NCBI RefSeq assembly: GCF_001542415.1
Contig: NZ_LNCU01000022.1
Span: 100,967-140,468 of the forward strand
Direction of reading: 5' to 3'
DNA: 39,502 bases
Source: Bradyrhizobium macuxiense
GTDB taxonomy: Bacteria; Pseudomonadota; Alphaproteobacteria; Rhizobiales; Xanthobacteraceae
The notes beneath the pieces were generated by a model, which did not search any database, was not told the origin of the DNA, and was given only the letters and a program-made list of their open reading frames with translations. How positions within the stretch are numbered: position 1 is the stretch's first letter; each line of letters opens with the position of its first letter. The translations under genes were made by a program, and so were the position numbers. Shown piece by piece: positions 1 through 39,502 of the stretch.

Positions 1-225
1 CCCGCCGCAGTAAGGAAGCCGAAGTGGTCGCGAGGAACGGTGCGAGATGTCGAACTGAGCTTGATCGACGGCATCGCGATGGCGAGTTGGCTTAGGAGCA
101 AGGTCAGCACGCATCGGTTTAGCGATAAAGTTCGGAGCCTGACTGCTTACGACATTCACAATGTGCAGTCTCTTGCGAGACACCTACTTTTGGGACGTTG
201 CGGGTTGTGGCGGAAGACGCAGTGA
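1..225 (+). CDS. Possible 3' end of an open frame entering from the left
   Basis: Frame 1 is open from the first base to a TGA at 223-225, giving 74 residues with no stop. It could be the C-terminal part of a gene starting before the window, or a short gene starting at GTG 40. The residues give no recognised domain, and the stretch is short enough to be open by chance. The interval 226-251 holds the leader of the next gene. Confidence 0.25.
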   Translation, partial: PAAVRKPKWSRGTVRDVELSLIDGIAMASWLRSKVSTHRFSDKVRSLTAYDIHNVQSLARHLLLGRCGLWRKTQ

Positions 226-251
226 GCGTGACAGGCTAGGAACGGGTCAAC

Positions 252-863
252 ATGGCAACTCAAAAGAAAAGCGAGAGCTTCTCGCCAAACGACCATCCCA
301 GAGCTCTCCAAGAGGAGCGTCGCCGAATTCGGCTCTTGTATTCGCTAGGCGATTTCCAGCTTGCCTTGAGTGCCTGCGATTTCCTTTACGAGTGCGATCC
401 GCAGGGACAATATAGTAAAATTGAACTGCGGCGGTTTCGCTGTTTTGAAACTACGCTGGTCATTGCATACGGCAGGCCCTTCTCGCAGTCCGAGGGCGGC
501 GTTCCGCCCTTGACCTTAAAAATGGCGAAGGCTCAGTTGACTGAGCCGCAGCAAGCACTGCATCGGCGTCTTATTCGGATGCGCAACAAAATCATCGCCC
601 ACTCGGATCGAGAGATGATGCGAATGACTGCTAAAACCTTTGATGTGCCGCTGGATGACGATGAAGAGAACGGGCCAAAATTTGTTCTTATTCACTCTGT
701 GTTTGATGAAGGCATTACCCTGCTAGGCGATCTTCTGATCGATACCAATGAGCTACTCCGTAAACTCTATCATTCCATCTACAAGACGCTCTCTGACCAA
801 GCCCAAATTGATCCGAGCTTGTTCAATATGAGGCTAGATCACGACCATCACAAGAAAGATTAA
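252..863 (+). CDS. HEPN-motif protein, putative RNase or defence-associated
   Basis: This is a 203-residue soluble protein with no signal peptide or membrane segment. Residues 111-117 read RNKIIAH, which fits the R-(N/D/H)-x4-H signature of HEPN nucleases. It is followed by Ser-Asp and preceded by the helical stretch [20 protein letters not shown] (59-78). HEPN proteins are usually all-alpha metal-independent RNases of toxins and abortive-infection systems, though some members with this motif are not toxic. The ATG at 252 has an AGGAACGGG-like ribosome site about 5 bases upstream. The gene is more AT-rich than the core genes to the right, as expected for cargo. It precedes an SRAP gene by 14 bases and a restriction-modification gene, so a defence role is plausible. 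No antitoxin partner is evident. The motif is seen; the function is inferred. Confidence 0.6.
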
Positions 864-877
864 CGGCACCGCCCGAC

Positions 878-1540
878 ATGTGTAATCTCTATTCGATCAC
901 CACCAATCAATCCGCGATGATCAACCTGTTCCGCGTGGTCAATCGCTACGTCGGCAACCTGGCCCCGATGCCCGGCGTCTTTCCGGACTATCCGGCGCCG
1001 GTCGTTCGCAATACGGACGCCGGAAGCGAGATGGTGTTGATGCGGTGGGGCATGCCACCTCCACCGCGCACCGGAGGCCCGCCAGTCACGAACATCCGCA
1101 ACACGTCGTCACCACATTGGCGCGGCTGGCTCAAGCCCGAGAACCGCTGCTTGGTCCCCGCCAACAGCTTTGCCGAATATGCGCCCGAGCCGAACCCCGG
1201 GACCAAGAAAAAGGATGTCGTCTGGTTCGCGCTGAATGAGGACCGGCCGCTTTTCGCGTTCGCGGGCATCTGGACCGAGTTCAAGGGCGACCGTGGCACC
1301 AAGTCCAAGCCGATCCCGGGGCCGCATCTCGTCTACGGCTTCCTGACGACGGCGCCGAACGCGATCGTCGAGCCGATCCATCCCAAGGCCATGCCGGTGA
1401 TCCTGACCACCGATGAAGAACGCGATGTCTGGATGCGCGCGCAGTGGGTGGAGGCCAACGCGTTGCAGCGCCCATTGCCGGATGACGCGCTCAGGATCGT
1501 GTTACGAGGGGCAGACAAAGAGGATAGGGTCGCGGCGTAA
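878..1540 (+). CDS. SRAP/YedK-HMCES family abasic-site processing protein
   Basis: The 220-residue protein begins Met-Cys-Asn-Leu-Tyr. Cys2 becomes the N-terminal residue after Met removal and forms the covalent thiazolidine link to abasic sites in single-stranded DNA. Family landmarks follow: the [14 protein letters not shown] region, [13 protein letters not shown] (the family Glu lies in FAEY) and [20 protein letters not shown] with the conserved His. The length matches the usual 220-240 residues. These proteins shield abasic sites during replication or repair and are common on mobile elements. It starts 14 bases after the HEPN gene without an obvious ribosome site and is followed by the MmeI-like gene, so it may share their transcript. 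All key residues appear intact. Confidence 0.88.
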
Positions 1541-1606
1541 TCCGGCCAAACCAGCCAGTATCAGTGCGAGAGAACTTACGCAGGGGTTGACCCGACGCGG
1601 CGGTCC

Positions 1607-4549
1607 GTGTTGATGCAACTAATGCGATACCGTTGTCAGGTGAGCCGGGGGCCAGCCGAAGTGACACCCGATGAATTTATTCGAAAGTGGAAAAGCGCCG
1701 AACTGAACGAGCGGGCGGCGGCTCAATCCCATTTCATTGATCTGTGCCGGATGCTGGACGAACCGGCGCCGACGGATGTCGATCCGAAAGGCGAATGGTA
1801 CGCCTTTGAGCGTGGCGCGACCAAGACCACAGGCGGCGAGGGCTGGGCCGACGTCTGGAAGCGCGACCATTTCGGCTGGGAGTACAAGGGAAAGCGGAAG
1901 GACCTCAAGGCTGCCTTTGCGCAGCTGCAACAATATGCCCTAGCGCTCGAAAATCCGCCGCTGCTGGTCGTCTGCGACATGGATCGGTTCGAAATCCATA
2001 CCAACTGGACCAATAGCGTTTCGGCGGTTCACGAATTTGGCCTCGACGATCTGCGCGACGCCAACGTCCGGCAAAAACTCAAGTCGGTCTTCTCCGACCC
2101 TGAGAGGCTCAAACCCGGCAAGACCCGCCAGGCGCTCACCGAAGAGGCGGCGGCCGAATTCGCTAAACTCGCACAGCGCCTGCGTGATCGAGGCCGCCCC
2201 GCCGAGACTGTTGCCCATTTCATCAATCGACTAGTCTTCTGCATGTTCGCCGAAGACGTCGATCTTCTACCGAACAAAATGTTCAAGCGGATGCTGGAAC
2301 ATGCCTCCTCGCGGCCAGACGAATTCCAGTCACTTGCGAGCGACCTTTTTAAGGCGATGCAGTCCGGAGGACGGGTCGGCTTTGAGCATGTAGCATGGTT
2401 CAACGGCGGCCTTTTCAACGATGACACGGCTCTGCCACTAGACAAAGACGACATCGCGCTAACGCTGGTCGCGGCGAACTTGGATTGGGCGGAAATCGAC
2501 CCATCCATTCTCGGCACGCTGTTTGAACGCGGCCTTGATCCGGACAAGCGGTCGCAGTTGGGTGCCCACTACACGGATCGAGATAAGATCATGATGATCG
2601 TCGATCCTGTGATTGTGCGTCCGTGGCTGGCAGAGTGGGAAACAGCAAAGGCGGAAATAGCAAAGTCAGTAGAGAAATCTCGCTCCGCGAAATCGGCAAG
2701 CGCGCGCACGAAAGCACACGATCAAGCCGTTGCTGAATATCGCTCCTTCTTGAATAAGCTTCGCGCATTTAGAGTTCTCGACCCAGCATGTGGGTCGGGC
2801 AACTTCCTCTATCTCGCGCTTCTTGCGCTCAAGGATATCGAACATCGCGTCAGCATAGAAGCTGAGGCGATGGGTCTCCAACGAGAGTTCTCGCAGGTCG
2901 GCCCGGCCGCCGTCAAAGGGATTGAAATCAACCCCTACGCCGCGGAGTTGGCGCGCGTTTCCGTGTGGATTGGCGAAATTCAATGGATGCGGCGGAACGG
3001 TTTCGGGGTCTCTGACCGACCGATATTGAAGCCTCTCGATCATATCGAGTGTCGCGATGCAGTGTTGAACGAAGATGGCAGCGAAGCGACGTGGCCGGAC
3101 GCTGACGCAATCGTCGGCAACCCGCCGTTTCTCGGCGACAAGGCGATGTTGAGTGTACTTGGCACGGCTTATGTTGACAAACTACGTTCAAAGTTCGCCG
3201 GTCGCGTGCCGGGCGGGGTCGATCTAGTTGTGTACTGGTTCGAAAAAGCTAGGGCGGCGGTCGAAGCCGGCTTATCCAAATCGGCCGGGCTCGTGTCCAC
3301 ACAGGCTATTCGCCGCGGCTCGAATAGGTCCGTGCTGGACAAGATTTCAGCAGGCGCAACTATCTTCGACGCCTGGGCTGACGAGCCATGGGTGGTGGAC
3401 GGAGCGGCTGTTCGCGTTTCGCTCGTCTGTTTCGCCAGAGAGATAGATAATCCTCGTCAGTATCGGTTGGATGGCAAACGGGTCACCTCAATCCATGCCG
3501 ATCTCACCGGGGATACTGTCGATCTGACGAAAGCTCTGCCCCTGCCTGAAAACGTCGGTTGGTGCTTCCAAGGACCGGTAAAGGTGGGGCCATTTGATGT
3601 TCCGGGCGACACGGCAAGAAACTGGCTACAGTTGCCGCGAAACCCAAATGGGCGATCTAACTCCGACGTCGTTCGTCCGTGGCTGAATGGACAAGACGTG
3701 ACAAGGCGATCATCTGACCGCTGGATTGTTGACTTCGCTGACATGCCTGAGAAGGACGCAGCGGTATACGAAGCACCGTTCGAGTACGTTCGACGGAACG
3801 TGAAACCGTTGAGGGATAAAAACAATCGCGAGCGCCGCCGAATTTTCTGGTGGCAGCATGGAGAAACTGTTCCCGGTTTGCGCAAGAAAACGATCGGGCT
3901 GAAGCGTTTGATCGCCACGCCTCGTGTTTCGAAGCATCGCATTTTTGTCTGGGTGTCATTGAAGGTGCTGCCCGATAGCCGGATAAACATAGTGGTTCGC
4001 GACGATGATGCCACCTTCGGCATTTTACATAGTCGTTTCCACGAGGCTTGGTCGCTTCGACTTGGTGGTTGGCATGGCGTCGGCAACGACCCGCAGTATA
4101 CGCCAAGCACAGGGTTTGAGACATTTCCGTTCCCGGTTGGACTTGCACCGAATATCCCTGCTGCGGCTTCCGCAAATGATCCCCGCGCGAAAAAGATCGC
4201 TGAGGCTGCCGACCAATTGCATAAGTTGCGCGAGAATTGGCTAAATCCCGCCGACTTAGTCCGACGCGAGCCAGAGGTCGTCGCTGGCTTTCCCGACCGC
4301 TTCGTTCCGATAAACGAAGATGCAGAACGCGCGCTCAAGAAGCGCACGCTCACCAACCTGTACAACGAACGACCGACCTGGCTGGCGAACGCCCATGCCG
4401 AGCTGGATGCCGCCGTCGCCGCCGCGTACAATTGGCCGACCGACATTTCGGAAGAAGATGCGCTTGCGCGGCTGTTTGCGCTCAATCAGGAGAGGGCCGC
4501 GGGATCGGCGCCGGGTGAGCTTCTAGCCGAAACCGCACCAACGGAATAG
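1607..4549 (+). CDS. MmeI-like type IIL/IIG restriction-modification enzyme (fused nuclease and N6-adenine methylase)
   Basis: A 980-residue single-chain enzyme predicted to cut DNA and also methylate one strand at adenine. The N-terminal nuclease domain carries D82-x9-E92-Y-K94, exactly the D-x9-ExK spacing of MmeI. A helical linker leads to the methylase with motif I LDPACGSGNF (from residue 391), GIEINPYAAELARVSVW, and motif IV NPPF (from Asn505). The region around 600-850 would be the target recognition domain, and the C-terminus ends in a helical domain with YNWP (PAYNWP-like). MmeI is 919 residues, so the length fits. Starts GTG 1607, ATG 1613 and ATG 1622 are all possible, none with a clear ribosome site; numbering uses GTG 1607. 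No separate nuclease gene is needed. Recognition site cannot be read from the sequence. Confidence 0.9.
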   Translation: MLMQLMRYRCQVSRGPAEVTPDEFIRKWKSAELNERAAAQSHFIDLCRMLDEPAPTDVDPKGEWYAFERGATKTTGGEGWADVWKRDHFGWEYKGKRKDLKAAFAQLQQYALALENPPLLVVCDMDRFEIHTNWTNSVSAVHEFGLDDLRDANVRQKLKSVFSDPERLKPGKTRQALTEEAAAEFAKLAQRLRDRGRPAETVAHFINRLVFCMFAEDVDLLPNKMFKRMLEHASSRPDEFQSLASDLFKAMQSGGRVGFEHVAWFNGGLFNDDTALPLDKDDIALTLVAANLDWAEIDPSILGTLFERGLDPDKRSQLGAHYTDRDKIMMIVDPVIVRPWLAEWETAKAEIAKSVEKSRSAKSASARTKAHDQAVAEYRSFLNKLRAFRVLDPACGSGNFLYLALLALKDIEHRVSIEAEAMGLQREFSQVGPAAVKGIEINPYAAELARVSVWIGEIQWMRRNGFGVSDRPILKPLDHIECRDAVLNEDGSEATWPDADAIVGNPPFLGDKAMLSVLGTAYVDKLRSKFAGRVPGGVDLVVYWFEKARAAVEAGLSKSAGLVSTQAIRRGSNRSVLDKISAGATIFDAWADEPWVVDGAAVRVSLVCFAREIDNPRQYRLDGKRVTSIHADLTGDTVDLTKALPLPENVGWCFQGPVKVGPFDVPGDTARNWLQLPRNPNGRSNSDVVRPWLNGQDVTRRSSDRWIVDFADMPEKDAAVYEAPFEYVRRNVKPLRDKNNRERRRIFWWQHGETVPGLRKKTIGLKRLIATPRVSKHRIFVWVSLKVLPDSRINIVVRDDDATFGILHSRFHEAWSLRLGGWHGVGNDPQYTPSTGFETFPFPVGLAPNIPAAASANDPRAKKIAEAADQLHKLRENWLNPADLVRREPEVVAGFPDRFVPINEDAERALKKRTLTNLYNERPTWLANAHAELDAAVAAAYNWPTDISEEDALARLFALNQERAAGSAPGELLAETAPTE

Positions 4550-4551
4550 TC

Positions 4552-4761
4552 ATGGCAACTACCATCGACCCGGGCACTTTGATCTTGATCGCAGATGCCA
4601 TCAAGAGCGCTGTCGAGAGCGCCTTAGAAGCGAACTCGATCGAAGCAGCTAAAGCGCCTCTTGAGACCGTCAAGGCATTCAATGAACAGTTGCTGAAACT
4701 CGCTGTCGCTGCGCAGCACGAGATCGACCGTGGCAACGCAGCCGATACCTCGAGCGATTGA
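4552..4761 (+). CDS. Small helical protein coupled to the MmeI-like enzyme, unknown function
   Basis: The ATG at 4552 lies two bases after the stop of the restriction-modification gene, so translation is probably coupled. The 69-residue product is predicted to be almost entirely helical (for example SAVESALEANSIEAAKAPLE and VKAFNEQLLKLAVAAQHEI) and acidic, with no Cys, no signal peptide and no membrane span. I do not recognise a family. Its position suggests an accessory or control protein for the enzyme, but this is only inference from spacing. It ends 48 bases before the stop of the convergent OLD nuclease gene. Confidence 0.6.
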   Translation: MATTIDPGTLILIADAIKSAVESALEANSIEAAKAPLETVKAFNEQLLKLAVAAQHEIDRGNAADTSSD

Positions 4762-4809
4762 GGCCGCGCACCGCGCGCGCCCCAGCCAACCACGTTGAAG
4801 GCCCGATAC

Positions 4810-6687
4810 CTATTGCGCCTGCGCCACCCGCTCTCCGATATGCCGGAGCCAGCCGATTACCTCATCTCCCGGATCACATTCAGCGAGACGCGCGCGGGAC
4901 ATCTTGGTAACCGCCGCTGTATTGAGCAACGACTTTGCCTGCCCGGTTTTTTTGTTGCATTTCTTTGGAGCATCGGCGGGCCAAGGTGCATCTGCTGTTG
5001 CTGCGTGCGCTGCCTGCGCAACAAGCGTGGGAACGTCGTCGAAGTCGGTAAACGGCGCTCCAAAGGTGACGGTAATGTTTGCGTCTTGGTAGGCTTCCAG
5101 AATGGCCTCCTGATGGAGAAAATTCTCCATTTCGCGCTTACTGGTCGTGACGGCGGAACAGCCGTCACGCGCATTCACTTCGGAGGCAAATGTATCGTAC
5201 TTCCCGGGCTGCGGCGGTGGGTTGTCGCGGTCATAGATGTGGAACTCGGGCCTGTTCAGGGGATGAAGTCGCGACGTCCAAAGCGCTAGATTGTTGCCCC
5301 CGAACGGGAAGAAGATGAGTTCACCGGAAATCTCAAGCGCATCAATATCCGGCACATCCACTCCGTCGGCCCTGAGCACTTTGCTCATGCCCTTGAGGAA
5401 GGAGATGTCGTGCTTTCCTTCAACCCCCACGAACAATTTGACGGAATGATCCGGCAAGACGCCCAGCGAATGTGCGATCCGAGCGTTTGTGTCAGGCCCA
5501 CCGGCAGCAACCGTCCGAGTGCCGTTCTCATGGGCCTCAATAAAGCGTAGGCACGTGTCAGGAAGCGCCCGAGCGAGCATCGGCGTGTGAGTGGTTACAA
5601 TTACCTGCCGCCCGGCGGTCGCAGACAAATCAGAGAGCGCAGACATCAACATGCGCTGATTTCGCGGATGCTGGCCCGTCTCGGGCTCTTCAATCGCATA
5701 AATGACCGAGCCCGCCTGCCTCTCAATCGCCGCCTTCTCGGCCTTCGCCCTAAAGAAGTTCAGGAGCACAAGGCGCTTGACCCCACTCCCTCTCTTGTTG
5801 AGGGGAATTCCTTCGTCACCCGTGATGCTGGTTTGGAATAGGCTGTCCCACTTCTTGGTCGTTACAACGGGATTAAGGGTTTGTGCGACGGATGCATCCA
5901 TCTCCTTGATCTTTTCGACGGTCGCCTCCGCGATCCTTCGGACCTCGGCTTCGACGTGGGCTTGGATCTTGGCTAAATCCTGCTCGACAGCCTTTAACGC
6001 GTCGCGAATGGCCGCCTTTAGTGGATCCTGCGCCTCCGCGTCTTGGTCGGTACTCGCTCTGTCAGATTTGAACAGGGCGAACGCTGGAAGGTAAGGAGCG
6101 AGAGCGGTCCAAACCTGCTTCCCGCCTTCCTTCTCCAAGGAAACAGGCACGAGGTCCAATTTTAGCGCCTGCGTGCCGCCCCAAATTGCAGCTCGGATCG
6201 GCGCATTTGCTTGTTTGTTTACATCGGAGAGGTCGATCCCGAGTTCAGTGGCGCGTGCGACAAGGTCAGCTTTTTTTAGCTGTAGTAAGTCGTTCACTCC
6301 GCTTCCAGTGGGATGCACGGCGACAGCTTCCACGGAGGTAAGCTTGGGGGTCGCGAGCGAGCCGTCGAAGGTCTTACGGACTTCGAGCCGCCGGTCGAGA
6401 TTAACGAGATACTCGGCTTCCAGACTGGTTTCGTAGTCGGCATCCAAGATGATCTTCTCGGGAAGATCGTCGAACTCGCAAGTGATCCGCACGGCCTTGC
6501 GATCGCCTGAAAGGCAGGCATCGTCCTTGTCGGGCTTGGCCTCCTCGAAGAAGATCGCGAGACTATCCATGATGGTGGATTTTCCAACATCGTTTCGGCC
6601 CACGATCGCGGTGATGTCATCGAACTCGATGCAAACTTCGTCTTTGAAGCAGCGAAAATTCTCTAGCTTGAGCTTGGTCAGCCTCAT
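4810..6687 (-). CDS. OLD-family ATP-dependent nuclease (AAA ATPase plus TOPRIM)
   Basis: A 625-residue protein when started at the ATG 6687, which has a GGGGGG ribosome site just upstream and begins MRLTKLKLENFRCF, typical of the family. Walker A is GRNDVGKST (residues 30-38). A coiled-coil region spans about 220-275. Walker B AIEEPE lies near 331-336 and the H-loop VTTHTP near 364-369. The C-terminal TOPRIM half has VEGKHD (Glu423, Asp427), the YDRD pair near 485-488 and KREMENF. OLD proteins are ATP-dependent DNA nucleases that act in anti-phage systems. No UvrD-like partner is adjacent, so this is a solitary OLD rather than Gabija. It converges with the restriction-modification operon 48 bases away. 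Confidence 0.88.
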   Translation of the reverse strand: MRLTKLKLENFRCFKDEVCIEFDDITAIVGRNDVGKSTIMDSLAIFFEEAKPDKDDACLSGDRKAVRITCEFDDLPEKIILDADYETSLEAEYLVNLDRRLEVRKTFDGSLATPKLTSVEAVAVHPTGSGVNDLLQLKKADLVARATELGIDLSDVNKQANAPIRAAIWGGTQALKLDLVPVSLEKEGGKQVWTALAPYLPAFALFKSDRASTDQDAEAQDPLKAAIRDALKAVEQDLAKIQAHVEAEVRRIAEATVEKIKEMDASVAQTLNPVVTTKKWDSLFQTSITGDEGIPLNKRGSGVKRLVLLNFFRAKAEKAAIERQAGSVIYAIEEPETGQHPRNQRMLMSALSDLSATAGRQVIVTTHTPMLARALPDTCLRFIEAHENGTRTVAAGGPDTNARIAHSLGVLPDHSVKLFVGVEGKHDISFLKGMSKVLRADGVDVPDIDALEISGELIFFPFGGNNLALWTSRLHPLNRPEFHIYDRDNPPPQPGKYDTFASEVNARDGCSAVTTSKREMENFLHQEAILEAYQDANITVTFGAPFTDFDDVPTLVAQAAHAATADAPWPADAPKKCNKKTGQAKSLLNTAAVTKMSRARLAECDPGDEVIGWLRHIGERVAQAQ

Positions 6688-6735
6688 GGAGCCCCCCGGC
6701 CTTGAAGCAGAGCGCATACCACATAGGGTTGCGCG

Positions 6736-7122
6736 TTGTCCTTACTGCTCGGGACCGGACACCCCGATCTCCACAGGATCATTTCAGCTTTTGAAAGGTA
6801 CTTTGGGCCGAACGACATGGCGCGGGATCGCGGCACCGCCCGCCATCGGCATATCTGGTACCCGCCTTTCCCGGTTTTGCTGCGTCCACTAATATCGCGA
6901 ATTCTGAGGGATAGGTCGGTGAGCGATCTCGAACGGACATGGCGCTTATGGAAGTCGCTTTCGCGGCCGGACCGCGCCCGATTTCTCGTCATGCTGAGGG
7001 CAGCCTACAGCGACGAGCGCGAGCGACGGACGACTGGCCTCGCCGCAGGCTCTGGCGTGAGGATATCGCGGCTTGCCGATCTGTCGCTAAGCGAGGCGGA
7101 CCTTCAACGGCCCCGACTGTAG
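6736..7122 (+). CDS. Possible small gene of unknown function
   Basis: The 619-base gap between the OLD start and the next leftward gene stop contains one frame that looks protein-like. It runs from TTG 6736 to a stop at 7122 (128 residues); ATG 6817 is an alternative start. Residues 67-96 (DLERTWRLWKSLSRPDRARF and following) look like paired amphipathic helices and resemble real protein rather than an antisense shadow. The N-terminal third is Arg/His-rich and less convincing. No domain is recognised and no strong ribosome site is visible. It would be divergent from the OLD gene. The rest of 7123-7306 shows nothing I can support. Confidence 0.35.
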   Translation: MSLLLGTGHPDLHRIISAFERYFGPNDMARDRGTARHRHIWYPPFPVLLRPLISRILRDRSVSDLERTWRLWKSLSRPDRARFLVMLRAAYSDERERRTTGLAAGSGVRISRLADLSLSEADLQRPRL

Positions 7123-7306
7123 GAAGCCCCCCGGCGCGTTTATCGGATCGGAGTGCTAAGGTCCGGGCGGCTTGCGTAATTCGCGGTAATCAGGGTCTGC
7201 GGCCCGGGAAACCACAGGATGGGCGGCGGCGGATGGCACGTCACCCGCCGCCGCTCTCACGCGCCGCCGCCATGCTCGATCGAAACGGAGCGGCGCATCT
7301 CGCGAA

Positions 7307-8383
7307 CTATTGGCCGGTCGCGCTGACCCACGCGATCCCGAGGACCGCGCGCGGATCGCAATCGACCCGGTAGTCGATCGTGATGCCGTCGTCCTGCGCG
7401 GCCTCGATCAGCGCGCATTCCTCGCGCTCGGTAGCCAGCACGTCAGCGAGGATTTGCGCCTCGGCCTTCTGCCGCTGCTCTCGGGTCAGCGCCGCCTTAT
7501 CGTCCGCGACCTCATCGATCTCGCGATCCAGAGCCGCGGTCAGCGTATCCCGGTGCAGCCACGCCACCAGCGCCAACGCATCCCGCACCTCGGCGAAGCC
7601 GATCGCGCTCGGATCAACATTGGCGATCGGCACCTGATACGTCGTGGTCGCGAACGCGATGTCCTCGCCATGATCGATGGCATGATGCGCGATCGGGCGC
7701 CCGGCCTCTGCCAGTTGATCGATCTGCTTCCGCATCCGCTCTTTCGCGAGGCCGCTCGGCCAGGGCGCCGCGCGGACCCGTGCCAGATCGGCCTGCAACT
7801 CGCGCGCGCGACGCCGAAGGCGTTCGAGTGCGTCGATGACCGTCTCGCCCTTCTTCAAGTTCGGCTCGATGGCCGGACGCATGACGATCGCGGCGCCGTT
7901 CGGCTTCGTCCGGATGCAGGTCTCACAATTAGTGACCACCGCGCTGAGATTATTCCAGCGGGAGCCGTTCAAGTCACGCCGCTGCGTCCGGCGCACAAGC
8001 TCGGCGGTCTTCTGGTCCAGACGCCGCTGCTCGTGGAGCACGCGAACGTCATCATCGGGCAGGTCGGGGCCGCCTTGCCCGCGCGGCATCTGCAATTCGC
8101 GGAGCCGGTCCCGGTGGCGCTGGATGTCGAGATGCAGGCTTTGCCATTCCTCATGGTCGGATCGGGCCAAAAGCGCAGCGTCGTCGCGCTGCTGGCGCAG
8201 TTCACGCAAACGCTCTGCGGCGGACGGCGGCAGCGCATCGATCACGTCGCCGATATTCGCGATCAGCATTCCGGGCAACGGACCCGTCACCGGAGCGGCC
8301 CCCACGGGCGTCTCCATTTCATTCCGGATCGCAGGCCGATCGGTGCCTAAGCCGTAATTCTGAAACTGATTGATGCGCGCCAT
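7307..8383 (-). CDS. Coiled-coil protein of the replication region, unknown function
   Basis: The ATG at 8383 is preferred because GCGAGGGC precedes it by about 3 bases and the product starts cleanly with MARINQFQNYGLG; an open frame continues 24 codons upstream without better support. The 358-residue protein has long charged helices rich in Arg, Glu and Gln (about 50-125 and 195-235), a CETC pair near 155, and an Asp/Glu-rich helical C-terminal part. No membrane segment, signal or known catalytic motif is seen. It follows the ATPase and primase genes in the same direction, so it may be a structural or replication-associated protein of the element. I do not recognise the family. Confidence 0.65.
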   Translation of the reverse strand: MARINQFQNYGLGTDRPAIRNEMETPVGAAPVTGPLPGMLIANIGDVIDALPPSAAERLRELRQQRDDAALLARSDHEEWQSLHLDIQRHRDRLRELQMPRGQGGPDLPDDDVRVLHEQRRLDQKTAELVRRTQRRDLNGSRWNNLSAVVTNCETCIRTKPNGAAIVMRPAIEPNLKKGETVIDALERLRRRARELQADLARVRAAPWPSGLAKERMRKQIDQLAEAGRPIAHHAIDHGEDIAFATTTYQVPIANVDPSAIGFAEVRDALALVAWLHRDTLTAALDREIDEVADDKAALTREQRQKAEAQILADVLATEREECALIEAAQDDGITIDYRVDCDPRAVLGIAWVSATGQ

Positions 8384-8462
8384 GATGCCCTCGCTTGATC
8401 GCGGAAGCGATGAAAGCACATCCCGCTTGCAATGAAATCGGGTAGCTCGTTGCAAACTTCAC

Positions 8463-8828
8463 TCAAACATTGCGCGAAAGGATTGTAGTGATCTGACGGG
8501 CTTTTAGTGCACGGGGGTACGCCTTGAAAATCGCCCAGAGCAGTTGGCGACGCGCATCGCGATGTGGACATACGGCTTGAGACCGTGCTGTTTGCCAACT
8601 GCTGCTCTCGTAGCGGCTCATTTCCCGCTCGATGCGTTCCGCCTGCGCGTTACGGCTCAGGCCGGGACAGAACCGACCTGCAAATTCGCGGATCAGACTA
8701 TGTCGTCGCTCGTGCCCGGCTCGCGTTTCCAGCGACCGCTGGCCCGGTCTGGTCCGCAACGCCTCGCGCAGGGCGGCGACATCGTCCAGCGAGAGCGAGT
8801 TGAGATTAATCCGGACCGGCGCGGTCAT
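8463..8828 (-). CDS. Small Arg-rich protein, unknown function
   Basis: The 121-residue product starts MTAPVRINLNSLSLDDVAAL at ATG 8828. The N-terminus contains LSLDDVAALREALRTRPGQ, the middle is basic with RNAQAERIEREMSRYESSSW, and a CPHR segment lies near residue 87. The C-terminal stretch ARRQLLWAIFKAYPRALKAR looks like the kind of helix pair that binds DNA or a partner protein. It lies between the coiled-coil gene and the octamer-repeat array, and the array begins 20 bases upstream of its start. An origin-binding or regulatory role is conceivable but unproven. The 79 bases between it and the next gene (8384-8462) hold no other signal. Confidence 0.55.
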   Translation of the reverse strand: MTAPVRINLNSLSLDDVAALREALRTRPGQRSLETRAGHERRHSLIREFAGRFCPGLSRNAQAERIEREMSRYESSSWQTARSQAVCPHRDARRQLLWAIFKAYPRALKARQITTILSRNV

Positions 8829-8848
8829 GATTTCCTCGGGGCCGCTTT

Positions 8849-8970
8849 GCGCCAGTCGCGCCAGTGCCAGTCCCTTTTAATAAAGGGACTGGCGCAACTG
8901 GCGCACTGGCGCAGGCAGCGGCTCTTTACGGCCATCGGGTGCGCCAGTCGTGCGCCAGTTCGGCGCCAGT
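8849..8970. repeat. Octamer array GCGCCAGT/ACTGGCGC, candidate iteron origin
   Basis: Eight exact copies of GCGCCAGT or its complement lie in 122 bases. Direct copies start at 8849, 8858, 8941, 8952 and 8963. Inverted copies start at 8888, 8897 and 8905. Steps within groups are 8-9 or 11 bases, the latter one helical turn. The array flanks a perfect palindrome with an AT-rich centre (8867-8892). It occupies the only sizeable non-coding gap between the ATPase gene (stop at 8985) and the next gene (start at 8828). Multiple short binding sites, an AT-rich centre and adjacent helicase and primase genes are the usual parts of an iteron-type origin. The repeats are seen directly; the origin role is inferred. 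Confidence 0.72.
8867..8892. repeat. Perfect 26-bp palindrome inside the octamer array
   Basis: CCAGTCCCTTT and AAAGGGACTGG form 11-base arms around a TAAT centre. The middle TTTTAATAAA is strikingly AT-rich in a GC-rich neighbourhood and would melt or extrude easily. Each arm's outer end merges into a CCAGT or ACTGG repeat half. It could be the strand-opening site or a dimer binding site for the element's replication or regulatory protein. No T-run follows on either side, so it is not a standard terminator. Confidence 0.7.
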
Positions 8971-8984
8971 TGCGAAACGGACGG

Positions 8985-10274
8985 CTATTCGTCATCGGGA
9001 TCGTCGCTCGCCGGTCCTGCGGACGGATCGGGCCTTTTGAAGCGGCCAGGGATAATGAAGCTGCGGTCCTTGCGGTCTTCGTCCTTGCGCTGCTCGACCT
9101 CCAGTACCTTATTTTCCAGCCATTTCTTGATGATCGCTTGGAGCGACACGAGGTCTTTAGCGTCCGTGTCCCCGTCGTGCGTGACCTTCAATCCGAGTTG
9201 CTTTGCAAGCGCATAGCCGAACCAGTTCGGCGAGCGCCGATCGGCGCGATATGCGCCAGTCCGCGCCAGTGTCCGCGCCAGTTCCATGTCGGCGGTGGTG
9301 ACGTATTTGAAGGGGTCCGGCGGGGCCCACGGACTGGCGCACGCGACAAGGTCGCCGTTGAGCAGATCTTCAACCACGAGCCGCATCCAAGTCGCCTTGC
9401 CGAGCGGTCCCATATTGGCCTTGCCGTTGCTGATCCGGATGTGCAGGCGGCGCTCGTCCCCGGATATCCCGAGCTTCGCGGCCTCGTCTGGCGTCATGAA
9501 GTTGAGCACCCGGGCGGACCGTACCGCCCAGAGCACTGAGGATGCGCCGCGCATGTCCTCAACGGTGGTTTCGGACTGGCCAGGCTTTGGCTTCCCGGGA
9601 TGATGAAACAGCTCGCCCGCCGAGTTGGTCCGACCGGCAATCGAGCCGAAGCCCTCCTTGATCACCATGTCCATGTGCTCATTGAAGCTCTCGCCGACGC
9701 TGTGGAACGAGATCAGCGGATCAACCATGAACACGTCGATGCTGTTCTGGCGGATGAAGTTCTCCATGTATTTGACGACGCCGTGATCGATCACCGGCAT
9801 GCCAAGGATCAGCTTGGCGATCCGCAGCGGGCTATTGCGGACAGACTGGACATAGAGACGACCGCCTAAGTCCGCTTGCGCGATCTGGTAATGCTGGCAA
9901 GTCGCGGCGAGGCGCCGATCGAGTTCGTCCTGATCTTCTTCACCATTGCAGAACCAAACCCGCAGCTTTCCCGCCGGGAGGGCCTGCTTGGTTGCGAGGT
10001 CGAAGCCGACCGCCATGCTCACGGCCTCGTAGACCGCGCGCGTGGTTTTGGCGCGACCGCCCGCACCGATCGTGGCGCCGATGGTACCGCGAATGTAGTG
10101 CCCCTCGTACAAGCTCTGCCGTTTCGGAATGGTCGCCGGATCGCGCCACCACGGGACCGGCGGCTCGCGGTTTTGCACTTTCGTGGGATCGCCGCCGCCA
10201 TTCGCACCAGCCTTGGAGTGCTTAAAGCGGGTGAATTGGACCTTGGCCGCGAGGTGTTCTTCCGGCCCTTTCAT
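8985..10274 (-). CDS. RepA-like AAA ATPase/replicative helicase (AAA_25 type)
   Basis: The ATG at 10274 overlaps the primase stop as ATGA, so the two genes are translationally coupled; this start gives 429 residues. The P-loop region reads GATIGAGGRAKTTRA (about 63-77), with Ala where most Walker A motifs have the second Gly but the Lys-Thr retained. Walker B lies in IDVFMVDPLISF. Sensor-like LFHHPGKPKPG and VEDMRGASSVLWAVRSARVL follow, as in RepA/RSF1010-type hexameric helicases and mobile-element AAA_25 proteins. The C-terminal quarter is a basic, winged-helix-like region (about 320-400). It would unwind the origin for the adjacent primase. Four more GCGCCAGT-type octamers lie inside its 3' half. 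Confidence 0.8.
   Translation of the reverse strand: MKGPEEHLAAKVQFTRFKHSKAGANGGGDPTKVQNREPPVPWWRDPATIPKRQSLYEGHYIRGTIGATIGAGGRAKTTRAVYEAVSMAVGFDLATKQALPAGKLRVWFCNGEEDQDELDRRLAATCQHYQIAQADLGGRLYVQSVRNSPLRIAKLILGMPVIDHGVVKYMENFIRQNSIDVFMVDPLISFHSVGESFNEHMDMVIKEGFGSIAGRTNSAGELFHHPGKPKPGQSETTVEDMRGASSVLWAVRSARVLNFMTPDEAAKLGISGDERRLHIRISNGKANMGPLGKATWMRLVVEDLLNGDLVACASPWAPPDPFKYVTTADMELARTLARTGAYRADRRSPNWFGYALAKQLGLKVTHDGDTDAKDLVSLQAIIKKWLENKVLEVEQRKDEDRKDRSFIIPGRFKRPDPSAGPASDDPDDE
9253..9340. repeat. Four further octamers inside the ATPase gene
   Basis: GCGCCAGT occurs at 9253-9260, 9263-9270 and 9275-9282, with 10- and 12-base steps. An inverted ACTGGCGC lies at 9333-9340. They fall in coding sequence (ARTLARTGA and nearby), so codon use may explain part of the pattern. 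However, the same octamer is dense in the non-coding array 280 bases away. They could be extra binding sites that extend the candidate origin or autoregulate the operon. Confidence 0.5.
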
Positions 10275-11158
10275 GGCGCGACCTCGCGCATCGCGTCGTC
10301 GAAATCGTCGCCAGTCAGCGGGTCGGCGAGGATCACCTCGCGCCCGGCATCGATCCATCGGTCAGCGCAATCCTGCGCCGCCTCGGCGTTGGCGCCGTCG
10401 TCGTTCCGCTCGCCAAGGATCGTGAGGCTCTCGATGCTGGGCAGCACTGGAAATGCACGAATGCCGCCCTTGCTACCGGCGGCCCAAACAGGCCGAAGCC
10501 CTCGGATGTATGCGGCAAGGCACGTCTCGAAGCCCTCGCCGATGATAAGGCCGGTGGTGACGTCCTCGTCGGCGCTGATCTTGATCGCCGCGCCAGCGGC
10601 GGGGCCGAGCTTCTTGCGCGTGATCTTGCTCCCATCCCCGGCCAGGAACGTCCGCTCGATGGCCTGCGGCTGATCCGTGTGGATATTGCGCAGCAACGTC
10701 ACCATGCCGGGAGCGCGCTGGCCGACGAGGGACAGCGCCGGATGGAAGCGAACGACCGTGCCGCAAATCTCAGCGGGCAGGATCAGGTGGCTTCGCCGGG
10801 ACGGAAAATAACGCCGATCGATCATCGTGCCGCGCGGGTCATCACTCTTTTGCCAAATGGCGAAAGCCCACTCCTGCATTGCGTGCTGATCGCTATCGTC
10901 GGTGGACGAAGGGCGCGGCGCGCTGGTGCGCTCGGCGGCGCCACGACTGCCGCCGTGCCACTCGCAATGATGGCAGTAGAAAACAAAGCCGTCGGCGTCG
11001 GACTTCACCGAAAGACACTTCTCGGACTTCTTCTTGCGCTGATCGCTGCAACACGGGCAGCGGAACACTCGCGAGCCGAAGAACTGGCCGGGATGAGCGC
11101 CAACGCGCGCCAGCATGGCGAGAACTGTTTCGACTTGCGACGCAAACTGGTCGGGCAT
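10271..11158 (-). CDS. Primase-like protein with CHC2-type zinc finger and Toprim domain
   Basis: The ATG at 11158 has GAGGGC about 7 bases upstream and gives 295 residues. An N-terminal zinc-binding module is seen in FRCPCCSDQ and FYCHHC (about residues 32-64), arranged like the DnaG/P4-primase zinc finger. The Toprim core is LIIGEGFETCLAAYIRG (near 205), with the catalytic Glu in GEG, followed by SLTILGERNDDGAN in place of the usual acidic D-x-D strand. This combination is found in phage and island primases (DUF7146/Toprim_3-like). It would lay primers for the element's replication. It is coupled to the RepA-like ATPase through an ATGA overlap and follows the AlpA-like gene after a 65-base gap containing a strong hairpin. 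Confidence 0.8.
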   Translation of the reverse strand: MPDQFASQVETVLAMLARVGAHPGQFFGSRVFRCPCCSDQRKKKSEKCLSVKSDADGFVFYCHHCEWHGGSRGAAERTSAPRPSSTDDSDQHAMQEWAFAIWQKSDDPRGTMIDRRYFPSRRSHLILPAEICGTVVRFHPALSLVGQRAPGMVTLLRNIHTDQPQAIERTFLAGDGSKITRKKLGPAAGAAIKISADEDVTTGLIIGEGFETCLAAYIRGLRPVWAAGSKGGIRAFPVLPSIESLTILGERNDDGANAEAAQDCADRWIDAGREVILADPLTGDDFDDAMREVAP

Positions 11159-11190
11159 ATTTTGCCCTCGGACTATTGTTGAAACTGTTT

Positions 11191-11219
11191 CGGCCCGGCG
11201 CAAGCCGGGCCGTTTTCTT
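11191..11219 (+). terminator. Strong hairpin with T-run, rightward
   Basis: A perfect 9-bp stem CGGCCCGGC (11191-11199) / GCCGGGCCG (11204-11212) with a GCAA loop is followed by TTTTCTTG. It is a textbook intrinsic terminator for rightward transcription, yet every gene nearby reads leftward. In the leftward direction it lacks the T-run and sits between the alpA-like stop and the primase ribosome site. Confidence 0.7.
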
Positions 11220-11223
11220 GTCG

Positions 11224-11439
11224 TTAGGAATTTGCCTTCTCGCGTGCCTCGGCCCAATCGGCGGCCGCCTTCAAAGAAATCCGGACGGCTCGGCCGATGC
11301 GCATCTCTCGCGGGCCCAAGCCAGCATCGCGCATCTTGAAGTAAAAGCGCTCTGAGATGTCGTGCGCTTCACAGAACTTCGGGATTGTGTAGGCCGCTAG
11401 AGGCGTCGCCGGTGCGGGCGCCTTTTCGCTGGCGGGCAT
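11224..11439 (-). CDS. AlpA/excisionase-like helix-turn-helix protein
   Basis: The ATG at 11439 is well supported by GGAGGA eight bases upstream and gives 71 residues; an open frame continues 34 codons further but is not needed. After a Pro/Ala-rich N-terminus, AYTIPKFCEAHDISERFYFK is the helix-turn-helix, followed by GLGPREMRIGRAVRISLKAA, the beta-wing and helix of MerR-like excisionases and AlpA. Such proteins bind DNA as recombination directionality factors or as activators of integrase and replication genes in P4-like satellites and islands. It lies between the integrase and the primase, the usual place for a switch gene. The interval 11440-11622 contains its leader and no other gene. Confidence 0.75.
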   Translation of the reverse strand: MPASEKAPAPATPLAAYTIPKFCEAHDISERFYFKMRDAGLGPREMRIGRAVRISLKAAADWAEAREKANS

Positions 11440-11622
11440 AGCTATGATCCTCCATGCAATGCGAAGCAGGAAGGGAATTTTCGCACGCTTGCTCAGGCTG
11501 TCAACGTAAACCGCACGCGCGTTCAAAACTGAAGAACACAACGGCGTATCACCGTGGATGACGGCAAACGCTGGCGGCTAGGAACGAATAGATGCGAAGA
11601 ATGAAATATTTTCGGCGCGGAC

Positions 11623-12900
11623 CTACTGGGCTCCGATGGCGATGACATTGTCGGAAGGCGGGGCCGCATCGTGATGCAGTAGCGCCCGGCGCGAGACCGC
11701 ATCGCTGTGCTCGGTGATATATTTGCTGTAAGTCCGCTCGATCTCGGCGACCGACGTGTTATGCGTCGCGGCGACGACGCGGACAGGAACGTTTTTCAGC
11801 AGTTGCCGCACGATGCTGCTGTGCCTCAACGCGTAGACGGTCACCTCAAGAGGATCGAGGCCGATGGCCTTGACGACCTCGCGGATATCATCGCGATAAT
11901 CGCTGCTGGCGTCCTTTCCACCATCGCGCCCCCAAGGTTGGCCGTCGCTCTGCACCAGCAGCGGCGCGTTCGGCGAGCGGCCGACGGCCGCCCGCGACAG
12001 CTTCGCGGCCAATGCGGGCGTGACCGGCACCGAGTATCGTTCGACTTTCTTGCGGATGCGGTTACGCCCGCCGCCTTTGCCGGATTTGACCATCATCAGC
12101 TTCGGCTCGGTCTTGTGAGCGATCAGGTCCCGGATAGTGAGCCGCGCGGCCTGCGACGGGCGCGTGCCCGTCACGGCCAGCGTATCGACGAACAGGCCGA
12201 GGTTCTCGTCGCGGTCATAGGCGGTCGCGACAAACTTGCTGACCAGATCATCGGCAAGGATGACATTGTTCGGCTCGCTGGCGTCCGGCAGCATCTGCAA
12301 GCCGGTCTGCCATGCGTGCTTGTTTTTAATGCGCTGATCCTGCGAGGCCGCGAGGTTGAGCGCGGCGATGATGTTCTTGCAATGGCGGTTGACGCTGGCC
12401 GGGACCATCTTCGCCAGCAGGCCATCGCGCCATTTGCGCAGTTCCTGCGCGTCGAGCAGCGGCACCGGCTTGGACAGCAGTGCGGCGGTCAGATGCTTGC
12501 GCGGCCAGCGCCCGTTGTAGCCATTGGCGCCACGCGCTTTCAGGTCGTCCTCGTAGCGCGTCAGCGCCACGTCGAGGGTCAACGGCTTATTGCCTTGCTC
12601 CTCTGCGGCATCATCGTCGCCACCGCCGCGCACCAGCTTGCGGGCTGCGGTGATCGCTTGCGAGTAGTCGAGGATGATCTTGCCGTCGGCCTTCTCGTAG
12701 TCGTCAGCAGTGCCGAATTTTTTCAGCCACTCGCCGCCGTGGCCGTCGCTCGCGCGGATCGACCATGTGCCGGTGCCGTCGTTGCGCCGATAGCCGAGCG
12801 ACAGGCCAGGACCTAATCGTTGCCAGTGCGGGCGCTTCTGGATCGGCAATTTGAGGCGGGCGGTGGGCGTTTCGAGCGATGAATTGCGGGGCTTCGGCAT
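11623..12900 (-). CDS. int: Tyrosine recombinase (integrase)
   Basis: A 425-residue phage-type integrase. The N-terminal part has the arm-binding-like and SAM-like core-binding domains (about 40-185). The catalytic domain shows Arg247 (TGTRPSQ), Lys272/275 (VKSGKGG), Arg359 in YALRHSSIVR, His380 (ATHNTS) and the nucleophile Tyr391 (RTYSKYI). The first His of the H-x-x-R box is replaced by Tyr356; many active members tolerate this. Reading leftward from the right end of the element, it would integrate and excise it at an attachment site between 12900 and the host repeat at 13051. The start ATG at 12900 has only a weak ribosome site. Confidence 0.92.
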   Translation of the reverse strand: MPKPRNSSLETPTARLKLPIQKRPHWQRLGPGLSLGYRRNDGTGTWSIRASDGHGGEWLKKFGTADDYEKADGKIILDYSQAITAARKLVRGGGDDDAAEEQGNKPLTLDVALTRYEDDLKARGANGYNGRWPRKHLTAALLSKPVPLLDAQELRKWRDGLLAKMVPASVNRHCKNIIAALNLAASQDQRIKNKHAWQTGLQMLPDASEPNNVILADDLVSKFVATAYDRDENLGLFVDTLAVTGTRPSQAARLTIRDLIAHKTEPKLMMVKSGKGGGRNRIRKKVERYSVPVTPALAAKLSRAAVGRSPNAPLLVQSDGQPWGRDGGKDASSDYRDDIREVVKAIGLDPLEVTVYALRHSSIVRQLLKNVPVRVVAATHNTSVAEIERTYSKYITEHSDAVSRRALLHHDAAPPSDNVIAIGAQ

Positions 12901-13050
12901 GGGCGGGCGGCTTCTAGTATCCGGAAAGTGTCAGGAAGAGCGGGATACAGAAGTGTGCGCCGAGTTACAGGGTGATGCAATATTTACTCGCGTTTACATG
13001 GACTTAGATGGGGACTAGTTGATGCATCGAGATGCATGGAGTTGCAAAAC
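12901..13050. other. Right junction region of the element, attachment site not resolved
   Basis: The 150 bases upstream of the integrase are non-coding and AT-richer than their surroundings. They must hold the integrase promoter and the right attachment site. No tRNA or tmRNA 3' end is recognisable. A short tandem GATGCAT occurs at 13021 and 13031. The matching left repeat lies outside the window, so the crossover cannot be placed. Confidence 0.45.
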
Positions 13051-13177
13051 TTTCCCCTTGTGGGAGAAGGTGGCGCGGATGCAATCCGCGCCGGATGAGG
13101 GGTCTCTATTCGAAGACAGACCCTTCACCCGTCCGCGATGCTCCGCATCGCGTCCACCCTCTCCCACAGGGGGAGAG
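13051..13177. repeat. Imperfect inverted repeat, host-type intergenic element
   Basis: The left half (13051-13103) and the reverse complement of the right half (13125-13177) match over most of their length, sharing TCCCC, TGTGGGAGA, GGTGG and a nested small hairpin (GCGGATGCAATCCGC, and GCGATGCTCCGCATCGC on the right). Such long palindromic units are scattered between genes in Bradyrhizobium-like chromosomes. It lies downstream of rnhA and marks the start of host sequence. Confidence 0.75.
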
Positions 13178-13227
13178 AGCAAGATCGTCGAAATTCCAGA
13201 TTCGTAGGATGAGGCGCCCGCCTGCCC

Positions 13228-13689
13228 CTACCCCTTCAACCGCGCCATCGCCACGCCTTCGCGGGCGAGCTGATCGGCGCGTTCGTTCTCGGCGTGGCCG
13301 GCGTGGCCCTTGATCCAGTGCCAGCGCACCTCGTGCGGCTTGAGCGCGGCGTCGAGCCGCTGCCACAGCTCGACATTCTTGACCGGCTTCTTGTCGGCGG
13401 TGCGCCAGCCGTTGCGCTTCCAGCCATGGATCCAGCCGGTGATGCCCTGGCGGACATATTGGCTGTCGGTGGTGAGGTCGACCACGCAAGGCTTCTTCAA
13501 GGCTTCGAGCGCCGAGATCGCCGCCATCAGCTCCATGCGGTTGTTGGTGGTGTGCGCTTCGCCGCCCTTCAACTCTTTCTCGTTATCGCCGAATCTCAGG
13601 ATCGCGCCCCAGCCGCCCGGTCCGGGATTTCCGGAGCAGGCACCATCGGTGAAAACAGTGACATGCGGCTTGTCGCTCACGCGGCGCAT
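13228..13689 (-). CDS. rnhA: Ribonuclease HI
   Basis: A 153-residue enzyme that cleaves the RNA strand of RNA-DNA hybrids, removing primers and R-loops. The catalytic acids are Asp15 ([17 protein letters not shown]), Glu53 (NNRMELMAA), Asp75 (TTDSQYV) and Asp139 (ERADQLA), with the flexible His129 loop in KGHAGH. The basic protrusion [20 protein letters not shown] is present. It overlaps the end of thrB. ATG 13689 gives a 13-base overlap, while GTG 13680 gives the classic GTGA 4-base overlap and starts MSDKPHV, so either start is possible. It is the last gene of a leftward ispH-thrB-rnhA operon. The mobile element lies downstream. Confidence 0.95.
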
Positions 13690-14657
13690 CCCGTGGGCGT
13701 GATGCCGTAGTCGTTGAGACCAGCGACATTCTGCTGGAAGCGCAGCTTGCGGACATATTCCAGCGGGTCCTTCGGCTGCACCAGCGCGCCTTCGGGCACA
13801 TTCAGAAAGTCGACCAGACGCGTGAGCAGGAAGCGCATTGCAGCCCCCCGCGCGAGCAGCGGCATCGCGGCCTCCTCGGCCGCCGACAGCGGCCGTTCGC
13901 GACGGTAGGCATTGAGCAGCGCGCGCGCCTTGGTCACGTTGAAGGAATGATCCGGCTCGAAACACCAGGCGTTCAGGCAGATCGCGACGTCGTAGGCCAG
14001 GATGTCGTTGCAGGCGAACGGGAAGTCGATCAGCCCCGACAGCTTGTCGCCCAGGAAGAAGACGTTGTCGGGAAAGAGGTCGGCGTGGATGACGCCGAGC
14101 GGCAGGTCGGCCGGCCAGTTCGCTTCGAGATAATCGAGCTCCCACGCGATGAAGTCGTGCAAGCCCGGCTGCACGCTGTCCACCCGCGCGGCGGCAAGAT
14201 CGAACAGCGGCCGCCAGCCGGAGACCGACAGCGGATTCTGCCGCACCAGCCGAAAGTCGCGACCTGCAAGATGCATCTTGGCGAGCGCCTCGCCGACGCC
14301 GGCGCAATGCGCCACGTTCGGCCGCCGCGGCCACACGCCTTCGAGAAAGTTGATGATCGCCGCCGGCCGGCCGGCGAGCCGGCTATAGACCTCGCCTTTG
14401 CGATTGCGCGCCGGCTGCGGGCACGAGACGCCGCGCTCGGCGAGATGCGCCATCAGCGACAGGAAATACGGCAGGTCGCCCTCCGCCACGCGCTTTTCGT
14501 AGAGCGTGAGGATGTAGGCGCCCTGGCTCGTGTGCAGCAGGAAGTTCGAATTCTCGACGCCCTCGGCGATGCCCTTGTAGGAGAGCAGTTCGCCGATGTC
14601 GTAGCTTTTGAGGAATTCCGCGAGGTCTTCGGCGGCGACGTCGGTGTAGACCGCCAT
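13677..14657 (-). CDS. thrB: Homoserine kinase (ThrB, aminoglycoside-phosphotransferase fold)
   Basis: A 326-residue kinase phosphorylating L-homoserine to O-phosphohomoserine in threonine synthesis. It belongs to the APH-fold class of alphaproteobacteria and pseudomonads rather than the GHMP class. Landmarks are the N-terminal [32 protein letters not shown] (ATP loop), the catalytic [13 protein letters not shown] and the metal-binding [11 protein letters not shown]. The length matches the family. It starts five bases after the ispH stop and its end overlaps rnhA, so the three genes are almost certainly one transcript. Confidence 0.95.
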
Positions 14658-14662
14658 ATGGT

Positions 14663-15637
14663 TTATTCCGCGACGGCAGCGTCAGGCCGCAGCGAACGCG
14701 GCAGCGGGAAGAACTCGTTCTCCTCCGCAGCCGAGACCGTCTCCACGTGAAGTTCGTAGCGTTCGGCGAAAGCACCCATGATCTCCTCGACGATCACCTC
14801 CGGCGCGGACGCGCCCGCGGTGATGCCGAGGCTCTTGATGCCTTCGAAGCGCTTCCAGTCGATATCGCTGGCGCGCTGGGCGAGCACGGCAATCGGGCAG
14901 CCCTCGCGCTCGGCGACCTCGCGCAGACGCTGCGAGTTCGACGAGTTCGGCGCGCCGACCACGATCAGGGCATCGACCACCGGGGCCACCTTCTTGACCG
15001 CGAGTTGGCGGTTGGTGGTGGCGTAGCAGATGTCTTCCTTGTGCGGCCCGTTGACGTTCGGGAAGCGCTCCTTGAGCAGCGCGACGATCTCGGCGGTGTC
15101 GTCGATCGACAGCGTGGTCTGGGTCACGAAGGCCATGTTGTTCGGGTCCTTCGGGGTGAAGGTCTTGGCGTCCTCGGCGGTCTCGATCAGCGTCACGGCC
15201 CCCGGCGGGAGCTGGCCCAGGGTGCCGACCACCTCGGGGTGATGCGAATGCCCGATCAGAAGGATTTCCCGGCCGCGCTTGAAATGGATCGCCGCCTCAC
15301 GGTGGACCTTGGTCACCAGCGGGCAGGTTGCGTCCAGCGAGAAGAAATTGCGGGACTTGGCCTCGGCCGGAACCGATTTGGGAACCCCGTGGGCCGAAAA
15401 CACCACCGGCGCGTTGGTATCGTCGGGGATTTCGGCCAATTCCTCGACGAAAATGGCGCCTTTGGTCTTCAGGCTGTCCACGACGTATTTGTTGTGGACG
15501 ATCTCGTGCCGGACATAGACCGGGGCACCATAGATGGTGAGCGCCCGTTCCACCGTGTCGATGGCACGGACCACCCCGGCGCAGAAACCACGCGGGGAAC
15601 AAAGCACGATTCGAAGGTCGGGTTTCTTCGCTGACAT
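14663..15637 (-). CDS. ispH: 4-hydroxy-3-methylbut-2-enyl diphosphate reductase (IspH/LytB)
   Basis: A 324-residue iron-sulfur enzyme making IPP and DMAPP from HMBPP, the last step of the MEP isoprenoid pathway. The three cluster cysteines are Cys19 (PRGFCAG), Cys105 ([11 protein letters not shown]) and Cys204 ([11 protein letters not shown]). His residues of the substrate pocket lie in HEIVHNK and [13 protein letters not shown] loop and SSNSQRL complete the active site. I chose ATG 15637 ([10 protein letters not shown]); a GTG eight codons upstream is less likely. It is the first gene of the ispH-thrB-rnhA operon and divergent from trcR, the 216-base gap carrying both promoters. Confidence 0.96.
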
Positions 15638-15853
15638 GGGGCTATCTCGGGACCGAATCACCCCTCGCCAGTGGGCGGGGAACGGCCTGTTCGGCTAAGG
15701 ACTTGGGACCGCTTTCGGGCGCTGTCAAGGCGATTTTACTGCCCATTGCGCCATTCCCCACTGAGGGCTTATATAGGTCCATAATTCCCGTCATCGCCGA
15801 TGACTACCAGCTTCGCCTCGACAGAGGTGGGCGAAGCACAAAGGAGATTTGCC

Positions 15854-16558
15854 ATGAGCAACGCACCGCTGATGCCGAAGGCGACTGCCGTGTGGTTGGT
15901 CGATAATACCGCTTTGACCTTCGATCAGGTGGCCGATTTTACCAAAATGCACCCCCTGGAGGTGCGCGCCATTGCCGACGGCGACGCCGCCCAGGGCATC
16001 AAGGGCATGGACCCCATTTCCAACGGCCAGTTGACCCGCGAGGAGATCGAACGCGGCGAAAGAGATCCGGAGTATCGCCTCAAGCTCCAGGAGAGCAAGG
16101 TCGTGCTGCCGACCGCGGCCAAGAAGAAGGGCCCGCGCTATACCCCGGTGTCGCGTCGCCATGAGCGGCCGAGCGCGATCCTCTGGCTGGTGCGCAACCA
16201 CCCGGAGCTGAAGGACGCCCAGATCATGCGGCTGGTCGGCACCACCAAGACCACGATCGCAAGCGTGCGTGACCGCACCCACTGGAACGCCTCGACCCTG
16301 ACGCCGATGGATCCGGTGACACTCGGCCTGTGCTCGCAGATCGAGCTCGATTTCGAGGTGCAGCGCGCGGCGAAGGAGAAGCCGACCACCACCGTCTACG
16401 GCGGCGCCACGCTGCTGCCGGCTTCCGAGACCACGCGCAAGGATCAGCCCGATTACTACGAGCCGACCGAGAAGCAGCAGGACGACCTCAACGTCGACGC
16501 CGTGTTCGCCAAGCTCAAGACGATCGGCGGCAAGAAGGTCGACGACGAGGAAGAGTAG
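15854..16558 (+). CDS. trcR: Cell-cycle transcriptional regulator TrcR (DUF1013)
   Basis: A 234-residue protein starting at ATG 15854, supported by AAAGGAGAT six bases upstream. It has two helix-turn-helix-like parts. One is near residues 15-50 (AVWLVDNTALTFDQVADFTK, then LEVRAIADG). The other is near 105-135 (SAILWLVRNHPELKDAQIMR, then LVGTTKTTIASVRDRTHWN). A long acidic and charged C-terminus ends in Asp-Asp-Glu-Glu-Glu. DUF1013 proteins are near-universal in alphaproteobacteria, where TrcR has been linked to cell-cycle transcription. It stands alone, divergent from ispH, and ends in a strong terminator. Confidence 0.9.
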   Translation: MSNAPLMPKATAVWLVDNTALTFDQVADFTKMHPLEVRAIADGDAAQGIKGMDPISNGQLTREEIERGERDPEYRLKLQESKVVLPTAAKKKGPRYTPVSRRHERPSAILWLVRNHPELKDAQIMRLVGTTKTTIASVRDRTHWNASTLTPMDPVTLGLCSQIELDFEVQRAAKEKPTTTVYGGATLLPASETTRKDQPDYYEPTEKQQDDLNVDAVFAKLKTIGGKKVDDEEE

Positions 16559-16592
16559 GCGCAACTCGCGATCGATCGCTGAAACGCAAAAG

Positions 16593-16619
16593 CGCGGCGG
16601 GACAACCCGCCGCGTTTTT
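16593..16619 (+). terminator. Intrinsic terminator of trcR
   Basis: A perfect 9-bp GC stem CGCGGCGGG (16593-16601) / CCCGCCGCG (16606-16614) with an ACAA loop is followed by TTTTTG. It lies 34 bases after the trcR stop and points rightward. It also separates trcR from the leftward gene ending at 16672. Confidence 0.92.
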
Positions 16620-16671
16620 GTTTGCGCGCAAGCAGCGCCAGGAGCGCGACGAGAAGTTGCGGCGACCTATA

Positions 16672-16878
16672 TCAGCCGAGTTCGATCTCGCCCGATATGT
16701 CATGAACGAGATCGACGCTGCCGATAGTCAGCACAACCTTCGCCGGAAGCTTCTCATTGCCTTTGAGCCGGCCGCTCGCGACGGCCTCGCGCACCGCCTT
16801 CTCGATTTCGCGCTGGGAGGTAATGCCGACCTTCTTGAGGAAACCGCGAAGGCTGGCGTTGAAAACGTCCTCGTTCAT
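16672..16878 (-). CDS. DUF6494-like small protein
   Basis: A 68-residue protein from the second of two adjacent ATGs (16878), with GAGGAGG five bases upstream. It begins MNEDVFNASLRGFLKKVGIT, continues with SQREIEKAVREAVASGRL, and ends in a beta-rich LPAKVVLTIGSVDLVHDISG. This fits the small conserved family DUF6494, whose function is unknown. It has no signal peptide or Cys. It reads leftward, next after the small lipoprotein gene to its right. Confidence 0.75.
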   Translation of the reverse strand: MNEDVFNASLRGFLKKVGITSQREIEKAVREAVASGRLKGNEKLPAKVVLTIGSVDLVHDISGEIELG

Positions 16879-16897
16879 CATCGCCTCCTCATGACAT

Positions 16898-17170
16898 CTA
16901 ATGCACGTCCGGATGGTTCACCATGTACTCGCCGAGATCGCGCTGCTTGCGGTCGGCGCGGGCTTCGGCGTTCTGGCGCTGGACGTCGCGGTCCTTGCGG
17001 CAGGCGACATATTCGGGCGAGCCGACCTTCACCGTGCCGTTAGCCTGACAATATTGATCGTCATCGCCCATGCTCTCCGCGACCGGCGAACGGCCGCGCT
17101 CGAGGCAGCCTGCGAGCAGCGGCAGCGCGAGCAGCAATGCGAGGGGCGCGCGTGCGGAAATCGATCGCAT
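16898..17170 (-). CDS. Small predicted lipoprotein
   Basis: Starting at ATG 17170 the product has 90 residues: a basic N-terminus, the hydrophobic core APLALLLALPLLAGC with a lipobox (LAGC), then a polar mature part. The mature part contains Asp-Asp-Asp-Gln-Tyr-Cys and YVACRKDRDVQ, giving two Cys that could form a disulfide. The C-terminus is highly charged. It is probably anchored in the outer or inner membrane. No family function is known. It lies 19 bases upstream of the DUF6494-like start, so the two may form a unit. Confidence 0.72.
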   Translation of the reverse strand: MRSISARAPLALLLALPLLAGCLERGRSPVAESMGDDDQYCQANGTVKVGSPEYVACRKDRDVQRQNAEARADRKQRDLGEYMVNHPDVH

Positions 17171-17209
17171 CCGTAGGTCCGTATCTCGTGGCGACATGGC
17201 GTGTGACGC

Positions 17210-17391
17210 CGGGAATGACCCGGCAATCCATCAAAATCAAGGCGGTTTTGCTTCTGGATGCGTTTCGGCGCCCTGACTTTGTCCCCCACGCTGTCGAACA
17301 TTGGCAACCGCGCTTTGATCGATCGGGATTCTCAGGTGCGCAAGTGCGCACCATAGTTCGATGCTGCGCATCGCCCCGGAATGACGGAAAC
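17210..17391. repeat. Intergenic palindromic repeat element
   Basis: The gap between the lipoprotein and prpE carries GGGAATGACCCGG at its left. Further in is a near-perfect hairpin GGTGCGCA-AG-TGCGCACC (17335-17352), and on the right CGATGCTGCGCATCGCCCCGGAATGAC. The right end is nearly identical to the right end of the element at 33208-33309, so both belong to one repeat family. No gene is visible in it. Confidence 0.65.
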
Positions 17392-17393
17392 CC

Positions 17394-19304
17394 CTACGCC
17401 TTGCCCTTCAGCGCCTCGCCGATCTCATCGAGCACCTTGGGATCCTCGATGGTCGCCGGCATGGTCCAGGCCTCGCCGTCGGCGATCTTCTTGATGGTGC
17501 CGCGGAGGATCTTGCCGGAGCGGGTCTTCGGCAGCCGCGCCACCGTGATCGCGAGCTTGAATGCGGCGACGGGGCCGAGCTTTTCGCGCACCAGTGCCAC
17601 GACCTCCTTCTCGACATCGTCGGGGCTCTTTGTCACGCCGGCCTTCAGCACCAGGAAACCGCATGGCACCTCGCCCTTGATCGCGTCCTTGATGCCGAGC
17701 ACCGCGCATTCGGCGACGTCAGGATGCGAGGCGAGGATCTCTTCCATGCCGCCGGTCGAGAGCCGGTGACCGGCGACATTGATGATGTCGTCGGTACGGC
17801 CCATCACCCAGACATAGCCGTCCTCATCCTTGTAGCCGGCGTCCGACGTCTTGTAGTAGCCGGGGAACTCCGAGAGGTAGGCGTCCTTGAAGCGCTCGTC
17901 CTGCTGCCACAGCGTCGGCAGGCAGCCGGGCGGCATCGGCAGCTTGATCACGATCGAACCCATGGTGCCGGCGGGCACCGGCTTTGCGGACTCGTCAACC
18001 ACGTCGACCTGATAGCCCGGCATCGGCACCGTCGGCGAACCGTGCTTGACAGGCAGCTCGCCTAAGCCCATCGGATTGCCGGCGATGCACCAGCCGGTCT
18101 CGGTCTGCCACCAGTGATCGATCACCGGCACCTTGAGCTGCTGCTCCGCCCACTCCACCGTCGGCGGGTCGGCGCGCTCGCCGGCGAGGAAGAGCGTGCG
18201 GAATTTCGACAGGTCATGTTGCCGGATGAACTTGCCGTCGGGATCTTCCTTGCGGATGGCGCGGAACGCAGTCGGCGCGGTGAACAGCGCCACCGCCTTG
18301 TGCTCGGAAATCAGGCGCCAGAACGCGCCGGCGTCGGGCGTGCCGACCGGCTTGCCCTCATACATGATGGTGGTCGCGCCGTGGATCAGCGGGCCATAGA
18401 CGATGTAGCTGTGACCGACCACCCAGCCGATGTCAGAGCCGCACCACCAGACCTCGCCCGGCTTCACGCCGTAGAGATTGTACATCGACCATTTCAGCGC
18501 GACGAGATGCCCGCCGTTGTCGCGCACCACGCCTTTCGGAATTCCCGTCGTGCCCGAGGTGTAGAGGATGTAGAGCGGATCGGTTGCGAGCACCGGCACG
18601 CAGGGCGCGGCCTTGCCGGCATCGAGGGCCGCACGGCGCAAGTTCGCCCAATCATGATCGCGGCCGGCCGTAGGTTCGCAGCCATGCTGCGGCCGTTGCA
18701 GGATGATGCAGGTCTCCGGCTTCGCGCTCGCGAGGCGGATCGCTTCGTCGAGCAGCGGCTTGTATTGCACGATACGCCCGGGCTCGAGCCCGCAGCTTGC
18801 CGAGAAGATCAGCTTCGGCTTGGCATCGTCGATCCGGCTCGCGAGCTCCTTCGCCGCGAAACCGCCGAACACCACGCTGTGCACCGCGCCGATCCGCGCG
18901 CAGGCGAGCATCGCGACCACCGCTTCCGGCACCATCGGCATATAGAGGATGACGCGATCGCCCTTGGCCACGCCGAAATCCTGCATGACCGCGGCCAGCG
19001 CCTGGACCTCCTTCAGCATCTCGGAATAGGTGAACTTCGTGATCGTGTTGGTGAGCGGAGAATCGTGGATCAGCGCGAGCTGATCGGCGCGGCCGCCGGC
19101 GACATGACGATCGAGCGCGTTGTAGCAGGTGTTGACCACGGCGCCGGTGAACCAGCCCCCATACGCGCCCATCGCGGGATCGAAGATCTTCTTCGCCGGC
19201 TCGGTCCAGTCGATCTCGCGTGCCGCTTCGGCCCAAAACCCTTCCGGATCCCCGAGCGAGCGTGCGTAGACCTCGTGATATTTGCTTGCATCTTGAATGT
19301 TCAT
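17394..19304 (-). CDS. prpE: Propionyl-CoA synthetase (acyl-CoA synthetase)
   Basis: A 636-residue AMP-forming acyl-CoA ligase that activates propionate (and possibly other short acids). The N-terminal ACS domain (YHEVYARSLGDPEGFWAEAA) and the P-loop YTSGTTGIPKG (248-258) are intact. WWCGSDIGWVVGHSYIVYGP and WWQTETGWC are typical of the acetyl/propionyl group. The C-terminal lid has AGHRLSTGGMEEILASH and the catalytic Lys598 in TRSGKILRGTIKKI, the site usually controlled by acetylation. Features such as GEVWW and STGGMEE favour PrpE over AcsA. The ATG at 19304 has GGGAGAAA upstream. It stands alone, with no methylcitrate genes near it. Confidence 0.9.
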   Translation of the reverse strand: MNIQDASKYHEVYARSLGDPEGFWAEAAREIDWTEPAKKIFDPAMGAYGGWFTGAVVNTCYNALDRHVAGGRADQLALIHDSPLTNTITKFTYSEMLKEVQALAAVMQDFGVAKGDRVILYMPMVPEAVVAMLACARIGAVHSVVFGGFAAKELASRIDDAKPKLIFSASCGLEPGRIVQYKPLLDEAIRLASAKPETCIILQRPQHGCEPTAGRDHDWANLRRAALDAGKAAPCVPVLATDPLYILYTSGTTGIPKGVVRDNGGHLVALKWSMYNLYGVKPGEVWWCGSDIGWVVGHSYIVYGPLIHGATTIMYEGKPVGTPDAGAFWRLISEHKAVALFTAPTAFRAIRKEDPDGKFIRQHDLSKFRTLFLAGERADPPTVEWAEQQLKVPVIDHWWQTETGWCIAGNPMGLGELPVKHGSPTVPMPGYQVDVVDESAKPVPAGTMGSIVIKLPMPPGCLPTLWQQDERFKDAYLSEFPGYYKTSDAGYKDEDGYVWVMGRTDDIINVAGHRLSTGGMEEILASHPDVAECAVLGIKDAIKGEVPCGFLVLKAGVTKSPDDVEKEVVALVREKLGPVAAFKLAITVARLPKTRSGKILRGTIKKIADGEAWTMPATIEDPKVLDEIGEALKGKA

Positions 19305-19439
19305 GGCGTTTCTCCCGGCCTCTCTTCGTCGTCACGACGGCGCACGACCGTCACCAACAACGAAGAATTGGCTTTCTTTGACGGCCATTGTCATGGGAAG
19401 GCGCGACAATTCAAGCCGAAAACGTTCCGACCTTGGCAC

Positions 19440-19567
19440 TAAAGCGCGATGAAATCAGGTTGAATCGTCATCGCGCTTTAGCTTATTGTTTAAGCATGAT
19501 CTCCGCGCAAACGCGTTCCGCGTTTGTCGCGAGGGAAAACCGCTTCACACTTTTCCGGGTCATGCTT
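19440..19567. repeat. Double palindromic intergenic repeat
   Basis: In the 418-base gap between prpE and the TPR gene, TAAAGCGCGATGA (19440-19452) pairs with TCATCGCGCTTTA (19468-19480). A second pair, AAGCATGA (19492-19499) and TCATGCTT (19560-19567), encloses a GC-rich hairpin around AACGCGTTCCGCGTT. The motif AAGCATGA with TTTTCCGGGTCATGCTT is a recurrent intergenic unit in Rhizobiales. Outside it (19305-19439, 19568-19722) I see no gene. Confidence 0.7.
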
Positions 19568-19722
19568 TAGGCCGGCGATAAGCCATCACCGGCGCCATGG
19601 GGGTAGTTCTCCGGACTTATTTTGCTCTGCCGGCGGCAAATGCCGGGCGGGTATCAGCGTATGGGAAGCGGAGCCGGACCGAGCCTCAAACCCCGGACTC
19701 GTCGACGACCGCGGGCCGCACG

Positions 19723-20505
19723 TCAATTTCCGTTCGTGCCATTCAACCGCTGCAGCCGATCGCGCATCTCCTTCTGCAGGTCGTAGTCGGGCTTGCCGAA
19801 CTGGGCGTTGCGGCGAGCGATGAACCGATCCTGGTCGCGCTGCAGCTCGCGCGCCTGACGCGGGTCTTTCGTCGCGCGGACCACCCGGACGGTCGATGCA
19901 TTGAGCTCGCGATCGAGATCGGCGAGCTCGGGATTGGCGCAGATCGCCTTTTCGACCGCGCGGCGCGCCTTGCGGCAATCGAAGCTCGGCTTGCCGGCGA
20001 CCGCCATCATGGCGCCCATCCGTTCCAGCTCCAGCGACAACGATTTGTAGTTGGCCTTGGCCGCGTCGTGACTGGGATTGAGCTTGAGCGCAGCACCGAA
20101 ATCCATGATCGCCTTGCGCCGGTCGCCCTTCCGCCGCCAGAGCTCGCCGCGCGCATTGTATGCGTCGGCCTGCGCCGGATCGAGCCGCAGCACGGTGTCA
20201 TAGTCTGCAATCGCGCGATCGATCATCTGCTTGCGGTCGTAGGCGGCGGCGCGCGCCAGCAGCGCCTTGACGCGCTCGGGCTTCGCCGCCTTGTCGTTGT
20301 CGATGAACGTGCCGCAGACGTCGATGGTCTTGTCGTCGTCTGCGCCAGCGGCTGCGGCCACGCAGGGGCCCGGATCGATCTGAACATCCTTGCCCGGCTC
20401 GCTGCCGGTCGCGCGCGCGGCACCGGCCATCAGCAGGCACGACAGGCAGGCGCACAGCAGCGCCAACGCGACGGCCTGCGCCAGATTTCCAGAGTTGCGT
20501 CGCAT
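19723..20505 (-). CDS. Exported TPR protein with LprI/DUF1311-like C-terminus
   Basis: Started at ATG 20505 the product has 260 residues with a signal peptide (LAQAVALALLCACLSCLLMA to about residue 32, cleavage near ARA). Residues about 75-150 contain tetratricopeptide repeats (ARAAAYDRKQMIDRAIADYD, then AYNARGELWRRKGDRRKAIM). The C-terminal part, FDCRKARRAVEKAICANPEL followed by ADLDRELN, is a DUF1311/LprI-type segment with paired Cys, as in periplasmic lysozyme-inhibitor-like proteins. It probably works in the periplasm as a scaffold or inhibitor. It is divergent from the antiporter gene, the 137 bases between them holding both promoters. Confidence 0.75.
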   Translation of the reverse strand: MRRNSGNLAQAVALALLCACLSCLLMAGAARATGSEPGKDVQIDPGPCVAAAAGADDDKTIDVCGTFIDNDKAAKPERVKALLARAAAYDRKQMIDRAIADYDTVLRLDPAQADAYNARGELWRRKGDRRKAIMDFGAALKLNPSHDAAKANYKSLSLELERMGAMMAVAGKPSFDCRKARRAVEKAICANPELADLDRELNASTVRVVRATKDPRQARELQRDQDRFIARRNAQFGKPDYDLQKEMRDRLQRLNGTNGN

Positions 20506-20642
20506 CGAATTTGCCGACAAGGCGTCCCTCTCCTGCGCCTGAACCAACCGGGCGGGCCGTCGCGCGGACAGCACGCAATTTGCGGCAAAACCACACGCTG
20601 GATTATACGTCAATTGCGACGATCGGCTGCACGGGGGTCATC

Positions 20643-22187
20643 TTGCTGACATTCGAATGGATCATCGGCCTCCTGCTCGCCGCAGTTGCGCTGTCGGCGC
20701 TGGCGCGGCGGCTCAAGGTGCCCTATCCGACCTTCCTCGCGATCGGCGGCATACTGCTGGCGCTGCTGCCGTCGGGCCCGTCTTGGATCCTCGAACCGAA
20801 GCTGGCGCTAGCGCTGTTCGTTGCGCCGGTGCTGCTCGATGCCGCCTACGACACCTCGCTGCGCGACCTCCGCAACAACTGGCTGCCGGTCTCGACGCTG
20901 GTGCTCGCCGCGGTCGGCATCACGACCGCCGCCGTCGCGGTGGCCGCACGTTGGATGCTTCCGGACATGCCCTGGGCCGTTGCGATCGCACTCGGCGCCA
21001 TCGTGGCGCCACCCGATGCCGCGGCAGCCACCGCGATCCTGCGCCAGGTCAGCCTACCCTACCGGATCCAGAAGATTCTAGAGGGCGAAAGCCTGCTCAA
21101 CGATGCGAGCTCGCTGTTGATCTATCGCGTCGCCGTCGGCCTGGTTGCCGCCGAACACATGAAGGTGCGGGAGTTCGTACCGTCAGTCGCAGTGGCGCTG
21201 GTGGGAAGCCTCGCCGCCGGCTACCTGTTCGCCCAGGTCTGGACGCTGATCACGCGCCGCATCACCGAGGCGCCGAGCGCGATCATCACGCAGTTCGGCG
21301 GCACCTTCATGGTGTGGATCGTGGCCGAGCGCATCGGACTGTCCGGCATCCTCACAATCGTCGCCTATGCGATCACGATTGCCCGCACCGCCCCCGCACG
21401 GACGCCGGCACGGCTGCGCGTGTCTTCCTATGCGGTGTGGGACACCGTCGTGTTCGTGCTCAACGTGCTGGCGTTCATGCTGATCGGCATGCAATTGCGC
21501 CCGATCAGGGCCGGGCTCGATTTCGACGTGCAGTTCAAATATGCAACGTTTGCCGCCACCATCCTTGCCGTCGTCATCCTCGTCCGCATCGCCTGGGTGA
21601 TGCCTTATGGCGCCTTCCTGCGCGCCTTGAAGACACGCGGGCTGCTCCCGCCGCGTGTGGTGCCGGCCGTGCCGACGATAAGACGCGGCATCATCGTATC
21701 CTGGTGCGGAATGCGCGGCATCGTCACGCTGGCCGCCGCCTTTGCCCTGCCCGAAAGCTTCCCGTATCGCGATCTCATCCTGGTCACGGCCTTTGCCGTT
21801 GTGCTGGGCTCGCTCGTGATCCAGGGCCTGACGCTGCGGCCCCTGATCCTGCTGCTCAAATTCGACGAGGACGATCCGGTCGCGCGGGAGGCTGCGTATG
21901 CTCGCGCCGTGGCCTATCGCGCTGCGCTCGGCGCGATCGAGAGCGATCCGTCCGAGGAAGCCGAGATCCTCCGGCTCGAATACCGGGCCGTGCTGCTGCG
22001 CGCCGAAACCGAGCCCGACGGCGGCGTGGCAACGAGCGAGTTGCCGGCCGATCCGCTGCGCCGGCGCGCCATCCGCGCAGCCCGCCTGGCGCTGCTCCAA
22101 CTCCGGCACATCGAAGTGATCGGCGACGATGCCTTCCACCAGGTCGAGGAAGAGCTCGACCGCGCCGAGCTCAGCGCGGGAGCGTGA
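20643..22187 (+). CDS. CPA1-family Na+/H+ (cation/proton) antiporter
   Basis: An integral membrane protein of about 514 residues with 11-12 hydrophobic segments. I favour TTG 20643 because GGGGG lies 6-10 bases upstream and the product starts at the first membrane helix (TFEWIIGLLLAAVALSALAR). The frame stays open 44 codons further upstream, but those residues look like leader translation. Ion-path residues are in GAIVAPPDAAAATAILRQ and ILEGESLLNDASSLLIYRVA, the Asp motifs of CPA1 exchangers. A conserved Arg lies in WCGMRGIVTLAAAFALPE. The C-terminal 110 residues form a soluble charged domain. It would exchange cations for protons in the inner membrane; the ion is not deducible. Confidence 0.88.
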   Translation: MLTFEWIIGLLLAAVALSALARRLKVPYPTFLAIGGILLALLPSGPSWILEPKLALALFVAPVLLDAAYDTSLRDLRNNWLPVSTLVLAAVGITTAAVAVAARWMLPDMPWAVAIALGAIVAPPDAAAATAILRQVSLPYRIQKILEGESLLNDASSLLIYRVAVGLVAAEHMKVREFVPSVAVALVGSLAAGYLFAQVWTLITRRITEAPSAIITQFGGTFMVWIVAERIGLSGILTIVAYAITIARTAPARTPARLRVSSYAVWDTVVFVLNVLAFMLIGMQLRPIRAGLDFDVQFKYATFAATILAVVILVRIAWVMPYGAFLRALKTRGLLPPRVVPAVPTIRRGIIVSWCGMRGIVTLAAAFALPESFPYRDLILVTAFAVVLGSLVIQGLTLRPLILLLKFDEDDPVAREAAYARAVAYRAALGAIESDPSEEAEILRLEYRAVLLRAETEPDGGVATSELPADPLRRRAIRAARLALLQLRHIEVIGDDAFHQVEEELDRAELSAGA

Positions 22188-22204
22188 TCCGTCGCCGCGG
22201 AGTC

Positions 22205-23011
22205 TCAGGCCCCCGACTTGGAGGTGATGCCGCCATCGACCACGAGCTCGATGCCGGTGACGTACTTCGATTCGTCTGACGCGAGGAACAGCGCCGCATT
22301 GGCGACGTCCCAGGCCTCGCCCATGTGTCCCATCGGCACCTGCGCATCGCGGGCACGCCACATCGCCTCCACGTCGCCCTTGGCGTAGCTCTGCGCCAGC
22401 CCAGCGGAATGCTCGACCATCGGCGTCTTCATCAGCCCGGGCAGGATCGCGTTGACGCGCACAAGCTTCGGCGCGAATTCGACCGCCGTCGAGCGCGTCA
22501 TCTGGTTCATCGCCGCCTTGCTGGCGTTGTAGCTGACATAGGAAATGCCGACATGGCGGATCGAGGCGATCGATGAGATGTTGATGATCGAGCCGCCGCC
22601 CTGCTTGATCATTACGGGGATGACGTGCTTCATCGAAAGATAGGCGCTCTTGAGATTAACGGCGAACACGCGATCCCATTCGGCTTCCGCGACCTCGACC
22701 ACGCTGCCGACCTCCGCGATGCCGACATTGTTGTCGAGCACGTCGATGCGGCCGTAGGCCTTCAGGCAGGCCGCGACCATCGCCTCGACCTCGGCGGCGC
22801 GCGACACGTCGGCGGTGTGCGCGGTCGCCTGGCCGCCTTCGCCGGTGATGATCTTGGCCGTCTCTTCGGCCGCCGCGCCGTTGCGATCGACGCAGAACAC
22901 GCTGGCGCCCTCGCGCGCGAAGGTCACGGCGGTCGCCTTGCCGTTGCCCCAGCCGGGCCCGATCGAGCCCGCACCGACCACCATCGCAACCTTGCCCTTG
23001 AGCCGATCCAT
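22205..23011 (-). CDS. Short-chain dehydrogenase/reductase (SDR)
   Basis: A 268-residue cytoplasmic oxidoreductase of the classical SDR type. The cofactor loop is VVGAGSIGPGWGNGKATAV (residues 11-29), longer than the usual TGxxxGIG, as in a subgroup where a Gly/Trp insert replaces it. Asp42 after the second strand (FCVDRNG) suggests NAD rather than NADP. The NNAG motif reads NNVG (94-97). The catalytic set is Ser147, Tyr161 and Lys165 (YNASK). The C-terminal substrate loop carries LPGLMKTPMVEHS. The substrate is unknown. It stands beside the TRAP uptake genes and reads the same way, so it might act on the imported compound. Confidence 0.88.
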   Translation of the reverse strand: MDRLKGKVAMVVGAGSIGPGWGNGKATAVTFAREGASVFCVDRNGAAAEETAKIITGEGGQATAHTADVSRAAEVEAMVAACLKAYGRIDVLDNNVGIAEVGSVVEVAEAEWDRVFAVNLKSAYLSMKHVIPVMIKQGGGSIINISSIASIRHVGISYVSYNASKAAMNQMTRSTAVEFAPKLVRVNAILPGLMKTPMVEHSAGLAQSYAKGDVEAMWRARDAQVPMGHMGEAWDVANAALFLASDESKYVTGIELVVDGGITSKSGA

Positions 23012-23099
23012 CGATTGTCTCCCTCGTTGTTCTTGCTCCCGGATTACGCGGAGCCTGTCATCGGGCGCGCATTCGCGCGACCCGCTGGCTACATCCGAG

Positions 23100-23477
23100 C
23101 TATGGACTATTGCAAGCGCTCATCGTGGTGACACTAGCACCGATCGTATGGCCGAAAATCTCCGATAGCGTCTGGCAGCGTGCCTCATGGCACAGGTACC
23201 ATTCGCCGGCAGCGCCGGAGTTGCCGAGCACGACCTCCGGCCTTGGCGTGGGCGGCGGAGCCCACTGGAACCAGCCGTCGACGAGGCGCGCCTCCGGCGG
23301 CGGCTCCATGCCGGCGCCGAAGCCCTTGATACGCGCCTGGACGAGTTCGAGGCCGGCGTCGGTGACGCGCCAGTCCTCCTGCCAGGCCGTCTTCTCGATC
23401 GAATGCGTCCACGCCAGCGTGAAGGCCGCGATCGACAGCGCCTTCACGACACCTGCGGATGCAAGGCAGAGGCTCAA
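23100..23477 (-). CDS. DUF1850 protein of the TAXI-TRAP system
   Basis: The product starts best at TTG 23477, whose TTGA overlaps the permease TGA stop by four bases, giving 125 residues (LSLCLASAGVVKALSIAAFT). An open frame extends 14 codons into the permease gene but is Gly/Ala junk-like. The family pattern is clear: AFTLAWTHSIEKTAWQEDWR, then GLELVQARIKGFGAGMEPPP and GEWYLCHEARCQTLSE. DUF1850 genes are habitually attached to TAXI-TRAP permeases, but their role is not established. The N-terminal hydrophobic stretch may be a signal or anchor. Confidence 0.82.
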   Translation of the reverse strand: MSLCLASAGVVKALSIAAFTLAWTHSIEKTAWQEDWRVTDAGLELVQARIKGFGAGMEPPPEARLVDGWFQWAPPPTPRPEVVLGNSGAAGEWYLCHEARCQTLSEIFGHTIGASVTTMSACNSP

Positions 23478-25585
23478 GCCGCCGCCACCACGCTGCGCGA
23501 CCGCTGCCGCCACTGCCACAGCACCAGCACCGCGGCGAGCGTGAAGCCCGCAGCATCCGAGAAGGGGAAATCGCCGAGCAGGCAGAGCGCCCCGGCAAAG
23601 GCCACAACCAGTTCAATCAGCGTCAGCCGCGTGAACAGGAAGCCGATCGCGACCACGCCGAACAGCGCGATCGCAACCAGCGCCTTGAAGGTCGCGAGCG
23701 CCACCGCGCCGTACAAGCCGAGTTGGGCGACCATCGGATCGTTGGTCTGCAGCATCAACGCCGGCGAATAGACAAAGATGAAGGGAATGACATAGCCGGC
23801 GAGCGCGATCCGCATCGCCTCCCAGCCGATCTTGTCGGGATTCTCCTTGGCGATCGGCGCCGCCGCCAACGCCGCAAGCGCCACCGGCGGCGAAAGGTCG
23901 GCCATGATGCCGTAGTAGAACGCGAACATGTGGCTCGCGATCAATGGCACGCCGAGCTTCGCCAGCGCGGGCGCGGCGAGCGCTGCGGTGATGATGTAGG
24001 TCGGGATGGTCGGAATGCCGGTGCCGAGCAGGATCGACAGCAGCATGGTCATGATCAGCGCCAGGAACAGGCTCTTGGCGCCGAGACCGATGATCCAGCT
24101 GCCGAAGATGGTGCCGACACCGGTCTGCGTCATCATGCCGATGATGGTCCCGACGATGGCGCAAGCCATGCCGACGGTCAGCGCCGACTTGGCGCTGTCG
24201 GCGAGCGAATCGCGGCAGGCGGCGAGTGTGGCACGGCCGCCGCGGGTGATCGCAGCGATCACGACGAGACCGGCGACGACGCTCGCAACGGGAACGATCT
24301 CGAGCCCGTTGCGCGAAACCGCCGCGACCACCAGCGCCAGACCAATCCAGAAGATATAACGCACGACGGTATTGGAGAAGCCGAGCGTGATACTCGCGCC
24401 AAGGATCAGCGCGACCGTCAACGCGAGCCCCATGCTGCCGGCATAGAGCGGCGTGAAGCCCTCGAACAACATGTAGACCAGCGCGGCAAGCGGCAGCACC
24501 AGGTACCAGCGCGCCACCAGCGCCTTCCAGGCGCTCGGCGTTTCCGAACGCTTCATGCCGACGAGGCCGTGCTTGCCGGCCTCGAGATGCACCATCCAGA
24601 ACGCGGACGCGAAGTAGAGGATCGCCGGGATCACCGCGGCCTTGACGATTTCGGAATAGGGAACGCCGAGCGTCTCCGCCATGATGAAGGCGACCGCGCC
24701 CATCACCGGCGGCATGATCTGCCCGCCCATCGAGGCGGTGGCCTCGACGCCGGCCGCGAAGGCGCGGCGGTAGCCGAACTTGATCATCAGGGGAATGGTA
24801 AACTGGCCTACGGTCACGACATTGGCGACGCCTGATCCCGAGATCGTGCCCATCATGCCCGAAGCGAACACCGCGACCTTGGCCGGTCCGCCGCGGGTGC
24901 GGCCGAACAGGCCGAGCGAGACGTCGGTGAAGAGCTGGATCATGCCGGCACGCTCGAGGAACGAGCCGAACAAGATGAACAGGAAGATGTAGGTTGCCGA
25001 AACGTAGATCGGCACGCCGTAGAAGCCCTCGGTGCCGAAGGAGAGATGCGTGACGATCTGGTCAAAATCGTAGCCGCGATGATTCAGCGGTGACGGCAGA
25101 TATTGCCCGAAGAACCAGTAGAGCAGACAGGCGCCGCACATCAGCGGCAGCGCCGCACCCATCAGCCGCCGCGTGCCCTCGAAGATCAGCACCGCGAGCA
25201 ACGTGCCGACCGCAAGATCTGTGGTGGTCGGATCGCCGTCGCGGGCGATCAGGTCGGCATAGAAGATCCACTGATAGAGCCCGCAGAGGAAGCCGGCGCC
25301 GCCGACGATCCAGCTCAGCGCCCGGCCGAAATTGGTCTTTGCGGTGAAATTGCCGATCAGGCCGAAGGTGAGCAGCAGCAGGAAGCCGACATGCACGCCG
25401 CGCACCACCTGGCTCGGCAGGTAGTTGAACGCCGCGACATAGAGCTGAAACACCGCGAAGGCGAGACCGATGGCATAGGCGAGATAGCCCCAGCCGCGGG
25501 GACCGAAACCCTCCGGGAAGCCGTGCTCGAAATTATCGAATTCAACGTTGACGGGTTGCTGAACGCCCTCGGCCTGCTGCTGCAT
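23474..25585 (-). CDS. TRAP transporter fused permease (DctQM-type, TAXI system)
   Basis: A 703-residue membrane protein from ATG 25585 (GGGGG nine bases upstream). It combines the small 4-TM Q-like part (about 40-160) with the large 12-TM M-like part. Typical M-subunit stretches are GSFLERAGMIQLFTDVSLGL, RTRGGPAKVAVFASGMMGTI and SGSGVANVVTVGQFTIPLM (with the SGSG loop), and ATASMGGQIMPPVMGAVAF. Fused 4TM/12TM permeases work with TAXI-type binding proteins in Na+- or proton-driven uptake of dicarboxylates or other organic acids. The TAXI protein gene lies 186 bases upstream, separated by a repeat element, and the DUF1850 gene is coupled downstream. Confidence 0.9.
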   Translation of the reverse strand: MQQQAEGVQQPVNVEFDNFEHGFPEGFGPRGWGYLAYAIGLAFAVFQLYVAAFNYLPSQVVRGVHVGFLLLLTFGLIGNFTAKTNFGRALSWIVGGAGFLCGLYQWIFYADLIARDGDPTTTDLAVGTLLAVLIFEGTRRLMGAALPLMCGACLLYWFFGQYLPSPLNHRGYDFDQIVTHLSFGTEGFYGVPIYVSATYIFLFILFGSFLERAGMIQLFTDVSLGLFGRTRGGPAKVAVFASGMMGTISGSGVANVVTVGQFTIPLMIKFGYRRAFAAGVEATASMGGQIMPPVMGAVAFIMAETLGVPYSEIVKAAVIPAILYFASAFWMVHLEAGKHGLVGMKRSETPSAWKALVARWYLVLPLAALVYMLFEGFTPLYAGSMGLALTVALILGASITLGFSNTVVRYIFWIGLALVVAAVSRNGLEIVPVASVVAGLVVIAAITRGGRATLAACRDSLADSAKSALTVGMACAIVGTIIGMMTQTGVGTIFGSWIIGLGAKSLFLALIMTMLLSILLGTGIPTIPTYIITAALAAPALAKLGVPLIASHMFAFYYGIMADLSPPVALAALAAAPIAKENPDKIGWEAMRIALAGYVIPFIFVYSPALMLQTNDPMVAQLGLYGAVALATFKALVAIALFGVVAIGFLFTRLTLIELVVAFAGALCLLGDFPFSDAAGFTLAAVLVLWQWRQRSRSVVAAA

Positions 25586-25666
25586 CGAATCATTCCCCCA
25601 CGCCGTGCCCGCGACGTCAATATCCACTGTCCGCCCACCGAAAGCCGCGTCAGGTAAAACGCGCCC

Positions 25667-25750
25667 CGTCATTGCGAGCAAAGCGAAGCAATCCATCGCG
25701 CCGCAAGTGGGGAGATTGATTGCTTCGTCGCGTCGCTCCTCGCAATGACG
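25667..25750. repeat. Palindromic repeat between TRAP genes
   Basis: CGTCATTGCGAG (25667-25678) is the exact complement of CTCGCAATGACG (25739-25750). An inner pair GAAGCAATC (25685-25693) / GATTGCTTC (25718-25726) extends the fold. This is a common CGTCATTGCGAG-type element of alphaproteobacterial chromosomes. It lies in the transcribed gap between the TAXI protein and the permease, so the folded RNA could set their relative expression. Confidence 0.78.
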
Positions 25751-25771
25751 GCAAGGAGCAGACGTCCGCCC

Positions 25772-26719
25772 TTACTTGATCAGGCCCTTTTCCTTGTAGT
25801 AGCGGATCGCGCCGGGGTGCAATGGCACCGGACTGCCGTTCGCCGCCGTCTCCAGCTTGATCTCCTTGCCTGCGGCGTGGGCGTTCGCCAGTTCCGGCAG
25901 CGATTCGTAGATCAGCTTGGTCATCTGATAGGCGAGATCGTCGGAGACCGCGCTGGAGGTGACGAGGTAGTTCACCACCGCCGCGGTGGGCACATCCTTG
26001 TCCTGGCCGGTATAGGTGTTGGCCGGGATGATCACCGAGACGAAGGGCGGACCGATCTTGTCGACGGTCTCCTTCGGCACCGACACCACACTGATGTCGG
26101 TCGACGTCGAGAGATCCTTCAGCGAGGCGACGCCGAGGCCGGCCGACTGCAGCGTCGCGTTGAGCTGACGGTTCTTCATCAGGTCGACGGATTCTGCGAA
26201 CGCGAGATACTCGACCTTGCCGAGGTCCTTGTAGCTCATGCCGGCGGCCGCAAGGATCGCGCGCGAATTGAGCTCGGTACCGGATTTCGGTGCGCCCACC
26301 GACAGGCTCTTGCCCTTGAGATCAGCGAGCGTCTTGATGCCGCTTTCGCCGGTCGCGACGATCTGGATGTAGTTTGGATAGATCGCGCCGATGGTGCGCA
26401 GCTTGTCGAGCTTGCTCTTGAAGCCGGCTTCCGCGTCGCCTTCCCAGGCGGCTTTCAGCGAATCACCCAGCGTGAAAGCGAGTTCGCCACGGCCTTGCTG
26501 CAGCAGCACCAGATTCTCGACCGACGCCTTGGTGGCCTGCACCTGGGTCTTCACGTTCGGAATCTTCTCGCCGTAGATTTTGCCGATCGCGACGCCGAGT
26601 GGGTAATAAACGCCGGAAGTCCCGCCGGTCAGCACGTTAATGAACTGCTCGGCCTGGGCGACAGGCGCCGAAAAAACGCTGGCTGCCATGATCGCAGCAG
26701 CCATCAACTTCAAATTCAT
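25772..26719 (-). CDS. TAXI-family TRAP substrate-binding protein
   Basis: A 315-residue periplasmic protein with a signal peptide of about 23 residues (MNLKLMAAAIMAASVFSAPV, cleavage near AQA-EQ). The mature start FINVLTGGTSGVYYPLG is the hallmark of TAXI (TRAP-associated extracytoplasmic immunogenic) proteins. VQATKASVENLVLLQQGRGE and LAFTLGDSLKAAW also belong to the fold. It delivers the ligand to the fused permease encoded downstream. The ATG at 26719 has CTAGGGGAGAAT about 8 bases upstream. The ligand is unknown. The upstream 670 bases are the likely regulatory region. Confidence 0.92.
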   Translation of the reverse strand: MNLKLMAAAIMAASVFSAPVAQAEQFINVLTGGTSGVYYPLGVAIGKIYGEKIPNVKTQVQATKASVENLVLLQQGRGELAFTLGDSLKAAWEGDAEAGFKSKLDKLRTIGAIYPNYIQIVATGESGIKTLADLKGKSLSVGAPKSGTELNSRAILAAAGMSYKDLGKVEYLAFAESVDLMKNRQLNATLQSAGLGVASLKDLSTSTDISVVSVPKETVDKIGPPFVSVIIPANTYTGQDKDVPTAAVVNYLVTSSAVSDDLAYQMTKLIYESLPELANAHAAGKEIKLETAANGSPVPLHPGAIRYYKEKGLIK

Positions 26720-27389
26720 CCGTATTATTCTCCCCTAGAGCCCGCCGGAAATTGGCCGGACACGTCCGCCCGGTCAACCCAGCCAAACGACGCATGCGAT
26801 GTCGCAGGCGCGTCGCAGGTGGCTATCAACACCGGATGCCGGAACCCGGCGCCCATCGCGCGAGGTATTACCTGCAGCCGTCTGAAACGCCCTTGGCGCG
26901 AGCGCTCGACTCTTGCTGCCGCTGCTTGACCGGTTCGCAGCAGTCGCCACCACAGAGGCGCTTGCATCCGCGGCGGATTCGATCTTCGCGTGGGCGCTCG
27001 CCGTGCTTGCGGGCGCACTCGGACAATCTGATGCCTGAAACATCGCGAGCGGCAACAACGACACGCGACTCAACTGCATGGACTCCACTGAGCAGATAGC
27101 GCGTCGCGCGCGACTCCCTCGATCGATCGGAGATCGATGATCTCGCCATCGGCGCGCGCAACTGATTCGCTTCACGTGATGCAACTTCATGTCCAACAAT
27201 GGTGCAGATGTCGCACCAACAACGATGCATCAACACAGTTGTTAATGTCGTCTCTCGATGACACACGAAGCCGCTATTTCCGGCGACCGTCGTGAACTCG
27301 GCAATCGCGCTCCATGAACGCCAGATGACGCATTTATTGCAGGCGGCCCTGCGACAGTACGTACCATTTCGTCCGCAATTTAATTCGAA
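26720..27389. other. Long non-coding gap between TAXI and EAL genes
   Basis: This 670-base divergent gap has no frame with protein-like composition; the longest leftward frame (27199-26774) is Ser/Arg-rich without pattern. The part from 27100 to 27389 is AT-richer and carries small dyads such as ATCGATCGGAGATCGAT, plus runs of GCAAC/TGTTG, and presumably the promoters of both genes. No riboswitch, tRNA or attachment site is recognised. Confidence 0.4.
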
Positions 27390-27419
27390 TTGGAGGCTTT
27401 AAGGTTATCGAAGCAATGC

Positions 27420-28718
27420 ATGTATGATCCCGAAATTTCCATGATTGCCATCGCCGCTCCGATGTACGACTCGGTCGGGGCTACTCCGGATACGGCGGGC
27501 ATGAATCACATCAGTCAAATCGGATACGCGCGAGCCGGCTGGTTCGGGCATCGCAAGCTGACACCGCGCGCCTGCATCGCGGACAGCAAAAAACACCTTC
27601 GCACATTCCTTGCGGAGGCACTCGACGATCTCGGCTTCATCACCAGTGAATGCGGTCAGGCCGACGAACTTGACGCTGTATTGGATGCGGAACGACCCGA
27701 TCTGCTGGTGCTCGGAGTGTCCGTGGACGGGATCGAAGTCAGTAAAATTCTCGAGACTTTGGTCAGAAAGGAATATGGCGGCAAGGTCCTGGTCATCGGT
27801 CTGCCCGACTCGATCATCGTAAAGGCGGTCCGGCAAATTGGCGACGAGTACGGTATCGCGATGCTACCGGCATTACCGACACCGTTCAGCGCGGCAACCC
27901 TTCGTGACACTCTTGCGTCACTGTTGCCGGTCGAGCCCGCGCCAAGTCCCGCTGTCGACGTGCCCGAAGCGTTGAAGGCCGGCTGGCTCGAGCTCTGGTA
28001 TCAGCAGAAGATCCATCTGCGCACGCTGGTTCCGAGCGGGGCCGAGGCGCTGATCCGGATGCGCCATCCCGCATGGGGCGTCGTTCCGCCGGCCTACTTC
28101 ATTCCCGATGAGGGCGACCCGCACTTTCAGGCGCTGTCCGAATTCGTCATCGACCGGGCGATCGAGGACTGGCGATATCTGCTCGAGCAGAAAGGGCCGG
28201 TTGATCTCTCGATCAACCTGCCGATCTCGTTTCTCGCCAACGCCGACGCGGTACGCGAGCTCTGCCAGCGGATGCCGGATCACCCTGCATTCGCAGGTCT
28301 CCTGATCGAGATCGACAGCACAGAGTTGATCGACAATCTCGATCTTGCGATCGATGTCGCCAGACGCGTACGCCTGCACAACATCGCCATCTCGATCGAC
28401 AATGTCGGCGCCAATTGGCCGTCCTTGATGGGACTTGAGCCCTTCCCCTTCGTCGAGCTGAAGGTCGATCATCAGTTCGTCACCGGCTGCGCGGATCAGC
28501 GCTTGAAGCAGACGGTGTGCCGCCGAATCGTCGAGCTGGCCCACGACAACGGCGCACGCGTCGTTGCGCAGGGGGTCGAGACGCGCGGGGACTTTCTCGC
28601 CGCACACGACATGGATTTCGATCTGGTCCAGGGTTACCTGTTCGGCAAACCAATGGGCATCAGGAAGTTTGCAAGATCGCGCCTTCAGCTTCCGCCGGAA
28701 AAGGACGTCGCGATCTGA
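27420..28718 (+). CDS. Degenerate receiver-EAL domain protein, probable c-di-GMP binder or inactive PDE
   Basis: A 432-residue protein from ATG 27420; TTG 27390 and ATG 27501 are other possible starts. Residues about 50-165 form a receiver-like domain, but Gly99 sits where the phospho-accepting Asp should be (DLLVLGV). Residues about 195-425 form an EAL domain. The E-A-L motif (209-211), Asn266, Lys348 and Gln404 are kept. The DDFG motif is Asp-Asn-Val-Gly (327-330), the catalytic Glu of AEGVE is Gln384, and the TE position reads Asp-Ser. With three metal or catalytic positions changed, hydrolysis of c-di-GMP is unlikely. A sensor or scaffold role is more probable. It stands alone, convergent with the lyase gene. 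Confidence 0.82.
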   Translation: MYDPEISMIAIAAPMYDSVGATPDTAGMNHISQIGYARAGWFGHRKLTPRACIADSKKHLRTFLAEALDDLGFITSECGQADELDAVLDAERPDLLVLGVSVDGIEVSKILETLVRKEYGGKVLVIGLPDSIIVKAVRQIGDEYGIAMLPALPTPFSAATLRDTLASLLPVEPAPSPAVDVPEALKAGWLELWYQQKIHLRTLVPSGAEALIRMRHPAWGVVPPAYFIPDEGDPHFQALSEFVIDRAIEDWRYLLEQKGPVDLSINLPISFLANADAVRELCQRMPDHPAFAGLLIEIDSTELIDNLDLAIDVARRVRLHNIAISIDNVGANWPSLMGLEPFPFVELKVDHQFVTGCADQRLKQTVCRRIVELAHDNGARVVAQGVETRGDFLAAHDMDFDLVQGYLFGKPMGIRKFARSRLQLPPEKDVAI

Positions 28719-28730
28719 CAGCGGACCTCG

Positions 28731-29633
28731 TCAGGCCTGCGCGCTGCGATCGATTGCGCGCAGCGCCTCGCCGCGGGCGATCAGCCGCTTGGCGTTGGAA
28801 TACGTCGGGACCTCGAGCAGCGAGCCGTCGAATTCAACGCGTCCGAGGCCCTGCGCCCGCGCCGCCTCGAAAGCCGCCACGATCCTGTTGGCCTGGCGTA
28901 GTTCCTCCTCACTCGGTGTGAGGACGCCGTTGATGATGGCGGCGTGCGCGGGATCGACCAGGCTCTTTGCGCCATAGCCCAGCCGGCGCCCCCAGATCGC
29001 GTCGCGCGCGACGCCGGCGGCATCGCTCCAGGTATAGGGACAATCGACCGCGACGACGTTGGCGGCGCGGCATTCGACCAGAAACCGTTGCCGCGCATAG
29101 GCAAGCTCGATGCCGTCGGTGCCGCGCTCGGCGCCGAGGTCGGCCGCAAGGTCCTCTGAGGCCATCAGGCAGCCGATCGTGCGCCGGCTCGCCGCGGCGA
29201 TCGCGCCTGTTTGCACCAGGCCGCGCGCGAACTCGATGTTCGGTAGCAACGCCGTCGAGCCCTCCGCAATACCGTAGTCGCGCTCGAAGCGCGTCACCGC
29301 CTCGTCGAGTTGCACCACATGATGAGGTTCGGCGACTTTCGGCAGCGCGACGATATCAGGACGCCCGCACATGACGGCCGCAAGGTCATCCATGCCATCC
29401 TGCTCGAGCGGGTTGACGCGCACCGCAACAACCGCGCCCTGCTCTCGCCAGGCCGCGTAGAGATCCGCAGCCAGCTTCCGCGCCTTCGGACGCAGCGCCG
29501 GCGGGGTGAAGTCTTCCAGCTCGTGGATCAGCACGTCGGCGCCGCTTGTGGGCGCGCGCTGCAGCACGTCCTCGTTGGCACCTTCGAGAAACAGCCAGGA
29601 GCGGCAGAGCGGGGCCGGGCGCGGCGTGCGCAT
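28731..29633 (-). CDS. HpcH/HpaI aldolase, CitE-like CoA-ester lyase
   Basis: About 300 residues from ATG 29633. The fold is that of citrate lyase beta and malyl-CoA lyase: RSWLFLEGANEDVLQRAPTS, GADVLIHELEDFTPP with the acidic loop, VRVNPLEQDGMDDL, LPKVAEPHHV, LLPNIEFARGLV (general acid/base Glu) and CLMASEDLAADLGAER with the metal-binding Asp/Glu. Such enzymes split beta-hydroxyacyl-CoA esters to acetyl- or propionyl-CoA and glyoxylate or related keto acids. The exact substrate cannot be told. The usual MaoC-like or CoA-transferase partners are not adjacent. Its start lies 20 bases after the stop of the exported protein gene to the right. Confidence 0.83.
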   Translation of the reverse strand: MRTPRPAPLCRSWLFLEGANEDVLQRAPTSGADVLIHELEDFTPPALRPKARKLAADLYAAWREQGAVVAVRVNPLEQDGMDDLAAVMCGRPDIVALPKVAEPHHVVQLDEAVTRFERDYGIAEGSTALLPNIEFARGLVQTGAIAAASRRTIGCLMASEDLAADLGAERGTDGIELAYARQRFLVECRAANVVAVDCPYTWSDAAGVARDAIWGRRLGYGAKSLVDPAHAAIINGVLTPSEEELRQANRIVAAFEAARAQGLGRVEFDGSLLEVPTYSNAKRLIARGEALRAIDRSAQA

Positions 29634-29652
29634 CACAACGCCCGCGCCGCCG

Positions 29653-30141
29653 TCACTGGAACGTCATATCTAGGCATTTCGAGATGTCGGAGCCGAGCCC
29701 GGACGAGATGGTGATGCAGCCGCGGATCTTCTGGGTGTTGTTGTCGCTCGCCCAGATCGCATAGCCGCCGGGACCGAAGAACGAGTTGGTGTTCGGCGGC
29801 TCGGTCTCGGTGGCGTCGAACGAATAGTTGCCGTCGGTATCGAAGATGCGCGGCTTCTTGGTGCAGCCGCCATCCGCCTGAACGTTGATGACCTCCTTGT
29901 TATCCCGCGTCAGCGCCAGGGACACCTGGCAGCGGAAGTATTCCGAGGTCTTGGCGTTGAACAGATAGGCATACGACCTGCAGGTCGCGGTGTTGAGCTT
30001 GCCGGCGGAGAGGCCGCGGCTGCAGGAAATCCGCTGGTTGTTGGAAAGCTTGAACTCGTCCGCCCGCGCGAACGAAGCCAGCGTCATGAACGACAGGGCG
30101 ACACCGAAACCGATCTTCACGACGTGGTGCATACGAATCAT
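29653..30141 (-). CDS. Exported protein of unknown function
   Basis: From ATG 30141 the product has 162 residues with a signal peptide MIRMHHVVKIGFGVALSFMT and cleavage near ARA-DE. The mature part has seven Cys-containing positions or pairs (ISCSRG, TATCRSY, FRCQVS, GGCTKK, RGCITI, SKCLDM), suggesting a disulfide-rich periplasmic protein. Repeated Asn/Gly/Asp turns (FDTDGNYSFDATETE, FFGPGGYAIWASDNN) suggest a beta-rich fold. No family is recognised. ATG 30132 is an alternative start. It is divergent from the gene at 30335. Confidence 0.65.
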   Translation of the reverse strand: MIRMHHVVKIGFGVALSFMTLASFARADEFKLSNNQRISCSRGLSAGKLNTATCRSYAYLFNAKTSEYFRCQVSLALTRDNKEVINVQADGGCTKKPRIFDTDGNYSFDATETEPPNTNSFFGPGGYAIWASDNNTQKIRGCITISSGLGSDISKCLDMTFQ

Positions 30142-30334
30142 CCCAAGGGTGTGTTCTGGCAATGAAGTGCTTGTAGACGGAAACGCGAAGATAGTCGCGA
30201 AGCATCCTGCGGGAAATCACAAAGTCGCGGAAATGCGTGAGTCGACTGCGCCCATTGGCGTATTGACGGATCGACGACGTTCGTGATTTGTTCAAAATAC
30301 TGGGACGACGCCATTTCTCGGCTGGAGGTGGATC

Positions 30335-30634
30335 ATGACGAATTTTTCAACCAAGACCTTTTTGACTGCAGTAGCCGTTGCCGCGCTGACCACATCCGCA
30401 TTCGCTCAGGAGGCGACGCCGTGGGAGCTGAAGACCGACATGGGCTACGCCTACGGCAAGGACGGCAAGACCGTGTCGTACAAGATGGGCACCAACAATG
30501 CCGGCACCCTGTTGAAGGGAGCGAAGAAAGTCCCGAAGGGCACGCTGTTCTTCATCGGCCACAACGGCCAGCTCTACATGCGCTCCGGCCCTTATCTCGA
30601 GGGCGACGGCAAGTTCATGTTCGGCTCGGAATAG
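30335..30634 (+). CDS. Small exported protein of unknown function
   Basis: A 99-residue protein with a clear signal peptide (TKTFLTAVAVAALTTSAFAQ, cleavage AFA-QE) and GGAGG seven bases before ATG 30335. The 75-residue mature part is basic and beta-rich: WELKTDMGYAYGKDGKTVSY, then GAKKVPKGTLFFIGHNGQLY and GKFMFGSE. No Cys. It looks like a conserved single-domain periplasmic protein with no assigned role. It is divergent from the Cys-rich exported protein, with 193 bases of non-coding sequence between them. Confidence 0.75.
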   Translation: MTNFSTKTFLTAVAVAALTTSAFAQEATPWELKTDMGYAYGKDGKTVSYKMGTNNAGTLLKGAKKVPKGTLFFIGHNGQLYMRSGPYLEGDGKFMFGSE

Positions 30635-30680
30635 GGTCCGAACGCCGGAGCGCTGCCCCGTCACAAGCGCAGGATAACGA

Positions 30681-31880
30681 TCAGAACACCGAGGCCAGTT
30701 CCTTGGCGCCGGGCTTGTTACTGTTGTAATCCATCCGCTCGTTGGTCACCGCGAGCAGCTTCGCCACCGTGTTGTGGCGGACTGCGACGGGATTGCGCTC
30801 GTAGCCGCCGCGCTGGAAGAAATTCGAGGTCGGCACCTGGTCGCGCATCGCCTGCGGCATCGTCACCATGTCGTAGCCGGTGCCGTCGCCGGTCAGGTTC
30901 ATCATCTCGAGCTCGGCGGCGGTGAGCGGTCGGTTGTAGCCCTTGGCACGCGCGAAGATGACCGAGGTCAGCAGCTTGTGGGTCTGCAGCATCGGGCCGA
31001 CGTCGACGTCGAGCACCATGGCGTGACATGCCCATCCCTGCGGCGTGTCGGCGAGCCGCGCATGCGCCGACCAGTCGTCCGGCACCGTACGCGTGAACGC
31101 GACCATCTTCTTCAGCACAGCGAGCTTGTGCTCCATGGCCTTGCGCGCCGGACCTGACGTGGCGGCAACCCGCTGCGTCAACTCGCGCACGAATTCGTGG
31201 CCCTGCTCGGCCATCAATTCCACGGTGTTGGTGGTGAGCAGCTGGTTGTAGCCGACGGCGGTCGAAATCGCGCGCTTGCCGCCGTGCTCGATGCCTGACT
31301 GCACGTCGTAGCTGCCGGTGCCGCCGGTCTCGAACGAATAGACCCGCACCGCCTGCTCCGGCGTCAGGCCCGCCGCGCGCGCATAACGGGCATAGGCGCG
31401 TTTGAATTCCACCTCATTGGCAGGACGCTGCGGTGTGAACTGGTATTGCTCGGCTGCGGCCCGGACGAAATCCGCGACCACTGGAATCTCCTTGCGCGGC
31501 GGCCGCGGCTTCCCCTCTTCCTCCTCTGGCACCGGATTCACCGGCCGCTTCGGTCCCCGATAGACCGGAGGCTGCTCAAGTACATAGTCGTCAAGTGTAA
31601 TCTGCACGCGGTCGCGGCGCTTGGCGTTGCGGGTGCGCCGCTTGTCGGCGATCGCGTCCCAATAAGCGCCCGCGTCCTGCTCGAATGCGGCGCGAGCCTC
31701 CTGATATTCCTGCAGCTTGCGGCGATAGTCGGCGATTGCCTGGGGCGACACGGCCTGCGCCATCGCGTTCGCAACGGTCGGCGGCAAAACGCTGGCCTCG
31801 CGGGCCAATACGGAGGGCGCACCCGCAGTCAGCGCGAGCGCGACAAATCCAAACCCCGGGCGAATCAATTGCGGGCGCAT
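30681..31880 (-). CDS. Exported protein, possible lysozyme-like fold
   Basis: A 399-residue protein with a signal peptide (FGFVALALTAGAPSVLA, cleavage near ALA-RE). A helical segment rich in Ala, Arg and Gln (38-95) and a Pro/Glu linker (105-130) precede the main domain. RVYSFETGGTGSYDVQSGIE followed by AISTAVGYNQLLTTNTVELM resembles the catalytic Glu and the GxGYxQL stretch of lytic transglycosylases. The similarity is only by eye. The C-terminus has ERMDYNSNKPGAKELASVF. If correct, it would act on peptidoglycan in the periplasm. Convergent with the gene at 30335. The 178 bases before 32059 show no gene. Confidence 0.6.
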   Translation of the reverse strand: MRPQLIRPGFGFVALALTAGAPSVLAREASVLPPTVANAMAQAVSPQAIADYRRKLQEYQEARAAFEQDAGAYWDAIADKRRTRNAKRRDRVQITLDDYVLEQPPVYRGPKRPVNPVPEEEEGKPRPPRKEIPVVADFVRAAAEQYQFTPQRPANEVEFKRAYARYARAAGLTPEQAVRVYSFETGGTGSYDVQSGIEHGGKRAISTAVGYNQLLTTNTVELMAEQGHEFVRELTQRVAATSGPARKAMEHKLAVLKKMVAFTRTVPDDWSAHARLADTPQGWACHAMVLDVDVGPMLQTHKLLTSVIFARAKGYNRPLTAAELEMMNLTGDGTGYDMVTMPQAMRDQVPTSNFFQRGGYERNPVAVRHNTVAKLLAVTNERMDYNSNKPGAKELASVF

Positions 31881-32058
31881 GAACCTCTTGTAGCAAGCGC
31901 AGGCGCGAAGTCAGCCCGGAATTCCCCGGTCCGCGCGCGCCGCGATGCCGCGGAGTTGCGCCGCGAAAACAACATCTTTACCGACGCGACGCAGCCCCTT
32001 GTGGCGTGCCTCGCCCGAAAGATGAACAGCCGTTAACGCGGGCGCGTTCATGATCCGC

Positions 32059-32688
32059 CTACTTCCACGCAAACACCGGCTGCTCGAGATCGGCGACGCG
32101 GGTGTCGCGCCCTGCCAGCACTTCGCGGAATTGATAGATCAGTGCCGCCGTCGGCGCATGGATGAGCCGGCCGCCGAGGCGGAACCGTATCACACGCCGC
32201 GCACTCTCGGGGATCGAGACGAAGGTGAACGCGTCAGCAGCCTCGACGGCGTCGAGCCCGATGCGATGCACCGAGGCGACCTCGTCCGGGTTCGGCACGA
32301 TCGCAGCCTTGCTTCCCGCCCAGACCACGACCGGCGTGATCAGATAGCCCGAGCGTGTCGGATAATCGTCGAGTACGCCGAGCACGTCGCTCTCGCCGAG
32401 CGAAAGTCCGACCTCCTCATGCAGCTCGCGCAGCGCGGCCTGGGCCTGCGTCTCGCCGGAATCGCAACGCCCGCCCGGCAGCGCCCATTGCGCGCTATGT
32501 GCACGAAGGCTCGCGCTGCGGCGGGTCAGCAGGAAGGCGGTGTCGTGGCCGTCATCGCTTTCGGTCAGCGCGAGCGCGACCGCCGCGCGCTTCAGCGTCG
32601 GTGTCGCTTCCGCCGGCGTCCGGCGCGTGAACGCGGCACAGAGCTCTGCGATATTCCGCCGGGTGGCATCGTCAAATGTGCGGGCCAT
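32059..32688 (-). CDS. Nudix hydrolase, CoA-pyrophosphatase-like
   Basis: A 209-residue enzyme with a perfect Nudix box from Gly73 to Leu95 (GRCDSGETQAQAALRELHEE, then VGL), matching G-x5-E-x7-REU-xEE-x-GU. The preceding LLTRRSASLRAHSAQWALPGG resembles the CoA pyrophosphatase subgroup (LLxxR-xxxLRxHxGQ-xAxPGG), which splits CoA or acyl-CoA into phosphopantetheine and 3',5'-ADP. The Tyr/Pro-rich GYLITPVVVWAGS strand is typical. It is divergent from the thioesterase gene, 90 bases away; a shared acyl-CoA theme is possible. Confidence 0.88.
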   Translation of the reverse strand: MARTFDDATRRNIAELCAAFTRRTPAEATPTLKRAAVALALTESDDGHDTAFLLTRRSASLRAHSAQWALPGGRCDSGETQAQAALRELHEEVGLSLGESDVLGVLDDYPTRSGYLITPVVVWAGSKAAIVPNPDEVASVHRIGLDAVEAADAFTFVSIPESARRVIRFRLGGRLIHAPTAALIYQFREVLAGRDTRVADLEQPVFAWK

Positions 32689-32778
32689 TGATCTTGACTA
32701 CAACACAACAGCGTTTGATGAAATGACGGCTAGCACATACCCCCTCCGATCAATCCTAGTAACCAACGGATCCATCAC

Positions 32779-33204
32779 ATGACGGCCAAGGCCGCGGACA
32801 AACTCAAATCCGACGGCTGGAAGATCGTCGACACCACCGGTTTCCTGCACTTGGTCGGCCCGCTGTGGCAGCGGATGGACGATGACCTCCCGGAATTCGC
32901 ACTGATCACCGAGGACAAGCATCACAATCGCCGCGGCCTCGTACAGGGCGGCGTGATCATGACCTTCGCCGACCGCTGCTGCGGCATGACCGCGCGACAC
33001 GTCTCCGGCAAGCCGACGCTTGCGACGGTGCAGCTCGACACCCATTTCGTGGAGGCCGGCAAGATCGGCGAGATCCTGATCACCCGGCCGCGCGTGGTAC
33101 GCTCGACCCGCAGCCTGATCTTCATCACCGCCGAGGTGACCGTCGACAAGCGCTGCATCGCGATGGTCAATGGTGTGTTCAAGATATTGAAGAGCGAGAG
33201 TTGA
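32779..33204 (+). CDS. PaaI-type hotdog-fold thioesterase
   Basis: A 141-residue single hotdog domain. HHNRRGLVQGGVIMTFADRC carries the HGG-like loop (here VQGG) and the Asp of the central helix (FADRC). TVQLDTHFVEAGKIGEIL and SLIFITAEVTVDKRCIAMV form the sheet. Such enzymes hydrolyse acyl-CoA thioesters, often phenylacetyl- or fatty-acyl-CoA. The His usual in HGG is replaced by Gln. The ATG at 32779 has only a weak ribosome site (ACGGATCC). It lies divergent from the Nudix gene, and the 33208-33309 repeat separates it from the aldo/keto reductase. Confidence 0.85.
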   Translation: MTAKAADKLKSDGWKIVDTTGFLHLVGPLWQRMDDDLPEFALITEDKHHNRRGLVQGGVIMTFADRCCGMTARHVSGKPTLATVQLDTHFVEAGKIGEILITRPRVVRSTRSLIFITAEVTVDKRCIAMVNGVFKILKSES

Positions 33205-33207
33205 AGC

Positions 33208-33309
33208 GTCATTCTGGGATGGTCCGAAGGACCAGACCCCAGATGCGCAATTGCGCATCGAGAATCTCGAGATTCCGGGTTCGATGCTAACGCATCGCCC
33301 CGGAATGAC
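33208..33309. repeat. Palindromic repeat element
   Basis: GTCATTCTGGG (33208-33218) and CCCCGGAATGAC (33298-33309) are near-complementary ends. Inside lie GGTCC-GAA-GGACC (33221-33233) and an exact 16-base palindrome ATGCGCAATTGCGCAT (33243-33258). The right end CGATGCTAACGCATCGCCCC matches the right end of the element at 17210-17391. It fills the gap between the thioesterase and the aldo/keto reductase. Confidence 0.75.
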
Positions 33310-33333
33310 ACCCGAAATGAGGGAGCCTCCGCG

Positions 33334-34353
33334 ATGCAATACCGTCAGCTTGGCCGCAGCGGCCTGAAGGTTTCGCCGATCTGCCTGGGCACCATGATGT
33401 TCGGCGGACCGACCGACGAGGCGACCTCGTCGCGGATCGTGGCGAAGGCGCGCGAGGCCGGCATCAACTTCATCGATAGCGCCGACGCCTATAACGGCGG
33501 CAAGTCCGAGGAGGTCGTCGGCCGCGCGATCTCCAACAGCCGCTCCAATTGGGTCCTCGCGACCAAGCTGGCCAACCCGATCGGCGACGATCCCAATCAC
33601 GGCGGGCTGTCGCGACGCTGGGTGCTGCAAGCCGCCGACGAGAGCCTGAAGCGGCTCGGCACCGATCACATCGACATCTACTATCTGCACAAGGAAGACC
33701 ACGCGACGCCGCTCGAGGAGACGGTGCGCGCGATGGGCGACTTGATCCGCGCCGGCAAGGTGCGCTATTTCGGCGTCTCCAACTACCGCGCCTGGCGCGT
33801 CGCCGAGATCTGCAATATCTGCGATCGCCTCGGCATCGATCGTCCGATCGCGAGCCAGCCCTATTACAACGCGATGAACCGGATGCCCGAGGTCGAGCAC
33901 TTCCCTGCCTGTGCTTATTACGGCCTCGGCATCGTGCCCTACAGCCCGCTGGCGCGCGGCGTGCTGACCGGCAAATACGCGCCCGACGCTGCACCGGCGG
34001 CGGACACCCGCGCCGGCCGCAACGACAAGCGCATGATGCAGACCGAGTGGCGGCCGGAATCCCTGCAGCTCGCGCAGGAGATCAAGCATCACGCCGAGGC
34101 GCGCGGCATCACCGCCGGGCAGTTCGCGGTGTCGTGGGTGCTGAACTCGTCGTTCGTCAGCGCGGTGATCGCGGGTCCGCGCACCGAAGGGCAATGGGAC
34201 GACTACATCCGCGCGCTCGACTACCGCTTCACCGCCGAGGACGAAGCGCTGATCGATCGCCTTGTCGTCGCCGGCCATCCCTCGACGCCGGGATTCAACG
34301 ATCCCGCCTATCCGATCGAAGGACGACGAGCGCGAACCGAGCGGCCGCTGTAA
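33334..34353 (+). CDS. Aldo/keto reductase
   Basis: A 339-residue NADPH-dependent oxidoreductase with the (beta/alpha)8 fold. The tetrad is visible: Asp and Tyr in INFIDSADAYNGGKSEEVVG, Lys in WVLATKLANP, and His in IDIYYLHKED. The start MQYRQLGRSGLKVSPICLGT is typical of the YghZ/Kv-beta-like branch. The cofactor-binding C-terminal part has QFAVSWVLNSSFVSAVIAGP. The ATG at 33334 has GAGGGAG about 8 bases upstream. The natural substrate is unknown. Confidence 0.92.
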   Translation: MQYRQLGRSGLKVSPICLGTMMFGGPTDEATSSRIVAKAREAGINFIDSADAYNGGKSEEVVGRAISNSRSNWVLATKLANPIGDDPNHGGLSRRWVLQAADESLKRLGTDHIDIYYLHKEDHATPLEETVRAMGDLIRAGKVRYFGVSNYRAWRVAEICNICDRLGIDRPIASQPYYNAMNRMPEVEHFPACAYYGLGIVPYSPLARGVLTGKYAPDAAPAADTRAGRNDKRMMQTEWRPESLQLAQEIKHHAEARGITAGQFAVSWVLNSSFVSAVIAGPRTEGQWDDYIRALDYRFTAEDEALIDRLVVAGHPSTPGFNDPAYPIEGRRARTERPL

Positions 34354-34472
34354 CCGGCCTCCGGTCATCGGCATCTCGGAATTGCCGAAGCCAAGCTTCG
34401 AAGCTTCCGAATTGCGCAAGCGCGGCGTTGGCGGCACGATCGGCGCATGACAACGCTGATGCAGGTGCTTCC

Positions 34473-34673
34473 ATGATCTCGTCCACCACGCTGGAGTGGA
34501 TCGTGGCGCTGCTGGTCTGCTGGACCTGCCTGACGGCGATCTACCGGTCATCCGCAGCACCCGTGACCTGCGGGCCTCGCTACGCCGCGAGCATGACGTC
34601 GCAATCCTTGCCCGTGCCGCCTCCGGACCTCGATGCAGAGGCGGTCGTTCGGGACATGATGCTGCATGATTGA
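34473..34673 (+). CDS. Possible small membrane protein
   Basis: A 66-residue frame from ATG 34473 with a hydrophobic segment TTLEWIVALLVCWTCLTAIY that could be one transmembrane helix, followed by a polar tail ending MLHD. GCAGGTG lies about 7 bases upstream. No family is recognised, and the frame could be chance. The remainder of the 428-base gap between the aldo/keto reductase and katG holds the katG terminator and nothing else. Confidence 0.35.
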   Translation: MISSTTLEWIVALLVCWTCLTAIYRSSAAPVTCGPRYAASMTSQSLPVPPPDLDAEAVVRDMMLHD

Positions 34674-34730
34674 ACGGGATGGGCAGACCTCGGAAAGCCT
34701 TTCGTCTTCAAATTGCACCCTCGAAAATGA

Positions 34731-34760
34731 AACAGGGCGGCGCCGAAGCGCCGCCCTGTT
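34731..34760 (-). terminator. katG intrinsic terminator
   Basis: A perfect 13-bp stem AACAGGGCGGCGC (34731-34743) / GCGCCGCCCTGTT (34748-34760). Read leftward, from katG, the loop is the stable TTCG tetraloop and the stem is followed by TCATTTTCG. Read rightward the loop is CGAA and only CTGATT follows, so it serves katG best. It lies 21 bases after the katG stop. Confidence 0.88.
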
Positions 34761-34781
34761 CTGATTATCCTTGCCCGCCGC

Positions 34782-37074
<2,293 letters not shown>

Positions 37075-38034
37075 ATGATAAATGTCACACTACGGCAACT
37101 CAGGTATTTCGATGCGCTGGCCCGTCATGGGCATTTCGGACGCGCCGCGGACGCCTGCGCGGTCTCGCAGCCCGCGCTGTCGATGCAGATCCGGGAGATG
37201 GAACAGGCGCTCGGCGGCGTGCTGCTCGAGCGCGGCGCGCGGCAGGTGACGCTGACGAGGTTCGGCGAGGAACTGCTGCATCGCGTCCGCGATATCCTGC
37301 GCTCGGTCGACGAGCTCGGCGACTTCGCCCGCGCCTCGCGCGACAAGCTCGCCGGCCGCCTGCGCGTCGGCATGATCCCGACGATCGCGCCATATTTGCT
37401 GCCCAAGGTGATCGAGAACCTCGCGCGGCTGCATCCCGAGCTCGATATCCACGTCCGCGAGACCCTGACGCCGAAACTGATCAAGGAGGTGTCCGAAGGA
37501 CGGCTCGATACGGCGATCGTGGCGCTGCCGGTGTCGGAACCGTCGCTGACGGAGGTCGCACTGTTCTCGGAGAATTTCCTGCTGGTCCGGCCGGACGCCG
37601 ACGCCGGAACACCGGTGCCGAGCAGCGAACGCCTGCGCGGAATGCGCCTGCTGCTGCTCGAGGAGGGACACTGCTTCCGTGACCAGGCGTTGTCGTTCTG
37701 CAACATGCAATCCTCGCCGCCGCGCGAGGTGCTGGATGCGAGCTCGCTGTCGACGCTGGTCCAGATGGTCGGCGCCGGCATCGGGGTCACGCTGATTCCG
37801 GAAATGGCCGTGGCCGTGGAGACACGCTCGGCGCCGGTCGTGATCTCGCGCTTCCGGAATCCGCAGCCCTCCCGCACCATCGGCATGGTCTGGCGCAAGA
37901 CCAGCCCGCTGGCTGCGCAACTCCAGCAAATCTCCGAAGTGGTCTCGCTCGCCGCCGACGCGCTGCATGCGCCGAAGGGGAATGGCGGTGCGAAGGAGGC
38001 GACGAAGCGCGCGGGACGGCGGAAGGTTGCTTGA
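37075..38034 (+). CDS. oxyR: LysR-type hydrogen-peroxide regulator OxyR
   Basis: A 319-residue LysR-family regulator. The N-terminal winged helix-turn-helix is LRQLRYFDALARHGHFGRAA followed by SQPALSMQIREME. In the effector domain Cys200 and Cys209 (EEGHCFRDQALSFC) have the nine-residue spacing of the peroxide-sensing Cys199-Cys208 pair of E. coli OxyR, including the GHCxRDQA context. Oxidation to a disulfide would activate katG. A basic C-terminal tail (AKEATKRAGRRKVA) extends past the usual end. No ribosome site precedes ATG 37075, and a promoter lies immediately upstream, so the mRNA may be leaderless. Confidence 0.95.
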   Translation: MINVTLRQLRYFDALARHGHFGRAADACAVSQPALSMQIREMEQALGGVLLERGARQVTLTRFGEELLHRVRDILRSVDELGDFARASRDKLAGRLRVGMIPTIAPYLLPKVIENLARLHPELDIHVRETLTPKLIKEVSEGRLDTAIVALPVSEPSLTEVALFSENFLLVRPDADAGTPVPSSERLRGMRLLLLEEGHCFRDQALSFCNMQSSPPREVLDASSLSTLVQMVGAGIGVTLIPEMAVAVETRSAPVVISRFRNPQPSRTIGMVWRKTSPLAAQLQQISEVVSLAADALHAPKGNGGAKEATKRAGRRKVA

Positions 38035-38065
38035 GAGGTTGAGTATTTGCTCCACACCCACAACC

Positions 38066-38186
38066 GTCGTCCCTGCGAAAGCAGGGACCCATACTCCGTG
38101 GCGGTTGTCGTGATGGGATTCGTCGTTCCAGCTTCGCACAACACTAGACATTCGTGGTTATGGGTCCCTGCTTTCGCAGGGACGAC
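38066..38186. repeat. Inverted repeat with 28-base perfect arms
   Basis: The 28 bases from 38066 (beginning GTCGTCCCTGCGAAAGCAGG) are repeated exactly in reverse complement at 38159-38186, with 65 bases between. Each arm itself contains a small hairpin, CCCTGCGAAAGCAGGG. It lies directly downstream of oxyR and could end its transcript or be a mobile palindromic unit of the GTCGTCCCTGC type found widely in Rhizobiales. Confidence 0.82.
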
Positions 38187-38283
38187 AGCGAATGTGTTGA
38201 ATCGCTATTGAGTCATACGTCCGCATTCTCGCGACATGATTTGTCCGAGTTTTGCATTTCGTTTTCGCCGCTCTTCGCAGAGG

Positions 38284-38391
38284 GCGCAGGGAAAGCCGGG
38301 TGCCGATCGCACCCATGGGTCCCGCGTAATAAAAAAAACGCGGGAGGTAGGACCACAGGTGTAACCGGAAACATCCCGGCTTTCCCTGCGC
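38284..38391. repeat. Palindromic intergenic element, 17-base arms
   Basis: GCGCAGGGAAAGCCGGG (38284-38300) pairs exactly with CCCGGCTTTCCCTGCGC (38375-38391). An inner hairpin CCCGCGT (38321-38327) / ACGCGGG (38338-38344) encloses an A-run. This GCGCAGGGAAAGCCGGG unit is a recurrent Bradyrhizobium intergenic element, often mis-annotated as a small gene because one frame across it is open. The bases from 38392 to 38490 continue the same intergenic sequence up to the IS. Confidence 0.8.
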
Positions 38392-38491
38392 GGTGGTTTA
38401 CGGCTTATACGTACTCTCCCCGGTGAGACTGGGCTTTCTTGTCACCGTCATCAGCAAGAGTTCATGCCTCTCGCCGATAAGACACCTGCCA

Positions 38492-39460
38492 CTAGGTGTG
38501 GAGCCTCAAGAGGTTGTTCCCGGTCAATCCGAGTCTGCTGATCGGTGGCTTTGAGCCGATACTGCCATGAGGACGATGCCAGTTGTAGCAATGAAGCCAT
38601 CGTGGCAACTCGGCTGCTCTTTCTGCTGAGGTGTTGTAGGCCTGCGCATAGGCCCATTCTCGTAGGCTGGTTTGAATGAAGCGTTCGGCCTTGCCATTGG
38701 TTTTGGGTGTATAGGGCCTGGTGCGGATGTGCTTGAGGCCGAGGCGCTTACACGCCCTTAGGAAGGCGAAGGATTTGTAGCACGCGCCGTTGTCGGTCAT
38801 GACGCGCTGTACCTTCACGCCGAGGCTCACGTAGTAGGCCACGGCCGCCTTGAGGAAAGCGATGGCGCAACCCTTTCGCTCGTTCTTCATGACCTGGCTG
38901 AAAGCGATCCGTGACGCATCGTCGATGCAGACATGTACGTATTCCCAGCCTGGCCCTTGACGGCGAGAACGCAGATTGCTCGACCCATGTCGATCGCCGG
39001 TGATCCGATGGCCGATCCGATTGAACTTGCCGAGCTTTTTGATGTCTATGTGGATCAGTTCACCAGGATGCTGGCGCTCATAGCGCCGGATCGGCTCGGC
39101 CGGCTCCAGGGCAGCCAGCCTGTTCAAACCGAGTCGGCGCAGGATACGGCTGACGGTTGCTGCGGAGACCCCAACTTCGAGCGCGATCTGTTTGCCGGTG
39201 TGGCGCTGCCGGCGGAACGTCTCGACAGCGGCGCATGTGGCTGCCGGGGTTTGGCTTGGCAATGAATGAGGCCGCGAGGAACGATCCCGCAAACCATCGA
39301 CGCCTAATGCGCGGAAGCGCTTGACCCATTTGGCGACCGTCTTTGCCGTCACATTGAATTGGAGCGCGGCTGTGGCCTTCGTCAGGCCGCCCTCGATCAC
39401 GCTCCGCACCATCGCCTCTCGACCTTTCGGCGTCAAAGGCGCATTCTTGTGGATGTTCAT
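38492..39460 (-). CDS. IS481-family transposase (DDE)
   Basis: A 322-residue transposase from ATG 39460 (MNIHKNAPLTPKGREAMVRS). The N-terminal half has two helix-turn-helix parts (LTKATAALQFNVTAKTVAKW and GKQIALEVGVSAATVSRILR). The catalytic core has Asp139 (LIHIDIKKLGKF), Asp223 (RVMTDNGACY) and Glu259 (NGKAERFIQ), with 35 residues between the last two. The C-terminus LHCYNWHRPHGSIGSKPPIS is the family signature. The TAG stop (38494-38492) lies outside the presumed IS end, inside the target sequence. The gene looks intact and active. Confidence 0.94.
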   Translation of the reverse strand: MNIHKNAPLTPKGREAMVRSVIEGGLTKATAALQFNVTAKTVAKWVKRFRALGVDGLRDRSSRPHSLPSQTPAATCAAVETFRRQRHTGKQIALEVGVSAATVSRILRRLGLNRLAALEPAEPIRRYERQHPGELIHIDIKKLGKFNRIGHRITGDRHGSSNLRSRRQGPGWEYVHVCIDDASRIAFSQVMKNERKGCAIAFLKAAVAYYVSLGVKVQRVMTDNGACYKSFAFLRACKRLGLKHIRTRPYTPKTNGKAERFIQTSLREWAYAQAYNTSAERAAELPRWLHCYNWHRPHGSIGSKPPISRLGLTGNNLLRLHT

Positions 39461-39502
39461 CTGGTCTCTCCGGGGAACACTGAAGTTTCGCAACCTCAGC
39501 TT
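38497..39502. mobile_element. IS481-family insertion sequence, right end cut by window
   Basis: The left end is placed at TGTGGAGCCTCAAG (38497), because IS481-type ends start with TGT and because it is preceded by ACTAGG (38491-38496), which fits the six-base NCTAGN target duplicated by Bordetella IS481. The right terminal repeat and the second ACTAGG should lie a few bases past 39502; the last visible bases CTCAGCTT belong to the inverted end. It has landed in the repeat-rich gap after oxyR. Confidence 0.8.

What the first reader, a model, noticed from the sequence alone, without database searches (positions are those of the whole stretch)
8849..9340. Iteron-like origin beside a RepA-like helicase and primase
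Twelve exact GCGCCAGT/ACTGGCGC octamers lie in 492 bases, eight of them packed into 122 non-coding bases around a perfect 26-bp palindrome with an AT-rich centre. By chance an 8-mer on either strand would be expected far less than once in this length. Steps of 8-12 bases suggest helically arranged protein binding. The neighbours are a helicase-type ATPase and a Toprim primase. Together they look like a complete replication module for an integrated element.
Basis: partly seen in the sequence, partly recalled or inferred. Interest (0 to 1): 0.82.

Follow-up and report, generated by a model that had tools for sequence, protein, structure and literature searches.

The report
Origin read by its own helicase
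In a 14-kb mobile element of a Bradyrhizobium bacterium, a cluster of repeated eight-letter DNA words sits directly behind a helicase gene, and across 127 related loci from islands, plasmids and phages those words change in step with three amino acids of the helicase, so the cluster is likely the replication origin that the helicase itself would recognise.

Summary
The octamer cluster is real, unique in the 8.7-Mb genome (searched as close pairs), and conserved in position: 145 of 188 non-redundant relatives of the neighbouring helicase gene carry an octamer array within 520 bp of its stop codon, against 4 of 531 control windows. The word itself is not conserved: 127 non-redundant loci show 52 different 9-mers of the form [A/G][C/G]TG-N-N-G-[C/A]-A. 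The word follows three residues of the helicase's own C-terminal winged helix: 347 (R with AC, Q with GG at positions 1-2), 402 (wing tip; position 6) and 401 (position 8). These are the top columns among 370 in an unbiased scan. A map frozen on 64 loci predicted a second held-out set (41 scorable of 65): 35 of 39, 32 of 39 and 39 of 41 right. The helicase core is closest to RSF1010 RepA. Most likely this is an initiator-helicase replicon that works like those of phage P4 and SaPIs but is built on another helicase family. The window's copy lies in a 14.03-kb integrative element with 15-bp direct repeats. DNA binding, unwinding and replication are inferred; GC skew gave no support, and the window's primase type is found in only 11 of 64 relatives.

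The parts
8849..8970 (.). non-coding octamer array, eight exact copies: 8849, 8858, 8941, 8952, 8963 (GCGCCAGT on +) and 8888, 8897, 8905 (on -)
   Evidence: an array is conserved at this place in relatives
8866..8893 (.). inverted repeat, 12-bp arms GCCAGTCCCTTT / AAAGGGACTGGC around TAAT; candidate stem-loop start site for the primase (inferred)
   Evidence: CCC-loop-GGG repeats in 41 of 57 training and 15 of 28 held-out arrays, GGG-loop-CCC in 2 and 4
8985..10274 (-). helicase, 429 aa: RSF1010 RepA-like core plus C-terminal winged helix; proposed initiator
   Evidence: Pfam AAA_25; RepA 1g8y E 2.2e-26, 1nlf Foldseek E 4.6e-15; model pLDDT 88.7
9045..9296 (-). winged-helix domain of the helicase (residues 327-410)
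   Evidence: AlphaFold2: helices 327-339, 352-360, 372-387, strands 391-397 and 403-409; domain model
9234..9236 (-). codon of R347, top column for motif positions 1-2
9069..9074 (-). codons of R401 (motif position 8) and K402 (positions 5-6), tip of the wing
9253..9282 (+). three further octamers inside the helicase gene, seen only in this clade (window, L008, L009)
   Evidence: third codon bases in octamers identical 11 of 11, elsewhere 205 of 302
9333..9340 (-). single octamer inside the helicase gene
10271..11158 (-). primase-like gene (DUF7146 + Toprim_3), overlaps the helicase start by 4 bp
   Evidence: Pfam 4.2e-12 and 4.7e-9
11224..11439 (-). small ORF, possibly an excisionase/AlpA-like HTH protein (label recalled; only a sub-threshold Pfam hit)
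11623..12900 (-). tyrosine integrase
   Evidence: PHROG 1 integrase 9.6e-18; Pfam Phage_integrase below its cut-off
13053..13067 (+). right direct repeat TCCCCTTGTGGGAGA; the left copy lies outside the window, 980 bases before position 1 (at -980..-966)
   Evidence: one copy at the empty site of a relative (L315)
8463..8828 (-). 121-aa ORF beside the array; no relative found in 63 other loci, so not the likely binder

Best explanation
The octamer array is most likely the replication origin of a 14-kb integrative element, and the helicase encoded beside it would bind the array with its own C-terminal winged helix and start unwinding there. Steps: (1) shown: an array lies directly 3' of this type of helicase gene in most relatives compared, in chromosomal islands, plasmids and viral contigs; (2) shown: the word repeated in the array is predictable from residues 347, 401 and 402 of that helicase; (3) inferred: these residues contact the DNA, so each helicase recognises its own array; (4) inferred: binding to the closely spaced, partly inverted sites assembles helicase rings and opens the duplex; (5) inferred, weakest: the CCC-loop-GGG stem-loop between the octamer groups gives the partner primase its start site; (6) inferred: this lets the excised element copy itself.
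For: Position: 145 of 188 non-redundant helicase loci, chosen without regard to arrays, reach array score 5 in -80..+520 of the stop, against 4 of 531 control windows taken in and upstream of the gene; in 92 of the 114 loci (of 148) with a cluster of at least 4 copies, the strongest cluster of the whole locus lies -100..+700 of the stop (expected share 0.079). Covariation: of 370 columns the top one is 347 for p1 and p2, 402 for p5 and p6, 401 for p8, in 64 non-redundant loci. Held-out, frozen map: 17 of 22 and 14 of 21; 35 of 39, 32 of 39 and, for the p8 rule framed after the first test, 39 of 41. Relatedness control, 70 nearest pairs: 402 is the best of all columns for p6 (p 2.5e-9), 401 for p8 (4.8e-9). 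Natural swaps: L099 and L106 are 98.1% identical, all 7 differences in residues 340-412, arrays ACTGGAGCA against ACTGTCGCA; L041 and L049 are 97.6% identical, R402H, arrays ACTGGAGCA against ACTGACGCA. Structure: RSF1010 RepA core, winged helix with 401-402 at the wing tip. Integrated element: direct repeats and empty sites. Two circular plasmids carry the module with no other annotated replication protein; 10 of 39 and 10 of 49 annotated proteins scanned, no other Rep family.
Against: No binding, excision or copy-number data. Cumulative GC skew of three circular records does not turn at the array. No strong AT-rich stretch in the window's array (best 20-mer 65% AT; 95% in the Rhodoplanes relative). 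29 of 188 helicases score under 4 in that window, among them a Rhizobium phage; in some others the array lies further away. In the paired test residue 347 ranks third, behind columns 177 and 309, for p1p2. K402 is ambiguous: C in 31, A in 8, G in 1 of 40. The plasmid of Microvirga lotononidis with the module also carries repB and repC. The window's primase type was found in 11 of 64 loci. Words were oriented by a score that favours T, G and A at positions 3, 7 and 9, so the constancy of those positions is partly by construction.
Confidence: 0.8

Rival explanations
1. The array is an operator: the helicase's winged helix binds it to regulate transcription of the replication genes or of the genes downstream, and replication starts elsewhere.
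For: A winged helix that tracks the word would also fit a regulator; the array lies between two gene blocks on the same strand in the window.
Against: The array is 3' of the helicase gene, where autoregulation of its promoter is not expected; six to twelve sites with a conserved stem-loop exceed a usual operator; two circular plasmids have no other recognised initiator among the proteins examined.
Confidence: 0.1
2. The array is a partition (centromere-like) site bound by an element-encoded protein.
For: Clustered short direct repeats beside replication genes are typical of centromeres (recalled); two relatives' plasmids encode a ParA ATPase.
Against: ParA is far from the array in pVL1_6 (about 12 kb) and pR24_3 (about 8.6 kb); no ParA was found among the window element's scanned proteins; the covarying protein is the helicase.
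Confidence: 0.05
3. The octamers are integrase or excisionase arm sites of the element's recombination system.
For: A tyrosine integrase lies 2.7 kb away in the same element.
Against: The array stays with the helicase in phage-plasmids and viral contigs, and its word tracks the helicase; the element's ends lie elsewhere.
Confidence: 0.02
4. The correlation between residues and words is shared ancestry only, without contact between the two.
For: Shuffles ignore relatedness; for p1p2 other columns rank above 347 in the paired test.
Against: Paired test for p6 and p8; near-identical helicases that differ at the wing and in every word of the array; the three columns lie on the expected DNA-facing parts of one domain.
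Confidence: 0.03

Closest known systems
Phage P4 alpha protein and its origin (PMC4234260, passages seen; Yeo et al. 2002 only as cited there)
   Same: One protein with a helicase motor and a winged helix that binds repeats at the origin; primase in the same protein (as in fused relatives here).
   Different: Here the motor is of the RSF1010 RepA/RecA fold, whereas P4 alpha is recalled as a superfamily-3 helicase; in the window the primase is a separate gene; here the repeat word varies from element to element and can be predicted.
SaPI/PICI and SCCmec Cch2 replicons (PMC7581432, PMC6092414, passages seen)
   Same: Helicase whose C-terminal domain recognises iterons directly downstream of its own gene; primase next door; integrative element with integrase; two iteron groups.
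   Different: Other helicase family by sequence and fold; the two groups flank a CCC-loop-GGG stem-loop rather than a clear AT-rich stretch; no phage-induction or packaging genes recognised among the window element's scanned proteins.
RSF1010 (IncQ) replicon (PMC4234260, passages seen)
   Same: RepA helicase is the closest solved structure; iterons plus stem-loops used by a primase.
   Different: RSF1010 uses three separate proteins and RepC binds the iterons; here the binding domain is fused to the helicase and the window's primase is Toprim-type.
PLE RepA and origin of Vibrio cholerae satellites (PMC8263062, passages seen)
   Same: DNA-binding domain and origin covary between elements and act as a module.
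   Different: Two origin types and about 30-bp iterons there; here dozens of 9-bp words with a residue-level rule, and the binder is a helicase.
[not shown]
   Same: RecA-fold motor whose C-terminal winged helix reads an octamer.
   Different: FtsK reads one fixed octamer spread over the chromosome; here the octamers are clustered and diversified.

Membership tests
PICI/SaPI-type replicon | iterons immediately 3' of the initiator-helicase gene (PMC6092414, PMC7581432) | tested here: met
   145 of 188 against 4 of 531; window 8849-8970
PICI/SaPI-type replicon | two iteron sets flanking an AT-rich region | tested here: inconclusive
   two or more groups, but around a CCC-loop-GGG repeat; best AT 20-mer 65% in the window, 95% in L034
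PICI/SaPI-type replicon | helicase of the SaPI Rep family | tested here: inconclusive
   closest solved structures are RSF1010 RepA, DnaB and T7 gp4 by sequence and fold; no direct comparison with SaPI Rep was made
PICI/SaPI-type replicon | induction and packaging by a helper phage | not testable with these tools
   no capsid or terminase family in the element proteins scanned
RSF1010 (IncQ) replicon | RepA hexameric helicase | tested here: met
   PDB profile match E 2.2e-26; Foldseek rank 1
RSF1010 (IncQ) replicon | separate RepC protein that binds the iterons | tested here: not met
   the covarying domain is in the helicase; the neighbouring 121-aa and 358-aa ORFs match no Rep family
RSF1010 (IncQ) replicon | RepB'-type primase | tested here: not met
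   window: Toprim_3 + DUF7146; one relative (L034) has a RepB_primase hit below Pfam's cut-off
RSF1010 (IncQ) replicon | stem-loops (ssi) used by the primase | tested here: inconclusive
   stem-loop present; use by the primase unknown
P4 alpha-type initiator | primase, helicase and winged helix in one chain | tested here: not met
   separate primase gene in the window; of 9 longer relatives scanned, 6 show a primase family in the same chain, 2 of them below Pfam's cut-off
P4 alpha-type initiator | winged helix binds the origin repeats | not testable with these tools
   winged helix predicted and covaries with the repeats; binding itself not measured
P4 alpha-type initiator | second repeat cluster away from ori (crr; recalled) | tested here: inconclusive
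   in-gene cluster only in the window clade, third-base identity 11 of 11 against 205 of 302

The most novel reading that the evidence does not exclude
RepA-type initiator helicases carry a compact, near-modular DNA recognition code: one residue before helix 2 and two at the wing tip of the C-terminal winged helix set the word of the origin, so that evolution rewrites initiator and every origin repeat together and produces dozens of mutually distinct replicons, whose origin and likely incompatibility could be read from three amino acids in any genome or metagenome.
Probability: 0.6. Interest if true: 0.86.

Novelty: new variant of a known kind. Interest (0 to 1): 0.74.

Why it matters
Initiators and origins are known to covary in satellites such as PLE, but here a rule at the level of single residues and bases predicts unseen origins in held-out loci. 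It turns an unannotated family of helicases in islands, phage-plasmids and marine viral contigs into replicons with a predictable origin, gives a natural series of initiator-origin pairs (some differing by under ten residues) with which to ask how origin specificity evolves, and suggests how co-resident elements avoid cross-talk. It also shows one helicase-origin unit combined with different primase families.

Full report
What is there. Twelve exact GCGCCAGT/ACTGGCGC octamers lie in 8849-9340 and 13 in the window, against 2.65 expected for the whole window. Eight are in the 122 non-coding bases 8849-8970 and four in the 3' part of the helicase gene. Closely spaced pairs of the octamer occur 7 times in the 8.7-Mb genome, all here. 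The inverted repeat in the middle has 12-bp arms around TAAT (8866-8893), so it is not a perfect 26-bp palindrome.

The genes. The array is flanked by a 429-aa AAA_25 ATPase (8985-10274, minus strand), which overlaps a Toprim_3/DUF7146 protein. The ATPase core is closest to the RSF1010 RepA helicase by sequence (1g8y, E 2.2e-26) and by fold (1nlf, Foldseek E 4.6e-15). An AlphaFold2 model (mean pLDDT 88.7) ends in a winged helix: helices 327-339, 352-360 and 372-387, strands 391-397 and 403-409, with the wing at 398-402. The element also carries a tyrosine integrase, an MmeI-like type IIG enzyme, an OLD/GajA-like ATPase and an SRAP protein.

The element. Of five relatives fetched, all five have the left and right flanks side by side without the island. 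In one (L315) the 15-mer TCCCCTTGTGGGAGA is present once, where the window's genome has it at -980 and at 13053. The element is thus 14.03 kb and sits in a dispersed intergenic repeat. The flank to the right has long matches (868 bp or more) in 59 of 60 genomes of the genus; the remaining one matches only the dispersed repeat. The genus is Bradyrhizobium: two of the genomes listed as same genus hold contigs identical in length to those of B. valentinum LmjM3 and Bradyrhizobium sp. CSA112.

Relatives. Homologs of the helicase were found in 20 of 100 relatives, 59 of 265 genomes of the genus, 20 of 397 of the order at E 1e-30 and 14 of 385 of the class. They also occur in viral contigs, on five plasmid records, at least two of which carry phage structural genes, and in two phages.

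Arrays. In 148 loci, 114 have an 8-mer cluster of four or more copies; in 92 of these the strongest cluster of the whole locus lies between -100 and +700 of the helicase stop, where about 8% would be expected. In 188 non-redundant loci chosen without looking at arrays, 145 reach score 5 in the 600 bp around and after the stop, against 4 of 531 control windows (those controls lie mostly in coding DNA). 29 of 188 score under 4; in some of these the array lies further downstream (for example L049 near +480 and L093 near +1030).

The word varies. The repeated word is ACTGGCGCA in the window, ACTGTCGCA, GGTGACGCA, GGTGGAGCA, AATGGCGCA, GGTTCGGCA and others elsewhere: 52 different 9-mers, a few with an undetermined letter, in 127 non-redundant loci.

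The rule. I first saw by eye that the word goes with residues in the winged helix, then tested it without that choice. Over 370 columns and 64 non-redundant loci, the column with the strongest association is 347 for word positions 1 and 2 (z 21.5 and 15.0; next 10.8 and 12.4), 402 for positions 5 and 6 (8.6 and 16.5; next 4.6 and 7.8) and 401 for position 8 (9.9; next 4.9). Majority maps from these 64 loci were frozen. On a first held-out set (22 scorable of 39) they were right in 17 of 22 (shuffle mean 10.2) for positions 1-2 and 14 of 21 (5.9) for position 6. On a second (41 scorable of 65) they were right in 35 of 39 (18.1; highest of 10,000 shuffles 29) and 32 of 39 (13.7; highest 24). The rule for position 8 (R401 with C, otherwise A), framed after the first test, was right in 39 of 41 (34.5). 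Overall R347 goes with AC in 39 of 45, Q347 with GG in 56 of 62, R401 with C in 115 of 115, H402 with C in 14 of 14, R402 with A in 23 of 26, E402 with G in 8 of 10; K402 is mixed (C in 31, A in 8, G in 1 of 40). The window fits: R347, R401, K402 and ACTGGCGCA; it is one of the 64 training loci.

Relatedness. In 70 non-overlapping nearest pairs (by helicase core), a change at 402 goes with a change at position 6 (29 both, 8 and 3 one only, 30 neither; p 2.5e-9, best of all columns) and at 401 with position 8 (8, 2, 0, 60; 4.8e-9, best). For 347 and positions 1-2 it is 11, 5, 7, 47 (3.5e-5), third behind columns 177 and 309. Near-identical pairs act as natural swaps: L099 and L106 differ at 7 residues, all between 340 and 412, and their 10-11 array copies differ throughout (GA against TC); L041 and L049 differ at 9 residues including R402H (GA against AC).

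Stem-loop and primase. A CCC-loop-GGG inverted repeat lies within 260 bp of the stop in 41 of 57 training and 15 of 28 held-out loci; the mirror type GGG-loop-CCC in 2 and 4; a control region further on has 6 and 6, and 2 and 4. Its similarity to the ssi stem-loops of RSF1010, used by its primase (PMC4234260, passages), is an inference. The primase differs: the window's type is found in 11 of 64 loci; among nine longer relatives, four have Prim-Pol, one a weak RepB_primase and one a weak Toprim_2 in the same chain, three none.

In-gene octamers. Between the window and L009, third codon bases are identical in 11 of 11 octamer codons and 205 of 302 others with the same amino acid. L008 and L009 are near-identical, so this is one comparison, and codons next to the octamers are also conserved; a selected second cluster, like crr of P4 (recalled), is possible but unproven.

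How it works and what it is. The position, the covariation and the winged helix on a replicative helicase make an initiator-helicase with its own origin the most likely reading (0.8). It works like P4 alpha and SaPI Rep, whose C-terminal domains bind repeats at the origin (PMC4234260, PMC7581432, PMC6092414, passages), and covaries like PLE RepA (PMC8263062, passages). It is not a member of RSF1010's kind, since the binder is fused to the helicase, and the motor is of another family than P4's as recalled. Against it stand the lack of any experiment, the flat GC skew, the weak AT-richness and a relative with a second replication system.

Literature. Ten searches of an open-access library listed no paper whose title or abstract start describes this family or such a residue rule; subscription journals and preprints are largely not held, so this is no proof of novelty.

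Noticed in passing
1607-4549 (+): MmeI-like type IIG restriction-modification enzyme carried by the element.
   Followed up: partly
4810-6717 (-): OLD/GajA/AriA-like AAA_15 ATPase, a likely defence protein carried by the element.
   Followed up: partly
878-1540 (+): SRAP (YedK/HMCES-like) protein (Pfam 6.5e-23); beside it, 252-863, a sub-threshold HEPN_AbiU2 hit.
   Followed up: no
13050-13185: Dispersed intergenic repeat with many copies across the genus; the element is inserted in one copy.
   Followed up: partly
12927-12941 and 909 bases left of position 1: A second 15-bp direct repeat, AGTGTCAGGAAGAGC, just inside both ends of the element; possible integrase arm sites.
   Followed up: no
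7307-8383 (-): 358-aa protein of unknown family; one relative in another locus (L187, 34% over 280 aa) and a weak, non-significant KorB hit.
   Followed up: no
13677-14657 (-): APH-family phosphotransferase in the flanking chromosome outside the element.
   Followed up: no
L035, L034: Plasmids pVL1_6 (Methylobacterium) and Rhodoplanes plasmid 1 carry phage tail or head genes beside the module, so they look like phage-plasmids.
   Followed up: partly
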